Shown piece after piece: positions 1 through 64,000 of a stretch of 64,000 bases of DNA. The notes beneath the pieces are model-generated. The model made no database searches, was not told the origin of the DNA, and saw nothing but the letters and a program-made list of their open reading frames with translations. The position numbers were made by a program, and so were the translations under genes. Source of the stretch: Amycolatopsis sp. 195334CR (GTDB lineage Bacteria > Actinomycetota > Actinomycetes > Mycobacteriales > Pseudonocardiaceae); contig NZ_JAFJMJ010000001.1 in assembly GCF_017309385.1 (NCBI RefSeq), positions 1,426,001 to 1,490,000 of the forward strand. The letters run 5' to 3'. The number at the start of each line of letters is the position of its first letter. Position 1 is the first letter of the stretch.

Positions 1-1
1 C

Positions 2-244
2 GTCCTGCGGCACGCGCCGGGCGCGCCCGCGGACGTGACCGTCCGTGGTGAACCCGGTGTCGGCCTGTCGATCGAGGTGGTGAACCCGCTGCCGACGGCC
101 GCCCCCGAACCGTCGCCGGGCTCGGGGACCGGGTTGACCGGGGTGAGCGAACGGGTGTCGCTGCTGGGCGGGAGCGTGAGCGCCGGCCCGACCGAGGAGC
201 GCCTTTTCGCCCTCCGGGCGTGGCTGCCCTGGGAGCCGCACTAG
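2..244 (+). CDS. Sensor histidine kinase, C-terminal fragment (5' truncated by window edge)
   Basis: Only the last 80 codons are visible. They read as the end of a HATPase_c ATP-binding domain of the NarL/DesK-type kinases: LRHAPGAP at the N-box end, then a glycine-rich GTGLTGVSERVSLLGGSV segment typical of the G-box. The next gene, 31 nt downstream on the same strand, is a NarL/LuxR response regulator, so the two form an ordinary two-component pair. The kinase would autophosphorylate on a histidine upstream of the window; the input signal cannot be judged from this fragment. Confidence 0.85.
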   Translation, partial: VLRHAPGAPADVTVRGEPGVGLSIEVVNPLPTAAPEPSPGSGTGLTGVSERVSLLGGSVSAGPTEERLFALRAWLPWEPH

Positions 245-275
245 TGGTTCCGACCGCGCCCACTAGCATGACCGG

Positions 276-944
276 GTGACCCAGCGCCCCTTACGTGTGC
301 TGCTCGTGGACGACGACGCGATGGTCCGCACCGGGCTGTCCATGATCCTGGGCAGCACCGGGGACATCACCGTGGTCGGCGAGGCCGGGGACGGGGACGA
401 GGCGGTCGCGAAGGTGACCGCGCACGCGCCGGACGTGGTGCTGATGGACATCCGCATGCGCCGGATGGACGGGCTGGCCGCGACCGCCGCGGTGACCGCG
501 CTCCCCCGGCCGCCGAAGGTGCTCGTGCTGACCACCTTCGACCTGGACCAGTACGTGTTCGACGCGCTCGGCGCGGGGGCGAGCGGGTTCCTGCTGAAGG
601 AGTGCTCCCCGCAGGAGATCATCGACGCGGTGCGCGTGGTCGGCGCCGGTGAGGCGATGCTTTCGCCGCGTGCCACCAAGAAACTGATCGGGCACTTCGT
701 CTCGGCGCAGTCCAACCCGCGGCGCCACCGGGCGATGACCGGGTTGGGCACGCTGACCGAACGGGAGCGCGAGATCGTCACCGCGGTCGCCCAGGGAAAG
801 CCGAACTCGGTGATCGCCGCCGAACTGCACCTGAGCGAGGCGACGGTGAAGACGCACATCACCCGCATCTTCGCCAAGATCAACGCGGCGAACCGGGTGC
901 AGCTGACCATCTTCGCCTACGAAGCCGGGCTCGTGGTGCCCTAA
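276..944 (+). CDS. NarL/LuxR-family two-component response regulator
   Basis: 222 aa, GTG start. The N-terminal receiver domain (about residues 5-120) has the acidic pair D12/D13 and the phospho-acceptor aspartate D58 in VVLMDIRMRRMDG. The C-terminal LuxR-type helix-turn-helix (about 153-215) starts at LTEREREIV and contains the recognition helix SEATVKTHI. It is the cognate partner of the kinase fragment just upstream and should bind DNA as a phosphorylated dimer. Its stop overlaps the stop of the convergent DUF3024 gene by 4 nt, so the two transcripts are antisense at their 3' ends. The regulon is unknown. Confidence 0.95.
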   Translation: MTQRPLRVLLVDDDAMVRTGLSMILGSTGDITVVGEAGDGDEAVAKVTAHAPDVVLMDIRMRRMDGLAATAAVTALPRPPKVLVLTTFDLDQYVFDALGAGASGFLLKECSPQEIIDAVRVVGAGEAMLSPRATKKLIGHFVSAQSNPRRHRAMTGLGTLTEREREIVTAVAQGKPNSVIAAELHLSEATVKTHITRIFAKINAANRVQLTIFAYEAGLVVP

Positions 945-1279
945 CCCCAGAACACGCCGTTCGGGTTGCGGTCGATCTCCTCGAGGAGCGGCACGGGCGA
1001 CTCGGCCGTGGGCGCCCCGGGATAGGACAGCCACCGACCGTCGCGGTCCGCCCAGCGCACCGACCACGTCCCGGTCTCGTCGAGCCGGAGTTGCGCGATC
1101 TTCTGCTCGACCCACTCGGCGCCGGGTTCGGACCGCCACGGCGGCCGCTGCTCCACGATCGTCACCGAGCGCCCGCGCCGGGCGCACCGCACCCGGACCT
1201 GGTCCCGGACCGCGGCCGGCACCCGTTCCGCGCACCAGCGTTCGACCTGCCGGAAAGCGAAGTCCGGAATTCCAGCCAT
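941..1279 (-). CDS. DUF3024 family protein
   Basis: 112 aa protein that I recognise as the DUF3024 family of small actinobacterial proteins of unknown function. It is hydrophilic, with no signal peptide or membrane segment, is rich in Arg and Trp, and ends in NPNGVFWG. The ATG lies 7 nt from the stop of the small membrane protein encoded upstream, so the two are probably co-transcribed. The 3' end overlaps the response regulator stop by 4 nt. No catalytic motif is evident and no function is proposed. Confidence 0.8.
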   Translation of the reverse strand: MAGIPDFAFRQVERWCAERVPAAVRDQVRVRCARRGRSVTIVEQRPPWRSEPGAEWVEQKIAQLRLDETGTWSVRWADRDGRWLSYPGAPTAESPVPLLEEIDRNPNGVFWG

Positions 1280-1286
1280 GTCCGCC

Positions 1287-1505
1287 CTAGTCGATCTTGG
1301 GGAGTTCCACCGTGCGCCGGCGGGGGCGGTCCCGCAGGCCCACCACCATCACCGCCAGGCAGGCGACCCCGGCGGAGATCGCGGCCTCGCCGCTCCAGCG
1401 ATAGGACGGGCCCGGCCCCTGGGTCACCACCAGCACGCCGATCCCCAGGAACGCCAGCCCGAGCACCGCCGCGGCAAAACAGCGCACACCCACCATGGGC
1501 CGCAT
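1287..1505 (-). CDS. Small two-helix membrane protein, function unknown
   Basis: 72 aa. Two hydrophobic stretches, about residues 8-28 (FAAAVLGLAFLGIGVLVVTQ) and 41-57 (AAISAGVACLAVMVVGL), are separated by a short polar turn. They are followed by a basic tail containing RDRPRRR, consistent with a bitopic hairpin having both ends in the cytoplasm. It is coupled by 7 nt to the DUF3024 gene downstream. I do not recognise a family. Its reality rests on the clean hydrophobic pattern and tight spacing. Confidence 0.6.
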   Translation of the reverse strand: MRPMVGVRCFAAAVLGLAFLGIGVLVVTQGPGPSYRWSGEAAISAGVACLAVMVVGLRDRPRRRTVELPKID

Positions 1506-1537
1506 TCTCCCGACCGGGCACGGCCGGGGTCAACCAG

Positions 1538-1611
1538 TGCCCCCGACGGGGTTCGAACCCGCACTGGGTCGATTTTAAGTCGACTGCCTCTGCCGATTGG
1601 GCTACGGGGGC
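1538..1611 (-). tRNA. tRNA with UAA anticodon (tRNA-Leu-like) but class I body
   Basis: 74 nt fold read on the minus strand: acceptor GCCCCCG/CGGGGGC with A73, a D arm with weak GCC/GGC pairing, anticodon stem GTCGA/TCGAC, loop CTTAAAA, a 5-nt variable region CCAGT, and T arm GCGGG-TTCGAAC-CCCGT. Positions 34-36 are TAA, which would read UUA (Leu) codons. Bacterial tRNA-Leu normally has a long class II variable arm, which is absent here. CCA is not encoded (CTGG follows). Either a non-canonical UUA reader, a mis-evolved class I tRNA (the body is Lys-like), or a pseudo-tRNA. Confidence 0.8.
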
Positions 1612-1654
1612 ACGGCCCAGCCTAGGCGGCCGGGCCCGGCTCCCGCAGCTCAGG

Positions 1655-2977
1655 TCAGGACTTCGTGGCCCTGGTGAACTCGTCCTTCGGGTTGTTGATC
1701 TGCCCGAGCGACACGACCTCGCGCCGCAGGAGGCCGCCGAAGACCCAGTCGAAGAAGATCCGGATCTTCCGGTTCCACGTCGGCATCGCCTTGACGTGGT
1801 ACGCGCGGTGGAAGACCCAGGCCGGGAAGCCCTTGATCTTCAGGTTCAGCGCGTCGGCCACACCCTTGTGCAGGCCCAGCCCGGCGACCGCACCGAGGTT
1901 CTTGTGGTAGTAGTCCTTCGGCTGACCACCACGCAGCACCTTGATGATGTTCTTCGCCATCAACCGCGCCTGGCGCACCGCGTGCTGCGCGTTCGGCGGG
2001 CAGGTGGCCGAGGGGTCCTCCTCGGTGCGCGCGAGGTCCGGCACCGCGGCGTTGTCGCCCGCGGTCCACACGTCGGGGTGCCCGACCACCTGCAGCGCCG
2101 CGGTCGCTTCGAGCCGGCCGCGCTTGTCCAGCGGCAGGTCCGAGTCGGCCAGCACCGGGTTGGCCTTCACGCCGGCCGTCCAGATGATCGTGTCGCTGTC
2201 GAACTCGGTGCCGTCCGAGAGCACCACGTGCCCGTTCTCGAACGACTTCGCCGCGGTCGACAGGTAGACCTCGATGCCGCGCTTCTCCAGCTGCTCCACG
2301 GTCCACACCCCGAGCGTCTCGCGGACCTCGGGCAGGATGCGGCCCGCGGCCTCGACGAGCACCCACCGGATGTCCGACGGCTCGATGTTCTCGTAGTACC
2401 TGGTCGCGAAGCGGGTCATGTCCTCGAGCTCGGCGAGCGCTTCGATGCCCGCGAACCCGCCACCGACCACGGTGAAGGTCAGCAGTCGCTTGCGCAGCTC
2501 GGGGTCGAGCGTGCTGGCCGCCTGGTCGAGCTTGGTCAGCACGTGGTTGCGGAGGTAGATCGCCTCGCCGATGGTCTTGAAGGCGATGCCCTCCTCGGCG
2601 AGCCCGGGGATGGGCAGGATGCGCGCCACCGCGCCCAGTGCGACCACCAGCACGTCGTAGGACAGCTGCTCGATGTGGCCGTCGGCCGCCTCGACGGTGA
2701 CGGACTTGCGTTCGTGCTCGATCTTGGTGACGCGCGCGGTCAGCACGTGGCACCGCTTGAGCACGCGCCGCAACGGGACCACCACGTGCCGCGGCTCGAT
2801 CGCACCGGCCGCCGCCTCCGGGAGGAAGGGCTGGTACGTCATGTGCGGCTGGGGGTCCACAACGGTGACGGACGCTTCGTTGGCCCGCAGCATCTTCTGG
2901 AGCCCGAACGCCGTGTACAGACCGACATATCCGCCGCCGAGGACGAGGATCCGAGCCGGTTCCGACTTCGCTGCCAT
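1655..2977 (-). CDS. ndh: Type II NADH dehydrogenase (NDH-2)
   Basis: 440 aa from the ATG at 2977; an in-frame upstream start at 3046 would add 23 non-conserved residues. Single-subunit, FAD-containing, non-proton-pumping NADH:quinone oxidoreductase of the inner membrane face. It shows the first dinucleotide-binding motif ILVLGGGYVGLYTAFGL near the N-terminus, the quinone/FAD-region motif HMTYQPFLPEAAAG, the second motif FTVVGGGFAGIEALAEL for NADH, and the C-terminal FAD motif VWTAGDNAAVPD. The C-terminal portion has the amphipathic character expected for membrane association. It is monocistronic; the nearest genes are a tRNA downstream and a gene ending at 3167 upstream. Confidence 0.95.
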   Translation of the reverse strand: MAAKSEPARILVLGGGYVGLYTAFGLQKMLRANEASVTVVDPQPHMTYQPFLPEAAAGAIEPRHVVVPLRRVLKRCHVLTARVTKIEHERKSVTVEAADGHIEQLSYDVLVVALGAVARILPIPGLAEEGIAFKTIGEAIYLRNHVLTKLDQAASTLDPELRKRLLTFTVVGGGFAGIEALAELEDMTRFATRYYENIEPSDIRWVLVEAAGRILPEVRETLGVWTVEQLEKRGIEVYLSTAAKSFENGHVVLSDGTEFDSDTIIWTAGVKANPVLADSDLPLDKRGRLEATAALQVVGHPDVWTAGDNAAVPDLARTEEDPSATCPPNAQHAVRQARLMAKNIIKVLRGGQPKDYYHKNLGAVAGLGLHKGVADALNLKIKGFPAWVFHRAYHVKAMPTWNRKIRIFFDWVFGGLLRREVVSLGQINNPKDEFTRATKS

Positions 2978-3166
2978 GAGTCCATGGTCGCACCCATCCG
3001 GGGCCCTCGCTCGTGTACCCCGCGCTGCTGTGACCAGCGTCGCCACCGAAGATTGAACGATTCAGCACGTCGGGGCTCCGGGTAACCGGGCAACCACGGA
3101 GCGTAGATCGAGTAAGACCAGAATAAACCCGTACCGGGTGTTTTCGGGCGGTTTCACCACTCTCCG

Positions 3167-3709
3167 CTATCGGGTGAGCGAACTCACCCCCAGCTCCCAG
3201 ACCACGTCCGTACCGGCCATCCCCGGCCGCGGTTCCTCCCTGGGCGGACGGTGCCGCGCGACCTCGGTGAAGCCCAGCCGCTGGGGTACGGCGCCGCTGT
3301 CTTCGTTGGCCTCGTCGTGCCAGATCTGGATCCGGTCGACGTCGGGCAGCGCGAACGCGACCGGCACCAGCGCCGCCACGGCCTCGGTCATCAGGCCGCG
3401 GCCGGTCCAGTCCGGGTGCAGCCAGTAGCCGATCTCGATGCCGCCGGGTCCGATGCGGCGCTCCATCCCGATCGAGCCGACGATCCGGCCGTCGACGCGC
3501 AGCGCGTAGGGATAGGCCGTACCCGCTTCCCACTGCTCGTCGACCTTGTCGAGGAAGTCGGCCGCGCGGTAGTCGCCGTAGGCCCAGACCAGCCAGGGCT
3601 TCAGGTGCTCCTGGGCCTCCTCGACCACGCGCTGCAGTTCGGTGGCGTCGCCGGTGGACCAGCGCCGCAGGTGCACGCGCTCGCCGGCGACTTCTTCCGG
3701 CGGCCTCAC
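3167..3709 (-). CDS. GNAT family N-acetyltransferase (RimJ/RimL-like)
   Basis: 180 aa from a GTG at 3709 that overlaps the TGA of the upstream uracil-DNA glycosylase gene (GTGA arrangement), which fixes the start by translational coupling. It has the Acetyltransf_3 pattern: VHLRRWSTGDA at the N-terminus, then VDGRIVGSIGM, IEIGYWLHPDWTGRGLMTEA (the acetyl-CoA pyrophosphate loop is DWTGRG), and a C-terminal QRLGFTEVAR. These enzymes acetylate N-termini or amines of proteins or small molecules; the substrate cannot be inferred. Confidence 0.9.
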   Translation of the reverse strand: MRPPEEVAGERVHLRRWSTGDATELQRVVEEAQEHLKPWLVWAYGDYRAADFLDKVDEQWEAGTAYPYALRVDGRIVGSIGMERRIGPGGIEIGYWLHPDWTGRGLMTEAVAALVPVAFALPDVDRIQIWHDEANEDSGAVPQRLGFTEVARHRPPREEPRPGMAGTDVVWELGVSSLTR

Positions 3710-4398
3710 GGGATGCCCGCCGCGGTCTTGGCGCGGGTGAGCACCTCGCGCACCATCGCCGGGGTGAGGCGGCCGGTGAAGGTGTTCTGCTGCGAGACGT
3801 GGAAGCAGCCGAACACCTGCAGCTCCGTCGGCCCGTCCAGGACGACGCGCACGCCGTGGCCGAACTTCGGGCGCGGGCGCGGGACCTCCCACCCGGCGGC
3901 GGCCAGCACCGGCATCAGCGCCTGCCAGCCGAAACCGCCGAGCACCACGATCGCGTGCAGGGTGGGCCGCAGCAGTTCCAGCTCCCTGGCCAGCCAGCGC
4001 CCGCAGGTGTCGCGCTCGGCCGGGGTCGGCTTGTTCGCGGGCGGCGCGCAGTGCACCGGCGACGTGATGCGCGTGCCGATCAGCTCCAGGCCGTCGCCGA
4101 TGTGGTGCGCCTCCGGCTGGGTGGCCAGGCCGACGTCGTACATCGCCCGGTACAGCACCTCGCCGGAGCGGTCGCCGGTGAACATGCGGCCCGTCCGGTT
4201 CGCGCCGTGGGCGGCCGGCGCCAGTCCGACGATGCCCAGCGACGCGTCGGCGGGCCCGAACCCGGGTACCGGGCGGCCCCAATACGTCTCGCCGGCGAAG
4301 GCCGCGCGCTTCGTCTCGGCCACTTGCTCGCGCCATTCGACCAACCGCGGGCAGGCCCGGCAGTCGATCAGTTCGGCGTCCATCTCGGCCAGGGTCAT
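3706..4398 (-). CDS. Uracil-DNA glycosylase, family 5 (UdgB-type)
   Basis: 230 aa from ATG 4398 (a second in-frame ATG lies 15 nt later). Base-excision repair enzyme that removes deaminated bases from DNA. Family 5 hallmarks: GLAPAAHGANRTGRMFTGD (about residues 58-76), the four cysteines expected to hold a [4Fe-4S] cluster (C13, C16, C117, C132), and the C-terminal HVSQQNTFTG motif containing the intercalation-loop histidine. It is translationally coupled to the GNAT gene and divergent from the S10 peptidase with only 27 nt between starts. Confidence 0.92.
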   Translation of the reverse strand: MTLAEMDAELIDCRACPRLVEWREQVAETKRAAFAGETYWGRPVPGFGPADASLGIVGLAPAAHGANRTGRMFTGDRSGEVLYRAMYDVGLATQPEAHHIGDGLELIGTRITSPVHCAPPANKPTPAERDTCGRWLARELELLRPTLHAIVVLGGFGWQALMPVLAAAGWEVPRPRPKFGHGVRVVLDGPTELQVFGCFHVSQQNTFTGRLTPAMVREVLTRAKTAAGIP

Positions 4399-4425
4399 CC
4401 CACCATTGTGATCTAGATTCGAAGC

Positions 4426-5889
4426 ATGCCGGAAACAGATAAAACCGAAGAGGAAACCAAGCCGCCCGAGCCCAGCGACGACCTGGTCACCACCACGCAC
4501 ACGCTGGGGGACCTGGCCTACACCGCCCAGACCGGCCGGATCGTGCTGAAGAAGGAGGTGCTCACCGACGGCAAGTTCGACGGGCACCTGGCCAAGGCCG
4601 AGGTCTTCCTCACCGCCTACACGCTGGACGACGCCGATCCGGCGACCCGCCCGGTGACCTTCGCGTTCAACGGCGGACCCGGTTCTTCGAGCGTCTGGCT
4701 GCACCTGGGGGTGCTGGGCCCGCGCCGGGTGATCTCCGGAGACGTCGACTCCCCCGCCCCGCCGCCGTACGGCCTCGCGGACAACCCGGAAAGCCTGCTG
4801 CGACACAGCGACCTGGTGTTCATCGACCCGGTCTCCACCGGCTACTCGCGCGCGGCGACCGGCGAGAAGCCGAAGGACTACCTCGGCTTCACCCCGGACG
4901 TGGAGTCCGTCGGCGAGATCATCCGGCTGTGGACCTCGCGCAACGGGCGCTGGCTCTCGCCGAAGTTCCTGGCCGGTGAGTCCTACGGCACGCTGCGCGC
5001 CGCGGCGCTGGCGGCGCACCTGCAGGACCGCCACAGCATGTACCTGAACGGGCTGCTGCTCATCTCGTCCGTGCTGGACATGGGCTCGATCCGGTTCACC
5101 GAGGGCAACGAGCAGGCCTACGTCAGCTTCCTGCCCACCTACGCGGCGATCGCGCACTACCACGGGTTCCACGGCGACCGGCCGCTCGACGAGGTGCTCG
5201 CCGAGGCCGAGGCGTTCGCCGCCCGCGACCTGCCGTGGGCGCTGCAGCGCGGTGCCCGGCTGACCGCCGACGAGCGGGCAGGCGCGGTGCGCGAGCTGGC
5301 CCGGCTGACCGGGCTGAGCGAGTCCTATGTGGACCGGGTCAACCTGCGGATCGAGCACGTGCGGTTCTTCACCGAGCTGCTGCGCGAGCGCGGCCTGACC
5401 GTCGGCCGGATGGACGGCCGGTTCACCACCTGGGAGCCGGACGGCGGCCGCGAGAGCATGAGCGACGACGCCTCGATCTCACGGATCATCGGCGCCTACT
5501 CGGCCGCGTTCAACCACTACGTGCGCGCCGAACTCGGTTACCAGAGCGATCTGCCGTACGAGATCCTGTCGATGAACGTGTTCCAGCAGTGGTCCTACAG
5601 CGACTTCGAGGGCCGCGCGGTGTCCGCGGTGCGCTCGCTGAGCGCGGCGATGCGGGCCAACCCGCACCTGAAGGTGCACGTCGCCTTCGGCCACTACGAC
5701 GGCGCGACCCCGTACTACGGCTCGGAGAACGTGCTCGCGCACCTGGAGATCCCCGAGGAACTGCACGCCAACATCGACCGGGCGTACTACCCGGCCGGGC
5801 ACATGATGTACGTGCACGAACCGTCGCGGGTGCGGCAGGCGGCCGACCTGGCCGCGTTCATCCGGTCGGCCGTGCCCGGCACCGACTAG
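4426..5889 (+). CDS. Peptidase S10 (serine carboxypeptidase-like)
   Basis: 487 aa alpha/beta-hydrolase of the S10 family, which removes C-terminal residues from peptides at acidic pH. It shows the oxyanion-hole motif NGGPGSSS (82-89), the nucleophile elbow GESYGTLR with S186, and the C-terminal histidine segment PAGHMMYVHEPS. The aspartate of the triad is probably in the FGHYDGATPYYG region. There is no signal peptide; the N-terminus is a charged, Glu/Lys-rich tail. Its stop overlaps the convergent methyltransferase stop by 4 nt (CTAG shared). Confidence 0.93.
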   Translation: MPETDKTEEETKPPEPSDDLVTTTHTLGDLAYTAQTGRIVLKKEVLTDGKFDGHLAKAEVFLTAYTLDDADPATRPVTFAFNGGPGSSSVWLHLGVLGPRRVISGDVDSPAPPPYGLADNPESLLRHSDLVFIDPVSTGYSRAATGEKPKDYLGFTPDVESVGEIIRLWTSRNGRWLSPKFLAGESYGTLRAAALAAHLQDRHSMYLNGLLLISSVLDMGSIRFTEGNEQAYVSFLPTYAAIAHYHGFHGDRPLDEVLAEAEAFAARDLPWALQRGARLTADERAGAVRELARLTGLSESYVDRVNLRIEHVRFFTELLRERGLTVGRMDGRFTTWEPDGGRESMSDDASISRIIGAYSAAFNHYVRAELGYQSDLPYEILSMNVFQQWSYSDFEGRAVSAVRSLSAAMRANPHLKVHVAFGHYDGATPYYGSENVLAHLEIPEELHANIDRAYYPAGHMMYVHEPSRVRQAADLAAFIRSAVPGTD

Positions 5890-6725
5890 GTGGTGGTCTT
5901 CCAGCCGACGCCCGCCAGGCCGCGGGACTTCTCGGGCTGGTTGGCGAAGAGCTCGTCCCCGTCCGGCTGCCACTGCGGCAGCCAGACGAGGCCGGGGTCG
6001 GCGAGTTCGAGGCCCTGGAAGAACGCCTCGATGTCCGGCCTCGGCCGCGGGACGGCCGGGTTGTTGGTCTGCTTGCGGTAGGCCGCCGCGACCTTGTCCC
6101 CGGCGGCGATGGTGGCCAGGTCCTTCGGGTCCACGTGGATGTGCGAGATCGCCACCATGCTCCCGGCGGGCAGCCGGTCGAGGTAGTAGCGCAGCGTCTC
6201 GTGCGGCTTGGTGTCGTCCGGCATGAAGTGCAGCAACGCCACCAGCAGCAGCGCCACCGGCTGGGTCTCGTCGATCAGCCCGGTGTTCTGCACGCGGCGC
6301 CACAGCTGCGGCCCGTCGAAGAAGTCGGCGTCGATGGCGCGGTGGCGCTCGGGGTCGGCGGTGCGTTCGAGCAGGATCTCGGCGTGCGCGCGGGCGATCG
6401 GCTCGTTGTCGATGTAGACCACCCGGCACTCGCCCGGCGCCGCCTCCTCGGCGACCTCGTGCACGTTGCCCTGGGTGGGCAGGCCCGAGCCGATGTCGAC
6501 GAACTGCCGGATGCCCGAGTCCACCGCGTACCGCACCGCGCGGCCGAGGAAGGCCCGGTTGGACCTGGCGAAGCGCTTGATGTCGGGCAGCGCCTTCATC
6601 TGCTCGTCGGCGAACGCGCGGTCGGCGGCGTAGTTGTGGCTGCCGCCGAGCAGGTAGTCGTAGACGCGGCCGACGGAGACCTTGTCGATCGAGTCACCGA
6701 GGCGGGCGGCATCGCTGGCGGTCAT
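5886..6725 (-). CDS. SAM-dependent methyltransferase, PF04672 family
   Basis: 279 aa from the ATG at 6725; the longer reading from 6809 adds a tail lacking family similarity. Recognised by SVGRVYDYLLGGSHNYAADR near the N-terminus and the SAM-binding segment RQFVDIGSGLPTQGNVHEVA, both characteristic of this actinomycete-expanded family (formerly DUF574). C-terminal features include HFMPDD and the segment around YRKQTNNPAVPRPR. Substrates are unknown for most members. It ends convergently with the S10 gene. Confidence 0.92.
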   Translation of the reverse strand: MTASDAARLGDSIDKVSVGRVYDYLLGGSHNYAADRAFADEQMKALPDIKRFARSNRAFLGRAVRYAVDSGIRQFVDIGSGLPTQGNVHEVAEEAAPGECRVVYIDNEPIARAHAEILLERTADPERHRAIDADFFDGPQLWRRVQNTGLIDETQPVALLLVALLHFMPDDTKPHETLRYYLDRLPAGSMVAISHIHVDPKDLATIAAGDKVAAAYRKQTNNPAVPRPRPDIEAFFQGLELADPGLVWLPQWQPDGDELFANQPEKSRGLAGVGWKTTT

Positions 6726-6779
6726 CGGACTCCCATCCTGGACGCGGTGTGGGGACAGTTCTACCCCACAACCGGACAA

Positions 6780-6818
6780 AAGTCGTGGGTGCCAGTACTT
6801 CCCCGGCACCCACGACTT
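6780..6818 (-). terminator. Intrinsic terminator after the S8 protease gene
   Basis: Perfect 14-bp inverted repeat, arms 6780-6793 and 6805-6818, with an 11-nt loop. On the minus strand the second arm is followed by TTTTGTCC-like sequence. It lies 13 nt beyond the protease stop. Confidence 0.75.
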
Positions 6819-6830
6819 CTGGGGAATTCC

Positions 6831-8558
6831 TTACCCGCGGAGGTGCTCCTTGCCGTGCGTCACCGCGGTGTAGGCGTCGACGGCGCCGTGGCCGTAGAAG
6901 CCGTTGAACGCCGTGTCACCCGTGCAGGTGGCGGTGAAGCTCGCGTCGCGGCCCTCGTCCAGGTAGTCCACGGTCCGCGGCACCGGGCAGGCGATCTTCG
7001 CCGCGGTGCCCTCGAGCACGCGCTGCACGGCGTCCGGGTCCATGCCGAACCCGCCCCGGCCGGGCTTGCCGTACTGGGAGACGATCAGCGCGGCGACCCC
7101 GGTCGCGTGCGGTGAGGCCATCGACGTGCCCTGCAGCCACTGGTAGTAGCCGACCCGGCCGTCCGCCGCGGTCGCCTTCCGCACCCCGGCCTTGACGCCG
7201 TCCTCGGTCAGGTTGCCGTCCGCGTCGATCATGCCCTCGGCGGCCCCGACGTTGCGCGGGTAGGTCGACAGGATCTGGTTCTCCACGGTGGAGAACCACG
7301 GGGTGCCGAAGTAGTCGCGGTAGTAACCACCCGGCGCGGACACCGAGATCTGCTCGACGCCGTAGTTCGAGTAGTCCGCCTTCGCCTGCGATGGGCCGAA
7401 CGCGGAGACGCCGATCGTGTGGTTGCCCTCGACCGGCAGCGTGACGCACGACGCGTTGTCGATGTCGCGCTGGTAGTTGGTGTTCGCCGGGAAGTTCGGG
7501 CTGACCTTGTCCGGCTGCGGGGCGCCGAGGTCGCTGTGCTGGTTGCCGAGCGAGACCACCTGCGTCACGCCCTTGCCGTGCGCGTAGTCCAGCGCGCGGT
7601 TGACCGCCTCGGTGATGGTGCGCTGCTCGCGCTGGCGCTCCGGCGAGTCGGCCGGGTTGGCCTGGCAGTTGTACAGCCACGGGTCCACGAAGAAGCTCAT
7701 GTTGACCACGTCGAGCCGCGCGTCACCGGCGTAGGTGATCGCGTCGACCACCGGCTGCAGGAAGAAGCTGCCCGAGTCCTGGCCGGCGCGCACGTTCACG
7801 ATGCTCACGTTCGGCGCGACGCCGGAGAGGCCGAAGCCGTTGGCCGCGGCGCCGATGGTGCCCGCCACGTGGGTGCCGTGCCCGCCGTCGTCGTGGTTGA
7901 CCGGGTCGACGCAGCCGCGGAACTCGCACGGGCCGTCGACCACGTTGCCCGCCTCGTCGGCCGGGATGTCGCGGACGAAGTTGCGGGAGAGCGCCGCGTC
8001 GAAGTTCGGCGCGATGTCCGGGTGGGTGCCGTCGACGCCGGTGTCCAGCACGCCGACCTTGACCCGCTTGTCGCCGGGCTGGACGGTGCGCGCCAGGTCG
8101 GAGCGGACCGACTTCAGGCCCCACAGCTGCTCGTCCAGCGGGTCGGTGCCGACCGGGGCGGGCGCGTTCGGCTTGCCCTTCTTCGCCGGCTGGCCGCGCT
8201 GGGCCTCCTTCTCCACCACGTCCGCCTTGGGCGCGGCGTCGCGCACCGGGGCGTGGCCGATGGCCTGCGCTTTGGCCGCGCCGTAGACCGCGGGGTCGGC
8301 GGAAACCCGCTCGCTGAAGCCGTTCACCGGCGCGCTCGCGGTGACCAGGCCGATCGCGGCGTTGGACTTCACCACGGTGCCGCCCGCGTCGCGGACCGCC
8401 TGCTCGGCGTCGGCGGCGCTCTGCCCCGGCGCGGCCAGCACGGTGAACTCGGTCGCGGCGCCGGACAGCTCCGGCTGCGCCGAGACGGCCGGCGCGGCCA
8501 GCACCCCACCGGCCAGCGGCACGGCGAGCGCCGCGAACAGGAACTTGCTTCTCTTCAC
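6831..8558 (-). CDS. Secreted subtilisin-like serine protease (peptidase S8)
   Basis: 575 aa. Sec signal peptide (MKRSKFLFAALAVPLAGGVLAA, likely cleavage near AVSAQ at 27-28), then a propeptide of about 110-130 residues and the S8 catalytic domain. Triad: D172 in VGVLDTGVDGTHPD, H230 in GGHGTHVAGTIG, S479 in GTSMASPHATGVAAL, with oxyanion Asn about 339 in SLGNQHSD. Long stretches between His and Ser (for example residues 295-315) are insertions relative to minimal subtilisins. C210-C220 region cysteines may form a disulfide. Exported protease, probably nutritional or envelope processing; transcribed alone, with a terminator just downstream. Confidence 0.95.
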   Translation of the reverse strand: MKRSKFLFAALAVPLAGGVLAAPAVSAQPELSGAATEFTVLAAPGQSAADAEQAVRDAGGTVVKSNAAIGLVTASAPVNGFSERVSADPAVYGAAKAQAIGHAPVRDAAPKADVVEKEAQRGQPAKKGKPNAPAPVGTDPLDEQLWGLKSVRSDLARTVQPGDKRVKVGVLDTGVDGTHPDIAPNFDAALSRNFVRDIPADEAGNVVDGPCEFRGCVDPVNHDDGGHGTHVAGTIGAAANGFGLSGVAPNVSIVNVRAGQDSGSFFLQPVVDAITYAGDARLDVVNMSFFVDPWLYNCQANPADSPERQREQRTITEAVNRALDYAHGKGVTQVVSLGNQHSDLGAPQPDKVSPNFPANTNYQRDIDNASCVTLPVEGNHTIGVSAFGPSQAKADYSNYGVEQISVSAPGGYYRDYFGTPWFSTVENQILSTYPRNVGAAEGMIDADGNLTEDGVKAGVRKATAADGRVGYYQWLQGTSMASPHATGVAALIVSQYGKPGRGGFGMDPDAVQRVLEGTAAKIACPVPRTVDYLDEGRDASFTATCTGDTAFNGFYGHGAVDAYTAVTHGKEHLRG

Positions 8559-8630
8559 GCTGAATTCCTCCTACACAGGGAACAGGCGGAATCTACGGCG
8601 TGCAACCGAATTCGAATACCGACGAAAGTT

Positions 8631-8648
8631 AGAGGGTGCGCGCCCTCT
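8631..8648 (-). terminator. Candidate terminator of the opp operon
   Basis: Stem AGAGGG/CCCTCT (8631-8636 and 8643-8648) with a 6-nt loop, touching the oppF stop codon. Only a short, interrupted T-run (AACTTTCG on the minus strand) follows, so the call is tentative. Confidence 0.45.
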
Positions 8649-9646
8649 CAGGGAACGACGTGGCGTTCTTCGGCGAAATGGCAGGCGCTGGAATGGCCGC
8701 CGGTGCGGAGTTCGAGTGCGGGTTCCTCGGTGGCGCAGACGTCCTGCGCCTTCCAGCAGCGTGTCCGGAATGGACAGCCGGAGGGCGGATCGACCGGGCT
8801 GGGCACATCGCCCTCCAGCCGGATGATCTGGCGGTGACCGCGCAGTGACGGGTCGGCTACCGGAACGGCGGACAACAGCGCCTGGGTGTACGGGTGGGAC
8901 GGCCGGTTGTAGATGTCGTCCTCGGTGCCGATCTCCACGATCCGGCCGAGGTACATCACCGCGACCCTGGTGGACAGGTGCCGGACCACGGAAAGGTCGT
9001 GGGCGATGAACACATAGGACAATCCGAATTCGGCACGCAGGTCCTCCAGCAAGTTCATCACCTGCGCCTGGATGGACACGTCGAGCGCCGAAACGGGTTC
9101 GTCGCAGATGATCACCTTGGGCCGCAGGGCGAGCGCGCGGGCGATGCCGATGCGCTGGCGCTGACCGCCGGAGAACTGGTGGGGGTAGCGGTTGAGGTGC
9201 TCGGGGTTCAGCCCGACCACCTCCAGCAGCTCGCGCACCTTGGCCGGCCGGTCGCCCTTCGGGGCCACCTCGGGGTGGATCTCGAAGGGCTCGCCGACGA
9301 TGTCGCCGACGGTCATGCGCGGGTTGAGCGAGGTGTACGGGTCCTGGAGCACGATCTGGATGTTGCGGCGGAGCCGCCGGAGCTCGGCGCCGCGCATGGC
9401 GAAGATGTCGCGCCCCTCGAAGAAGGCCTGGCCCGCCGTGGGTTCTTCGAGTCGCAAGAGGACCTGGGCGAGCGTCGACTTGCCGCAACCGGACTCGCCG
9501 ACGATGCCGAGCGTCTCGCCGGGGGCGAGGTCGAAGGAGACGCCGTCGACGGCCTTGACCTGCCCGACGGTCCGCTTGACCACGACGCCGGTGCGGACCG
9601 GGAAGTACTTGACCAGGCCGGAGACCCGGAGGATGGGCTCAGTCAC
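8648..9646 (-). CDS. oppF: Oligopeptide/dipeptide ABC importer, ATP-binding protein (OppF/DppF)
   Basis: 332 aa cytoplasmic ATPase. Walker [10 protein letters not shown] (50-58), Q-loop [16 protein letters not shown], signature [10 protein letters not shown], Walker [16 protein letters not shown], and H-loop FIAHDLSVV are all intact. The C-terminal oligopeptide-transport extension has the Cys pattern [15 protein letters not shown] found in this family (Fe-S or structural cysteines). The start overlaps the oppD stop by 8 nt; it is last in the five-gene operon and should pair with OppD on the OppBC membrane dimer. Confidence 0.95.
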
Positions 9647-10622
9647 CGTGCATCACCTCGGTGGCGAAGTGGCAGGCGCTGTACCGGCCAGCCTCCGGCT
9701 CCGCCACGGGCGGCAGGTCCGTCGAGCACACGTGCTCCGCTCGTTTGCAGCGCGGGTGGAACGGACAACCCGGCGGGATGTCCAGCAGGCTCGGCGGCAG
9801 CCCGCTGATCGTCTCCAGGCTCTGCCCCTTCAGGTCGAGGCGGGGCAGCGAGTTCATCAGCGCCGCGGTGTACGGGTGCGCCGGGGCCCGGAACAACGTG
9901 TGCACGTCGGCCTGTTCGACGATCCGCCCGGCGTACATGACCGCGATCCGGTCGGCCACCTCGGCGACCACCCCCAGGTCGTGCGTGATCAGCACCAGGC
10001 CCATCCGGCGCTCCGCCTGGATCTCCGCCAGCAGGTCCATGATCTGCGCCTGCACGGTCACGTCCAGCGCGGTCGTCGGCTCGTCGGCGATCAGCAGTTC
10101 CGGGTCCAGCGCCAGCGCCATCGCGATCATCGCCCGCTGCCGCATCCCGCCGGAGAACTGGTGCGGGTACTCCCGCACCCGCGCCGCGGCGTTCGGGATG
10201 TGCACCTGGTCCAGCAGCTCCACCGCCCGCGCCCGCGCCGCCCGGCGGCTCAGGCCCTTGCGCAACCGCAGTTGCTCCTCGATCTGGAAGCCCACGGTGA
10301 ACACCGGGTTCAACGCGGACAGCGCGTCCTGGAAGATCATCGCGATGCCGCCACCGCGCACCTCCCGGCGGCGACGGGCACCCACCGCCAGCAGGTCCTC
10401 GCCGTGGAACCGGATCGCGCCACCGGTGACCACCGCCGGCGGCGTGTCCAGGATCCCCAGCACCGCCTGCGCGGTCACGCTCTTGCCCGACCCCGACTCC
10501 CCCAGCACGGCCAGGGTCTCCCCCGCGTCCACGTGGTAGCTCACCCCGTTGAGCACGCTCGCCACCCCGTCGGGCGTGCGGAACTCCACGCGCAGGTCGT
10601 CGATCTCCAGCAGTCTGTCCAT
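9639..10622 (-). CDS. oppD: Oligopeptide/dipeptide ABC importer, ATP-binding protein (OppD/DppD)
   Basis: 327 aa. Walker [10 protein letters not shown] (41-49), Q-loop [14 protein letters not shown], signature [12 protein letters not shown], Walker [15 protein letters not shown], and H-loop [15 protein letters not shown]. The C-terminal extension ends with [15 protein letters not shown], the conserved cysteine cluster. The start lies 6 nt after the oppC stop. Partner of OppF in the ATPase heterodimer. Confidence 0.95.
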
Positions 10623-10628
10623 TGTGGA

Positions 10629-11534
10629 TCACCGGGTCCGCGGGTCGAGGGCTTCGCGCACCGCGTCGCCGAGCATGACGAAGGCCAGCACGGTGGTGAC
10701 CAGGAAACCGGCCGGGAACAGCAGCAGGTGCGGGGCGGCGCGCACGTAGTTCCGCGCGTCGTTGATCATCACGCCCCACGAGACCACCGGCGGCCGCAGC
10801 CCGATGCCCAGGTAGGACAGCGTCGCCTCGACGCCGATGAACGCGCCGAGCGCGATGGTCGCGTAGACCAGCACCGGCGCCAGGCAGTTCGGCAGCAGGT
10901 GGCGGAAGATGATCCGCCCGCCGCTCGCGCCCAGCGCCCGCGCCGCCTTCACGTAGTCCTGCTGCTTCGCGGTGATCGCCGCCGAGCGCATGATCCGCAG
11001 CGACACCGGCCAAGACAGCAACGCGATCGACAGCACCACCTGCACCACGATCCGCACCGCGCCGGCGTCCCCGGCGGAGTTCAGCGTGGTCAGGATGACG
11101 ATCGCGCCGAGCACGAACGGCAGCCCGAAGAACACGTCCGCGATCCGCGAGATCACCGTGTCCAGCCAGCCGCCGTAGTACCCGGCCAGGATGCCGAACA
11201 CGCCGCCGAGCAGCACCACGCCCAGCGTGGCCAGCACACCGACCACAATGGACGCCCGCGCGCCATGGATCACCCGCGCGTAGATGTCGTAACCCTGGTT
11301 GTCGTAACCGAACCAGGCCGCCGACGAGGGTGCCTGCCGCTGCCGCCCCAGATCGCCGAGGTTCGGGTCGGCCGAGGTGAACAGCGTCGGGAACAACGCC
11401 ATCACCACGATCAGCAGGATCACCGACGAGGAGATCCAGAACATCGGCCGCCGCCGCAGTTCGCGCCACGCGTCGCTGAACAGGCCGCGGGGGCGGGACG
11501 ACACCCCGGTCGCCGCGGTGGCCGGGTCAGTCAT
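10629..11534 (-). CDS. oppC: Oligopeptide/dipeptide ABC importer permease (OppC/DppC)
   Basis: 301 aa integral membrane protein with an N-terminal cytoplasmic segment, a first helix at about residues 31-50 (MFWISSSVILLIVVMALFP), and five further helices. The EAA loop reads YVKAARALGASGGRIIFRHLLPN, the ATPase contact of binding-protein-dependent permeases. Its start overlaps the oppB stop by 8 nt. The C-terminus FVMLGDAVREALDPRTR is typical of OppC. Confidence 0.95.
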   Translation of the reverse strand: MTDPATAATGVSSRPRGLFSDAWRELRRRPMFWISSSVILLIVVMALFPTLFTSADPNLGDLGRQRQAPSSAAWFGYDNQGYDIYARVIHGARASIVVGVLATLGVVLLGGVFGILAGYYGGWLDTVISRIADVFFGLPFVLGAIVILTTLNSAGDAGAVRIVVQVVLSIALLSWPVSLRIMRSAAITAKQQDYVKAARALGASGGRIIFRHLLPNCLAPVLVYATIALGAFIGVEATLSYLGIGLRPPVVSWGVMINDARNYVRAAPHLLLFPAGFLVTTVLAFVMLGDAVREALDPRTR

Positions 11535-12453
11535 AGCGGATCCTCGGGTCGAGCACGCCGTAGAGCAGGTCGACGAGCAGGTTCATCACCAGGTAGACCA
11601 GCACCAGCAGGACCACCAGCCCGGTCACCGTGGCGCCCTCCTTGGACTGGATGGACTTGAAGATCAGCCCGCCGATGCCGGGGATGTTGAAGATGCCCTC
11701 GGTGACGATCGCGCCGCCCATGAACGCGCCGAGATCGGTGCCGAGGAAGGTGATCACCGGCAGCGCCGCGTTGCGCAGCATGTGCACACCGACCACCCGC
11801 GACTGCGGCAGGCCCTTCGCCACCGCCGTGCGCACGTAGTCCGCGCGGCGCGTCTCGGCGATGCTCGCCCTGGTCAGCCGGGCCACGTAGGCCATGGACA
11901 GGCTGGCCAGCACGAACCCGGGCACGATCAGCTCACCGAAACCCGCCTTCGACGAGACGGTCGGGTTGATGATCCCCCACTCCAGCCCGAGCAGCAGCTG
12001 CAGCACGTACCCGGTGACGAAAACCGGGATGGAGATCAGGAACAGCGTGGACACCAGCACCAGGCTGTCCAGGAAACCCCGCCGCCGCAGGCCGGTGACC
12101 ACGCCGGCGGTGACCCCGATCAGCGCCTCGACCGCCAGCGCCACCAGTGCCAGCCGCAGCGTCACCGGGTAGGCGTTGGCGATCAGCTCGCTCACCGGCA
12201 CCCCGGAGAAGGTCTCGCCGAAGTCCCCGCGCAGCAGGTTCCACAGGTACTTCCCGTACTGCACGAAGATCGTGTCGTCCAGGTTGTACTTCTCGTTCAT
12301 CGCCGCGACGAAGGAGTCCGGGCAGTCCCGTTCCCCGCACTTCCCGGCGAACGGATCGCCGGGAAGCGCCCACACCAGCAGGTAGATGCCGAAGGTGGTG
12401 CCGAGGAACACCGGCACCATCTGCAGCAGCCGCCGCAGCACGTACCGGCCCAA
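11527..12453 (-). CDS. oppB: Oligopeptide/dipeptide ABC importer permease (OppB/DppB)
   Basis: 308 aa. The start is a TTG at 12453, one nucleotide after the substrate-binding protein stop (TGAGTTG); the canonical N-terminus MGRYVLRRLLQMVPVFLGTT supports it. Six predicted membrane helices; the EAA loop reads YVRTAVAKGLPQSRVVGVHMLRNA. A periplasmic-side insertion between helices 1 and 2 contains a CGERDC pair, which may be a disulfide. The C-terminus LYGVLDPRIRYD is diagnostic of OppB/DppB. Confidence 0.95.
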   Translation of the reverse strand: MGRYVLRRLLQMVPVFLGTTFGIYLLVWALPGDPFAGKCGERDCPDSFVAAMNEKYNLDDTIFVQYGKYLWNLLRGDFGETFSGVPVSELIANAYPVTLRLALVALAVEALIGVTAGVVTGLRRRGFLDSLVLVSTLFLISIPVFVTGYVLQLLLGLEWGIINPTVSSKAGFGELIVPGFVLASLSMAYVARLTRASIAETRRADYVRTAVAKGLPQSRVVGVHMLRNAALPVITFLGTDLGAFMGGAIVTEGIFNIPGIGGLIFKSIQSKEGATVTGLVVLLVLVYLVMNLLVDLLYGVLDPRIRYD

Positions 12454-12454
12454 C

Positions 12455-14086
12455 TCAGGCCACTTCGACGCTGGTCAGGTCCAGCTTCCGGAACGCGCTG
12501 AGCTTGGCCGAGGACAGCCGGTCGCTCTTGCCGCCGATGGTGTTCTGCGTCCACAGTGGAACGAACGGCAGGTCGTTCAGGATCATCTTCTCGGCCTCGA
12601 GGTAGAGCTTGATGCTCTCCTCCTCCGAGGACGCGGTGTCCGCGGCGGCCAGTTTCGCGTCGACCTCGGGGTTCGAGTACTCGCCGTCGTTCGACGAGGC
12701 CCCGGTCCGGTAGATCGGGTTGAGGAAGTTCTCGATCGACGGGTAGTCGGCGACCCAGCCGGCGCGGTACATGTCGGTCATCTCGCGGGCGTTGATCTTC
12801 CCGCGGAAGTCGCCGAGGCTGGTGGCCGGTTCGAAGACGCACTCGATGCCGAGCGTGTTCTTGATGCTGTTCGCCGCCGCGGTGGCCCATTCGCTGTGCC
12901 CGCCGTCGGAGTTGCTGATGATCTTCAGCGTGCCGGTGAAGCCGGACTTCGCCAGGTGCTCGCGCGCCTTCTCCGGGTTGAACGTGCACAGCTCGCCGCA
13001 CTGGCCCTTCTGGTACCCCTTGAGCAGCGGGTGCACCAGGCCGTCGGCGGGCTGGCGGCTGCCCTCGTAGATGCGGGTGGTGATCTCCTCGCGGTTGATC
13101 GCCATCGAGATCGCCTTGCGCAGGTCGGGGTTCTTGTACTTCTCCTGGTACAGCGGGAAGGCCAGCGTCTGGTTGATCAGCGAGTCGCGCTCGACCACGC
13201 GGTCGCCGAGGTCGGTCTTGTGCTGCTGCCCGGCCAGCGCGTTCGGCGGCAGCTCCTCGATGAAGTCGAGCTGGTTGCCGACCAGGTCCGGGTAGGCGGC
13301 CTCACGGCTCTGGTAGACGCGGAAGGTCAGGTCCTTGAACTTCGGCTTGTCCATGCCCGCGTACTCGTCGAACCTGGTCAGCTTGACGTCGGCGCCGACC
13401 TGGCGCGAGACGAACTTGAACGGCCCGTTGCCGATCGGCTTGGCCTCGAAGGCGGCCTTGTCGGCGAAGAACGAGTCCGGCAGCGGCGAGTACACCTCGT
13501 AGCCCAGCTTGACCTTGAACACCGGCGACGAGTTCTTCAGCGTCACCTCGAAGGTGGTGTCGTCGATGACCTTGAGCCCGGACATCTTGTCCGTGGTCGG
13601 CGCCGGGGCCGGCTGCGGGCCGCTCTTGCCGTCCGGGTCGGCCGGGTTGACCTCGTCGTAGCCCTGGATGTCGGAGAAGAACGGCGCGCCCTGCGTGGCG
13701 TTGGGGCCGTAGGCGGTCCAGTTCCACGCGTCGACGAAGTTCTTCGCCTTGACGTCGGTGCCGTCGTGGAACTTCCAGCCCGGCTTCAGCTTGAAGGTGT
13801 AGACCTTCGAGTCCACGTCGGTGATCGAGTCGGCGACCGCGTTCTTCACCTCGGTCGTCTGCTGGTCGTAGTCGATCAGGCCGGTGAACATCGCGTCCAT
13901 CACCTGCCCGCCACCGAATTCGGTGGTGTTGCCGGGAACCAGCGGGTTCTCCGGTTCGGTGTTGAACACCGAAATCGCCCCTTCGGTGTTCCCCGTGCCC
14001 GGCGCGTCGTCCCCGCCGCCACCGCACGAACTCAGCAGCAGGGTCGCCGCCGCCAAGACCACCGTCGTCCGCATTCGCGCCTTCAT
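12455..14086 (-). CDS. Oligopeptide ABC importer substrate-binding lipoprotein (OppA/DppA-like, SBP_bac_5)
   Basis: 543 aa from the ATG at 14086; an in-frame start 45 nt upstream would place 15 non-signal residues before the leader. Lipoprotein signal MKARMRTTVVLAAATLLLSSC with the lipobox LSSC, followed by a Gly-rich linker. The SBP_bac_5 fold is recognised by GQVMDAMFTGLIDYD, KLKPGWKFHDGTDVKAKNFV, and IGNGPFKFVSR. It captures extracellular peptides and delivers them to OppBC. First gene of the operon; an upstream hairpin at 14162-14192 separates it from ppx. Confidence 0.95.
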   Translation of the reverse strand: MKARMRTTVVLAAATLLLSSCGGGGDDAPGTGNTEGAISVFNTEPENPLVPGNTTEFGGGQVMDAMFTGLIDYDQQTTEVKNAVADSITDVDSKVYTFKLKPGWKFHDGTDVKAKNFVDAWNWTAYGPNATQGAPFFSDIQGYDEVNPADPDGKSGPQPAPAPTTDKMSGLKVIDDTTFEVTLKNSSPVFKVKLGYEVYSPLPDSFFADKAAFEAKPIGNGPFKFVSRQVGADVKLTRFDEYAGMDKPKFKDLTFRVYQSREAAYPDLVGNQLDFIEELPPNALAGQQHKTDLGDRVVERDSLINQTLAFPLYQEKYKNPDLRKAISMAINREEITTRIYEGSRQPADGLVHPLLKGYQKGQCGELCTFNPEKAREHLAKSGFTGTLKIISNSDGGHSEWATAAANSIKNTLGIECVFEPATSLGDFRGKINAREMTDMYRAGWVADYPSIENFLNPIYRTGASSNDGEYSNPEVDAKLAAADTASSEEESIKLYLEAEKMILNDLPFVPLWTQNTIGGKSDRLSSAKLSAFRKLDLTSVEVA

Positions 14087-14161
14087 GAACCGGCAGGCTA
14101 GCCCGGTGGGTGAGCCAGACCACAGACGCAAATCATTGCGAAAGAATCACGATGATCCACA

Positions 14162-14192
14162 TTGCTCCGTCAGCATTACACCAACGGAGCAA
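14162..14192 (-). terminator. Inverted repeat between ppx and the opp operon
   Basis: Perfect 9-bp arms TTGCTCCGT (14162-14170) and ACGGAGCAA (14184-14192) with a 13-nt spacer. It sits 41 nt beyond the ppx stop and 76 nt before the opp start, with no T-tract, so it could be a ppx terminator or an operator for the opp promoter. Confidence 0.45.
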
Positions 14193-14232
14193 CGTGAACC
14201 CGCTGAATGCCGTAAACCGTTTACCGCACTTG

Positions 14233-15186
14233 TCACACCAGCGAAAGCGCGATCCCGTCGAGGATGTCGTGCTCGCTGACGACCAGCTCGGCCGGGCCGC
14301 CGCGGGCGGCGAACTGCTCGGCCAGCGCCCGCACGATCACCGCGCCCCCGCCGATCACGTCCACCCGGCCCGGGTGGATCACCGGGTTCGCCGCCCGCAC
14401 CGCGTGGTCCACGCTCAGCAGGTTCTCGGCGAGGCGGTCGATGTCGGCACGGGACAGCTTCGACAGGTGCACGCGCTCGTTGTCGTACTGCGGGAGTTCC
14501 TGCGCCACCGCGGAAAGCGTGGTGACGGTGCCCGCGACGCCGATCCAGGAGTTCGCCCGCGACACGTCCACCGCTTCGAACGCCTCGGTGAGCACCTCGG
14601 TGGCCAGCTTGTGCGCCGCGGTGATCTCGTCGGCGGTCGGCGGGTCCGACTTCAGCGTGCGCTCGGTGATCCGCACGCAGCCGATGTCCACCGAACGCGC
14701 GGCGAGCACCTCGGCGCGCTTGCCGTCCCAGGTGCCCAGCACCAGCTCGGTCGAGCCACCGCCGACGTCGACCACCAGGAACGGGCCGTCCTCGGGGTCC
14801 TGCTCGCCCACCGCGCCGGTGAAGGACAGGCGGGCCTCCTCGTCGCCGCTGATGACCTCGGCCTCGGTGCCCAGCACCTCGCGGGTCATCGCGAAGAACT
14901 CGTCGCGGTTGCTCGCGTCGCGGGTGGCCGAGGTGGCCACCATCCGCACCTTCTCCACGCCCTTGCGGCGAGCGGCGACGGTGTAGTCGGCCAGCGCGGC
15001 ACGCGTGCGCTCCAGTGCTTCCGGGGCGAGCCTGCCGGTGGCGTCCACCCCCTGCCCGAGCCGCACGATGCGCATCTCGCGGTGCAGGTCGCGCAGGTCG
15101 ACCGTGCCGTCGTGGCGTTCGGTCAGCTCGGCGACGAGCAGGCGGATGGAGTTGGTCCCACAGTCGATGGCGGCAACACGAGGCAT
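14233..15186 (-). CDS. ppx: Exopolyphosphatase / guanosine pentaphosphate phosphohydrolase (Ppx/GppA family)
   Basis: 317 aa, shorter than E. coli Ppx because it lacks the C-terminal HD-like region, as is usual for actinobacterial Ppx1. The ASKHA nucleotide-binding fold is shown by RVAAIDCGTNSIRLLVAEL (phosphate 1), FLVVDVGGGSTELVLG (phosphate 2) and IGVAGTVTTLSAVAQEL. It hydrolyses terminal phosphates of polyphosphate or pppGpp, linking to the stringent response. The order eno-ftsB-DUF501-ppx is conserved in actinobacteria, but here two transglycosylase genes separate DUF501 from ppx. Confidence 0.93.
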   Translation of the reverse strand: MPRVAAIDCGTNSIRLLVAELTERHDGTVDLRDLHREMRIVRLGQGVDATGRLAPEALERTRAALADYTVAARRKGVEKVRMVATSATRDASNRDEFFAMTREVLGTEAEVISGDEEARLSFTGAVGEQDPEDGPFLVVDVGGGSTELVLGTWDGKRAEVLAARSVDIGCVRITERTLKSDPPTADEITAAHKLATEVLTEAFEAVDVSRANSWIGVAGTVTTLSAVAQELPQYDNERVHLSKLSRADIDRLAENLLSVDHAVRAANPVIHPGRVDVIGGGAVIVRALAEQFAARGGPAELVVSEHDILDGIALSLV

Positions 15187-15202
15187 GGGACCACCCTAAC
15201 GA

Positions 15203-15240
15203 CGAATGCCCACCGGCCCGTGCGGGCTGGTGGGCATTCG
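15203..15240 (-). terminator. Terminator after the first transglycosylase gene
   Basis: 12-bp perfect outer arms (15203-15214 and 15229-15240) plus an inner CCCG/CGGG pairing. It lies 14 nt beyond the stop at 15254 and 17 nt before the ppx ATG. The minus-strand trailing sequence is TCGTTAGG, so it is weakly T-rich. Confidence 0.65.
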
Positions 15241-15253
15241 CCCTACCGAGTTC

Positions 15254-16480
15254 TCAGGGAGTCGGCGCCTCGGAGGAGGTGTCCTCGCACAACGGCGGCT
15301 CGCCCTCGGCGGGCGGTTCCGGCGTGGTGCCGGGCTCCGGCGTCACGCAGTCCGGCGGCGTGGTCGTCTCCGGCGGCGTGCTCGACGGCGGGTTCGAGGA
15401 CGACGGCGGGTTCGACGAGCTGGGCGGGTTGCTGCTGGACGGCGGGTTCGTCGTGCTCGGGATCGACGGGTTGCTGCTCGAAGGCGGGTTGCCGCTCGAC
15501 GGCGGGTTCGAGGTCGACGGCGGGCTGGTCGGGCCGGTCGACGGCGGAACCTGCGGCACCGGCACCTCACCCGGCGCGCCGCCACCCGACGGGGCCTGCG
15601 GGGCGGCGAGGATCGGGCCCTGGTGGTCCGTGGTCGGGTGCACGCCCTTCGCGTACGCCTCGGCCCAGGTGAGCACCGTGCGCACGTACGAGTCGGAGTG
15701 GTTGTAGCGGAACACCGCGGTGGCGCGCTGGGCCGGGTCGGCGGTGTTCAGCCCGCCCGAGCACAGGTAGCGACCGGCGCCGAGGGTGGCGTCGTAGATG
15801 TTGTTCGGGTTGCGCTCGCCGTCGCCGTTGCCGTCGGAGGCGTAGCCCTGCCAGGTCGACGGGATGAACTGCATCGGGCCGACCGCGCGGTCCCAGACGG
15901 TGTCGCCGTCGTAGGCGCCGCCGTCGGTGTCGCTGATCGCGGCCACCGGGCCGACGCCGTTCAGCACCGGCCCGAGGATCGGCGCCCTGGTGTGCCCGGC
16001 GACGTCGACGTTGCCGCCGCGCGCGTGCCCGGATTCGATGCGGCCGATGCTGGCCAGCAGCGACCAGTGCATGTTGCAGCTGGGCTGGCTGGCCGCCAGG
16101 TGGTCGGCGGCCCGCGTGTACGCCTTCAGCGCGGAACCGGGGATGCCGAGCGGGCCCGATGGCAGGCCGGCGTTGCCGTTCAGCGCGTCGGCGTTGGCCG
16201 CGTCGGCGAGCAGCTGCTCACCGATGGAGTCGCCGTTGGGCAGGCTGCCGTTCACGCTGAGCGGATTGCCCTGCGCGTCCACCGGCTGGCCCTGCGCGTT
16301 CAGGTAGCGGGCGGGGCCGGTCTCCTGGCCGAGCAGGCTGAGCCCGCTGATCCCGCTGGCGGGCACGATGAGCGGCAACGCCAGTAGCGGTGCCCCCCAA
16401 GCCATCGCCCGCGTCCGTCGTCTGCTCTGTCCGGCGCGTGTCCCGCGCCTCTGCCACACCCGCACCCGGAAGACCTCCAC
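15254..16480 (-). CDS. Lytic murein transglycosylase (MltB/GH103-like) with Pro/Ser-rich tail
   Basis: 408 aa, GTG start (an in-frame ATG 78 nt later, MAWGAPLLALPL, is a plausible alternative at the signal helix). N-terminal membrane/signal segment, a spacer, then the SLT_2-type domain: SCNMHWSLLASIGRIESGHA (the Glu of RIES is the predicted catalytic acid), VGPMQFIPSTWQGYA, and NIYDATLGAGRYLCSGG. It cleaves peptidoglycan glycan strands with formation of 1,6-anhydro ends. The last 130 residues are low-complexity NPPSSS-type repeats, likely a wall-spanning linker. One of three paralogues in this window. Confidence 0.9.
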   Translation of the reverse strand: MEVFRVRVWQRRGTRAGQSRRRTRAMAWGAPLLALPLIVPASGISGLSLLGQETGPARYLNAQGQPVDAQGNPLSVNGSLPNGDSIGEQLLADAANADALNGNAGLPSGPLGIPGSALKAYTRAADHLAASQPSCNMHWSLLASIGRIESGHARGGNVDVAGHTRAPILGPVLNGVGPVAAISDTDGGAYDGDTVWDRAVGPMQFIPSTWQGYASDGNGDGERNPNNIYDATLGAGRYLCSGGLNTADPAQRATAVFRYNHSDSYVRTVLTWAEAYAKGVHPTTDHQGPILAAPQAPSGGGAPGEVPVPQVPPSTGPTSPPSTSNPPSSGNPPSSSNPSIPSTTNPPSSSNPPSSSNPPSSSNPPSSTPPETTTPPDCVTPEPGTTPEPPAEGEPPLCEDTSSEAPTP

Positions 16481-16666
16481 GTCCGCGCCGTCACCGCACT
16501 TGGTAGCTCAGCATGCCGGATGTGAAGTGGGCGAAAACACCGGCAACGCGCAAAAGCCCGCGGCTCTGTCAGATTTCCACAAACCCGGCGCTTCCGTTCA
16601 TCGAACGGCAACAATCGGCGGCCGAATGGCCCAGTACTTTCGTTGTACAGACCCGCAACCGGGTAC

Positions 16667-17773
16667 TTAGGGTACCGACCCAGCCGAACTCGGTGACGAC
16701 GAAGGCGGCGTGCTCGGTTCACACGGCGGCAGCGAGGACGACGGGGGCGGCGTGCTCGAAGACGGCGGTGCCGACGAACTCGGCGGCGTCGATTCGCAGG
16801 TGGGCGGCGGTTCGCTCTGCGACGGCGGGAGGGACGGGCCCGGCTCGCCCGGTCCCGGCGGGTTCGACGGCCCCGGCACCGAGGGGTCCACCGGTGCGGG
16901 CGGCGGGGTGACCGGTGCGGGCGCGGGCGCGGAGGCGACCGGGTCCCCCGCGGCGCCCACCGGGACCTCGCTGTCCGGGAGCGGGGTCACCCCGGTGCGG
17001 TAGGCCTCCGCCCAGCGGATCACCGTGGCCACGTAGGTGTCGGAGTTGTTGTAGCGGAAGATCGCGGTGCGCAACTGCTCCGGGTTCGCCAGGTCCATGC
17101 CACCCGAGCAGAGGTAGCGACCGGAACCGAGGGTGGCGTCGTAGATGTTGTTCGGGTCGGTCACGCCGTCGGCGTTGCCGTCCGAGGCGTAGCCCTGCCA
17201 GGTCGACGGGATGAACTGGGTGGGCCCGACCGCCCGGTCCCACACCACGTCCCCGTCGTAGCGGCCGCCGTCGGTGTCGCGGATCGCGGCCACCGGGCCG
17301 ACGCCGTCCAGCACCGGGCCCAGGATCGGTTCGAGCGTGTTGCCCTTCTCGTCGAGATAACCGCCGCGCGCGTGGTTCGACTCGATCCGGCCGATGCTGG
17401 CGATCAGCGCCCAGTCGATGTGGCAGGCGGGCTGCTCGGAGGCGAGGATGTTCGCGGCGTTCTGGTAGGCGCGCAGGGCGGAACCGGGGATGCCGAGCTG
17501 ACCCGGCGGCGGTGTGTCGACGAGCAGCGCCTCGGGATCGGGCGGCTGCGGCAGGCTGCCGTCCACGCCGACGAGGCCGGTGCCCGGATCACCACCACCG
17601 GTCGGCGGCACGATCTGCCCGACGTTGTCGAGCCAGCCCTCGGTCCCGCCGGTCAGCCCGAAGGTGGGCGCGACCGCGATGAGGCCACCGAGCACGGCGA
17701 AGGCCGTGCGGTGGCGCAGACCGAATTCCTGGGACACCTCACCGGCCGCGCCGGAGACCGCGAACAACCGCAC
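16667..17773 (-). CDS. Lytic murein transglycosylase (MltB/GH103-like), second paralogue
   Basis: 368 aa, GTG start. Hydrophobic segment about residues 24-42 (TAFAVLGGLIAVAPTFGLTG), then a catalytic domain nearly identical in motifs to its neighbour: IDWALIASIGRIESNHARGG, AVGPTQFIPSTWQGYASDG, and NIYDATLGSGRYLCSGGMD. The C-terminal 90 residues are Pro/Ser-rich but with a different repeat pattern (APVTPPPAPVDPS, SSSTPPPSSS). It lies directly upstream of the first paralogue with about 190 nt between, indicating tandem duplication. Role: cell-wall remodelling. Confidence 0.9.
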   Translation of the reverse strand: MRLFAVSGAAGEVSQEFGLRHRTAFAVLGGLIAVAPTFGLTGGTEGWLDNVGQIVPPTGGGDPGTGLVGVDGSLPQPPDPEALLVDTPPPGQLGIPGSALRAYQNAANILASEQPACHIDWALIASIGRIESNHARGGYLDEKGNTLEPILGPVLDGVGPVAAIRDTDGGRYDGDVVWDRAVGPTQFIPSTWQGYASDGNADGVTDPNNIYDATLGSGRYLCSGGMDLANPEQLRTAIFRYNNSDTYVATVIRWAEAYRTGVTPLPDSEVPVGAAGDPVASAPAPAPVTPPPAPVDPSVPGPSNPPGPGEPGPSLPPSQSEPPPTCESTPPSSSAPPSSSTPPPSSSLPPCEPSTPPSSSPSSAGSVP

Positions 17774-17837
17774 GCCGAGAACGCCTTTCCCTGCAGATCC
17801 CTACCCGGTTGAGTTATCTCCGACCGGCCCGCCGCCG

Positions 17838-18362
17838 TTACTGTCCTTTTGCGACAGACGCGCAGTCACCGGACGGCCAGCCTTCGGCTTGCAACAGCGC
17901 CAAAGTCTCGTCGCCGAACGGGTTCACGCCCGGCCCGCAGGCCAGCGTGTGCGCGAGGTGGACGTGCAGGCACTTGACCCGCCCCGGCATACCGCCCGCG
18001 GTGACCTCGTGGCCCAGCGGTTCGATGGCGTCGCGCTGCGCCAGGTAGGACTGGTGCGCTCGAAGGTAGGCGGCGGCCAGTTCCTCGTCCTCGCCGAGCC
18101 GGTCGGTCATCTCCTTCATCAGTCCCGACGCCTCCAGCCGCCCGACCATCGAGGCCAGGCGCGGGCAGGTCAGGTAGTACAGCGTGGGGAACGGGGTGCC
18201 GTTCTCCAGTTTCGGACTGGTCTGCACCACCGAGGGGTGCCCGCTCGGGCAGCGGGCGGCCACCGCGCGCAGGGCCCGCGGCGGGCGCCCGAGCTGCTCG
18301 GCGATCACCGCCTTGTCCTGCTCGGTGACGGGTTCGAAGTGGGGGGTTTCGGTGCTGCTCAC
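17838..18362 (-). CDS. DUF501 family protein
   Basis: 174 aa from a GTG at 18362, 14 nt after the ftsB-like stop; an upstream in-frame start would overlap that gene and lacks similarity. DUF501 recognised by VTEQDKAVIAEQLGRPPRALRAVAARCP, CPSGHPSVVQT, TPFPTLYYLTCPRL and VKCLHVHLAHTLACGPGVNPFGDE. Conserved Cys and His residues (CPSGH, CLHVHLAH, CGPG) suggest metal binding. The conserved position between ftsB/divIC and ppx in actinobacteria implies co-expression; the biochemical role is unknown. Confidence 0.92.
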   Translation of the reverse strand: MSSTETPHFEPVTEQDKAVIAEQLGRPPRALRAVAARCPSGHPSVVQTSPKLENGTPFPTLYYLTCPRLASMVGRLEASGLMKEMTDRLGEDEELAAAYLRAHQSYLAQRDAIEPLGHEVTAGGMPGRVKCLHVHLAHTLACGPGVNPFGDETLALLQAEGWPSGDCASVAKGQ

Positions 18363-18376
18363 GGCGGTCAGCGTAA

Positions 18377-18898
18377 CTACCCCGTCGCCTGGTCCCACAG
18401 GCGCTCGTACCACGGCCCCGATGGCGGCGGTGCCTGCTCGGCCGGGCCCTGGTTCGGTGCCTGCTGCTTGTCCTCCGGCAGCTGCACCATGTACGGGGTC
18501 TCGCCCGGCATCACGTAGCGCAGCCGGCGCCGCGCCTCGGCCTGCACCTGGGCCGGATCGGCCAGCTCGGCCTTGCGGGCCTCCAGCTGGGCGACCTCGT
18601 CACGCAGCCGCTCGCGCTGCTGCTGTTGCTCGGAGACCTCCGAGCGCTGGGTGAGGTAGGTGCGCAGCGGCACGGCGATGGTGAAGGCGAGCGCGCAGAC
18701 CACGATCGCCACCACCGCCGCGCGCCGGGTGTTCGACAGGCCGAGCACGCGGGCGGCACCCGAAGCGCGTTTCGCGCTCCAGCCCCGCCGCAGCCGGGCC
18801 CGCCTGCCCTCCCGGTGCACGCGCTCCGGCCGGCGGGCGTAGGTCTTCCTCGCCCGCCCGCCGGTGCGCTCCCGGCTTCTTCCGCCGCGCTCGGCCAT
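18377..18898 (-). CDS. FtsB/DivIC-family septum formation protein
   Basis: 173 aa bitopic protein. A highly basic cytoplasmic N-terminus (residues 1-58, many Arg/Lys) precedes one helix (about 60-78, AVVAIVVCALAFTIAVPL). This is followed by a coiled coil (about 85-115, SEVSEQQQQRERLRDEVAQLEARKAEL) and the conserved RRRLRYVMPGETPYMVQLPE. It ends in a Pro/Gln-rich tail. It belongs to the FtsQ-FtsL-FtsB complex that activates septal peptidoglycan synthesis. Immediately downstream of eno (6 nt), co-transcribed with eno and DUF501. Confidence 0.9.
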   Translation of the reverse strand: MAERGGRSRERTGGRARKTYARRPERVHREGRRARLRRGWSAKRASGAARVLGLSNTRRAAVVAIVVCALAFTIAVPLRTYLTQRSEVSEQQQQRERLRDEVAQLEARKAELADPAQVQAEARRRLRYVMPGETPYMVQLPEDKQQAPNQGPAEQAPPPSGPWYERLWDQATG

Positions 18899-18904
18899 GC
18901 TGGA

Positions 18905-20272
<1,368 letters not shown>

Positions 20273-20734
20273 TCACCCGTTGCGGATGACCTGCCAGCCC
20301 GCCGGCAGCTCGACCTGGTCGGACACCTGCTGCCAGAAGGTCCAGCTGTTGCCACCGCAGTCGGGCACGGTGAACACGCGCGCACCGTACGGCTGGTCCT
20401 GCGGCGGGGCCACGTCGGCGTCCTCGCCCAGCGCCGCGCAGACCCGGGTGTACTGCGCGTCGACGTCGTCCACGTAGACGATGTTGAGCTGGCCGACCGG
20501 GCCGTCCACGCCCTTCGACTCCCAGTAGTCCGAGCCGGCGCCCGCCAGCTGCACGTCGGCGTCGCCTGCCTGGAGGGTGGCCTGGAAGACCACGCCGGAG
20601 GCGTCGACGAACCGCACCTTCTCGGTGAAGCCGAACACCCTGACCAGCCAGTCCAGCGCCTCGGTGGCGTCGGTGTAGTAGAGGTACGGGGCCAGCCCGA
20701 GGTACCGCGGCCCTTGTTCGTGCCCATCGCTCAT
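20273..20734 (-). CDS. VOC (glyoxalase/bleomycin-resistance-like) family protein
   Basis: 153 aa with the two beta-alpha-beta-beta-beta halves of the vicinal oxygen chelate fold: APYLYYTDATEALDWLVRVFGFTEKVRFVDASG, then LNIVYVDDVDAQYTRVCAALG and YGARVFTVPDCGGNSWTFWQQV. The usual metal ligands are only partly present (no leading His in the first strand), so it may be a binding protein rather than an enzyme. Divergent from the TPR gene; no partner suggests a substrate. Confidence 0.85.
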   Translation of the reverse strand: MSDGHEQGPRYLGLAPYLYYTDATEALDWLVRVFGFTEKVRFVDASGVVFQATLQAGDADVQLAGAGSDYWESKGVDGPVGQLNIVYVDDVDAQYTRVCAALGEDADVAPPQDQPYGARVFTVPDCGGNSWTFWQQVSDQVELPAGWQVIRNG

Positions 20735-20852
20735 GACCGGTTAGTCCACCATGGGAAAGCCCGGCGCGCGGCACACCCCCTCCTCCGTGCCAGGTTGATC
20801 ACCAGCTCGGCCGTCGCGCGGGTCCGGGAGCGCGGGTACCGTCGAACGGACC

Positions 20853-21254
20853 ATGGTTGCGCACGAGCAGGACCCGGCCGAGGACCGTTTCGCGGCGTTC
20901 CGCGAAGCGGAGCACCTGGTCGGGGCGCGCCGCCCGCTCGAAGCGCTGAAGCTGCTGGAGCCGGTGCTCGCGGCCGAACCGGACAAGCCGAGCGTGCAGT
21001 TGCTGGCCGGGCGCGCCTACTTCCTGTCCGCCCAGCTGCGCCACGCCGAAGCCGCGCTGACCAGGGTGGTCGAGCTGGACCCGACCGACCACTACGCGCG
21101 GTTCGTGCTGGGGCGCACGCTGCAGCGCCTGGGCAGGCTCGCCGAAGCGCTCGGGCAGATGCGCATGGCGAACGCGATGTACCCGGTGGCCGACTACCAG
21201 GACGGCGTGTCCGAACTGACCGCCCGCCTGGCGCTGCGTGAGGACAACGCCTAG
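20853..21254 (+). CDS. Tetratricopeptide-repeat protein
   Basis: 133 aa, soluble, almost entirely helical. At least two or three TPR units: GARRPLEALKLLEPVLAAEPDKP, VQLLAGRAYFLSAQLRHAEAALTRVVELDPTD and ARFVLGRTLQRLGRLAEALGQMRMANAMYP. A protein-protein interaction module without catalytic residues; the partner is unknown. The stop (TAG) shares a CTAG with the convergent XRE gene stop. Confidence 0.85.
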   Translation: MVAHEQDPAEDRFAAFREAEHLVGARRPLEALKLLEPVLAAEPDKPSVQLLAGRAYFLSAQLRHAEAALTRVVELDPTDHYARFVLGRTLQRLGRLAEALGQMRMANAMYPVADYQDGVSELTARLALREDNA

Positions 21255-21823
21255 CGCGGAGCCGCCTTCGCCCGCAGGTGCGCGCGTTCGCCCTGCTTGC
21301 CGAACAGCGAGAGCAGCTCGACCGGGTAGTCACCGGCCGCGCCGAACCAGTGCGGCACGCGCGTGTCGAACTCGGCGGCCTCCCCCGGCCCGAGCACCAT
21401 GTCGCGGTCACCGAGGATCAGCCGCAGCTTGCCGTCCAGCACGAACATCCACTCGTACCCCTCGTGGACCGCCAGGTCCGGCTCGTACCGCGGCGGCACG
21501 ATCAGCTTGTACGCCTGCGGCTGGCCGGGCCGCTTGCTCAGCGCCATCATGGTCATGCCGTTGGCCTGCTTCGCCTCGATGCGCACCCGCGGATCACCCA
21601 CGGCCGGCGCGCCGACCAGGTCGTCCAGCGGGACCTGGTACGCCCTGGCCAGCGGCAGCAGCAGCTCCAGGGTGGCCCGCCGCCGGCCGGACTCCAGCCG
21701 CGACAGCGTGCTCTGCCCGATACCGGTCGCCTCGGCCAGCGCGCCGAGCGTCATCCGCCGCTCGCGGCGCAGCGCCTTCAGTCGCGGGCCGACTCCGCTG
21801 AGTACCTGCTCGATCTCGGACAT
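21251..21823 (-). CDS. XRE-family transcriptional regulator with cupin sensor domain
   Basis: 190 aa. N-terminal HTH_XRE (about 13-66): RLKALRRERRMTLGALAEATGIGQSTLSRLESGRRRATLELLLPLA. A C-terminal cupin_2 barrel (about 110-180) includes HEGYEWMFVLDGKLRLILGDRDMVLGPGEAAEFDTRVPHWFGA. These regulators sense a small molecule in the cupin and usually repress a divergent operon. The start is 66 nt from the oxidoreductase gene, and the gap contains TTTGCC/GGCAAA repeats that are plausible operators. Confidence 0.93.
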   Translation of the reverse strand: MSEIEQVLSGVGPRLKALRRERRMTLGALAEATGIGQSTLSRLESGRRRATLELLLPLARAYQVPLDDLVGAPAVGDPRVRIEAKQANGMTMMALSKRPGQPQAYKLIVPPRYEPDLAVHEGYEWMFVLDGKLRLILGDRDMVLGPGEAAEFDTRVPHWFGAAGDYPVELLSLFGKQGERAHLRAKAAPR

Positions 21824-21831
21824 CCCCCGAT

Positions 21832-21858
21832 TTTGCCAGAACGGCAAAGTTCTTTGCC
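21832..21858. promoter_or_regulatory. Candidate XRE operator in the divergent promoter
   Basis: Three copies of one hexamer: TTTGCC (21832-21837), its inverse GGCAAA (21843-21848) forming a dyad with 5-nt spacer, and TTTGCC again (21853-21858). Located between the divergent XRE and oxidoreductase starts. Confidence 0.6.
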
Positions 21859-21889
21859 AGATTCTCCGGGGCTGCGGATGCTCGGGGAC

Positions 21890-22774
21890 ATGAGCGAATA
21901 CGACGTGGTGATCATCGGCGGCGGGCCGGCCGGGTTGAACGCGGCCCAGGTGCTGGCGCGGGCGCGAAGGCGGGTGGCCGTGGTCGACGGGGGCAATCCC
22001 CGGAACGCCCCGGCCGACGGTGTGCACGGCTTCTTCACCAGGGACGGCGTGCCGCCCGGTGAGCTGCTCGCCATCGGACGGTCCGAAGTGGAGGGTTACG
22101 GCGGTGAGGTGGTCGACGGGGTGGTGCGGCGGGTGCGGCACGACCGGACCGTCGAACTGGCCGACGGGCGGCAGCTGGCGGCCAAGCGGCTGCTGGTGAC
22201 CACCGGGCTGACCGACGAGTTGCCGGAACTGCCCGGCGTGCGCGAGCTGTGGGCGATCGACGTGCACCACTGCCCGTACTGCCACGGCTGGGAGGTCCGC
22301 GACCAGCGGATCGGCGTGCTCGGCACGTCGCCGAACTCGGTGCACCACGCCGAACTGCTGCGCGAGTGGAGTGACGACGTGGTGTTCTTCGGGCACCAGA
22401 ACCCGCCGGACGCCGACGGGCTGGCCCGGCTGAGCGCCCGTGGCGTGAAGGTGGTCTCCGGGCCGGTGTCCCGGCTGGTCACCGCGGAGCACCGGCTGCG
22501 CGGGGTGGAGTTGACCGACGGCACGGTGGTCGAGCGGGACGCGGTGTTCCTGGCGCCGAAGTTCGTGCCGAAGGACCGGATCCTGACCGGACTCGGGTGC
22601 GCCCACGGCGAGGACGGGCTCGTCGAGGTGGACGGGAGCGGGCGCACCAGCGTGAAGTGGGTGTGGGCGGCGGGCAACGTGGTCGACCTGCGCGCGCAGG
22701 TGATCACCGCCGCCGGGGACGGCGCGCGGGCGGCCGTCGCGATGCACGCGGACCTGATCGGAGCGGGTGAATGA
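21890..22774 (+). CDS. FAD-dependent NAD(P)-disulfide oxidoreductase, thioredoxin-reductase-like
   Basis: 294 aa from ATG 21890; an in-frame ATG 12 nt upstream is an alternative. FAD Rossmann motif YDVVIIGGGPAGLNAAQVLARA at the N-terminus; redox-active disulfide motif HHCPYCHGWE (C128, C131) as in low-molecular-weight thioredoxin reductases and dithiol oxidases of the GliT/HlmI type; degenerate NAD(P) motif IGVLGTSPNSVHHAELL (lacking the usual GxGxxG/A); C-terminal FAD motif VWAAGNVVDLRAQV. Overlaps the following methyltransferase start by 4 nt (ATGA). Probably handles a small-molecule thiol or a redox stress substrate. Confidence 0.93.
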   Translation: MSEYDVVIIGGGPAGLNAAQVLARARRRVAVVDGGNPRNAPADGVHGFFTRDGVPPGELLAIGRSEVEGYGGEVVDGVVRRVRHDRTVELADGRQLAAKRLLVTTGLTDELPELPGVRELWAIDVHHCPYCHGWEVRDQRIGVLGTSPNSVHHAELLREWSDDVVFFGHQNPPDADGLARLSARGVKVVSGPVSRLVTAEHRLRGVELTDGTVVERDAVFLAPKFVPKDRILTGLGCAHGEDGLVEVDGSGRTSVKWVWAAGNVVDLRAQVITAAGDGARAAVAMHADLIGAGE

Positions 22775-23373
22775 GCCAGGCGATCGAATTCTGGGAGGAC
22801 TTCTACGCCGAGCGCGAGGTGTGGTCGGGTCAGCCGAACGCGCTGCTGGTGCGGGAGGCGGCCGACCTGCCGCCGTCCACCGCGCTGGACCTCGGCTGCG
22901 GTGAGGGCGCCGACGTGATCTGGCTGGCGTCGCTGGGCTGGCGGGCCACCGGGGTCGACGCCTCGGCCACCGCGTTGAAGCGGGCCGCCGCGCACGCCGC
23001 CGACGCCGGGGTCACCGAGCGGGTCGCCTGGCAGCAGCACGATCTGTCACTGTCCTATCCGGACGGCGAGTTCGACCTGGTCACCGCCGCGTTCCTGCAC
23101 TCACCGGTGGCCGGGGACGGCGAGCGGAACCGGATTCTGGCGCAGGCGGCGAAGGCGGCGGTGGCTCCTGGCGGGCTGCTGCTGATCATCGGGCACGCCG
23201 GGGAGCACCCGAAGCACGGGCCGCTGCCCACCACCGCCGAGGTGCTGGCCGATCTCGCGCTCGGCCCGGACTGGACGATCGAGAAGGACGAGGTGGTGTC
23301 CCGGCCGGAGAGCAAGGCGGGTACCGGCCTGGACAACCTGCTCCGCCTGCGGCGTCAGGGTTTGCGGCCGTAG
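22771..23373 (+). CDS. Class I SAM-dependent methyltransferase (TehB/thiol-methyltransferase-like)
   Basis: 200 aa. SAM motif I TALDLGCGEGADVIWLASLGW (about 36-55), acidic post-I residue GVDASATAL, and motif post-II FDLVTAAFLHSPV. N-terminus IEFWEDFYAEREVWSG resembles small-molecule methyltransferases that detoxify thiols, thiopurines or tellurite. Translationally coupled to the oxidoreductase. With the XRE-cupin gene this forms a three-gene regulated module. The 3' end overlaps the convergent methyltransferase by 19 nt. Confidence 0.9.
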   Translation: MSQAIEFWEDFYAEREVWSGQPNALLVREAADLPPSTALDLGCGEGADVIWLASLGWRATGVDASATALKRAAAHAADAGVTERVAWQQHDLSLSYPDGEFDLVTAAFLHSPVAGDGERNRILAQAAKAAVAPGGLLLIIGHAGEHPKHGPLPTTAEVLADLALGPDWTIEKDEVVSRPESKAGTGLDNLLRLRRQGLRP

Positions 23374-23942
23374 ACCAGGAAGACCACGCGGTCGTCGGCC
23401 TCCCAGCGCCGCACCCGCACCTCGGCGAAGCCGGCCGCGACCGCGGCCGCTTCGTCCACATCGGACGGAATGGGCAGGTCGGCGGCGACGTGCTCGGCGA
23501 TCGGCCCGGACGGGTTGAAGGTCCCGGCATACGGCAGCGTGAACGCGACCCGGCCGCCGGGCTTCAGCACGCGCAGCCAGTCTTCCAGTGCTGGCAGGCC
23601 GAGGAAGTGCAGCGAGGAGGCGCAGAGCACCAGGTCCACTTCGGACACCGGCGCCGGGACGGCGGACCCGGTGCGCCAGTCGATCCGGCCCGCCGGGTCG
23701 AGTTCGGCGGCACGCTGCTTCGCGCGTTCGATCATGCCGCCGGAGAGATCGACCGCGGTGACGCGTGCCGGGTCGAGCAGCCGCAACGCGGCGAAGGCGG
23801 CAGCTCCGGTACCGGTGGCCGCGTCGAGCACGTGCTCGGCGGGCGGTTCGAGACCGGCGACCAACTCGGTGGCGACCAGGTCGTGGAAACCGTTGGCGTC
23901 GTAGGCGGGTGCTTGCTCGTCGAACAGGAATGCGGGCCCCAT
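23355..23942 (-). CDS. Class I SAM-dependent methyltransferase (UbiE/Methyltransf_11-like)
   Basis: 195 aa. Motif I EHVLDAATGTGAAAFAALRLL (the usual DxGxGxG has AAT in place of VGC), acidic loop TAVDLSGGMIERAKQRA, motif VDLVLCASSLHFLGLPALEDWLRVLKPGGRVAFTLPYA. The N-terminus AFLFDEQAPAYDANGFHDLV is typical. Substrate unknown. The start lies 10 nt before the stop end of the transglycosylase neighbourhood on the same strand, whose coding region begins at 24789; co-transcription is possible. Confidence 0.9.
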   Translation of the reverse strand: MGPAFLFDEQAPAYDANGFHDLVATELVAGLEPPAEHVLDAATGTGAAAFAALRLLDPARVTAVDLSGGMIERAKQRAAELDPAGRIDWRTGSAVPAPVSEVDLVLCASSLHFLGLPALEDWLRVLKPGGRVAFTLPYAGTFNPSGPIAEHVAADLPIPSDVDEAAAVAAGFAEVRVRRWEADDRVVFLVYGRKP

Positions 23943-23952
23943 GATCGGAATC

Positions 23953-24789
23953 CTACTGAGCGGGGATCGCGGCGGCGTAGGCGTCGGCGCCGCTGAACAC
24001 GTCCTGGCCGTAGGAGACCGATTCGTTGTAGGTGAGCACGGCCTTCCACCAGCCGTCCGGTTTGCTCAGGTCACCGCCGGACGAGCAGAGGTAGCGGGCG
24101 GCGGTCAACGCGGCGTCGTCGATGTTCTGCGGGTCGGGGGTGCCGCCGTCACCGGCCGCGCGGGCGGCGTGGCGCTGCCAGGTGGTGGGCAGGAACTGCA
24201 TCGGGCCGACGGCGCGGTCCCACTGGGTGTCGCCGTCGAGCTTGCCGCCGTCGGTGTCCGGGATGGCCTTGACGCCGGGCGACCCGTCGAGCGGGATGCC
24301 GATGATCGGCTTGGTCACGCGGCCGTCGGGGCCCACCTCGGCACCCCCGAACCCGGCGTGCTGCGACTCGACGCGGCCGATGCCGGCCAGCATGGCCCAG
24401 GAGATGTGGCAGCCGGGTTGTTGCGAGCGCATCCACATCTCGGCCTTGCCGTACCCGGCGAGCACGCGTTCGGGCACCGAGGTCGCGCGGCCCACCCGTT
24501 GCGCCCAGGCGTCGAGCTCGGCCTGGTCGGAGGCGTTGAGGCGGTCCTCGGGGGCCGGGAGGGCGGCCTTGGGCACGGCCACCCCGGGCTGGGGACGCTG
24601 GTCGGGGACCGGCAGGGGCGGGGTGTTCTCGGGATCCCGTTGCTCGTTGCGGGTCACGCCGATGGTGAGCACGAGCACCAGCCCAGCCACGACCAGCGTC
24701 GCCACCAGCGCAAGCCGCGGCAGCAACCCACCGCGCCGAGGCCGCGGCGACCGAGGCAACGCCTCAACAGAGGAGGAGGGTTCGACCAC
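23953..24789 (-). CDS. LpqU-like lytic transglycosylase, third paralogue
   Basis: 278 aa, GTG start. Signal-anchor helix at about 27-45 (ARLALVATLVVAGLVLVLTIG-like), a Pro-rich linker, then the MltB-type domain: ISWAMLAGIGRVESQHAGFG (catalytic Glu), AVGPMQFLPTTWQRHAA, NIDDAALTAARYLCSSGGD, YNESVSYGQDVFSGADAYA. Unlike its two paralogues at 15.2-17.8 kb it lacks a Pro/Ser tail. Its position between mazG and eno matches lpqU in mycobacteria (from memory), so this is probably the ancestral copy. No lipobox is obvious, so anchoring is by the helix. Confidence 0.88.
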   Translation of the reverse strand: MVEPSSSVEALPRSPRPRRGGLLPRLALVATLVVAGLVLVLTIGVTRNEQRDPENTPPLPVPDQRPQPGVAVPKAALPAPEDRLNASDQAELDAWAQRVGRATSVPERVLAGYGKAEMWMRSQQPGCHISWAMLAGIGRVESQHAGFGGAEVGPDGRVTKPIIGIPLDGSPGVKAIPDTDGGKLDGDTQWDRAVGPMQFLPTTWQRHAARAAGDGGTPDPQNIDDAALTAARYLCSSGGDLSKPDGWWKAVLTYNESVSYGQDVFSGADAYAAAIPAQ

Positions 24790-24865
24790 CCGTTCAGGTT
24801 ACGTGCCCCACCCCCACCGCGGCCCAGCAATGCTGCGAGTAGCCCCTCGTCCCCCACCCGAGCGA

Positions 24866-24920
24866 TGTCACGAATGTGGCTTTCGAGACGCCAGATGCCT
24901 CGAAAGCCACATTCGTGACA
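24866..24920. repeat. Family A palindromic element, copy 1
   Basis: Perfect 22-bp arms at 24866-24887 and 24899-24920 with an 11-nt loop; core GAATGTGGCTTTCGAG. The same sequence recurs near 39.7, 45.2 and 62.8 kb. Confidence 0.9.
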
Positions 24921-24924
24921 GGAC

Positions 24925-25075
24925 GCGCCCGAGCGGACGTGACCCGACCCGACCTGACATGACGCGACCCGAGCAGACGCGACCCGACCCGACCCGAGCA
25001 GACGCGACCCGAGCGGACGTGACGCAACCCGAACGGCGTTAACGCACCCCGAGCGGCCATCACGCAACCCGGCGA
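24925..25075. repeat. Imperfect tandem repeat of GACCCGA-type units
   Basis: Repeated motifs such as GACGCGACCCGAGCAGACG and CGAGCGGACGTGAC occur several times head to tail, with variants drifting towards 25060. It is purine/pyrimidine biased and non-coding by every frame pattern I can see. Confidence 0.65.
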
Positions 25076-25132
25076 CGACAACCGACCACCTACGAGCCCA
25101 GACCTCCCCATCCCCGATCCACAGCCCAAAAC

Positions 25133-25191
25133 ACGGCGAAGGCCTCGATGTCAAGGCATCTTTCCCGCCTTGACATCGAGGCCTTCGCCGT
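25133..25191 (-). terminator. 25-bp perfect palindrome downstream of mazG
   Basis: Arms 25133-25157 and 25167-25191 match without error around a 9-nt loop (ATCTTTCCC). It begins 43 nt beyond the mazG stop and could end mazG transcription, but no long T-tract follows on the minus strand. Confidence 0.65.
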
Positions 25192-25233
25192 AGTCACACT
25201 AAAAATCGGGGTGGCCCCCCGCCCCGCCACACG

Positions 25234-26193
25234 TCACCGAGGCCAGAACCGACGCCACCCCTCCGCCTCCAACGTCAACGGCTCGATCCCCGCCGCCTTC
25301 GCCGCCACTTCCGCCGCCCGCACATCCGCCGCGAACCGCTTCGCGACCTCCCGAAGAGCGCCCTCCGGATCCACCCCGCCCCGCCGCGCCCCGGCGGCCA
25401 GCCGGAACAGCCTCTCCGCCTCACCGTCCCCCGCCGGGAACAGGTCGTACGGCAACCCGGCCCGCCCGGTCCGCTGCCCCAGCTTCCCCGCCAGCGCCAC
25501 CGCAGGCTGCCCCAGCGCCACACCATCCACAATGGACTCCCGGCGCTTCTCGGTCTGCTTCAGCTCCTCCCACCGGACCTGCTGGTGCTCCGCGGTGTGG
25601 ACCACCTCGTCCCCGGCGAACACGTGCGGGTGCCGCCCGACGAGCTTCGCCACCAGCTCCCCCGCGACGTCCTCGATGTCGAACGGGTCCTCCGCCGACT
25701 CCGCCGCCACGCGCGCGTGGAACAACACCTGCAGCAGCACGTCGCCGAGTTCCTCGCGCAGCGCCGCCCGGTCGCCGTCCTCGATGGCCTCCAGCAGTTC
25801 GTAGGTCTCCTCGACCAGGTACTGCCGCAGCGAATCGTGCGTCTGCGCGGCGTCCCACGGGCAACCACCCGGCGACCGCAGCTTGTCCATCACGGCCACC
25901 GCGTCCACCACCGCGGGCACCGGCACCGAGACCAGCGCCGCCCCCGCGCGCAGCAGGGCCGCCGCCCCCGGTTCCGCGCGATCCGCCACCACCAGCACCA
26001 CGGAACCGGTGGTGCGCAACAGTTCCTCCGGCGCCGGAGCGGCTTTCGCGTCCAGCGCCACCCGGGTCACCTCGGGCAGGTCACCACCCGCGTAGACCAC
26101 GTCGGCCGCCCGCAGCGCGGGCCACGCGGCGGCGGGCAGAACAGCGGGCAGTGCCGCGGGTGCCAGGATGACCGTCGCGCGCGAAGGGCTCAT
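25234..26193 (-). CDS. mazG: Nucleoside triphosphate pyrophosphohydrolase MazG
   Basis: 319 aa from the ATG at 26193, which overlaps the TGA of the upstream lipoprotein gene (ATGA). House-cleaning enzyme hydrolysing (d)NTPs to NMP and PPi. The MazG domain starts near residue 100 (VMDKLRSPGGCPWDAAQTHDSL) with the metal-binding pattern EETYELLEAI (E128, E129, E132) and EELGDVLLQ (E147, E148, D151). A second, weaker MazG repeat spans about 190-290 (REVAKRFAADVRAAE). The first 95 residues form an actinobacterial N-terminal extension. Position next to mfd is conserved in mycobacteria. Confidence 0.95.
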   Translation of the reverse strand: MSPSRATVILAPAALPAVLPAAAWPALRAADVVYAGGDLPEVTRVALDAKAAPAPEELLRTTGSVVLVVADRAEPGAAALLRAGAALVSVPVPAVVDAVAVMDKLRSPGGCPWDAAQTHDSLRQYLVEETYELLEAIEDGDRAALREELGDVLLQVLFHARVAAESAEDPFDIEDVAGELVAKLVGRHPHVFAGDEVVHTAEHQQVRWEELKQTEKRRESIVDGVALGQPAVALAGKLGQRTGRAGLPYDLFPAGDGEAERLFRLAAGARRGGVDPEGALREVAKRFAADVRAAEVAAKAAGIEPLTLEAEGWRRFWPR

Positions 26194-27155
26194 GGACGCA
26201 ATGGTTGCACGGCCTTCGCCGGGAACTGGTAGCCCGTCGCCTCGTCGGCGTTCGGCAGCACCGACATGCTCGCCACGTCCCACACGCCGTACCGCGGGTT
26301 CACCCGCACGCCCAGCTCCTCCGCGATCGGCTGCAGCAGCCGCTTGCCGAGCTGATAGACCGCCTCCGAGTCCGGCGCGATCGGGGTCTGCGGCGCCGGG
26401 GTCGCGGTGTTGCGACCCTTGACCAGCGCCACCAGCCAGCCCGCCTGCTGCTGGCTCGGCTGCACCGCGACCACCGTGCCCGGCTTCGCGCCGAACAACG
26501 CGCTGCCCGGCAGCGCCTCGGCACCGCCCTGCTCGCCCTGGGTCGCGGCCACGCTCAGCGGCTGGTCCAGCACCCGGTAGTTCGACTCGCTGATCACCTC
26601 ACCGGCCCGCTCCGGCTGCTCGGCGATCTTCTTCGCCAGCGCCAGCGCCTGGTCCTTCGCGGTCGAGCCCGGCGACTCCTCGGTGATCACCGTGCCGACC
26701 ACGTCGACCGACAGCGTCCCCGCGTACTTCGCGCCCAGCTGCTGGGTCAGCAGGAAGTCGGAAACGAACTCGGGCACCCGGTCGGCCGAGGTGTTCACCC
26801 GCGGCGCGATGGCCGCGGCGCCGCCGCTGCGCTCGATGAGTTCGTTGACCTGCACCGGGTCCGCGCGCAGGCCTTCGCGCTGCGCGGCGATCGTGATCAG
26901 CTCGTGCTGGATGCGGCCGTCGACCACCATGCGGGCGTTCAGGTCGAGCTTGCGCTGCTGCTGCGCCTGCTGCGCGTCCGGCGAGTTGTCCAGCAGCCAG
27001 CCGATCTCCTGCTGCACCGCCTCCAGCGGCACCGACCGGTCCCCGACGATCGCGGCCGAGTCCACCTGGCTCGGCCCGGCACCGCAGCCGGCCAGCAGAA
27101 CTCCCGTGGTCAGAACGGCGAACAGCGCCCGCGGGCGACCCATGATCCGCATCAC
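26190..27155 (-). CDS. SurA N-terminal-domain-like lipoprotein (peptidyl-prolyl isomerase/chaperone type)
   Basis: About 321 aa; GTG 27155 or ATG 27152 are near-equivalent starts, with GAGAGGG 8 nt before the GTG. Lipoprotein signal ending LLAGC. The mature part begins VDSAAIVGDRSVPLEAVQQEIGWLLD, the SurA_N/trigger-factor-like helix arrangement, with QVNELIERSGG and KIAEQPERAGEVISESNYRV. No clear PpiC parvulin active-site motif is visible, so it may be a chaperone or a degenerate isomerase facing the cell wall. Tightly coupled to mazG and 48 nt downstream of mfd. Confidence 0.8.
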   Translation of the reverse strand: MMRIMGRPRALFAVLTTGVLLAGCGAGPSQVDSAAIVGDRSVPLEAVQQEIGWLLDNSPDAQQAQQQRKLDLNARMVVDGRIQHELITIAAQREGLRADPVQVNELIERSGGAAAIAPRVNTSADRVPEFVSDFLLTQQLGAKYAGTLSVDVVGTVITEESPGSTAKDQALALAKKIAEQPERAGEVISESNYRVLDQPLSVAATQGEQGGAEALPGSALFGAKPGTVVAVQPSQQQAGWLVALVKGRNTATPAPQTPIAPDSEAVYQLGKRLLQPIAEELGVRVNPRYGVWDVASMSVLPNADEATGYQFPAKAVQPLRP

Positions 27156-27203
27156 AGCGCCTACCCTCTCACATCAGTTCACCGCTGGGGAACGACCGGT
27201 TCG

Positions 27204-30200
27204 TCAACCGACCGCGGCGGGCGCCTTCGCCAGCGACTCCAGCAGTTTGGTGCACCAGTCCAGCAGCGGTTCGTCACGCAGCGGCGGCGCGCCCATCCGC
27301 CCGCCCGCCGGGCCCTCGGTCGGCTTGGGCACCGACACGGTGTGCGTCACCGCCTTGTACATCGCCTTGGGGTACAAGCGCTTCAACCGCACCAGCTGCG
27401 AATCCGCCAGCGGCAGCGGGGCGAACCGGATGCTGTTGCCCTGGGTGGACACCTCGGTCACGCCCGCCGCGCGGCAGGCGTGCCGGAACCGCGCCACCGC
27501 CAGCAACCGGCCCACCGACGCGGGCGGCTGCCCGTACCGGTCGACCAGTTCCTCGCGGACCGCGTCCAGCGCCGCGCCGTCGGTGGCCGCGGCGATCTTG
27601 CGGTACGCCTCCAGCCGCAGCCGCTCGCCGGGCACGTAGTCGTGCGGGATGTGCGCGTCCACCGGCAGGTCCACCCGTACCTCGGCGGGTGCCTCGTCCT
27701 CCAGCGGCTCCGCGCCCGCGCTGCGGCGGAACACGTCCACCGCCTCGCCGACCAGCCGCACGTACAGGTCGAAGCCGACGCCCGCGATGTGGCCGGACTG
27801 CTCGGCGCCCAGGATGTTGCCCGCGCCGCGGATCTCCAGGTCCTTCATCGCGACCGCCATGCCCGCACCGAGCTCGGTGTTCTGCGCGATGGTGGCGAGC
27901 CGGTCGTGCGCGGTCTCGGTGAGCGGCGCCTCGGCCGGGTACAGGAAGTACGCGTACCCGCGCTCGCGCCCGCGGCCGACGCGCCCGCGCAACTGGTGCA
28001 GCTGGGCCAGGCCGAGCAGGTCGCCGCGCTCGACGATCAGCGTGTTCGCGTTGGAGATGTCCAGCCCGGTCTCGACGATCGTCGTGCACACCAGCACGTC
28101 GAACTCGCGCTCCCAGAACCCGGCGATGATCTTTTCGAGCTTCTCCTCGTTCATCTGCCCGTGCGCGGTGACCACCCGCGCCTCCGGCACCAGCTCGCGG
28201 ATCCGCTTCGCCGCCTTCTCGATCGACGAAACCCGGTTGTGCACGTAGAACACCTGGCCGTCGCGCAGCAGTTCGCGGCGGATGGCGGCGCCGACCTGCT
28301 TGTCGTCGTAACCGCCGACGTAGGTCAGGATCGGGTGCCGGTCTTCCGGCGGGGTGAGGATGGTGGACATCTCGCGGATGCCGGCCAGCGACATCTCCAG
28401 CGTGCGCGGGATCGGCGTCGCCGACATGGTCAGCACGTCGACGTGCGTGCGCAGGGCCTTGATGTGCTCCTTGTGCTCGACGCCGAACCGCTGCTCCTCG
28501 TCCACGATCACCAGGCCGAGGTCCTTGTAGCGGATACCGGTCTGCAGCAGGCGGTGCGTGCCGATGACGATGTCCACCTCGCCCGCGGCCAGCCCTTCGA
28601 GCACCAGGTCCGACTCGGCCTTCGAGGTGAACCGCGACAGGCCCTTGATGGTCACCGGGAACGCCTGCATGCGCTCGGCGAAGGTGCTCAGGTGCTGCTG
28701 CGCGAGGAGCGTGGTCGGTACCAGCACGGCCACCTGCTTGCCGTCCTGCACCGCCTTGAACGCCGCCCGCACGGCGATCTCGGTCTTGCCGTAGCCGACG
28801 TCACCGCAGATCACCCGGTCCATCGGGACCCCGCGCTGCATGTCGGTCTTGACCTCGTCGATGGCGGCGAGCTGGTCGTTGGTCTCGGTGAACGGGAAGG
28901 CGTCCTCGAGCTCGCTCTGCCACGGCGTGTCCGGGCCGAAGGCGTGGCCGGGCGCGGCCTGGCGGGCGGCGTAGAGCTGGACCAGCTCGGCGGCGATCTC
29001 CTTGACCGCCTTCCGGGCCTTGACCTTGGTGTTCTTCCAGTCGGAGCCGCCGAGCTTGTTCAACGTGGGCAGCTCACCGCCGACGTAGCGCGAGACCTCG
29101 TCGAGCTGGTCGGTCGGCACGAACAACCGGTCGCCGGGGTGGCCGCGCTTGGACGAGGCGTACTCCAGCAGCAGGTACTCGCGGGTGGCGCCGGCCACCG
29201 TGCGCTGCACCATCTCCACGAACCGGCCGATGCCGTGCTGGTCGTGGACCACGTAGTCGCCCGCCTTGAGCGCGATCGGGTCGACCGCGTTGCGGCGCCG
29301 CGAGGGCATCTTGGTGTTGAGGTCCCTTGTGGACGTTCCGGCGCCGGCGCCGCGGCCGGTCAGGTCCGCCTCGCTGAGCACCACCAGCGCCTGCTCCGGC
29401 AGCACGAAGCCGTCGACCAGGCCACCGCAGGTGATCGTCACGAAGCCGGTCTCCGGCGCCTTCTCCAGCCGGTCCACCTGGCGCGCGGGCACCTCGGCGG
29501 CCCCGAGCTGCTCGGTCACCCGGCTGGCCGTGCCGTGCCCGGCGACCACCACCACCGCCGCGCCACCGGCCGCGGTGTGCGCGCGGAGGTCGGTGATCGC
29601 GCGCTCGAACTCCCCGCGGTAGGCGGGTGCGGCCTCGGCCGCGACGTGCACCACGTCCTCGCCCTCGGTGGTCAGCTGCGACAGCGTCCACCACGGGCGC
29701 TTGGTGTCCTGTGCGTGCGCGGCCACCTCGGAGAGGTCTCGGTAGGCGGAGGCGCCGAGGTCGATCGGCGCCGAGCCGCCGACGGCGGCCGTGGTCCACG
29801 AGGCTTCGAGGAACTCCTGTCCGGTGCGGACCAGGTCGTGCGCCCGCGCGCGGATCTTCTCCGGGTCGGCGAGCAGGACGTGGGTCCCGGCGGGCATCGC
29901 GTCGGTGAGCAGCTCCAGTTCGCCGGCGCACAGCACCGGGATGAGCGCTTCCATTCCCTCACAAGGGATCCCGTCGGCGAGCTTGGTGAGCATCTCGGCC
30001 AGCTGGGCGTCCGCGGCGTGGGTCTGCGCCAGCTCGGCGGCCCGCGCCTTGACCTCCGGGGTGAGCAGCAGCTCACGGCACGGCGGCGCGACCACGGCGG
30101 CGATCTCACCGGGCAGCGACCGCTGGTCCGACACCGCGAAGGCACGGATCTCGCTGACCTCGTCACCCCAGAACTCGACGCGGTGCGGGTGCTCGGCGGT

Positions 30201-30776
30201 CGGCGGGAAGACGTCCAGAATGCCGCCGCGCACGGCGAACTCCCCGCGCTTCTCCACCATGTCGACCCGGGTGTAGGCCAGCTCGACCAGGCGCGCGAGC
30301 ACGCCCTCGAACTCCTGCTCCTCGCCCACGGTCAGCTCGACCGGGGCCAGCGTGCCCAGTCCGGGTGCCATCGGCTGGATCAGGCTGCGCACGGTGGCCA
30401 CCACCACGCGCAGGCCGCCCTGGTCGGGGCCGTTGAGCCGGTGCAGCACCTCGAGGCGGCGGCCGACGGTGTCCGCGCGCGGCGAGAGCCGTTCGTGCGG
30501 GAGCGTCTCCCAGGACGGGAAGTCGACGACCGCGTCCGGGCCGAGCATCGCGGAGAGGGCGGAGGTCAGTTCGTCGGCCTCGCGGCCGGTGGCGGTGACC
30601 GCGAGCACCGGCCTGCCCGCCCCGCCCGGCGCGGCGAGCACGGCCGCGACCAGCTGCCGCGCCGCCGTCGGACCCTGCAGTTCGAGCAGCGGGGCACCGG
30701 CGCGCTCCAGCACGGGGCGCAGCGCGGAACCGGACAGGGTGGACTCGACGAGACCGGACAAAACGGCGTCGCTCAC
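27204..30776 (-). CDS. mfd: Transcription-repair coupling factor
   Basis: 1190 aa, full length. Displaces stalled RNA polymerase at lesions and recruits UvrA. Order: UvrB-homology N-terminal region with [18 protein letters not shown] and [19 protein letters not shown]-interacting CarD-like domain (around residue 500, [19 protein letters not shown]); RecG-like translocase with Walker [18 protein letters not shown], motif Ia [12 protein letters not shown], the DEEQ box [15 protein letters not shown], motif [16 protein letters not shown] and motif [19 protein letters not shown]-terminal TRCF domain with [12 protein letters not shown]. Head of the mfd-lipoprotein-mazG unit. Confidence 0.98.
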
Positions 30777-30868
30777 CGGAAACTTCCCCTCACCTGGTGC
30801 GTCCTGACCAGCCTACGTGCCCCGGACGACACTTTCGCGGCCGGTCACCACCGGGCATGCTGGGCGCC

Positions 30869-32092
30869 ATGCCCGCACGAAAAGTCGGAATCGCGATGAT
30901 CGGCGCACTGGTCGCCCTCACCTCGGCCTGCACGGACGCGCCGCCCGCACCCGAAGCCGCCACCCCAACGCCACCGCCGTCCAACGCCGCCCCCGCGGGC
31001 AAGGCGGGCAGCAGGGCGCTGAAGGTCGAGGAGGTCACCAGCGGCCTCACGCACGGCTGGGACATCGGCTTCCTGCCCGACGGCAAGGCGCTGGTCACCC
31101 AGCGGCCCGGCAAGATCGCGCTGGTCTCCGGGCTCCAGCCGGGCGCCACCGCGACCGAGGTGAAGGCCGACTTCGGCGACCTGTTCGTGGAGCACGAGAG
31201 CGGCCTGCTCGGCCTGGTCGTCCACCCCGACTTCGCGCAGTCGCGCGAGTTCACCACCTGCCAGAACTTCAAGCAGGGCGAGACGCCGACCGACGTCCGG
31301 CTGATCACCTGGACGCTGTCCGCCGACGGCGCCTCGGCGCAGCGCGTGCGGACCGTGCTCACCGGCATGCCGGTGAACCCGAACGGCAGGCACAGCGGCT
31401 GCCGCCCGACCATCGCCGAGGACGGCGCGCTGCTCGTCGGCACCGGTGACGCGGCCGACGACCCGGACGTGCCGCAGGACCGGACGAACCTCGGCGGCAA
31501 GGTGCTGCGGATCGACCTGAAGACCGGGGAGGGCCTGCCGGACAACCCGTTCACCTCCTCGGCGAACGCGAACGAGCGGCGCGTCTACACCTACGGCCAC
31601 CGGAACGTGCAGGGCGTGGCCGTGCGCACCGGCACCGGGCAGGTTTTCGTCTCCGAGCACGGCCCGACGAACTTCGACGAGCTGAGCCTGGTCAAGGCGG
31701 GCGGCAACTACGGCTGGGACCCGTCGCAGGGCGGCACGGTGGACGAGTACGACGAAAGCGTGCCGATGACCGACCTGGAGCGGTTCCCGGACGCCGTGCC
31801 GCAGGCGTGGACCTCGGGCAAGACCACCGAGGCGCCGTCGGGCGCGGCCTTCCTGACCGGGCCGCAGTGGGGCGACCTGGACGGGCGGATGGTGCTGGCC
31901 GCGCTGCGCGGGCAGAAGCTGCTGGTGTTCACCATGGACGGTCCGGGCGCGGTGACCGACGTGTACCTGCCGCCGGAGTTCAACTCCGAGTTCGGCCGCC
32001 TGCGCGGCGTCCGCACCGGCCCGGACGGCGCCCTCTACGTCACCACCTCCACCGGCGACAACGACAAGCTCCTGCGGGTCACCCTGGCCTGA
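30869..32092 (+). CDS. PQQ-dependent glucose/sorbosone dehydrogenase-like lipoprotein
   Basis: 407 aa from ATG 30869. Lipoprotein leader MPARKVGIAMIGALVALTSAC (lipobox TSAC), then a Pro/Ala linker and the six-bladed GSDH propeller: LTHGWDIGFLPDGKALVTQR, ESGLLGLVVHPDF, RHSGCRPTIAEDGALLVGTGD, GHRNVQGVAVR, VSEHGPTNFDELSLVKAGGNYGWD. The general-base His equivalent is in RHSG and the PQQ-binding Arg/Lys are plausible. It oxidises aldose-like sugars outside the membrane if PQQ is available; no PQQ synthesis genes occur here. Divergent from mfd. Confidence 0.92.
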   Translation: MPARKVGIAMIGALVALTSACTDAPPAPEAATPTPPPSNAAPAGKAGSRALKVEEVTSGLTHGWDIGFLPDGKALVTQRPGKIALVSGLQPGATATEVKADFGDLFVEHESGLLGLVVHPDFAQSREFTTCQNFKQGETPTDVRLITWTLSADGASAQRVRTVLTGMPVNPNGRHSGCRPTIAEDGALLVGTGDAADDPDVPQDRTNLGGKVLRIDLKTGEGLPDNPFTSSANANERRVYTYGHRNVQGVAVRTGTGQVFVSEHGPTNFDELSLVKAGGNYGWDPSQGGTVDEYDESVPMTDLERFPDAVPQAWTSGKTTEAPSGAAFLTGPQWGDLDGRMVLAALRGQKLLVFTMDGPGAVTDVYLPPEFNSEFGRLRGVRTGPDGALYVTTSTGDNDKLLRVTLA

Positions 32093-32103
32093 GCCCCGGC
32101 CAT

Positions 32104-32158
32104 TGCTATGAGTGGGGCATTACTTGCGTTGAATGCAAGTAATGCCCCACTCATAGCA
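32104..32158. repeat. Family B palindromic element, copy 1 (bidirectional terminator position)
   Basis: Perfect 24-bp arms (32104-32127 and 32135-32158) around a 7-nt loop GTTGAAT; core GAGTGGGGCATTACTTGC. It fills the whole gap between two convergent stop codons (32092 and 32160). A close relative is at 43360-43412. Confidence 0.9.
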
Positions 32159-32159
32159 T

Positions 32160-32885
32160 TCAGGAGCCGAGGTGGGCGCCGCCGTTGACGTGGAGCACCT
32201 GGCCGGTGATGTGGCCGGCGCCCGCCCCCGCCAGGAAGATGATCGCGTCGGCCACCTCGTCCGGCTGGCCGGCGCGCTGGTTGATCGCCACCGAGGTCCG
32301 GCTCTTCAGCCACTGCTCGTCCAGCGTGCCCTGGAAGAACTCGGTGTCCAGCACCACGCCCGGCGCGACGATGTTCGCCGTGGCGCCCGAGGTGCCCAGC
32401 TGCTTGGCCAGGTTGACGTTCCACGACTCCAGCGCCGCCTTCGCCGCGCCGTACGAACCGGAGCCCGCCTTCGCCGCGATCGAACCGATGGTCACCACCC
32501 GCGCCCGCTCGGCGAGCCGCGGCTGCAGCGCGGTGGTCACCAGCACCGCGGTCAGCACGTTCGCCTCGTAGTTCGCCCGCCAGGCGTCCGCCACCCCGGC
32601 CAGGTCGGTGGCCTTCTCCCGGATCCGGTCGGTGTTGCCGCCGGCGTTGTTCACCAGCACGTCCACGCGTTCCGGCAGTTCCGCCAGCGCCCGCTCGACC
32701 GCGGTGGCGTCCGCGGCGTCGAAGGCCACGTACTTCGCGCCGAGCAACGCGGCCGACTCGGCCAGCACGTCCTCGCGGCGCCCGGTGATCGTCACGCTCT
32801 CCCCCGCCGCGGCGAACTTCGCGGCCACGGCGTACCCGATCCCGGTACCACCGCCGGTGACGACGATTTCCCTGCTCTGCCCCAT
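32160..32885 (-). CDS. Short-chain dehydrogenase/reductase
   Basis: 241 aa from ATG 32885. Classical SDR: cofactor motif VTGGGTGIGYAVAAKFAAAG, ITGRRED after beta-2 (Arg favouring NADP), structural VLVNNAGGN, catalytic Ser in IGSIAAKAGSGS and the YGAAK catalytic Tyr/Lys, with NIVAPGVV and the C-terminal GHITGQVLHVNGG. An oxidoreductase of unknown substrate, similar to 3-oxoacyl-ACP-reductase-type SDRs. Divergent from the isochorismatase-like gene with about 80 nt between. Confidence 0.93.
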   Translation of the reverse strand: MGQSREIVVTGGGTGIGYAVAAKFAAAGESVTITGRREDVLAESAALLGAKYVAFDAADATAVERALAELPERVDVLVNNAGGNTDRIREKATDLAGVADAWRANYEANVLTAVLVTTALQPRLAERARVVTIGSIAAKAGSGSYGAAKAALESWNVNLAKQLGTSGATANIVAPGVVLDTEFFQGTLDEQWLKSRTSVAINQRAGQPDEVADAIIFLAGAGAGHITGQVLHVNGGAHLGS

Positions 32886-32968
32886 CGGTATTCCCCTAGC
32901 TCTCTGAGTAAGCGCTTTCAATGGCGGCGGCAGCAGCGACGATACCGGATCACCCCTACCCTGCGCCC

Positions 32969-33472
32969 ATGATCTTTTCCCCGGCCACCACCGCACTGGT
33001 ACTCGTCGACCTGCAGGCGCGCACCCTGGGCATGCTGCCGTGGCAGCCGTACCCCGGCGAGCGCGTGGCCGCCGTCGCACTCGAGGTGCGCGCGGCCTTC
33101 CACGCCGCGGGCGCGCCGGTTTTCGTGGTCCAGCACCACTATCCGGACGGCGACGGCGCCGAGTTGGTGTTCACCGTGGACGAGCGCGAAAAGCTGATCA
33201 CCAAACGGACCGTCGGCGCCTTCCACCGCACCGGGCTCGACGAGGCACTGCGCGCGGCGAACGTGGAAACCGTCGTGTTCGCCGGGATCGCCACGAATTT
33301 CGGCGTGGAATCGAGCCTGCGCGCCGCACTCGACCTCGGTTACGAAGTGGTCGCCGTTTCCGACGCGATGACGTCGATCGACGCCGAAAGCCACGACGTG
33401 GCGGTGTCGAAGATCTTCCCGCACCTCGGCCGCGTGGTCACCGCCGCCGAACTGCTACGGGCTCAGCCGTAG
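32969..33472 (+). CDS. Isochorismatase-fold hydrolase-like protein lacking the catalytic cysteine (YecD-like)
   Basis: 167 aa from ATG 32969. Cysteine-hydrolase fold: D14 in LVLVDLQAR, K79 in ITKRTVGAF, and the nucleophile region VVFAGIATNFGVESSLRAA. The position that holds Cys in nicotinamidases and isochorismatases (usually TNxCVES) is G112 here, as I recall for E. coli YecD. Hydrolysis by the usual thioester mechanism is therefore unlikely; the protein may have another activity. Its 3' end overlaps the convergent TetR gene by 18 nt. Confidence 0.88.
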   Translation: MIFSPATTALVLVDLQARTLGMLPWQPYPGERVAAVALEVRAAFHAAGAPVFVVQHHYPDGDGAELVFTVDEREKLITKRTVGAFHRTGLDEALRAANVETVVFAGIATNFGVESSLRAALDLGYEVVAVSDAMTSIDAESHDVAVSKIFPHLGRVVTAAELLRAQP

Positions 33473-34126
33473 CTTCGGCTTGTGCTCCAGGTGCGACAGC
33501 CCGTTCCAGGCGAGGTTGACCAGGTGCGCGGCCACCTCGTCCCGCTTCGGCTTGCGCGCGTCGAGCCACCACTGCCCGGTCAGCGCGACCATGCCCACCA
33601 GCGACTGCGCGTACAGCGCGGCGAGCTTGTCGTCGTACCCGCGCGCGGTGAACTGCTGGCCGAGGATGTGCTCGACCTGGCTGGCGATGTCGTTGAGCAG
33701 GGTGGAGAAGGTGCCGGTGGAACTGGCCACCGGGGAATCGCGGACCAGGATGCGGAACCCGTCGTGGGAGTCCTCGACGTAGGACAGCAGCGCGATCGCC
33801 GCCTGCTCCAGCATCACCCTCGGGTGCCCACCGTGCAAAGTGGACACCATGCGGTCCAGCAGCAGCTGGGTCTCGCGGTCCACCACCACCGCGTAAATGC
33901 CCTCTTTGCCGCCGAAGTGCTCGTACACCACGGGTTTCGAGACGTTGGCGCGATGCGCGATCTCCTCGATCGACGCGCCCTCGAAGCCCTTTTCGGCGAA
34001 CAGGGCCCGCGCCACGTCCAGCAGTTGCTGGCGGCGTTCGGCCCCGGTCATCCGGACACGGGTCACCGGGGCGCTGGGACGCGCCCCGGTGATCACTTCA
34101 CGTTTCCCCCGACGTTTGGCCGCCAC
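33455..34126 (-). CDS. TetR-family transcriptional regulator
   Basis: 223 aa. A basic N-terminal tail, then the TetR_N HTH (about 28-76): RRQQLLDVARALFAEKGFEGASIEEIAHRANVSKPVVYEHFGGKEGIYA. The C-terminal ligand domain is all-helical and includes QWWLDARKPKRDEVAAHLVNLAWNGL. It lies between the desaturase (start side) and mfd; a TetR gene occupies the equivalent place beside mfd in M. tuberculosis (Rv1019, from memory). Possible targets are the adjacent desaturase or itself; no operator is assigned. Confidence 0.93.
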   Translation of the reverse strand: MAAKRRGKREVITGARPSAPVTRVRMTGAERRQQLLDVARALFAEKGFEGASIEEIAHRANVSKPVVYEHFGGKEGIYAVVVDRETQLLLDRMVSTLHGGHPRVMLEQAAIALLSYVEDSHDGFRILVRDSPVASSTGTFSTLLNDIASQVEHILGQQFTARGYDDKLAALYAQSLVGMVALTGQWWLDARKPKRDEVAAHLVNLAWNGLSHLEHKPKLRLSP

Positions 34127-34155
34127 CGGGGAAGCCTACCGTCCGGGGGTGAGCG

Positions 34156-35118
34156 TTATTTGGACTCCGTCGAAAGCCGGGCCAAACGCTGCGGGGTCGG
34201 CCACCGCACGCTGTGCGCCCAGCCGAGCTTTTCGAAGATCCAGATCAGCCGCGCGGAGATGTCGATCTGCCCGCGCTGCACGCCGTGGCGCGCCGAGGTC
34301 GGGTCGGCGTGGTGCAGGTTGTGCCACGACTCGCCGAAGCTGAAGATGGCCAGCGGCCAGAAGTTCGCCGACCGGTCGCGCGCGGTGAACGGGCGCTCAC
34401 CGATCATGTGGCAGATCGAGTTGACCGACCAGGTCACGTGGTGCAGCACGCAGACGCGGACCAGCCCGGCCCAGAAGAACGCGGTCACCGCGCCCCAGAA
34501 CGACCAGGTGATCAGGCCGCCGAGCAGGCCGGGACCGGCCAGGCTGACCAGGGTCCACAGGCCGAACTGGCGGTTCACCCGCGCGATGGCCGGGTCGTTG
34601 ACCAGGTCCGGGGCGAAGCGCTCGGCGTTGGTCTGGTCGCGCTCGAACAGCCAGCCCATGTGCGCGTGCCAGAAGCCCTTCGCCACCGCCAGCGGGGTGG
34701 TGCCGAAGGCCCACGGCGAGTGCGGGTCGCCGTCGCGGTCGGAGAAGGCGTGGTGGCGGCGGTGGTCGGCGACCCAGGTGATCACCGGGCCCTGCAGCGC
34801 CATGCTGCCGGCGATGGCCAGCACCACCCGCAGCCACGGCTTCGCCTTGAACGAGCCGTGGGTGAAGTAGCGGTGGTAGGAGACGGTGATCCCCAGCCCG
34901 CTGATGCAGTAGAAGAGCACGAAGAGCCCGACGTCCACCCAGCTGAGGCCCCACCCCCAGGCGAAGGGAACCGCGACCAGCAGCGCCAGCAGGGGCAGGA
35001 TCACCCCGAGGTAGACCGAGAACTGGATGGGAAAGGACCGCTGGCCGCTGAGGACCGGTTTGGGGCCTTTCGCCGCTGGGGAATCGCCAGAGGGGGAACG
35101 GTCAAGGGTGGCCGTCAT
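34156..35118 (-). CDS. Acyl-CoA/acyl-lipid delta-9-type fatty acid desaturase
   Basis: 320 aa from ATG 35118. Membrane di-iron desaturase: helices around 31-52 and 60-80, with the three histidine boxes HRYFTH (82-87), HRRHH (119-123) and HNLHH (about 266-270). Segment GITVSYHRYFTHGSFKAKPWLR is typical of stearoyl-CoA desaturases. It introduces a cis double bond into acyl chains with O2 and an electron donor (a ferredoxin or reductase not encoded here), adjusting membrane fluidity. Upstream region contains the dyad CCGTAAGTTACGG. Confidence 0.94.
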   Translation of the reverse strand: MTATLDRSPSGDSPAAKGPKPVLSGQRSFPIQFSVYLGVILPLLALLVAVPFAWGWGLSWVDVGLFVLFYCISGLGITVSYHRYFTHGSFKAKPWLRVVLAIAGSMALQGPVITWVADHRRHHAFSDRDGDPHSPWAFGTTPLAVAKGFWHAHMGWLFERDQTNAERFAPDLVNDPAIARVNRQFGLWTLVSLAGPGLLGGLITWSFWGAVTAFFWAGLVRVCVLHHVTWSVNSICHMIGERPFTARDRSANFWPLAIFSFGESWHNLHHADPTSARHGVQRGQIDISARLIWIFEKLGWAHSVRWPTPQRLARLSTESK

Positions 35119-35177
35119 ACACGTCACTTCTTCCTACGGTGGAACCCTCATCACCAAGGGTGTCCTTACCTACGATG

Positions 35178-35190
35178 CCGTAAGTTACGG
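35178..35190. promoter_or_regulatory. Dyad upstream of the desaturase gene
   Basis: CCGTAA-G-TTACGG, 6-bp arms with one central base, about 60 nt upstream of the desaturase start and inside its likely promoter. A second partial match (TTACCTACG) lies just before it. Candidate binding site for a TetR-type repressor. Confidence 0.4.
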
Positions 35191-35316
35191 TACCGGAAGT
35201 TGTGCTCACTGGGGAGAGTCCAATGGCGTGTGACAGTGCCCACCAGGCATGATCGCGCGCGAGGCCAACCCGTGTGGCCCGGCCTGGTCCGGGCTGTCTA
35301 TCCTGACCAGGCACGA

Positions 35317-35388
35317 TCCGCCGTAGTGTAATTGGCAGCACTTCAGATTTTGGTTCTGACAGTTCAGGTTCGAATCCTGGCGGCGGAG
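35317..35388 (+). tRNA. tRNA-Gln (TTG anticodon)
   Basis: 72 nt cloverleaf: acceptor TCCGCCG/CGGCGGA, anticodon stem TCAGA/TCTGA, loop TTTTGGT giving anticodon TTG, T arm ending TTCGAAT-type loop, discriminator G73. CCA is not encoded. It reads CAA (and with wobble CAG) codons. Confidence 0.95.
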
Positions 35389-35420
35389 CACGCGCGCCCG
35401 ATCGGAGACAGCCGAGGGGG

Positions 35421-37205
35421 TTGAAACCACTGCACGACGACGTGAGTGAGCCCAGACAGCAGGCCCGGCGCCCGGCGCTGATCGAGATGTCGGACGCCTG
35501 GCTGGTCGGCCGTGCCCGCGAACTCATCGCCACCGTGCAGCGCAGCGACTACGCCGAGCAGGTCGCCATCATCGAGACCCTCGACGAGCTGCTGGGGGAG
35601 ACCCAGCGCCGCGGTGAGCCGATCCTGGTCGCCCAGCTGCTCCGGTCGGTCTGCCTGGCCAAGCTGGTCACCAAGGGCATGGCCGCCGACGCCGAGCCCA
35701 CGCTCGACGAGATGCTCGCGCACACCCGCAGGCACGGACTGGCCCTGCTGCGGGCCGACGCGCACGCCCTGCGCGGACGGCGCATGGTGATGGCCGAGCA
35801 GGAGGACGCGGCGCTCACCGAGATCGCCAGGGCACTGGCCATCCTGGACGACTCCGCCACCCCGGACGTGCAGCTCGGCCGCCGCGCCTGGGACAAGCTG
35901 CTCGCCAGCGCGCTGATCGACTGCTGGGTGGTGCTCAACCAGCTGGGCGTCTACGAGGCCGCCGAGGAGGTCATCTCCCGCGCGCACCAGGCCGTCCGCG
36001 ACAGCGCCGGCCCGCACGAGATCACCCTGCAGCTGATCAACCGGGTCAAGATGATGCTCGGCTGGGGCCTGCGGCTCGAACGCGTCGGCAGCTACGACGA
36101 GGCGGTGGAGAAGTTCCGCACCGCGGCGTCGATGGCGGTGGCCGCCGAGGCGCCGTTCGCCGAGTCCCTGTTCCCGCGCAAGAGCGGGGTCCCGGCGATC
36201 GACCAGGTCGGCGTGCTGGCCGCGGCGCTCGCGCTGTCCTCGCCCGAGGCTGCCCACCTCGACCGCCTGCGCGGCCTGCTCACCGAGCCCGGCTACCCGC
36301 ACGAGCAGGTCCTCGTGACCATCGCGCTGGCCAGGTGCCTCGACCACATCGGCCGCCGCGACGAGGCGCTGGAGGTGCTGAACGCGGCCCGCGCGGGTGC
36401 CGCCGAGGACACGTCCAACCCGTCGATGCGACTGAACCTGGTGCGCGAGCTGGCGAAGCTGGAGACGCACCAGAACGAGGACCTGGCCAAGGAGTCGGAC
36501 AGCCCGGCCTCGGCCCCCACGCTGCTGCTGAACTACGCGGGCGCGCTGGAGGCCGAGCTGTGGACGCTGCGCGAGTCGCAGATCGCCACGCTCACCGCGC
36601 GCCGCGAGCACGAGCGGCTGACCGCCGAGCACGGCGAGATGACCCAGCAGGCGCTGCAGGACCCGCTCACCGGCCTGCCCAACCGCCGCGCGCTCGACGA
36701 GCGGCTGCGCGCGCTGGCTTCGTCGGCAACGTCACACCCGCTCGCCGTCGCGCTGGTCGACCTCGACGGGTTCAAGGGCGTCAACGACCGGCATTCGCAC
36801 GCGGAGGGTGACGACGTGCTGCGCGTGGTCGCCAGCACGCTGCGGGACGCCCTGCGTGGTGACGACATCGTCGCGCGCTACGGCGGGGACGAGTTCATCG
36901 TGCTGCTGCCCGGCGCCCCGGTCTCCGCGGCGACGCAGGCGCTCAGCCGCGCTGTGACGGCCGTCGCGTCCCTCCCGCACCACCTGTCGCACGGGGTAAC
37001 CCTCTCGGTCGGTCTTGTCTCGATCCGCGCGCAGGAACGCGCCGAGCAGGTGCTCTCCCGCGCCGATGCCGCCATGTACCAGGCAAAACGCCGGGGCGGG
37101 AACCAGGTCGCCTCGGCCTATCTGGAAGCCGGCGAGTCCGCCGCGGACTGGCCGGGCGAGCCCGCCGACACCGACCCGGCGTGGGGACTGCGAGAGCACA
37201 CGTAG
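35421..37205 (+). CDS. GGDEF diguanylate cyclase with helical TPR-like sensor region
   Basis: 594 aa from TTG 35421; the in-frame GTG at 35442 is also possible. Residues 1-390 are helical with TPR-like pairs (for example LNQLGVYEAAEEVISRAHQAVRDS and RVGSYDEAVEKFRTAASMAVA), no membrane segment. A short coiled coil (ALEAELWTLRESQIATLTARREHERL) leads into the GGDEF domain (about 415-575) with DPLTGLPNRRALDE, VDLDGFKGVND and the active site RYGGDEFIVLLPG intact. RGDD five residues upstream matches the RxxD product-inhibition site. It makes cyclic di-GMP in the cytosol. Confidence 0.93.
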   Translation: MKPLHDDVSEPRQQARRPALIEMSDAWLVGRARELIATVQRSDYAEQVAIIETLDELLGETQRRGEPILVAQLLRSVCLAKLVTKGMAADAEPTLDEMLAHTRRHGLALLRADAHALRGRRMVMAEQEDAALTEIARALAILDDSATPDVQLGRRAWDKLLASALIDCWVVLNQLGVYEAAEEVISRAHQAVRDSAGPHEITLQLINRVKMMLGWGLRLERVGSYDEAVEKFRTAASMAVAAEAPFAESLFPRKSGVPAIDQVGVLAAALALSSPEAAHLDRLRGLLTEPGYPHEQVLVTIALARCLDHIGRRDEALEVLNAARAGAAEDTSNPSMRLNLVRELAKLETHQNEDLAKESDSPASAPTLLLNYAGALEAELWTLRESQIATLTARREHERLTAEHGEMTQQALQDPLTGLPNRRALDERLRALASSATSHPLAVALVDLDGFKGVNDRHSHAEGDDVLRVVASTLRDALRGDDIVARYGGDEFIVLLPGAPVSAATQALSRAVTAVASLPHHLSHGVTLSVGLVSIRAQERAEQVLSRADAAMYQAKRRGGNQVASAYLEAGESAADWPGEPADTDPAWGLREHT

Positions 37206-37250
37206 GATCGGGCCCCGGCGGAAACGCACACGAGGAACGCTAGGAGCGTT

Positions 37251-38720
37251 GTGACCGGGCCTTTGACAACCCTGATCCTCGCCGCGGGCGAGGGCACCCG
37301 CATGCGGTCGACCACCCCGAAGGTGCTGCACCCGATCGCCGGGCGGCCGCTCGTCGAGCACGCGGTGCGCGCGGCGGCCGGGCTCGACCCGGAGCACCTC
37401 GTCGTGGTCGTCGGCCACGGCCGGGACGCGGTCGGCGGGCACCTGGACGAGGTGGCCAAGCTGCTCGGCCGCCCGGTCGGCACGGCGGTGCAGGAGGCGC
37501 AGAACGGCACCGGGCACGCGGTCTCGTGCGCGCTGGCCACGCTGCCCCCGCAGCTCACCGGCACGGTGGTGGTCAGCTACGGCGACGTGCCGCTGCTCGA
37601 CACCGAGACGCTGGGCGCGCTGCTCGCCGAGCACACCGAGACCGGCAACGCGGTCACCGTGCTGACCTCGGTGGTCACCGACCCGACCGGCTACGGCCGG
37701 ATCGTGCGCGACGCACAGGGCGCGGTCACCGCGATCGTCGAGCAGAAGGACGCCGACGAGGCGCAGCTGGCGATCACCGAGATCAACTCGGGCGTGTACG
37801 CCTTCGACGCGGCCGTGCTGGCCGACGGCCTGTCCCGGCTGTCCACCGACAACGCGCAGGGCGAGCTGTACCTGACCGACGTGCTGGGCATCGCCCGCGG
37901 CGACGGCCGGGCGGTCGGCGCGCTGGTGGCCGGGGACCCGTGGCTGACCGAGGGCGTGAACGACCGGGTGCAGCTGTCGGTGCTGGGTGCCGAGCTGAAC
38001 CGCCGGATCGTGCGCCGCTGGCAGCGGGCCGGGGTGACCGTGGTCGACCCGGCCACCACCTGGCTCGACGCCGGGGTGGTGCTGGCCCAGGACGTGCGCA
38101 TCGAGCCGGGGGTGCAGCTCAAGGGCGCCACCACGGTCGGCGAGGGCGCGACCGTCGGCCCGGACACCACGCTGACCGACGTCGAGGTCGGTGCCGGCGC
38201 CAAGGTGGTCCGCACGCACGGTTCGGAGTCGGTGCTCGGCGAGAACGTCAGCGTCGGCCCGTTCGCCTACCTGCGGCCCGGTACCCGGCTCGGGGACAAG
38301 GGCAAGATCGGCACCTTCGTCGAGACCAAGAACGCCGACATCGGCAAGGGCACCAAGGTGCCGCACCTGAGCTACGTCGGCGACGCCACCATCGGCGAGC
38401 AGAGCAACATCGGCGCGGCCAGCGTCTTCGTCAACTACGACGGCGTCAACAAGCACCACACCACGATCGGCTCCCACGTCCGGATGGGCTCGGACAACAT
38501 GTACGTCGCTCCGGTGACCGTCGGCGACGGCGCCGCTAGCGGCGCGGGTGCGGTGATCCGCCGGGACGTCCCGCCCGGCGCGCTGGCGGTTTCCGGGGGA
38601 CCGCAGCGCAACATCGAAGGCTGGGTGGCCCGGAAGCGACCGGGCACTCCCGCGGCGGAGGCGGCCGAGGCGGCACTCGCCCGAAACGAAGTGGAAAACG
38701 ACGGGGAGTCGCAGAAATGA
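37251..38720 (+). CDS. glmU: Bifunctional GlmU: N-acetylglucosamine-1-phosphate uridyltransferase / glucosamine-1-phosphate acetyltransferase
   Basis: 489 aa, GTG start preceded by AGGAGCG. Makes UDP-GlcNAc for peptidoglycan. N-terminal uridyltransferase: [65 protein letters not shown]-terminal left-handed beta-helix acetyltransferase with hexapeptide repeats from about residue 265, [39 protein letters not shown] and [13 protein letters not shown]. The last 30 residues are Ala/Glu-rich. Overlaps prs by 4 nt. Confidence 0.98.
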
Positions 38721-39697
38721 GCCCGAAGTCCGGTACACCGAAGAAGAACCTGATGCTCTTCTCCGGCCGCGCCCACCCAGAACTGGCCGAAGAGGTGGCC
38801 AAGCACCTCAACATCACCATCACTCCCCAGACCGCGCACAACTTCGCCAACGGCGAGATCTTCGTCCGGTTCCAGGAGTCGGTGCGCGGGTGTGACGCCT
38901 TCGTGCTGCAGAGCCACCCGCAGCCGATCAACGAGTGGGTGATGGAGCAGCTGATCATGGTGGACGCGCTCAAGCGCGCCAGCGCCAAGCGCATCACCGT
39001 GATCATGCCGTTCTACCCGTACGCGCGGCAGGACAAGAAGCACAAGGGCCGCGAGCCGATCTCGGCGCGGCTGATCGCGGACCTGTTCAAGACGGCGGGG
39101 GCCGACCGGATCATGACGGTCGACCTGCACACCGCGCAGATCCAGGGCTTCTTCGACGGGCCGGTCGACCACCTGCTCGCGCAGAGCGTGCTGGCCGACC
39201 ACATCAACAACACCTACGCCGAGCACGAGATCACCGTGGTGTCGCCGGACTCGGGCCGCGTGCGCCTGGCGGAGAAGTGGGCCGAGCAGCTCGGCAACAA
39301 GCCGATCGCCTTCATCCACAAGACCCGGGACCCGGACAAGCCCAACCAGGCGGTGGCCAACCGCGTGGTCGGCAAGGTCGAGGGCAGGCTGTGCGTGCTG
39401 ATCGACGACATGATCGACACCGGTGGCACGATCGTGAAGGCGACGGAGGCCCTGCTCAACGAAGGCGCCTCGGACGTGGTGATCGCCTCGACCCACGGAA
39501 TCCTCTCGGACCCGGCGACCGACCGCCTGTCGAACTGCAAGGCACGCGAGGTCATCCTGACCAACACGCTGCCCATCCCCGAGGAGAAGCGCTTCCCCGG
39601 CCTCACGGTCCTCTCGATCGCCCCCCTGCTGGCCCGCGCCATCCAGCAGGTCTTCGAAGACGGCTCGGTCACCAGCCTGTTCGACGGCCAGGCCTGA
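38717..39697 (+). CDS. prs: Ribose-phosphate pyrophosphokinase (PRPP synthetase)
   Basis: 326 aa; the ATG overlaps the glmU TGA. Transfers pyrophosphate from ATP to ribose-5-phosphate, supplying nucleotide, His and Trp synthesis and, in actinobacteria, decaprenylphosphoryl-arabinose. Class I motifs: [53 protein letters not shown] (flexible-loop Lys/Arg), [13 protein letters not shown], and the PRPP-binding loop [16 protein letters not shown]. glmU-prs order is conserved in the group. Confidence 0.98.
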
Positions 39698-39710
39698 CCC
39701 CCACGGCCCA

Positions 39711-39765
39711 GGACACGAATGTGGCTTTCGGGGCGGATTTCGCTGTGAAAGCCACATTCGTGTCC
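39711..39765. repeat. Family A palindromic element, copy 2
   Basis: Perfect 19-bp arms at 39711-39729 and 39747-39765 with a 17-nt loop; core ACGAATGTGGCTTTC. It starts 14 nt past the prs stop in the convergent gap with the lipoprotein gene. Confidence 0.9.
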
Positions 39766-39770
39766 CCAGG

Positions 39771-39795
39771 TGCCGTGAACGCCACATTCACGGCA
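39771..39795. terminator. Second hairpin in the prs/lipoprotein convergent gap
   Basis: Arms TGCCGTGAA (39771-39779) and TTCACGGCA (39787-39795) with a 7-nt loop CGCCACA. It carries a GCCACATTC core shared with family A, suggesting a related smaller element. Confidence 0.65.
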
Positions 39796-39823
39796 CTAAA
39801 GAATCGGGGTGGCGGCCCAAAAG

Positions 39824-40960
39824 CTAACCACCCAAAGACGCGAACTCCGCCTCGATCTTCTGCTTGATCGCCCCCACGTCCACCGCCGCGATCGCCTCGC
39901 CCGTTGCCGACGGCATCGACGTGACCTGGTAGGACGCCGTCCGGTTCGGCACGCTGAACCGGACCGTGCAAGGCACATCCACCACCGAGTTGGGCGCCGC
40001 CGTGGCTTCCGCGGTACAGGTCTGGCTCCCCAGCCCCGGCGCGCTCACCTCCGCCTTCGCCAGGATGCGCACCCCGGACACCCGCCCGTCCGCCCCGGTA
40101 ACCGAATTGCGCACCTTGATGTTCGACGTACAGGACCCGCTCGTCGCGCACTGGAGATCGTTGCCGTCCACCAGCACCACCAGCTCGGCCGCGTAGTCGA
40201 AGGCCTGCGCGAACGCGTCCACCGCCCCGCCGAGCCCGTTCTTGAACTGCGCCAACGCGTCTCCGGTGAGCCCGCCGGGGCTGACCACGGTGCCCGCGCC
40301 GAACGCCTTGCCCGTGCCATCGACCAGCCCGGCGTCGAACGACACCACCCGGTGCGGTTTGGCCGCGGTGATCTGCAGCTTGCCCTTGGGCAGCGCGAGC
40401 TCGTAGACCTCGGTGCCGTCCGCGAGCCGCGTCTTCACCGGGTCGGCGAGCTGGTCCAGACCGAGCGAAGCGTCGTAGAGCGCGTTGCGGATCTCGCGCG
40501 GGGTGAGCACCTGGCTCGCTCGCAGCGGCAGGTCCGAGTCCTCGACGAACATCCAGCGCTTGCCGTACTCCTCGGCCTGCCCGTCGTCCACGCCCTGGGT
40601 CTTCCAGTACGCGGGCGGCGCGGACAGGTACGGCTTGCCGTCCGCCTCGACCAGGTTCACCACCTGCCCGCCGACGCCGACCGCGCCGTAGGTGGTGCCG
40701 TTCTTGGTCACGCTCAACGCGAGGTCGACCAGTTCACCGGCGTCGTTGCGCAACTGGCTCCGGTAGGCGATGGCCTCCTGCTCGGCGAGGTCGTCGACGG
40801 CGGCCTTGACCGCGTCGCGCTGTGCGGTACGGGCGTCGGCCTTCGCCTGGTCCGCCGCGGCGGGACCGGCCGCGCCGATGGTGGACACTTCGCAGCCGGC
40901 CAGCACCAGCGCTGCCCCGGCGGCGAGCACGGCGAACCCCCGCACCCGGCTCCTCCCCAT
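39824..40960 (-). CDS. Actinobacterial lipoprotein, function unknown
   Basis: 378 aa from the ATG at 40960. Lipoprotein leader MGRSRVRGFAVLAAGAALVLAGC (lipobox LAGC). The mature domain is beta-rich with two similar halves, an LprG/LolA-like impression (for example SVTKNGTTYGAVGVGGQVVNLVEADGKPYLSAPPAYW and LPKGKLQITAAKPHRVVSF), and two Cys pairs (CATSGSC, QTC...PC). Position between prs and rplY matches lpqT in M. tuberculosis from memory, but I cannot show homology. A cell-surface protein; possibly lipid or polymer carrier. Confidence 0.8.
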   Translation of the reverse strand: MGRSRVRGFAVLAAGAALVLAGCEVSTIGAAGPAAADQAKADARTAQRDAVKAAVDDLAEQEAIAYRSQLRNDAGELVDLALSVTKNGTTYGAVGVGGQVVNLVEADGKPYLSAPPAYWKTQGVDDGQAEEYGKRWMFVEDSDLPLRASQVLTPREIRNALYDASLGLDQLADPVKTRLADGTEVYELALPKGKLQITAAKPHRVVSFDAGLVDGTGKAFGAGTVVSPGGLTGDALAQFKNGLGGAVDAFAQAFDYAAELVVLVDGNDLQCATSGSCTSNIKVRNSVTGADGRVSGVRILAKAEVSAPGLGSQTCTAEATAAPNSVVDVPCTVRFSVPNRTASYQVTSMPSATGEAIAAVDVGAIKQKIEAEFASLGG

Positions 40961-41252
40961 GACGGCCCTCGCTTTCGTTTCGCCTGACGAAATGTACTCA
41001 TCCGACGCCACCGTTGGATAACGGTTCCCGCTCCCCCGCCGCCAAGCCACCGGACCGGCTTGCTCTACACTGTGCGGGTTGTCTCGGCGAGGCGGACTCC
41101 ACGAGCACCCGGTGGTGTCCGACGTGATCGACGCGGCGGCTTGAGTCGCCACGCGTCCAGGTCACGTCGTGGGATTCGCCGCCGGCGCAGCCGAGATGGT
41201 CCCCAGACCTCACCACCTGTTTTTGACGAAGATTTGTAAGGAGTGCTTCACC
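40961..41252. other. 292-bp divergent region between lipoprotein and rplY
   Basis: No gene seen. The rplY side has a possible promoter near 41060-41075 (TTGCTC...TACACT-like) that would give a 5' leader of roughly 170 nt, and a clear ribosome-binding site AAGGAG at 41238-41243, nine bases before the GTG at 41253. I recognise no riboswitch here. Confidence 0.4.
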
Positions 41253-41873
41253 GTGTCCGAGGTACGTCTGTCCGTCGAACCGCGCACCGAGTTCGGCAAG
41301 GGCGCCGCGCGTCGCACGCGGCGCGCCGGCAAGATCCCCGCGGTTCTCTATGGTCACGGCTCGGACCCGCGGCACCTGTCGCTGCCGGCCATCGAGTTCG
41401 CCCGCGTCGTCCGTGAGAACGGCACCAACGCCGTGATCACCCTGGACGTGGACAGCTCCAGCGAGCTGGCCCTGACCAAGACCATCGTGGTCCACCCGCT
41501 GAAGAACTACATCGAGCACGTCGACCTGCTCGTGGTCAAGCGCGGCGAGAAGGTCACCGTGGACGTGCCGGTGGTCGTCACCGGCGACGCCGCCCCGGGC
41601 ACCCTGGTCTCCCAGGACCTGGACACGCTGACCGTCGAGGTCGAGGCGCTGCACATCCCCGACCAGTTCGAGGTCTCCGTCGAGGGCCTCGAGGCAGGCA
41701 CCCAGATCCTCGCCTCCCAGGTCGAGCTGCCCCAGGGCGCCGAGCTGGTGACCGACGGCGAGTACCTGGTCGTCGCGGTGAACGAGGCCCCGAACGAGGC
41801 GGCCATGGAGAGCCAGGTCGACGCGGACGGCGCCGGGGTGGTCGAGGACCAGCCCGAGTCCACCGAGGAGTAA
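41253..41873 (+). CDS. rplY: 50S ribosomal protein L25 (TL5/Ctc type)
   Basis: 206 aa from GTG 41253, chosen because AAGGAG sits 9 nt upstream and the product then begins [17 protein letters not shown], the conserved L25 N-terminus. Binds 5S rRNA. The N-terminal L25 domain (1-95) includes [21 protein letters not shown] and [13 protein letters not shown]; the C-terminal TL5 domain (96-190) contains [28 protein letters not shown]. The acidic tail (residues 185-206) is typical of actinobacteria. Followed at 7 nt by pth. Confidence 0.97.
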
Positions 41874-41880
41874 TTCCCTC

Positions 41881-42474
41881 GTGGAAACCGACCTGCCCGG
41901 GGCCGGCGAGCAGATCGTGCTCGCCGGCCTCGGCAATCCGGGCCCCCGGTACGCGGGCAACCGGCACAACGCCGGTTTCCTGGTGCTGGACGAACTGGCC
42001 GCGCGCATGGGCGGCAAGTTCAAGGCGCACAAGACCGGCGGCGAGGTGCTCGAAGGCCGCCTCGCCGGGCGACGGGTGGCGCTGGTCAAGCCCCGCTCGT
42101 TCATGAACCTCTCCGGCGGTCCGGTCGCCGGTGCCGCGCGCTTCTTCAAGGTCGGCGCGGACGGCGTAGTCGTCGTGCACGACGAACTCGACCTGCCCTA
42201 CGGCGCGCTGAAGCTCAAGTTCGGCGGCGGCGACAACGGGCACAACGGCCTTCGCTCGATCACCAAGTCCCTGGGCACCAAGGACTACTTCCGGGTCCGC
42301 TTCGGCGTCGACCGCCCGCCCGGCCGGATGGACCCGGCGGACTACGTGCTCAAGGACTTCTCCACGGTGGAGCGCAAGGAACTCGCGCTGAACCTCGACC
42401 GCTGCGCCGACGCCGTCGAAGCGCTGGTCGCCAACGGCCTCCTGGCTGCTCAGAACGCCTTCCACGCCGGCTGA
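41881..42474 (+). CDS. pth: Peptidyl-tRNA hydrolase
   Basis: 197 aa, GTG start. Releases peptides from peptidyl-tRNA that drops off ribosomes. Motifs: [21 protein letters not shown] with the catalytic His (H29) and N27, [25 protein letters not shown] with the supporting Asp, and [13 protein letters not shown]. The first ten residues are a lineage extension. Operon with rplY, both serving translation. Confidence 0.97.
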
Positions 42475-42647
42475 TCGGCTGTGACCTGTGCCTCGGCGGT
42501 AAGGGTGACGATCGACACCCTCAGTACCCGATTGCTCACCCAAAGGCGTGGGCTCCCGCCCCTGTTCGAGTAGCAGGGCTTCCGCGTGCCGCCTCCGGCG
42601 CACTAGGACGGATAGGGGACGTAACCGAAACCCTAGGGAGACCCCTC

Positions 42648-43010
42648 ATGTCCTTGAGCGCCGATGACGCCCGGAGCACTGCCTTCGGGAACGCCCCGAT
42701 CGGCCGCCGCGGTTACGCCAAGAACGAGGTGGACGACTTCGTTCAGCGGATCGCCGCGACCCTCGACGGGCAGGACGACCTGACCGCCGCCGAGGTGCAC
42801 CACGTGGTGTTCGGCAAGCCGCTGATCGGGAAGCGCGGGTACGACGAGCGCGAGGTCGACGAGTTCCTCGACACCGCGGAGGAGGCGCTGCTGTCCCACT
42901 TCGGCGCCGACTGGCGGGCGCACCAGGTGCCCGCCGCGCGCGAAGCCGCGCAGGCCACGGATGCTCCTTTTGCCCGCTCGGCCCCGGCCGACCAGTACCT
43001 GGAGCGATGA
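42648..43010 (+). CDS. DivIVA-domain (DivI1A repeat) small protein 1
   Basis: 120 aa, SD AGGGAGA 8 nt before the ATG. Contains two copies of a 40-residue unit: [18 protein letters not shown] with a following [19 protein letters not shown], then [21 protein letters not shown]. The RGYxxxEVDxFL pattern is the DivIVA N-terminal membrane-binding turn (TIGR03544-like). There is no long DivIVA coiled coil, so polymer scaffolding is not expected; it may be an adaptor at curved or polar membrane. Overlaps its paralogue by 4 nt. Confidence 0.85.
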
Positions 43011-43357
43011 TGACCATCTCCGGAGCGGACGCGCTGACCATCCAGTTCCACCGGGCGCCGATCGGCACGCGGGGCTACAGCGAGGCGGACGTGGACAAGT
43101 TCCTCGACCGGGTCGCCAAAACCCTCGACGGCGAGGACCACCTGACCGCCGCGCAGGTGCACGAGGTGTCGTTCGGCAGGCCCGCGCTCGGGAAGCGGGG
43201 CTACGACCAGCAGGAGGTCGACGCCTTCCTTCGCCAGGTGGAGAGCACGCTGGCCGCCCGGGAAGGCTGGACCCCGCACGCGACGAACGCCATCATCGCC
43301 CCGGCGCTGGAGCACAGCCACTGCCGCAAGTCCCTGTGGCGCCGAGTCCGCCGCTGA
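43007..43357 (+). CDS. DivIVA-domain (DivI1A repeat) small protein 2
   Basis: 116 aa; the ATGATG start overlaps the stop of its paralogue. The same two-repeat layout: [38 protein letters not shown] followed by [20 protein letters not shown] is seen in pieces along residues 19-83. It ends with a short basic tail ([11 protein letters not shown]) that could bind acidic phospholipid. Tandem duplicate of the gene upstream; the two are likely made in equal amounts. Confidence 0.85.
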
Positions 43358-43359
43358 AC

Positions 43360-43412
43360 GCTATGAATGGGGCATTACTTGCATTCAACGCTAGTAATGC
43401 CCCATTCATAGC
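43360..43412. repeat. Family B palindromic element, copy 2
   Basis: Perfect 20-bp arms 43360-43379 and 43393-43412 around a 13-nt loop; core GAATGGGGCATTACT. It begins 3 nt after the DivIVA-like stop and ends 6 nt before the convergent ligase stop. Confidence 0.9.
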
Positions 43413-43417
43413 ATTGG

Positions 43418-45097
43418 TCAGCGGCCCGCCTGCTCGATCTGGTCGGCGTACCGGGAAGCGGTGGCCGCGCGCTTGACCTTGCCCGACGGGGTTTTCGGCA
43501 GGCTCCCGGCGGGCAGCACCACCACGGCGAACGGGCGCACGTCCACCGCGTCGCGGACGCGGCCGGCGACCTCCTTGGCCAGCCGCCGTTCCTCGGCCTC
43601 GTCACCGGACAGTTTGGACTCCAGCACCACGGCGAACCGCTCGCGCCTGCTGCCCGCGTCGATCCGGACCGCGACCGCGTTGCCCAGCCGCACGCCGTCG
43701 ACCGAGGTGGCCGCGCGCTCGATGTCGGTCGGGTAGATGTTCCGGCCGCCCATGATGATCACGTCCTTGCGGCGGCCGCAGATGACGATCTGACCGTCCA
43801 CCAGGTACCCGAGGTCGCCGGTGTCGATCCAGCCCTCGGCGTCCTGTGTCTCCAAAGGACCGTCCACAGTGAAGTACCCCGGCGTGACCGCGGGCCCGCG
43901 CAGGCGGATTTCGCCGACCTCGCGCTCGCCGAGCACCTTGCCGGAGTCGTCGGCGATCTGCGCTTCGAGGCCGTCGAGCGGGCGGCCGAGCACGGCGAAC
44001 GAGCGCACCTCCTCGGTCCCGCGCCGCGGGTCGTCCTCGGGCACCGGCACCGCGCGGTTGTGCGCCTCCAGCGCCTCGGCCTCCACCACGTCCAGCGTCA
44101 GCCCGGTGAACAGCGGCGCGAACGACACCGCGAGCGTCGCCTCCGCCATGCCGTAGGCCGGGAACACGCACTCCGGCGGCATCTTGAACCGCGCCCCGGC
44201 GTCCACAAAGGTCTGCACGGCGGTCTCGTCGATCGGCTCGGCGCCGTTCAGCGCGATCCGCAGCTTGGACAGGTCGAAGTCCTCATCGGCGCGCGCCATC
44301 CGCTTGCCGACCACCGCGTAGGCGAAGTTCGGCGCGGCGGTGGTGGTGCCGCCGTACTTGGTGATCAGCCGCGGCCAGATCAGCGGCCCGGTGAGGAACT
44401 CGACCGGGGTGATCTTGACCAGCTCCACGCCGAAGGTCATCGGCACGGTGAGGAAGCCGACCATGCCCATGTCGTGGAAGGTGGGCAGCCACGAGACCAT
44501 CACGTCGGTGCCGAAGTCGAACTCGGCGCGCTCGACCATCGCCTTGACGTTGGTGTACAGGTTGCCGTGGGTGATCCGCACGGCCTTCGGCTCGGCGGTG
44601 GAGCCGCTGGTCAGCTGGAGCAGCGCGAGGTCGTCCTCGCCGACCGGCACCGGCTCGGTGATCGGTTCGCCCGCGTCCAGCTCGGTGATCGCGTGGAAGG
44701 CGATGCCGTGCTCGGTGAGCACCGGCGCCAGCTGGTCGAACGGCTCGCCGAGCAGCACCAGCTCCGAGCCGATCATGCGCAGCACGCGCAGCGTGTCCTC
44801 GGCCCATTCGGCGAGGTCGGTGCGCGGGGTCGGCTGGTGCAGCATGGTCACGCTGCCCCCGGCCAGCCAGACGGCCTGCACGGTGGGCGCGATCAGCGAG
44901 GGCGCGGCGGCCAGCACGGCGACCGCGCTGCCCGGCTCCAGCCCGCGGTGGATGAGCTCGCCCGCGAAGCGCTTCGCCTGCTCGTGGACCTCCGCCCAGG
45001 TGCGGCGAACCGGTTCCTTCGGCTCCCCAGTGACCATGCCCCGCTGCTGACCGCCCCCGGCCGCGGTGGCGACCAGGGTGTCCACGAACCGACTCAT
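43418..45097 (-). CDS. Fatty acyl-AMP ligase / acyl-CoA synthetase (Pks16-like)
   Basis: 559 aa ANL-superfamily enzyme. AMP-binding P-loop LLQLTSGSTAEPKAVRITHGN, WLPTFHDMGMVGFL, YGMAEATLAVSFAP, GWIDTGDLGYLVDGQIVICGRRKDVII (hinge Asp/Arg) and catalytic Lys in LPKTPSGKVKRAA. The extended N-terminal domain and WLPTFHDMGM are typical of fatty acyl-AMP ligases. Located between pth and ispE as pks16 in mycobacteria (from memory). It activates a fatty acid, probably for transfer to an acyl carrier protein or CoA; the acceptor is unknown. Confidence 0.93.
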   Translation of the reverse strand: MSRFVDTLVATAAGGGQQRGMVTGEPKEPVRRTWAEVHEQAKRFAGELIHRGLEPGSAVAVLAAAPSLIAPTVQAVWLAGGSVTMLHQPTPRTDLAEWAEDTLRVLRMIGSELVLLGEPFDQLAPVLTEHGIAFHAITELDAGEPITEPVPVGEDDLALLQLTSGSTAEPKAVRITHGNLYTNVKAMVERAEFDFGTDVMVSWLPTFHDMGMVGFLTVPMTFGVELVKITPVEFLTGPLIWPRLITKYGGTTTAAPNFAYAVVGKRMARADEDFDLSKLRIALNGAEPIDETAVQTFVDAGARFKMPPECVFPAYGMAEATLAVSFAPLFTGLTLDVVEAEALEAHNRAVPVPEDDPRRGTEEVRSFAVLGRPLDGLEAQIADDSGKVLGEREVGEIRLRGPAVTPGYFTVDGPLETQDAEGWIDTGDLGYLVDGQIVICGRRKDVIIMGGRNIYPTDIERAATSVDGVRLGNAVAVRIDAGSRRERFAVVLESKLSGDEAEERRLAKEVAGRVRDAVDVRPFAVVVLPAGSLPKTPSGKVKRAATASRYADQIEQAGR

Positions 45098-45150
45098 GGG
45101 CTCACTTTAGAGGGACGCGCTCCGCCGAGCGCCCCGGAGGTCTCGGCGCG

Positions 45151-45209
45151 GATGTCACGAATGTGGCTTTCGAGACGCGTACCGTCCCGAAAGCCACGTT
45201 CGTGACATC
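45151..45209. repeat. Family A palindromic element, copy 3
   Basis: 27-bp arms at 45151-45177 and 45183-45209 with two mismatches and a 5-nt loop. It lies 10 nt beyond the ABC-F stop and before the ligase gene on the same strand, so it could terminate ABC-F transcription. Confidence 0.9.
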
Positions 45210-45218
45210 GCGGCTGGG

Positions 45219-46991
45219 CTACTCGATCGCTTCGGAGGTTTCCAGCCAGCGCTGCTCGACCTCGTCCTTTTCCGCCTGCACGGTCTTCAGCTGGGCGTTC
45301 AGGTCCATCAGCTTCGCCGGGTCGGTGGCCGCTTCGAGCAGCTGCGCGTGCAGCTTCTGCTCCCTGTCGTGCAACTGGTCCAGCTTGCGCTCCAGCCGCG
45401 ACAGCTCCTTGCCGAGCGCCCGAACCTCGGCCGAGGACAGCTTCGGCGCCTCATCGACCGGCGCCGGCTTCTTGGCCACGGGCCGTTGCTCGGCGGCGGC
45501 CGCGGCCAGGCGCCGCGTCAGGTACTCCTCGATGCCGCCGGGCAGGTGCGTGATGCGCCCGTCGCCGAACAGCGCGTAGACCGCGTCGCAGACCCGTTCG
45601 GTCAGGTACCGGTCGTGCGAGACGACCACCATGGTGCCCGGCCACGAGTCGAGCAGGTCCTCCAGCTGCTGCAGGGTGTCGATGTCCAGGTCGTTCGTCG
45701 GCTCGTCGAGCAGCAGCACGTTCGGCTCGGCCATCAGCAGGCGGACCAGCTGCAGCCGCCGCCGCTCGCCGCCGGAGAGGTCCTCGACCGGCGTCCACTG
45801 CCGCGCCGGCGGGAAGCCCAGCTTCTCGGCCAGCTGCGACGCGGACAGCTCGTGCTTGCCCAGCACCACGCGCCCGGCGACCTGCTCGACCGCCTCCAGC
45901 ACGCGGAGGTGCCCCGGCAGGTCCTCGAGTTCCTGCGTCAGGTGCGCCAGGCTGACCGTCTTGCCCTGGATCCGGCGGCCCCCGGCCAGCTCGGTCTCCC
46001 CCGCCAGCGCCTTGAGCAAGGTGGTCTTGCCGGAGCCGTTCACCCCGACCAGGCCGATCCGGTCCCCCGGGCCGATCCGCCAGGTCACGTTGTCCAGCAA
46101 CGCTTTCTCCCCGGCGGCCAGGGTCACGTCCTCCAGCTCGACCACGGTCTTGCCCAGCCGCCGCCGGGCGAAGCTCATCAGCTCGACGGAATCCCGCGGC
46201 GGTGGCACGTCGGAGATCAGCGCCTCGGCGGCTTCGATCCGGTAGCGCGGCTTGGACGTGCGCGCCTTCGCCCCGCGCTGCAACCAGGCGAGTTCCTTGC
46301 GCGCCAGGTTCTGCCGCTTCTCCTCCAGCGTCGCGGCCAGCCGCGCGCGTTCGGCCCGCGCGAAAACCCAGTCGGCGTAACCACCTTCGTACTGCTCGAC
46401 CCGCCCGCCGACGACCTCCCAGGTCCGGCCGCAGACGGTGTCCAGGAACCAGCGGTCGTGCGTGACCACCACCAGCGCGGTCTTCCGCGCGAGCAGGTGG
46501 TCGGCCAGCCAGCGCACGCCTTCGACGTCGAGGTGGTTGGTCGGCTCGTCGAGCACGACCAGGTCCAGTTCGCCGACCAGCGCGGCGGCCAGTGCCACCC
46601 GGCGGCGTTCCCCACCGGACAGCGTGGCGGTCGGGTTGTCCAGGCCCAGCGCGGTGATCCCCAGACCCTCCACAATGGACCGCACGCGGGCGTCGGCGGC
46701 CCATTCGTGGTCGGCGTCGTAGGCGGCCAGCGCGGCGTCGCGCACGGTCTCGCCGACCAGTTCGGTGCGCTGGGTGACCACGGCCATCCGCAGCCCGCGC
46801 ACCTGGCTGACCCGGCCGCTGTCCGGTTCCGCGATGCCGGTGAGCACTTCGAGCAGGGTGGTCTTGCCACCGCCGTTGAGCCCGACGACGCCGATGCGCT
46901 CGCCCTCGCCGACACCGAGCGAGACGGCGTCCAGCAGCGGGCGGACGCCGTAGGACTTGGAGACCGATTCGAGGTTGACCAGGTTGACCAT
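45219..46991 (-). CDS. ABC-F family ATPase (ribosome-associated type)
   Basis: 590 aa with two ABC domains and no membrane segment. Domain 1: Walker A GLNGGGKTTLLEVL, signature LSGGERRRVALAAAL, Walker B LVVLDEPTNHLDVEG. Linker (about 245-300) is Arg-rich. Domain 2: GVNGSGKTTLLKAL, LSGGERRRLQLVRLL, VLLLDEPTNDLDIDT. C-terminal coiled coil about 515-585 (LSRLERKLDQLHDREQKLHAQL), as in Uup. ABC-F proteins act on the ribosome E site in translation or resistance. The ATG overlaps the ispE stop by 1 nt (TAATG). Confidence 0.93.
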   Translation of the reverse strand: MVNLVNLESVSKSYGVRPLLDAVSLGVGEGERIGVVGLNGGGKTTLLEVLTGIAEPDSGRVSQVRGLRMAVVTQRTELVGETVRDAALAAYDADHEWAADARVRSIVEGLGITALGLDNPTATLSGGERRRVALAAALVGELDLVVLDEPTNHLDVEGVRWLADHLLARKTALVVVTHDRWFLDTVCGRTWEVVGGRVEQYEGGYADWVFARAERARLAATLEEKRQNLARKELAWLQRGAKARTSKPRYRIEAAEALISDVPPPRDSVELMSFARRRLGKTVVELEDVTLAAGEKALLDNVTWRIGPGDRIGLVGVNGSGKTTLLKALAGETELAGGRRIQGKTVSLAHLTQELEDLPGHLRVLEAVEQVAGRVVLGKHELSASQLAEKLGFPPARQWTPVEDLSGGERRRLQLVRLLMAEPNVLLLDEPTNDLDIDTLQQLEDLLDSWPGTMVVVSHDRYLTERVCDAVYALFGDGRITHLPGGIEEYLTRRLAAAAAEQRPVAKKPAPVDEAPKLSSAEVRALGKELSRLERKLDQLHDREQKLHAQLLEAATDPAKLMDLNAQLKTVQAEKDEVEQRWLETSEAIE

Positions 46992-47956
46992 TACGCGTGC
47001 ACCTGCGGCGGGACGGGACGGGGATCGGTGTCGCCGCCGACCGTCCTGGCGCCGGGCACCGGCCCGTGCGCCACGCGCACGGTGCGGCAGACCCCGGCCC
47101 CGGACAGCTCGGCCGCGACTTCGAGCGCGGATTCGGCGTCCTCGCAGAGGAACGCGCAGGTCGGGCCGGAACCGGAGACCGTGCCCGCCAGCGCACCGGC
47201 GTTCACCCCGGCCCGCAGCGTGCGGCGCAGGCCAGGGCGCAGCGAGACGGCCGCGGCCTGAAGATCGTTGCCCAGCAAGAGGGCCAGCTGCCTCGGATCA
47301 CCGGAGGCGAGCGCTTCGACCACCGGGGCGTGCGAGCCGATCCTCGGTGGATCGCCCTCCTCGCGCAGCCGGTCGAGTTCGCTGAACACCCTCGGGGTGG
47401 ACAGGCCCTTCTGGTCGAACGCGAGCACCCAGTGGAAGGTGTGGCGCGAGAGCACGGGCACCAGGCGCTCCCCGCGGCCGGTACCGAGCGCGGTGCCGCC
47501 GTAGAGCGCGAACGGCACGTCGCTGCCGAGCTTCGCGGCGACCTCGGCGAGTTCGTCGCGGGTGATCTCCAGCTTCCACAGCGAGGCCAGCCCGACCAGG
47601 GTGGCCGCCGCGTCGGCGCTGCCACCGGCCATGCCGCCGGCCACCGGGATGCCCTTGCGCAGCACCACCCGGATCTTCGGCTCGCTCTCCGCGCGGCCCA
47701 CGTGCGCGGCCAGCGCCTGCACCGCGCGCCAGGCCAGGTTGTTCGCCCCGGTGGGCACGGACTTCTCGCCCTCGCCGTACACCTCGACGCCGGGGTCCTC
47801 GGTCACCGCCACGGTCACCTCGTCGGCCAGCGACAACGCCTGGAACACGGTCACCAGCTCGTGGAAACCGTCCTCGCGCAGGTCACCGACCGCCAGGTGC
47901 AGGTTGATCTTCGACGGCACCCGGACGGTGACTGGAGGCGGGACGACAGCGAGCAC
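46991..47956 (-). CDS. ispE: 4-diphosphocytidyl-2-C-methyl-D-erythritol kinase
   Basis: 321 aa from GTG 47956 (an in-frame start at 47980 adds 8 residues). GHMP kinase of the MEP isoprenoid pathway. Motif 1 [27 protein letters not shown]-binding motif 2 [23 protein letters not shown], and motif 3 [15 protein letters not shown]. Conserved [13 protein letters not shown] contains the catalytic Asp. Operon with ABC-F; ksgA-ispE adjacency is interrupted here by the riboswitch-controlled MetN-like gene. Confidence 0.96.
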
Positions 47957-47977
47957 GGGGTCAAGCCTACGTGGCGG

Positions 47978-48028
47978 CAAAAAAGTCGTGCGTGCGTAGT
48001 GCCGTTCCGGCCCCGCGCACGCACGACT
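47978..48028 (-). terminator. Strong intrinsic terminator of the MetN-like gene
   Basis: Perfect 13-bp arms (47984-47996 and 48016-48028). The minus strand continues directly into six Ts (complement of AAAAAA at 47979-47984). It starts 10 nt past the stop at 48038 and isolates the gene from ispE. Confidence 0.85.
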
Positions 48029-48037
48029 GGAGTTGCT

Positions 48038-49048
48038 TCAGGCCGCGACGCCCTGCGGGCCGCTGACCGGGTGCGTCACGTGCGCCCCGCGCTCGGCGAT
48101 CCAGGCCAGCGCGCCGTCGGCCTGGTCCCCGCGGAGGCCGATGCGGAACCGGCCGACCGGGGTGTCGCCGATCCGGGTCAGGCCGCCGCCGATGGTGGCG
48201 ATGTCGGTGCCGAACCGGGTGGCGGCCTCGGGCAACAGCGCGCCGACCGAGGCGAAGCCGATCAGCACCACGTCGACCGCGCGGTCGTAGCGGGCCGACT
48301 GCGCGCGGGTGGTCTCGATGGCGGGCAGCAGCGCCTGGGCGGTGCGGCTCGACGGGTCGACCAGCAGCGAGAGCACGTTGCCGTTCTCCACCACCTTGCC
48401 GTCCTCCAGCACCGCGACGTCGTCGCAGATGCGGCGGACCACGCCGGCGTCGGGCGTGGTGACGAGCACGGTCAGGCCCAGCTCGGCACGGGCGCGGTCG
48501 AGCGCGGTGAGCACACCGGCCGCGTCGTCGCCGTTGAGCCCGGCGGTCGGGTCGTCGGCGAGCAGGACGGCGGGCGAGGTGGCCAGTGCCTTGGCCACGG
48601 CCACCCGGCGGCGCTGCCCGGGGTTCAGCTCGGCGGGGTGCTGGCCGCCGCGCTGGGTCAGGCCGACGAGGTCGAGCAGGTTGCCGACGCGGGTGCGGCG
48701 GCGCGGGCCCTCGACGCCGAGCTGCTCCAGCGGCGAGGCCACGTTCCCGGCGACCGTGCGCTCGGGCTGCAGCGCGACGCGGGAGTCGACGATGCCGACC
48801 TGGCGGCGGATCTCCCGCAGGCGGCGGCCGTCGAGCGTGCCGGTGTTCAGCCCGTCCAGGCGGACCACGCCGCGGTCGGGGCGCTCCTGCAGCGCGACGC
48901 AGCGGGCCAGGGTGGACTTGCCGGAGCCCGCCGCGCCGACCACCCCGTAGAGCGAGCCGGCGTTGATGTCGAAGTTGACGTCGCGCAGCGCGTGAACGGG
49001 CGCGGCGTCGCCGGGGAAGGACTTGGTCAGGTTTTCGAGCGTGATCAC
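48038..49048 (-). CDS. Orphan MetN-like ABC protein with NIL domain and degenerate ATPase motifs
   Basis: 336 aa from GTG 49048. N-terminal ABC domain plus a C-terminal NIL (methionine-binding) domain of about 70 residues (VVLIGFASVGALLPEAATRFG, TPVGRFRIGLRGD). Walker A is intact (GAAGSGKST, 38-46). Other motifs are altered versus MetN: Q-loop Q to S about residue 90, signature LNPGQ (141-145), Walker B LLADD with Asp instead of the catalytic Glu (D166), H-loop His to Pro (about 199), D-loop AGLN. No metI or metQ nearby. A SAM riboswitch lies upstream and a strong terminator downstream. Confidence 0.85.
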   Translation of the reverse strand: MITLENLTKSFPGDAAPVHALRDVNFDINAGSLYGVVGAAGSGKSTLARCVALQERPDRGVVRLDGLNTGTLDGRRLREIRRQVGIVDSRVALQPERTVAGNVASPLEQLGVEGPRRRTRVGNLLDLVGLTQRGGQHPAELNPGQRRRVAVAKALATSPAVLLADDPTAGLNGDDAAGVLTALDRARAELGLTVLVTTPDAGVVRRICDDVAVLEDGKVVENGNVLSLLVDPSSRTAQALLPAIETTRAQSARYDRAVDVVLIGFASVGALLPEAATRFGTDIATIGGGLTRIGDTPVGRFRIGLRGDQADGALAWIAERGAHVTHPVSGPQGVAA

Positions 49049-49096
49049 GTGAATGCTCCAACAGCTGGGCGCGGACGCGCGCCGACCACAAGGAAG

Positions 49097-49116
49097 CACC
49101 GTCTGTTTCGACGGTG
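49097..49116 (-). promoter_or_regulatory. Leader hairpin, candidate riboswitch expression platform
   Basis: Arms CACCGTC (49097-49103) and GACGGTG (49110-49116), 6-nt loop, 49 nt upstream of the MetN-like start. No T-tract follows; it may act on translation or be unrelated to switching. Confidence 0.35.
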
Positions 49117-49247
49117 TGGCGTAAACCGGAAAGCGGCGAAGTGGGTACTGGGTCAGTCGTTGGAGCGACGACACGCACTTACCGTGCGGCGACCTTCATC
49201 CACTACTCGGCGTCGAGTCAGCATTCGCGACCGGTACACAGGATTCC

Positions 49248-49332
49248 TCCATCGGTCCTGGCGTTAGCACCTGCCCTCTCGGGTGGTTGCTGCGACTTCG
49301 GCGAGCCAGGCCTCTCAGTCGCTCGGGATGGA
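49248..49332 (-). ncRNA. SAM riboswitch (S-box/SAM-I type aptamer)
   Basis: On the minus strand the leader contains CGACTGAGAGGCCTGGC, GCAGCAACC and GGTGCTAACGCCAGG in S-box order. P1 is TCCATC (49327-49332) with GATGGA (49248-49253); the CCTGGC/GCCAGG helix and the GCAACC...GGTGC pairing follow the SAM-I core. It sits about 200 nt upstream of the MetN-like gene, and ksgA is on the other side, so it should repress the MetN-like gene when SAM is abundant. SAM-IV is an alternative subclass. Confidence 0.85.
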
Positions 49333-49403
49333 TGCACAAGGAGTACACCCGATCCGGCTCGCGAAACGCAAGTCCGTAGTCGGAGATCACACGAACAGCC
49401 GCG

Positions 49404-50261
49404 TTATCCCTCGTTTTCGGCGGCCGCGGCGATGCGGGCGAAATCCTCGACGGTGAGTTGTTCACCCCGGGTCCGTGGATCGATACCGGCCGCGGTCAGC
49501 AGGTCCCCGGCGCGTTCGGCCGAGCCCGCCCAACCGGCGAGTGCCGCGCGGAGGGTCTTGCGGCGTTGCGAGAAGGCTGCGTCGACCACGGCGAAGACGG
49601 TCTTCCGCTCGGCGGGCCGGGTGGTGGGCACGCGCTCGAAGGCGACCAGCGCGGAGTCGACGTTGGGCACCGGCCAGAAGACGGCACGCGGCACCGCGGC
49701 CACCTTCTTCGCCCGGCCGTACCAGGCGAGCTTGACGCTGGGCACGCCGTAGGTCCGGCTGCCGGGGCCGGCCGCCATCCGGTCGGCCACCTCGGTCTGG
49801 ACCATGACGAGACCGCGGGTGAGGGACGGCAGCTCGGCGAGCAGGTGCAGGACGACGGGGACGGCGACGTTGTAGGGCAGGTTCGCGACGAGCGCGGTGG
49901 GCTCGCCGACGTCGGCCTGGTGGACCCTGAGCGCGTCGGCGGGGACGACTTGGAGTTTGCCGGCCGCGTCGGGTGCGTGCTCGGCGACGGTCTCGGGGAG
50001 GCGGTTCGCCAGGACGGGGTCGATCTCGACGGCGACCACGCGGGAGCCGGTGGCGAGCAGGCCGAGGGTGAGCGAGCCGAGCCCGGGGCCGACTTCCAGG
50101 ACGAGGTCGTCTTCGGTGACCTTTCCGAGCTCGGCGATCCGGCGCACGGTGTTGGGGTCGTGGACGAAGTTCTGGCCGAGCTTCTTGGTCGGCCGCACGT
50201 CGAGTTCGGCCGCCAGGCCGCGGATCTCGGCGGGGCCGAGGAGCCCGGCTGGTTTGGTCAC
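49404..50261 (-). CDS. rsmA: 16S rRNA (adenine1518-N6/adenine1519-N6)-dimethyltransferase
   Basis: 285 aa, also called KsgA. Dimethylates two adjacent adenosines in helix 45 of 16S rRNA. Motifs: [23 protein letters not shown] motif [18 protein letters not shown], acidic [11 protein letters not shown], catalytic [19 protein letters not shown] and [13 protein letters not shown]. Follows rpfB on the same strand after a terminator (50335-50363), an arrangement (rpfB-ksgA-ispE) conserved in actinobacteria. Confidence 0.97.
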
Positions 50262-50334
50262 CAGTGGATTCTAGGTGGCCCCGGGCTTCGGCTCCGACCT
50301 GGACCGAGTGTCACGCGGACCCGGGAACGGAAAC

Positions 50335-50363
50335 GGCCCCCGGTGACGTGCGCACCGGGGGCC
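50335..50363 (-). terminator. Terminator between rpfB and ksgA
   Basis: Perfect 11-bp GC-rich arms GGCCCCCGGTG (50335-50345) and CACCGGGGGCC (50353-50363) with a 7-nt loop. The minus strand trails into GTTTCCG. Located 19 nt past the rpfB stop. Confidence 0.75.
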
Positions 50364-50381
50364 CTTTCAAGAAAACTGCGA

Positions 50382-51845
50382 TCAGGGCAGGCCGAGCTTC
50401 TTCTGGCAGTGCGGCCAGGCGCTGTAGCCGCCGCGGGCGTCGCGGAGCTTGGTGGCGACGGCGATCTGCTCTTCCCGGCTGGCCTGGTGCGGCAGCGGGG
50501 CGTACTGCGTGCCGCCGTAGGCCTTCCAGGTGCTGGCGTTGAACTGCAGCCCGCCGTAGTAGCCGTTGCCGGAGTTGATGGCCCAGTTGCCGGTGGACTC
50601 GCAGTGCGCGAGCTTGTCCCACACCGCACCACCGCTGATCGGCGGAACGGCCGACTTCTTGGTGCCGACCCGGACCTTCTTCGGCTTGGCTTCCTTGGTG
50701 ATCTCCTCGGAGATCTTCTCGCGGGCGACTTCCTTGTCGTTCTCCTTCGTCACCCGGTAGGTGACGTTCTTCGAACCGGCTTCGCCCTGCTCCTCGACGA
50801 CGGTCTTGCCCTTGTCGAGGGTGTCGTCCTCGATCTCCTCGACCGGCGGCGGGATCTCTTCGTTCTCGTTGACCACCGACACGCCGGTGCGGCTGACGTG
50901 CACCTCGGCACCGTCGGTCAGCTTGTAGTCCATGCCGCCGTCGACCTTGTCCTCCGGGCCGATCGTCAGCTGCAGCTCGCCGAAGAACTCCTTGGCGGTC
51001 ACCGCGTTGGTCTGCACCTGGCGGGGTTCGTTGCCGCCGTCGTACAGGGTCACGTTCTTCAGGGTCTTGACCTCGAGGGTCATCCCCTCGAGCGGGATCT
51101 GGCCGTCGCCACCGACGGACATCCAGGTGCCGGGCTTGGCCGCCTCGGCGAGACCGAGCTGGGTCATCGCCTCGGACACCGTGGTCGCGCGCACCCACGC
51201 CTCGCGGGGGCTGCCGTCCACGATCAGGTTCAGCTGGCGCCCGCGCTCCAGGGTGATGACCGTGTCGTCGGCCACCGCGGCGTCCGGCGACGGCGAGATC
51301 GCGTCGTGCGCGCCGATCTGGTAGCCGGCGTCCTTGAGCACCTCGCCGACGGTGCCGCCGAAGGTGTTGACCGTCTGCTGCGCGCCGTCGACGTCGACGG
51401 TGACGCTCTTGTTCATCGCCATCGCGGCGGCGCCGCCACCGGTCAGGGTGATCAGGACGGCCAGCACGGCGCCCTTGAGGAAGCGCTTCTTCCAGGTCTT
51501 CGCCGCCTTGACCACACCGTCTTCGACGGGCAGCGGCGCGCCCCGCGCGACCCGGTCCTCGCTGATCTCATCCGGGATGATGATCGGCGGGAGCATCGTG
51601 GTCTCGGCGTTGATCAGCCGGATCAGCTCGTCGACGTCGACGTTGGCCTCGGCCATCAGCGCGTCGGCGTCGGGGCCGAGCACCGTCAGCACGTCGTGCT
51701 GGGTGACGTTCAGGTCGTCGGAGAAGTCCAGCTCGCCCTCGGGGTTGGGCCAGTCGAGCGTACCGACGCCGCCCCCGGAGGAGGCGAACATGCTCGTCGG
51801 GTTGTCCTGGCGCGCGTATTCGCCGCGCCTGTAACCACCAGTCAC
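50382..51845 (-). CDS. rpfB: Resuscitation-promoting factor RpfB
   Basis: 487 aa. Residues 1-125 are an acidic, probably cytoplasmic domain (ELDFSDDLNVTQHDVLTVLG, DVDELIRLI). A helix at about 128-146 (FLKGAVLAVLITLTGGGAAA) anchors it. Outside: three DUF348 ubiquitin-like domains (from SVTVDVDGAQQTVNTFGGTVG, then LNLIVDGSPREAWV, then NVTLYDGGNEPRQVQT), a G5 domain (VVEEQGEAGSKNVTYRVTKEN) and the C-terminal RPF lysozyme-like domain (VWDKLAHCESTGNWAINSGN, catalytic Glu in CEST). Peptidoglycan glycosidase that promotes resuscitation. The long cytoplasmic N-terminus exceeds mycobacterial RpfB. Confidence 0.96.
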   Translation of the reverse strand: MTGGYRRGEYARQDNPTSMFASSGGGVGTLDWPNPEGELDFSDDLNVTQHDVLTVLGPDADALMAEANVDVDELIRLINAETTMLPPIIIPDEISEDRVARGAPLPVEDGVVKAAKTWKKRFLKGAVLAVLITLTGGGAAAMAMNKSVTVDVDGAQQTVNTFGGTVGEVLKDAGYQIGAHDAISPSPDAAVADDTVITLERGRQLNLIVDGSPREAWVRATTVSEAMTQLGLAEAAKPGTWMSVGGDGQIPLEGMTLEVKTLKNVTLYDGGNEPRQVQTNAVTAKEFFGELQLTIGPEDKVDGGMDYKLTDGAEVHVSRTGVSVVNENEEIPPPVEEIEDDTLDKGKTVVEEQGEAGSKNVTYRVTKENDKEVAREKISEEITKEAKPKKVRVGTKKSAVPPISGGAVWDKLAHCESTGNWAINSGNGYYGGLQFNASTWKAYGGTQYAPLPHQASREEQIAVATKLRDARGGYSAWPHCQKKLGLP

Positions 51846-52152
51846 TGGGTCGATCCCTTTCAGAAAAAGGCCGTTGCCTTCATTTCGGCGCCGGAGCGCC
51901 AGTTATCCGGCTCCCGCAGCCAGCGCCATCCAAGTCCGCCCGGGCTTCGGGGGCCCGGTCGCACTTCCCCGACGTGCACTGACGTGACTGTGGGTGTCCC
52001 GGCGACGGCCCCTCTGCGGGCAATCGACCGGCACGATCACGGGACAGTAACGAAGACTCGGAGGTTGCGCAAACACCCCCCGCAGTGCCGTGATCTGCAT
52101 CACTCCTCAGATGGCCCAGCAGGCCGGATCTTTTGTCGCAATGCGTCAAACC
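51846..52152. other. 307-bp intergenic region upstream of rpfB
   Basis: No gene seen. It contains the rpfB promoter and a long leader with GC-rich inverted repeats near 51930-51990 (for example CCCGGGCTTCGGGGGCCCGG), and a CRP-like dyad at 52090. A c-di-AMP riboswitch, common before rpf genes, was looked for but not recognised. Confidence 0.5.
52090..52103. promoter_or_regulatory. CRP/Cmr-like operator upstream of rpfB
   Basis: GTGA-TCTGCA-TCAC, a perfect GTGA-N6-TCAC dyad matching the cAMP receptor protein consensus of actinobacteria, 245 nt before the rpfB start and 50 nt after the tatD stop. Confidence 0.5.
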
Positions 52153-52977
52153 CTAAGTAACGGTGGGGAGTTGAAAGACCCGTTCGGCGGTCTCGCGCAC
52201 CGCGTTCGAGATCGTCTCCACGGACTCTTCCCGCAGCTCAGCGAGGTTACGCACGGTGTACGCCGTGCAGTAGGGCTCGTTCGGCCGTCCACGGAAGGGA
52301 TGGGGGGTCAAAAATGGTGCATCCGTCTCGACCACGAATTGACCGAGTGGCGAGATCCGGGCCGCGTCGTGCAGTCCGCGCGCGTTCTTGAAGGTCACCG
52401 TGCCGGCGAACGAGAGCACGTACCCGGCGTCCAGGCACTTCCGGGCGAACTCTCCGTCACCGGAGAAGCAGTGGAAGACCACCGTCTCCGGCGCGCCCTC
52501 CTCGGCCAGGATCCGGAGCACGTCGTCGTGCGCGTCGCGGTCGTGGATCATCAGCGTCTTGCCGAGCCGCTTGGCCAGGTCGATGTGCCACCGGAACGCC
52601 TCCTGCTGGGCGTCGTGCGGGGCGTAGTCCCAGTAGTAGTCGAGCCCGGTCTCGCCGACCGCCACCACCCGCTCGCCGCGGGCCAGGCGCTCCACTTCGG
52701 ACCGTTCCGCCTCGCCGAAGTCCTTGGTGCGCGTGGGGTGCACCGCCACCGCGGCGAACACCCGGCTGTCCCAAGTGGACGCCTCGGCGGCCCAGCGGGC
52801 GGCGGCGAGGTCGTCCGCGACGGTGACCACGCGGGCCACCCCGGCCGCCTCGGCGCGATCGGCCATGGCGGTCACGTCGGCCGCGGTGACCGCCCCGCAG
52901 GCGTCCATGTGCGTGTGCGCGTCGACCACCGGTGCCGGGAGCTTCTCCGGCACCGGTGGCAGTTCCTTCTTGCTCAC
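52153..52977 (-). CDS. tatD: TatD-family metal-dependent deoxyribonuclease
   Basis: 274 aa from a GTG at 52977 that overlaps the metG TGA. TIM-barrel amidohydrolase-like nuclease. Metal ligands: [12 protein letters not shown] (HxH near residue 20), [15 protein letters not shown] (Glu), [12 protein letters not shown] (His), [10 protein letters not shown] (His), [21 protein letters not shown] (Asp). Possibly 3'-5' exonuclease in DNA repair. Order metG-tatD-rpfB-ksgA is conserved. Confidence 0.95.
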
Positions 52978-54767
52978 GGCTCGATCGGCGCCCAGTCCGG
53001 ACCGGTCTCGGCCAGCTTGGCGTCGAGCTTGGCGAACAGCGGCGACGGCTTGGCCAGCGGACGGCCCACCTCGATCGGGGTGGACGACCACGAGGCCTGC
53101 TCGGCCGCGTAGTCCCCGGTGAGGATCGGGTTCACCCGGCCGTCGATGTCCAGGTCGTCGACGTCGGTCAGCTCCGGCTGGGCGGCCCAGACCCCGGTGC
53201 CGCCGAGCGCCTCGTGCACCTTCTGCGCCGAGTGCGGCAGGAACGGGGTCAGCATGGTGTTGGCGTCGGAGACCACCTGCAGCGCGGTGTGCAGCACGCT
53301 GTCGCGCCGGGCGGTGTCCTCCTTCAGCTTCCACGGCTCCTGGTCGGACAGGTACTTGTTGGCCGCCGAGACCACCCGCATCGCCTCGCCGAGCGCCTGC
53401 TTGAACCGCGAGCGCCCGAGGTGCGCGCCGACCGTCTCGAACGCCTGCCGCGACAGCGCCTTCAGCTCCTCGTCGGCCGGGGCCGGCGCGGACGGCGCGG
53501 GCACGCCGCCGTTGTTCTTGTGCGCCATCGAGATCGACCGGTTGACCAGGTTGCCCCACTCGTTGGCCAGCTCGAAGTTCGTGCGCCGGACGAACTCGTC
53601 CCAGGTGAACGCGGTGTCCTGGGTCTCGGGACCGGCCGCGGCGATGAAGTACCGCAGCGTGTCCGGGCCGTACTCGCGCAGGAAGTCGTTGACGTAGATG
53701 ACCGTGCCGCGCGAGGTGGAGAACTTCGAGCCGCTCATGGTGAGGAACTCGCTGGAGACGATCTCGCTGGGCAGGTTCAGCTCGCCGTACGGGCCGGGCT
53801 CGCCGCCCTTGTCGCCCTGGCCGTTGTGCCCCATCAGCAGCGCGGGCCAGATCTGCGCGTGGAAGGTGATGTTGTCCTTGCCCATGAAGTAGTACGACCG
53901 GGCGTCCGGGTTGTTCCACCACTGCTGCCACGCGTCCGGGTCACCGGAGCGGCGCGCCCACTCGACGCTGGCCGAGAAGTAGCCGATGACCGCGTCGAAC
54001 CACACGTAGAACCGCTTCATGCCCTGGTCGCGCCAGCCGTCCAGGGGGATCTTCACGCCCCAGTCGAGGTCGCGGGTGATCGCCCTCGGCCGCATGTCGT
54101 CGACCAGGTTCTTGGTGAAGTTGAGGACGTTGGGCCGCCAGTCGGTCTTGGTGGACAGCCAGTCCCCGAGCGTCCGGGTGAACGCGGGCAGGTCGAGGAA
54201 GTAGTGCTCGGTCTCGACGAACTTCGGCGTCTCGCCGTTGATCCGGGACTTCGGGTTGATCAGCTCCGCGGCGTCGAGCTGGTTGCCGCAGTTGTCGCAC
54301 TGGTCGCCGCGGGCGCCGTCGTAACCGCAGATCGGGCAGGTGCCCTCGACGTACCGGTCGGGCAGGGTGCGCCCGGTGGACGGGCTGATCGCGCCGCGCG
54401 TGGTCTTCGGCACCACGTACCCGTTGCGGTGCAGGGCCAGGAAGATCTGCTGGGTGACCGCGGCGTGGTTGCCGGTGCTGGTGCGGGTGAACAGGTCGTA
54501 GGTCAGGCCGAGGCCGCGCAGGTCCTCGCCGATCTGCCGGGTGTACTTGTCCGCCGTCTGCTGGGCGGTCAGGCCCTCCTTGTCGGCCTGGACGGTGATC
54601 GGCGTGCCGTGTTCGTCGGTACCGGAGACCATGAGCACCCGGTTGCCGGCCATTCGCTGGTAGCGGGAGAAGACGTCGGACGGAACGCCGAATCCGGACA
54701 CGTGGCCGATGTGGCGGGGGCCGTTGGCGTAGGGCCAGGCCACCGCGGTCAACACAGGGGTGCTCAT
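52974..54767 (-). CDS. metG: Methionyl-tRNA synthetase
   Basis: 597 aa. Class I synthetase: HIGH motif H19-H22 in [19 protein letters not shown], connective-peptide zinc ligands [36 protein letters not shown] with the KMSKS-equivalent KFSTSRG, and C-terminal anticodon domain. Residue P24 onwards shows the typical GTDEHGTPI. Charges tRNA-Met. Start 54767; divergent from the PadR gene. Confidence 0.97.
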
Positions 54768-54818
54768 ACCCGATTAGCCTACGGAAGCTGTCACTTGCGT
54801 TTTGTCCTGGGAGGCCCG

Positions 54819-55400
54819 TTGTCCGCGACCCGCTTGCTGGTGCTCGGCGTGGTGCGGATCAGCGGCCGCGCCCACGGCTACCAGGTGCGGCGGGAGCTGC
54901 TCAACTGGCGCGCGGACAGCTGGGCCAACGTGCAGCCGGGGTCGATCTACCACGCGCTGAAGAAGATGGCGGCCGAGGAGCTGCTGGAGGAGGTCAGCAC
55001 CGAGTCCGGCCGCGGCCCGGACCGGGTGGCCTACCAGCTCACCGAGGCCGGGGAGGTCGAGTTCTACCGGCTGCTGACCGGCGCGCTCACCGACGCCGAC
55101 ATCACCGGGCACCTGCTGTCCGCCGGCATCGTGCTGATGCCGATGCTGGAGCGCGCCCGCGCCGTCGAACTGCTGAAGCTGCTCGAGGTCCGGCTCGAAG
55201 GCGCGACCGCGGAGACCGCGCACACCGCGGCGCACGCGCGGGACTGGGGCCACCCGCCGCACGTGGTGCGGATGTACGGGCTCTGGGGCGGGCTCACCGA
55301 AACCGTGCGCTCCTGGGTGCACGACCTGGTCGCCGCGCTGGAGGCGGGCGAGTACCGGATGGCCGACGACACCGAGCCGACCTTCCCGATCAGTCGGTAA
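54819..55400 (+). CDS. PadR-family transcriptional regulator
   Basis: 193 aa from TTG 54819 (GGGAGG lies just upstream). N-terminal PadR winged helix: LLVLGVVRISGRAHGYQVRRELLNWRADSWANVQPGSIYHALKKMAAEELLEEV, followed by the C-terminal dimerisation helices (Vir_act_alpha_C-like) from about 95. It precedes an ABC exporter pair; such PadR proteins repress the exporter until a drug or metabolite binds. Inverted repeats resembling each other flank the promoter at 55398 and 55453. Confidence 0.92.
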   Translation: MSATRLLVLGVVRISGRAHGYQVRRELLNWRADSWANVQPGSIYHALKKMAAEELLEEVSTESGRGPDRVAYQLTEAGEVEFYRLLTGALTDADITGHLLSAGIVLMPMLERARAVELLKLLEVRLEGATAETAHTAAHARDWGHPPHVVRMYGLWGGLTETVRSWVHDLVAALEAGEYRMADDTEPTFPISR

Positions 55401-55466
55401 TCACGTTTGACCTGATGGCGATAGGTAGGGGAACATACTGCTCGCTTCACTAGTCAAATTTGATTA
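55398..55466. promoter_or_regulatory. Paired candidate PadR operators before the drrA-like gene
   Basis: TAATCACGTTTGAC (55398-55411) and GTCAAATTTGATTA (55453-55466) are inverted copies with two mismatches. The second contains the perfect palindrome TCAAATTTGA. They flank the short promoter region of the exporter genes. Confidence 0.65.
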
Positions 55467-55481
55467 CCGAGAGGGGATTCC

Positions 55482-56468
55482 ATGATCACCGCACGCGGCC
55501 TCGCCCGGCGGTTCACCGCCCGTGGCCGCACGGTCGACGCGGTCAAGGGCGTCGACATCGAGGTCGCCGAGGGGGAACTGGTCGGCTTCCTCGGCCCGAA
55601 CGGAGCGGGCAAGACCACCACGCTCCGGATGCTCACCACGTTGCTCAAGCCGACCTCCGGCCAGGCCACCGTCGGTGGCTGCGACCTGCTGACCGATCCG
55701 GTCGGCGTCCGGCGCCGGATCGGCTACGTCGCCCAGGCGGGCGGCACCTGGCAGGACTGCAAGGTGATCGAGGAGATCGAGATCCAGGGCAGGCTGTACG
55801 GGCTGAGCAAGGCCGACGCGCTGGCGCGCGGCGCCGAGCTGGCCGAGCGGCTGGACCTGGCCAGCCTGGACCAGCGGCAGACCAAAACGCTCTCCGGCGG
55901 CCAGCGCCGCCGCCTCGACATCGTGCTCGGCCTGATCCACCGCCCCGGCCTGGTCTTCCTGGACGAGCCGACCACCGCGCTCGACCCGCAGAGCCGGGCG
56001 AACCTGTGGGAGCACATCCGCGCGCTGCGCTCCGAGCACGGCGTCACCGTCTTCCTCACCACGCACTACCTCGACGAGGCCGACTCGCTGTGCGACCGGG
56101 TGCTGGTCATCGACAACGGCGAGATCGTCGCCGAGGGCACCCCGGACTCGCTCAAGGCGCGCGTCTCCGGCGACGGCGTGACCGTCGGCGTGCCCGCCGA
56201 GTCGGCCGCCGCCGCGGCGGAGATCGCCGGACGGCTGACCGGCGCGCACGAGGTGTCCATTGTGGAGGACTCGGTGAGCTTCCGGGTGCCGCGCGGCGAC
56301 GTGGCCATGCCGGAGCTGCTGCGCGCGCTGGACGGGGCGGGCATCGCGATGCAGTCGATGCAGGTGCACCGGCCCACGCTGGACGACGTCTTCCTGACCC
56401 TGACCGGCCGCTCGCTGCGCGACGCCGAAGCCGCGACGCCCGAACCGGAGGCCGCTCGTGTTCCGTGA
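55482..56468 (+). CDS. DrrA-like ABC exporter ATP-binding protein
   Basis: 328 aa. Walker A GFLGPNGAGKTTTLRML, Q-loop IGYVAQAGGTW (Q intact), signature KTLSGGQRRRLDIVLGL, Walker [19 protein letters not shown]-loop VFLTTHYLDEADSL. The C-terminal 90 residues resemble the DrrA regulatory extension (SVSFRVPRGDVAMPELLRALD). Energises the adjacent DrrB-like permease. ATG preceded by GAGAGGGG. Confidence 0.94.
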   Translation: MITARGLARRFTARGRTVDAVKGVDIEVAEGELVGFLGPNGAGKTTTLRMLTTLLKPTSGQATVGGCDLLTDPVGVRRRIGYVAQAGGTWQDCKVIEEIEIQGRLYGLSKADALARGAELAERLDLASLDQRQTKTLSGGQRRRLDIVLGLIHRPGLVFLDEPTTALDPQSRANLWEHIRALRSEHGVTVFLTTHYLDEADSLCDRVLVIDNGEIVAEGTPDSLKARVSGDGVTVGVPAESAAAAAEIAGRLTGAHEVSIVEDSVSFRVPRGDVAMPELLRALDGAGIAMQSMQVHRPTLDDVFLTLTGRSLRDAEAATPEPEAARVP

Positions 56469-57225
56469 CATCTGGTTGATCTTCAAGCGGGACATGTCGC
56501 TGTCCCTGCGCAATCCGGCGTGGGTGCTGATCGGCATCATGCAGCCGCTGCTCTACCTGTTCTTCTTCGGGCCGCTGATGGAGAAGGTCGTGGAGAACAC
56601 GCCGGGCTTCCCGCCCGGCAACTCGTGGGCGGTGCTCACGCCGGCGATCATGGTGCAGACCGCGTTGTTCGGCACCTCGTTCGCCGGGTTCGGCCTGCTC
56701 GCCGAGTACCGCGCCGGGGTCACCGAGCGGTTCCGCGTCACGCCGGTCAGCCGCGCCGCGCTGCTGCTGGGCAAGTTGTTCGCGGCCAGTTTCCAGGCGG
56801 TGGTGCAGGCACTGCTGATCATCGTGGTGGCGTTCCTGGTGTTCCCGCTGAACGCGCCGGTGGCCGGGGTGCTGCTGAGCCTGCTGATCGTGGCGCTGCT
56901 GGCGATCACGCTCGGCTCGGCGTCCTATTCGGTGGCCCTGCTGATCAAGAGCGAGACGGCTTTCCCGGCGCTGCTGAACGCGGTGCTGATGCCGTTGCTG
57001 CTGCTGTCCGGAATCCTGGTGCCGATCACCACCGGGCTGGCGCCCGCGTGGCTGTACAACCTTTCGCGGATCAACCCGTTCTCCCACGTGGTCGACGCGG
57101 AGCGCGCGGCGTTCCGCGGGGACATCACCATGGACGCGTTGTTCACCGGGTGCGTCGCGCTGTTGGTGATGGCGGTGCTCTCGCTGTTCTGGGGCGTGCG
57201 CACGTTCCAGAAGGAGAACGCGTGA
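56458..57225 (+). CDS. DrrB-like ABC-2 type exporter permease
   Basis: 255 aa, GTG start 11 nt inside the end of the ATPase gene. Six helices; after a short N-terminus FRDIWLIFKRDMSLSLRNPAW the first helix (19-36) reads VLIGIMQPLLYLFFFGPLM. ABC2_membrane signature LLAEYRAGVTERFRVTPVSRAALLLGKLF. Exports an amphiphile or antibiotic, unidentified. No biosynthetic cluster is adjacent. Confidence 0.93.
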   Translation: MFRDIWLIFKRDMSLSLRNPAWVLIGIMQPLLYLFFFGPLMEKVVENTPGFPPGNSWAVLTPAIMVQTALFGTSFAGFGLLAEYRAGVTERFRVTPVSRAALLLGKLFAASFQAVVQALLIIVVAFLVFPLNAPVAGVLLSLLIVALLAITLGSASYSVALLIKSETAFPALLNAVLMPLLLLSGILVPITTGLAPAWLYNLSRINPFSHVVDAERAAFRGDITMDALFTGCVALLVMAVLSLFWGVRTFQKENA

Positions 57226-57321
57226 CGAGCTGACATTTTCGGACACGCTGGACGGTGAGGCCGCCATATGTGCTGATCGCACGTATGGTGGCCTTTCACT
57301 TACCTCGGGGGGAGGAGGCGA

Positions 57322-57936
57322 ATGCGCGAACCCGAGCCCGAGCGCGGGATCAACCTGTCCCACCACGAAACCGTGGACGACTGGAAAACCGTGCGCGCCC
57401 ACGGGGTGCTGTTCTCCAGCGTGACGATCACCGAAAGCACGAACTGGAGCGATACAGCGGCCATTCGCAACGTCCAGGCCGCCCAGACGGCCGGGCTGCA
57501 CACCGGCGCCCGCCACTTCGCCCGCCCCGGATCGGTGCACGAACAGGTGACGCACTTCCTGCGCACGGCGACTCCGCTCGGGGTGTTCGCCCCGGGTTCG
57601 CTGGCCCCGTCGCTGGACGTCCGCGCGCCCGGCATCAGCGATCGCTTCATCAAGTCCTGGATCCGCGGGGTCCGCCACGCCGCGAACATCAAGCGGGTGC
57701 TGGTGTACGCGGGTTACGAGCAGTGGCTGCACGAGTTGCACCCGGACAAGTGGGCCGACTCCGAGGTGGTGCTGTGGCTGGCGCGGCACAACGGGATTCC
57801 GGGCAGGCCCGGCTGGTTCCACTCGCGACTCGGCGTGCACCAGCACGGCAGCGGCGACGACGCCCCTGGCTTCCACGGCGAGATCGGTTACGACGCCGTG
57901 GTGTACCCGTTCGTCCTCGCGGACCTACTGCTCTAG
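57322..57936 (+). CDS. GH25-like (lysozyme-fold) protein with altered catalytic residues
   Basis: 204 aa, SD GGGGGAGGAGGCG. Fold recognised by RGINLSHHETVDDWKTVRAHGVLFSSVTITEST, TGARHFARPGS and VLVYAGYEQWL. GH25 muramidases normally start GIDVS and carry DxE near the middle; here the first Asp is Asn (GINLS) and the DxE region is SLDVRAPG with Arg replacing Glu. No signal peptide. Likely inactive or with another substrate. Its 3' end overlaps the DUF4185 gene by 12 nt. Confidence 0.7.
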   Translation: MREPEPERGINLSHHETVDDWKTVRAHGVLFSSVTITESTNWSDTAAIRNVQAAQTAGLHTGARHFARPGSVHEQVTHFLRTATPLGVFAPGSLAPSLDVRAPGISDRFIKSWIRGVRHAANIKRVLVYAGYEQWLHELHPDKWADSEVVLWLARHNGIPGRPGWFHSRLGVHQHGSGDDAPGFHGEIGYDAVVYPFVLADLLL

Positions 57937-58902
57937 CTTCGTCTTGAACAGGAACACGTTGTACGGCCCCCACTGCGAGACGAGGTAGTAGATCTCGTCG
58001 CCGTCGAGCGCCCACGGGTGCAGGTAACCGCCGTAGAGCGCGGGCCAGTCCTGTCCGGACACCACCACCTGACCGTCCGACCACGGACCTTCCAGCCGGT
58101 CCGCGGTGCGCAGCACGATCGCCGCGCGGTGCTCGTCGAGGTGCATGGCCAGCCAGCATCCGAAGTGGACGCTGTACTCCACGGACAGCTCACCGACCGG
58201 CCCCGGCAGCACGGGCGCGGCGGCGAACTCGTCGCGGCCCCAGCCCTCGCCGGTCCAGTAGCGGTAGGCCGCTGGTTCAAGTAGCGACGACGGATCGACC
58301 CGCGCCAGGTAGGCCGGTCCGAAGCGGCCGTTGGTGGTGCCGAACAGGTACACGTGGTTTTCCGCGCGGGCGAACGAGCCGATCTGGAAGGGGTGGTCGC
58401 GTTCGGCGCGGTTGATCCAGCGCGCCCGGCCCGGCTGGTCCCAGGTGGTGCCGCCGTCAGCGGAGACCGCGATGCCGCCGTAGTTCGTGTGCCACTGTCC
58501 GGGTGGGCCCCAGGCGCGGACGGACATGTACTGCACGTACTGCTTGCCGTCGACCGCGATGCCCGCGTTGGGAATGATCGTCACCTCGTCGCGCGCGGAG
58601 GCGAGCACCTGCGCGGCCAGGCCGTCTTCGCGGGCGACCACCCCGTCGAGCACAAGCCCGGCCGAGAGGTCGCGTTGGGACGAATGGGCGAGCACGTTGC
58701 ACCGCCAGTCCGCTTCGGGCGGTCCGGCGCCGTCGCCGCCCCAGCCCCGGCCGTAGGTGTCGCCGAAGAGCACCAGCACCCGGCCGTCGCCGTCGTCCCA
58801 GAGAATGCCGAGATCGGTGGCGTGGATGCCGAACCGCTCGTCGGTGCCCGTCCCCGCCCCGGTGATCTGTGCCACTCGCGTGGTTTCCACTGCTCGGACC
58901 AT
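57925..58902 (-). CDS. DUF4185 beta-propeller-like protein
   Basis: 325 aa from ATG 58902 (an upstream in-frame ATG at 58932 would overlap pabB). DUF4185 features: GIHATDLGILWDDGDGRVLVLFGDTYG, NAGIAVDGKQYVQYMSVRAWG, GGIAVSADGGTTWDQPG and YLHPWALDGDEIYYLVSQWGPYNVFLF. Five-bladed-propeller glycosidase-like fold by family; binding or hydrolysis of a polysaccharide is possible. No signal peptide. Divergent from pabB with a 19-nt gap. Confidence 0.85.
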   Translation of the reverse strand: MVRAVETTRVAQITGAGTGTDERFGIHATDLGILWDDGDGRVLVLFGDTYGRGWGGDGAGPPEADWRCNVLAHSSQRDLSAGLVLDGVVAREDGLAAQVLASARDEVTIIPNAGIAVDGKQYVQYMSVRAWGPPGQWHTNYGGIAVSADGGTTWDQPGRARWINRAERDHPFQIGSFARAENHVYLFGTTNGRFGPAYLARVDPSSLLEPAAYRYWTGEGWGRDEFAAAPVLPGPVGELSVEYSVHFGCWLAMHLDEHRAAIVLRTADRLEGPWSDGQVVVSGQDWPALYGGYLHPWALDGDEIYYLVSQWGPYNVFLFKTKLEQ

Positions 58903-58921
58903 GTCTCGACCGTAGGTCACA

Positions 58922-60199
58922 ATGGCCGCCATGCGGTTGGTGCGCGCGGCGATGCACTCGACGGTGGCGCCCGAGGCGGCGCTGTCGCTGCTCGACGCGC
59001 GCGCCCGCGCCCTCGGGCTGCCGCCGCCCGCCGCGTTGTCCGGTGAGTGGTTCGGCTCGCGCGCGGTGCTCGCGCCGAGCGTGTCGATCGCCGAGGTGGG
59101 TGCCGGTTCGGCGTATTCGCTGCCGCTGCCCGCGGTCGACGACGCGGTGCCCGGCGCCATCGGCGGCGGCTGGTTCGGTTACCTGTCCTACGACCTGACC
59201 GATCCCAGCGGCCGGCGCACGCCACTGCCCCAGGCCGCTTGGGGCTGGGCGGATCACGTGTTGCGTTTGGACGGTGACGGCACGTGGTGGTTCGAAGCGC
59301 TGGTCGACGGCGACGACCCGGACGAACTGCGGCAGGAACTCGAAGCGGTGTTGCGCGGGGTGCCGGTCCGGCGCGGCTGGACGGCGGCCGAGCTGAACCG
59401 GCCGCTGCCCGCCGAGCACCACGACGCGGTGAAGGCGTGCGTGCACGCGATCGAAGCCGGGGAACTGTTCCAGGCGAACATCTGCACGCGGTTCTCGACC
59501 TCGTTCGACGGGAACGCCGCCGAGCTGTTCGGCGAGGGAACCCGGCGGCTGGCACCGCGGCGGGCCGCGTTCCTCAGCGGCGGCTGGGGTGCGGTGGTGT
59601 CGCTGTCGCCGGAGCTCTTCCTGGCGCGGCACGGCGATCTCGTCCGCTCGACGCCGATCAAGGGCACCCTCCCCCGCCGCGGTCCCGCCGACGACCACCT
59701 CGCCGGGCGGCTGCGGCAGTCCGAAAAGGACGTCGCGGAGAACGTGATGATCACCGACTTGGTGCGCAACGACCTCGGGCGGGTGTGCGCGGTGGGCAGC
59801 GTCCGGGTGCCCTCGTTGCTGGAAGTCCGCCCGGCGCCGGGGGTGTGGCACCTGGAGTCCACAGTGGAGGGACGGGTGGTGACCGGGGACGCGGAGCTGC
59901 TGGCCGCGACGTTCCCGCCGGGTTCGGTCACCGGGGCGCCGAAGATCCGCGCGCTCGACCTGATCGCGGAGCTCGAGCCCACCGCGCGCGGGGTCTACAC
60001 CGGCGCGATGGGCTTGGTGTCACCGGTGGCCGGGCTCGAGCTGAACGTCGCGATCCGCACCTTCGAACTGCACGCGGGCCTGCTCTCGCTGGGCGTCGGC
60101 GGCGGCATCACCGCCGACTCCGACCCGGCGCGGGAATGGCAGGAATGCCTCCACAAGGCGGCGCCACTGGAGCACCTGCTGGCCACGCCCTGGGACTGA
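58922..60199 (+). CDS. pabB: Aminodeoxychorismate synthase component I / chorismate-binding enzyme
   Basis: 425 aa from ATG 58922 (ATG 58931 is alternative). Chorismate-binding fold: GGGWFGYLSYDL in the N-terminal part; catalytic core from about 165 with IEAGELFQANICTRF, SLSPELFLARHGDLVRSTPIKGTLPRR (PIKGT marks PabB over TrpE), VAENVMITDLVRNDLGRV, FPPGSVTGAPKIRALDLIAELE and GVGGGITADSDPAREWQE. Makes 4-amino-4-deoxychorismate for folate. pabA/pabC partners are not in the window. Confidence 0.94.
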   Translation: MAAMRLVRAAMHSTVAPEAALSLLDARARALGLPPPAALSGEWFGSRAVLAPSVSIAEVGAGSAYSLPLPAVDDAVPGAIGGGWFGYLSYDLTDPSGRRTPLPQAAWGWADHVLRLDGDGTWWFEALVDGDDPDELRQELEAVLRGVPVRRGWTAAELNRPLPAEHHDAVKACVHAIEAGELFQANICTRFSTSFDGNAAELFGEGTRRLAPRRAAFLSGGWGAVVSLSPELFLARHGDLVRSTPIKGTLPRRGPADDHLAGRLRQSEKDVAENVMITDLVRNDLGRVCAVGSVRVPSLLEVRPAPGVWHLESTVEGRVVTGDAELLAATFPPGSVTGAPKIRALDLIAELEPTARGVYTGAMGLVSPVAGLELNVAIRTFELHAGLLSLGVGGGITADSDPAREWQECLHKAAPLEHLLATPWD

Positions 60200-60271
60200 C
60201 CGCCCGCCACCGGCACCTGCGGGAGAGCCTGCTTGCCGGCGGTCGCGCGCCAGTGAGCCGGGCGGTCCTGC

Positions 60272-61231
60272 CTAGGCCCGCGCGTTGAGCAGCAGCTTGC
60301 CGGTCGTCGCGCGGGAGCGGAGGTCTTCGTGGGCCTGGCGCGCGTCGGCCAGGGCGTACTCGCCGCCGTTGATGGCCTTGATCTGCCCGCTCCCGGCCAG
60401 CTCGAACAGCTCCGCCAGGCCCCGCTCGAACAGCTTGCCCGGCAACCGCAGCGCGTGCGGCAGCCACACCCCGGAGATCGTGGTCGAGTGGCCGAGCAGG
60501 TTGCGCAGCTCCACCGGCTTCGGCTGCTCGCGGCTGGCCATCCCGTAGAACGCGAGCCTGCCGAACGGCGCCAGCGCGGCGATGCTCTGGTCGGTGATGC
60601 GGCCACCGGTCATGTCGAGCACGATGTCCACCCGCTTGCCGCCGTTGGCCTCGCGCAGCACGTCGGTCATGTCCTCGGCGCGCGAGTCCACCGCCACGTC
60701 GGCACCGAGGTCGAGCGCCAGCTTGCGCTTGTCCTCGGAACTCGCGGTGGCGATCACCCGCCCGGCGCCCCACGCCTTCGCCAACTGCACCGCGAGCGAA
60801 CCGACGCCGCCCGCCGCCGCGTGCACGACCACCGACTCGCCCGCCTCCAGGTGCGCGTTCTTGCGCAGCAACAGCCACGCGGTCATGCCCTGGGCGATGA
60901 ACGCGAGCGCGGTGTTGTCGTCGATGCCGTCGGGGATGTCGTAGACGGTCGCCGCCGGGGCGAGCGCCTTCTCCGCGTACCCGCCCGACTTGTGCAGCAG
61001 CGCCACCACGCGCCTGCCGTCCGGCGTGCGGCCGGCGACCTCACCGCCGGGCACGAGCGGCAGCTCGGTGGGCGCGAGGTAGGTGTTCTCCGCCGCGTGC
61101 GTGTCGGCGTAGTTGATGCCGGCGTGGTCGACCTCGATCAGCACCTCACCGGGGCCGGGCTCCGGATCGGGCAGCTCCACCAGCTTCAGGACCTCGGGTC
61201 CGCCGAACTCGGTCACCTGCACAGCACGCAT
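60272..61231 (-). CDS. Quinone oxidoreductase (MDR/zinc-independent alcohol dehydrogenase family)
   Basis: 319 aa. GroES-like N-terminal domain (VTEFGGPEVLKLVELPDPEPGPGEVLIEVDHAGINYADTH) and Rossmann NADPH domain with VVHAAAGGVGSLAVQLAKAWGA, ATASSEDKRKLALDLGAD and ALAPFGRLAFYG. No zinc-binding Cys, typical of NADPH:quinone reductases. Reduces quinones or enones, in detoxification. Divergent from a QsdR-type repressor with palindromic operators between, hence probably controlled by it. Confidence 0.94.
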   Translation of the reverse strand: MRAVQVTEFGGPEVLKLVELPDPEPGPGEVLIEVDHAGINYADTHAAENTYLAPTELPLVPGGEVAGRTPDGRRVVALLHKSGGYAEKALAPAATVYDIPDGIDDNTALAFIAQGMTAWLLLRKNAHLEAGESVVVHAAAGGVGSLAVQLAKAWGAGRVIATASSEDKRKLALDLGADVAVDSRAEDMTDVLREANGGKRVDIVLDMTGGRITDQSIAALAPFGRLAFYGMASREQPKPVELRNLLGHSTTISGVWLPHALRLPGKLFERGLAELFELAGSGQIKAINGGEYALADARQAHEDLRSRATTGKLLLNARA

Positions 61232-61254
61232 TCCAGCCAGCCTTTCCCTCGTCG

Positions 61255-61290
61255 GATGAGACGATTCTATCGATCGTCTCATCATGAGAC
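61255..61290. promoter_or_regulatory. Divergent operator for the QsdR-type repressor
   Basis: GATGAGACGAT (61255-61265) and ATCGTCTCATC (61273-61283) form a perfect 11-bp dyad; GTCTCAT-C-ATGAGAC (61276-61290) is a second overlapping perfect dyad, so three ATGAGAC half-sites occur in 36 nt between the quinone oxidoreductase and repressor starts. Confidence 0.75.
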
Positions 61291-61312
61291 AATGCCGTGT
61301 TATGTTCCATAC

Positions 61313-61867
61313 GTGGTAGCCACCAAACCGGACGTGACGGACGCGTTCAGCCTGGCGCGACAGTGGTTCCTGGCCGGGCGGCGGATCGACATGCAGGAGC
61401 TGGCCGCCGAGCTGAAGGTGGGCCGCGCCACCCTGTTCCGCTGGGTGGGCAACCGGGAGCAGCTGCTCGGCGAGGTCATCTGGTCGATCACCGAACGCGC
61501 CTTCGACCGGCACAACCGGGCGGTCGACGGTTCGGGTGGCGCGCGGATCGCCGAGGTCGTCGGCACGTACGTGCGCACGGTCAACAACGACGAGCCGTTC
61601 CGCGAGTTCCTGCGGCGCGAGCCGGAGCGCGCGCTGCGGCTGCTCACCACGAAGGCCAGCCTCGTGCAGCGGCGCACCATCGCGGCGGTCGAGTCGATGC
61701 TGACCGAGGAGATCGACCGGGGCGCACTGGAACCGCCGTTGCCGGTGCACGACCTGGCCTACCTGATCGTGCGGATCGCCGAGTCGTTCATCTACACCGA
61801 CATCATCTCCGGCGAGGAGCCCGACGCGGACAAGGCGCGCGAGGCCGTCGCCGCGCTACTTCGCTGA
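61313..61867 (+). CDS. QsdR-type TetR-family transcriptional regulator
   Basis: 184 aa from GTG 61313 (in-frame ATG 61292 possible; a TATGTT -10-like box 7 nt before the GTG would allow a leaderless start). HTH: TDAFSLARQWFLAGRRIDMQELAAELKVGRATLFRWVGNREQLLGEVI, the pattern of QsdR regulators. The C-terminus is helical, with RIAESFIYTDIISGEEPDADKAREA. Represses itself and the divergent oxidoreductase by context. 3' end overlaps rsmI by 12 nt. Confidence 0.88.
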   Translation: MVATKPDVTDAFSLARQWFLAGRRIDMQELAAELKVGRATLFRWVGNREQLLGEVIWSITERAFDRHNRAVDGSGGARIAEVVGTYVRTVNNDEPFREFLRREPERALRLLTTKASLVQRRTIAAVESMLTEEIDRGALEPPLPVHDLAYLIVRIAESFIYTDIISGEEPDADKAREAVAALLR

Positions 61868-62701
61868 CTTGCGCGCGGCGAGCACCGCGTCGTACAGCTC
61901 CTTCTTCGAAACGCCGGTGGCCTCGGCGACCTCGGCCGCGGCCGACTTGAGGCGTTCCCCGGCGGCGACGCGGTCCGCGACCTCGGCGACCAGGTCCTCG
62001 ACCCCGATCTCGCGGGGCGGCGCGGGCGCGAGGACCACGGTGATCTCCCCGCGGACGCCCTCGTCGGCCCAGTCCGCCAGCTCGCCGAGTGAACCGCGCT
62101 TGACCTCTTCGTAGGTCTTGGTCAGCTCGCGGCACACGGCCGCCCGGCGGTCGGCACCGAGCACCTCGACCGCGTCGCGGAGCGTGCTCGCCAGCCGGTG
62201 CGGTGATTCGAAGAAGACGGTGGTCCGTGGTTCAGTGGCCAGGCCACTCAGCCACTTGGCCTTTTCGCCACTTTTCCGCGGCGCGAAGCCCTCGAAGCAG
62301 AACCGGTCGGAGGCCAGGCCGGACAGCGCCAGCGCGGTGGTCACCGCGGAGGGGCCGGGCAGGCAGGTGACCGGCAGATCCTCCTCGACGCAGGCCGCGA
62401 CCAAGCGGTAGCCGGGGTCGGAGACGCTGGGCATGCCGGCGTCGGTGACCAGGAGCACGGTCTCGCCGTGGCGGATCGACTCCAGGAGCTTCGGCAGGCG
62501 CGCGGTCTCGACGTCCTCGTAGAAGCTGACCACCCGGCCCCGCGGCGTGACCTCCAACGCGGCGGCGAGGCCGCGCAACCTCCGCGTGTCCTCGGCGGCG
62601 ATCACTTCGGCCGTGGCCAGCGCCTCGACCAGCCGCCGGGACGCGTCACCCACATCCCCCAGCGGTGTCGCGGCGAGCACCAGCCGCCCGGTCTCGGACA
62701 T
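61856..62701 (-). CDS. rsmI: 16S rRNA (cytidine1402-2'-O)-methyltransferase
   Basis: 281 aa from ATG 62701. Tetrapyrrole-methylase fold: LVLAATPLGDVGDASRRLVEAL, VIAAEDTRRLRGLAAALEV, ETVLLVTDAGMPSVSDPGYRLVAAC, TCLPGPSAVTTALALSGL, FCFEGFAPRK, VFFESPHRLASTL and ELTKTYEEVKRGSL. Modifies the decoding centre of 16S rRNA. Adjacent to PMT and pabB, as in mycobacteria (from memory). Confidence 0.96.
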   Translation of the reverse strand: MSETGRLVLAATPLGDVGDASRRLVEALATAEVIAAEDTRRLRGLAAALEVTPRGRVVSFYEDVETARLPKLLESIRHGETVLLVTDAGMPSVSDPGYRLVAACVEEDLPVTCLPGPSAVTTALALSGLASDRFCFEGFAPRKSGEKAKWLSGLATEPRTTVFFESPHRLASTLRDAVEVLGADRRAAVCRELTKTYEEVKRGSLGELADWADEGVRGEITVVLAPAPPREIGVEDLVAEVADRVAAGERLKSAAAEVAEATGVSKKELYDAVLAARKSAK

Positions 62702-62750
62702 GGCGGCGAGCCTAACCGCCGTTGCCCGCACCCCACACAGCACGGCGCCC

Positions 62751-62805
62751 TGTCACGAATGTGGCTTTCGAGACGTCGCGCGTCCCGAAGGCCACATTCG
62801 AGACA
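62751..62805. repeat. Family A palindromic element, copy 4
   Basis: 25-bp arms at 62751-62775 and 62781-62805 with three mismatches; core GAATGTGGCTTTCGAGACG. Unlike the other copies it lies between divergent genes, upstream of both rsmI and PMT. Confidence 0.88.
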
Positions 62806-62820
62806 CCCGGCGCGCACTCG

Positions 62821-62963
62821 CAGCCACCACGCGGCACGGCACCCGGGGCGCCATCAGCCACCACACAGCACGCACCCGGGGCGCCATCAGCCACCACGCG
62901 GCACCGCACCCGGGGCGCCATCAGCCACCACGCGGCACCGCACAGAGCGCCACCAGCCACCAC
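62821..62963. repeat. Tandem 32-34-bp repeat upstream of PMT
   Basis: Units starting CAGCCACCAC at 62821, 62855, 62888 and 62922 (34, 33, 34 and 32 bp), then a partial copy at 62954. Most carry ACCCGGGGCGCCAT at the end. No spacers, hence not CRISPR. Confidence 0.85.
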
Positions 62964-63014
62964 ACCTCGGGCGCTCGCGACGAGCTAACACCCCGGCGCC
63001 TAGGATCGGGACCC

Positions 63015-64000
63015 GTGACCGCACTCCTCACGCGCCCGTTCGGTGACGGCGCGTACCCGGATCCGGTCGACCAGCACGCCCCCCGCTCCGACCGCGAGGC
63101 GGTCCTCCTCGGCCGCCCCATGCCGACCGATCGGCTCCGCGGCTGGGTGGTCACGCTCGTCCTGGTGGTCATCGGCGGCTTCCTCCGCTTCCAGAACCTC
63201 GGCTCCCCGACCGACAAGGGCACCCCGGTCTTCGACGAGAAGCACTACGTGCCGCAGGCCTGGCAGATGCTGCGCAACGGCGGCTACGAGGACAACTACG
63301 GCTACGAGCTGATCGTCCACCCGCCCGTCGCCAAGCAGCTGATCGCGATCGGCGAGTGGCTCTTCGGCTACAACGGCTGGGGCTGGCGCTTCTCCGCCGC
63401 GCTGGCCGGGACCGTGCTCATCCTGCTGGTCATCCGCATCGCCCGGCGGCTGACCCGGTCCACCTTCCTCGGCGGCGTGGCCGGCGTGCTGGTCATCTGC
63501 GACGGCGTCCTCCACCTGCAGTCGCGCATGGGCATGCTCGACATCTTCAGCGCCCTCTTCGTGGTCGCCGCCTTCGGCTGCCTCCTGCTCGACCGCGACC
63601 AGGTGCGCGAGCGGATGGCACTGGCCGTCCGCGAGGGCTGGGCCGGCGAATCGCCGTTCGGCCCGCGACTCGGCTTCCGCTGGTGGCGGTTCACCGGCGG
63701 CGTGATGATCGGGCTCTCGCTCGGCGTCAAGTGGTCCGGCCTCTACTACATCATCGCGTTCGGCCTGCTCTGCGTCGCCTTCGACGTGGCGGCGCGGCGC
63801 GCCGCCGGCGTGACCCGGCCCTGGGTGGGCACGCTGCGGCGCGACGTCGCCCCCGCGCTGTGGGGCCTGGTCGCCATCCCGGTGCTGGTCTACCTCGGCA
63901 CCTGGGCGTTCTGGTTCGCCAGCGAGACCGGCACCGACCGCCACCTGGTCGAACTGGACAACATCCAGCCGTGGTGGGTCTTCGGCTGGGTGCCCGACGC
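63015..64000 (+). CDS. Protein O-mannosyltransferase (PMT, GT39), 3' truncated by window edge
   Basis: 328 codons visible from GTG 63015; the gene runs off the end. Integral membrane GT-C fold enzyme that transfers mannose from polyprenyl phosphate to secreted proteins. Signs: first loop motif FDEKHYVPQAW containing the DE pair used by PMTs, first helix about 44-62 (LRGWVVTLVLVVIGGFLRFQ), YELIVHPPVAKQLIAIGEW, further helices (FSAALAGTVLILLVIRIARRL, GGVAGVLVICDGVLHLQSRMGMLDIF). Divergent from rsmI, matching the Rv1002c neighbourhood. Confidence 0.93.
   Translation, partial: MTALLTRPFGDGAYPDPVDQHAPRSDREAVLLGRPMPTDRLRGWVVTLVLVVIGGFLRFQNLGSPTDKGTPVFDEKHYVPQAWQMLRNGGYEDNYGYELIVHPPVAKQLIAIGEWLFGYNGWGWRFSAALAGTVLILLVIRIARRLTRSTFLGGVAGVLVICDGVLHLQSRMGMLDIFSALFVVAAFGCLLLDRDQVRERMALAVREGWAGESPFGPRLGFRWWRFTGGVMIGLSLGVKWSGLYYIIAFGLLCVAFDVAARRAAGVTRPWVGTLRRDVAPALWGLVAIPVLVYLGTWAFWFASETGTDRHLVELDNIQPWWVFGWVPD

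Follow-up and report, generated by a model that had tools for sequence, protein, structure and literature searches.

We analysed a 64,000-nucleotide stretch of DNA, hereafter the window, in which the gene for an orphan MetN-like ABC-NIL protein lies between rsmA (ksgA; 49404-50261) and ispE (46991-47980), both named by eye from their ORFs and used as upstream and downstream synteny anchors. The gene, which like all other features in this paragraph lies on the reverse strand, spans 48038-49048, with a GTG start at 49048 and a stop at 48038, and encodes 336 amino acids. Its nucleotide-binding domain (NBD; residues 1-244, 48317-49048) is followed by a NIL domain (residues 258-325, 48074-48277), and the corresponding Pfam matches, ABC_tran with 93.3 bits and NIL (PF09383) with 38.3 bits, both exceed their cut-offs. 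A SAM-I (S-box) riboswitch aptamer (RF00162) occupies 49246-49334, with a cmscan score of 58.0 bits against a gathering threshold of 44.4 and an E-value of 7.8e-11. It is followed by a leader open reading frame (uORF; 49153-49239) for the 28-residue peptide VYRSRMLTRRRVVDEGRRTVSACRRSND, whose GTG start codon lies 7 nt 3' of a GGAG; by its position, the GGAGG at 49246-49250, which lies at the 3' strand of helix P1 of the aptamer, is the Shine-Dalgarno sequence of the uORF. A second GGAG (49056-49059) is the Shine-Dalgarno sequence of the orphan gene itself, and an intrinsic terminator (48028-47978; fold of -33.5 kcal/mol, z -6.2, then UUUUU) closes the unit. The earlier note on this DNA had reported a SAM-I-type aptamer at 49248-49332 and a T-tract terminator after the gene, and both were recovered by these searches; no match to RF00634, the other model named for this check, was reported, with only the best of overlapping clan matches being kept.

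The interval between the uORF and the orphan gene contains the inverted repeat CACCGTC-GACGGTG (49097-49116, reverse strand), a possible hairpin or operator. Its ACCGTC and GACGGT arms recur, slightly altered, in an alignment of 14 Amycolatopsis-type leaders, with GTC/GAC invariant, and clear compensatory changes were looked for in these leaders and none was seen. The same segment (49116-49097) was the sole candidate for a transcription terminator in the leader; it lacks a good T-tract, and we discarded it as unsupported.

The protein shares its ABC_tran and NIL architecture with MetN of the MetNI-Q importer (E. coli 3tui, 3dhw and 6cvl; TIGR02314), and MetN is its best full-length fold match. 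Against the MetN equivalog TIGR02314 (NCBIfam) it scores 202.5 bits, below the cut-off of 499.7. Realignment bore out the claim of the earlier note that Walker A is kept and the other core motifs are changed: Walker A reads GAAGSGKST, whereas compared with MetN the Q-loop has Ser in place of Gln (VGIVDS), the signature is LNPGQ instead of LSGGQ, the Walker B Glu is Asp (LLADD), the D-loop Asp is Asn and the H-loop His is Pro (VTTP). The equivalent of Asn295 of E. coli MetN is also changed, to Ala284. Among the window's protein and the best 120 of the 3,939 homologues that passed the threshold, the Walker A Lys is present in 121 out of 121, the H-loop His in one, a Gln in the Q-loop column in two and the Walker B Glu in three. 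The substitutions therefore recur across the listed homologues and are not a sequencing accident. The homologues listed with organism names come from Amycolatopsis, Prauserella, Saccharomonospora and Qaidamihabitans, and one is assigned only to Pseudonocardiaceae. In a separate scan of named genomes, 30 of 52 loci were orthologues by identity, and the H-loop His was absent there too. An ABC ATPase is commonly taken for a component of a transporter, and most of the listed homologues are labelled by their sources as methionine ABC transporter or D-methionine transport ATP-binding protein, labels that could mislead metabolic reconstruction.

We surveyed 100 genomes from 46 genera of the window's family, 88 of which have a NIL match, retrieved all NIL loci (109, not counting the window) and scored their motifs and neighbours, with metI detected by single-sequence phmmer and domain coordinates. 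In 37 genomes a complete metN-metI-metQ operon sits between rsmA and ispE (the fetched stretch showed no rsmA in six of these loci and no ispE in one). In 51 others an orphan metN lies between rsmA and ispE without metIQ: 48 were found through the NIL match (ispE was not found at one of these, at a contig end, and some have up to 2.4 kb of inserted sequence ahead of ispE), and three (G003, G070 and G081), all with a SAM-I aptamer and all without a Pfam NIL match, were added by a synteny search. The two forms exclude each other at the locus, with no genome having both, so that the metIQ pair travels with the transporter form and never with the orphan form. Both the gene and the aptamer are gone, and rsmA adjoins ispE, in four genomes (G002, G048, G071 and G080). 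Three more (G004, G050 and G082) have a NIL match and a metN in unlinked position only, four (G042, G075, G098 and G037) showed no rsmA within the fetched flank, and one (G011, 74% complete) had no ispE match; apart from G004, G050 and G082, these genomes lack a Pfam NIL match. By eye, four orphan loci (L118, L055, L067 and L062) have two further genes in the interval from metN to ispE, one for an MFS-like transporter, on the opposite strand, and one for a TetR-like regulator. Three diverged orphan MetN-NIL copies lie off the locus (L059 in G012, L103 in G052 and L057 in G010), and two of them, L059 and L103, adjoin an amine-oxidase-like gene (by eye). In a sample of 298 genomes from the order, a match with an E-value of 1e-60 or better was found in 56; 51 of these belong to the window's family and score 348 bits or more, with transporter and orphan forms counted jointly, whereas the other five score at most 227.5 bits. 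This gap suggests that the subgroup is confined to the window's family within the 298-genome sample.

The state of the motifs follows the form of the locus. The Q-loop Gln, LSGGQ, the Walker B Glu and the H-loop His are all intact in the 37 metIQ-bearing loci, as are all motifs in another class of 22 metN loci that have metI and lie elsewhere in the genomes (metQ in 21). Among the 48 scored orphans, from which the three off-locus copies are excluded, the Q-loop Gln is present in three, LSGGQ in two, the Walker B Glu in 15, the H-loop His in three and the Walker A Lys in 45, and the three orphans found by synteny have the Walker A Lys in one and the H-loop His in none. Two orphans (G022 and G060) retain every motif and are an early stage; the remaining 46 rows, referred to below as degenerate, were used to measure column conservation relative to the transporter form. 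This is nearly complete for NIL (0.96) and high for Walker A (0.88), with lower values for Walker B and the D-loop (0.75), the H-loop (0.71) and the Q-loop (0.49). At the far end, in five genomes of two genera (L099, L088, L127, L214 and L215), the Walker A Lys of the orphan is gone as well (SGTST). Nucleotide binding is thus not universal among orphans, and the motif sequence suggests that in these five it became dispensable.

Orphan genomes tend to lack the other importer components. The earlier note had seen no permease or binding-protein gene nearby, and metI and metQ, looked for at the orphan loci, were found at none. In the window's genome (9.93 Mb in seven contigs, completeness 100, contamination 2.6), the orphan protein is the single NIL match, a genome-wide search for MetQ gave no match and the best MetI match, 28.8 bits, is unconvincing, all of which sets this genome apart from one with a MetNI-Q system. 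A MetQ match elsewhere in the genome (E-value 4e-10 or better) was found in 18 of the 51 orphan genomes; the other 33 had no match at this level, and four of them (G015, G054, G085 and G087) had weak ones with E-values from 9e-6 to 2e-4. A MetI probe of 12 of these 33 genomes returned at best 30.4 bits, against 455 and 352 bits in two positive control genomes.

The loss of metIQ appears to have happened repeatedly. In a tree of metN from which the motif columns were left out, five changes of the orphan label are required, one of which is the off-locus copy L057, and well supported branches force four. On the tree of the flanking RsmA and IspE proteins (90 rows), seven changes are needed and three are forced. 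A single orphan clade is rejected (P-value 1.8e-64, AU test on 37 representatives of 110 rows). Together, the trees and the AU test indicate at least three losses of metIQ, with long branches and a quick tree search limiting any finer count. The orphans do not look like decaying genes. Their reading frame is open at all 51 loci, and the same-genus dN/dS of degenerate orphans ranges from 0.02 to 0.35 (median 0.14, 30 pairs), compared to 0-0.17 for the transporter form (median 0.08, 26 pairs). One same-genus pair with dS of 0 was left out of this comparison. Of the marks of a pseudogene, the window's gene lacks a broken frame, and the same-genus orphan pairs lack a dN/dS near 1. The same-genus ratios thus argue against pseudogene decay and for purifying selection on orphan metN, and the higher values in orphans than in transporters suggest that this selection is somewhat relaxed. 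The medians over all pairs (0.457 for orphans, 0.285 for riboswitch-linked transporters and 0.470 for unlinked transporters) were set aside because dS saturates between distant pairs.

These comparative data strongly support an origin of the window's gene in a metN-metI-metQ importer operon under SAM-I control, of which it is what remained once the permease and the binding protein were lost: the motif-intact operon sits beside the same rsmA and ispE genes in 37 of the 100 genomes, and the orphan shows signs of purifying selection. The view of the earlier note that the protein derives from a transporter ATPase and is no longer a transporter part is strengthened accordingly.

The riboswitch accompanies both forms. 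A SAM-I aptamer precedes the orphan in all 51 loci between rsmA and ispE and in none of the three off-locus copies, and it was present in the 11 transporter loci, out of 37, that were examined with Rfam. Downstream of the aptamer, a three-nucleotide periodicity in the 14 aligned Amycolatopsis-type leaders brought the uORF to light. Its core, LTxRRx[VI]DxxRRTxx[AG]C (in summary form LTxRRxVDxxRRTxxAC), is found in each of the 59 leaders for which an aptamer was mapped (48 orphan and 11 transporter). The Cys, which unlike the RR and D positions was not part of the search pattern, is conserved in all 59. In the coding frame the core has a dN of 0.039 and a dS of 0.400 (22 pairs), while the two alternative frames show a dN above dS; judged by this codon pattern, the uORF is a coding sequence. 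A GGAG sits at the 3' end of the aptamer in 59 out of 59 leaders, the start codon of the core-bearing frame follows it at a distance of 3-10 nt in 58 leaders and of 17 nt in the remaining one, and metN, with its own Shine-Dalgarno sequence, starts 60-227 nt 3' of the uORF stop. In three loci (L064, L097 and L133) a longer uORF places the core 115-223 nt away from the aptamer. A strict regular expression recovered the uORF in 25 of the 30 named relatives (the rest of the 52 scanned loci being distant ABC genes), and one of the five missed loci, L162, has a uORF in which Lys replaces the first Arg. This conserved Cys-bearing uORF before orphan metN is newly seen here, having been overlooked in the earlier note. 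In the window, GCTCCAACG at the end of the uORF could form a helix of 9 nt with the Shine-Dalgarno sequence of the orphan gene; as a family-wide anti-Shine-Dalgarno this was rejected, with a P-value < 0.05 in two of 59 leaders and a mean helix length of 3.66 compared to 4.03 in dinucleotide shuffles.

The uORF product resembles the Cys-rich leader peptides of the Ms5788A family (NF042933), cysteine attenuators of mycobacteria reportedly described by Canestrari in 2020, in being short and containing Arg and Cys; those peptides are leaderless, whereas the uORF is, by its position, initiated from the Shine-Dalgarno sequence in SAM-I helix P1. Of four uORF peptides scored against NF042933, the best reached 22.1 bits (E-value 8.7e-5), below the curated cut-off of 45, and the window's own gave no match at E-values up to 1. 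A study of Streptomyces lividans (PMC8079986) describes a leader peptide, metL, before metNIQ, which resembles our uORF in being a Cys-, Met- and Arg-containing peptide in that position but differs in sequence and in being leaderless. Its passages on SAM-I place this riboswitch before threonine genes and not before metNIQ. In M. tuberculosis, riboswitches are reported to act via uORFs in the B12/ppe2 (PMC11260477) and Mbox/pe20 (PMC12810186) cases. These cases and our locus share a riboswitch whose expression platform is placed so as to act on a short uORF that is translated ahead of the main gene. Our leader is unlike them, as described there, in having a SAM-I aptamer and a conserved Cys- and Arg-rich peptide, and in the 60-227 nt that separate the uORF stop from the main start, which in the M. 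tuberculosis cases overlap. Among the open-access matches listed in our literature search, none dealt with orphan MetN, with SAM-I in Amycolatopsis or with SAM-I combined with a leader uORF.

The position of the GGAG at the 3' strand of P1 suggests how the leader may work. At high SAM, P1 would form and hide the GGAGG of the uORF, so that SAM binding should block uORF translation. At low SAM, the Cys-containing leader peptide would be translated and expression of the orphan gene allowed, for which Rho and polarity, reinitiation or Cys-dependent stalling are candidate routes. As for the product, we favour with moderate confidence that it is a stand-alone nucleotide- and ligand-binding regulator, made at low SAM and perhaps at low cysteine, because Walker A, NIL and the riboswitch are kept while the residues of catalysis and coupling are eroded. 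Such a protein would still bind nucleotide and form a NIL-bridged dimer, would hydrolyse ATP poorly or not at all, and could serve as a soluble switch through which a sulfur metabolite signals to a partner; Met, SAM and homocysteine are candidate ligands of the NIL domain. The C2 domains of MetN bind Met and thereby prop the NBDs apart, according to PMC10710835, and PMC12357092 reports that E. coli N295A MetNI had no L-Met bound at the C2 domain and a 28-fold higher Ki for L-Met. The residue equivalent to Asn295 is Ala in 29, Ser in 12, Asp in two, Thr in two and Gln in one of the 46 degenerate orphans, and Ser in 13, Ala in 12, Asn in 11 and Asp in one of the 37 intact transporters. Since the Met-binding Asn is Ala in the window's protein, a methionine sensor is unproven. 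The earlier note had called NIL a conserved methionine-binding domain and the protein a sensor or regulator: the conservation of the fold stands and the regulatory role is a fair reading of what was kept and what was lost, while "methionine-binding" overstates the case.

Part of the same evidence could be read differently. The protein could be a non-catalytic NBD that pairs with the intact ATPase of another ABC system, as in heterodimeric transporters. The degenerate site of heterodimeric exporters carries changes of the E to D and H to Q/P/R type, which those of the orphans resemble, and the segment that follows the Q-loop, which faces the coupling helices in importers, is 98-100% conserved among the degenerate orphans (46 rows) at R97, T98, A100, G101, N102, A104, P106, L107 and E108. 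However, no metI or metQ was found at the orphan loci, the signature drifts too and, with a single NIL match in the window's genome, the partner would have to be without NIL; we regard such a pairing as unlikely. That the orphan continues to power a permease encoded elsewhere, as a shared ATPase, is very improbable: MetQ is encoded elsewhere in 18 orphan genomes and the G022 and G060 orphans retain all motifs, but the other 33 genomes have no MetQ match at the 4e-10 level (four have the weak matches), the MetI probe stayed at 30.4 bits in 12 of them against 352 and 455 in the controls, the His, Gln, Glu and signature are eroded, and the 22 unlinked metN loci have all motifs themselves.

A recruitment of the NBD to an unrelated nucleotide-dependent job, for instance at ribosomes or in DNA or RNA metabolism, with NIL as allosteric input, has precedents in permease-less ABC proteins such as ABC-F, and the second gene downstream of the orphan (45219-46991) looks, by eye, like one for an ABC-F protein. 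No sequence or fold match points in this direction, the best full-length fold match being MetN, and we hold this possibility to be quite unlikely. The stepwise loss of motifs, the disappearance of gene and aptamer from four genomes and a dN/dS above that of the transporter form would also suit a functionless leftover in slow decay. Against this speak the frame open at 51 out of 51 loci, the same-genus dN/dS of 0.02-0.35 (30 pairs), a NIL conservation equal to that of the transporters and the retention of both riboswitch and uORF, which make decay the least probable of these alternatives.

A stand-alone regulator therefore remains our preferred reading for the window's protein. More tentatively, and at somewhat less than an even chance, the family may have turned an importer ATPase into a free-standing, non-hydrolysing regulator of sulfur metabolism several times, each time after loss of the permease and the binding protein, under a two-input RNA switch in which SAM-I would govern whether a leader peptide that reads Cys is translated, allowing production of the regulator only at low SAM and perhaps at low cysteine. 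Within one family and at one locus, nature offers a graded series that runs from the full operon, through orphans with all motifs, orphans lacking the catalytic residues and orphans lacking the Walker A Lys, to the disappearance of the gene. With this series one can test which components of a transinhibited importer remain of use when there is no transport, and what a NIL domain does by itself. The combination of SAM-I and a Cys-bearing leader peptide is moreover a possible readout, on a single actinomycete transcript, of both ends of the Cys-Met-SAM pathway.

SAM-I aptamers also occur away from this locus, at sites (L045 and L155-L161) that gave no match in a first phmmer and hmmsearch search. 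The second aptamer of the window's genome (L045:4116-4249, reverse strand; C1:4630115-4630248) precedes an ORF read by eye as threonine synthase (thrC). The 3' strand of its P1 helix abuts the ribosome-binding site of that next gene, which fits translational control. Two of the genomes that lost the locus, G002 and G048, have SAM-I elsewhere (L155:4353-5090, reverse strand, and L156:5001-5090, forward strand). The L155 aptamer lies directly before a GNAT acetyltransferase-like ORF, beside cytochrome bc1/oxidase genes (all by eye), and G004, which does not have the rsmA-metN-ispE form of the locus, carries six SAM-I matches.
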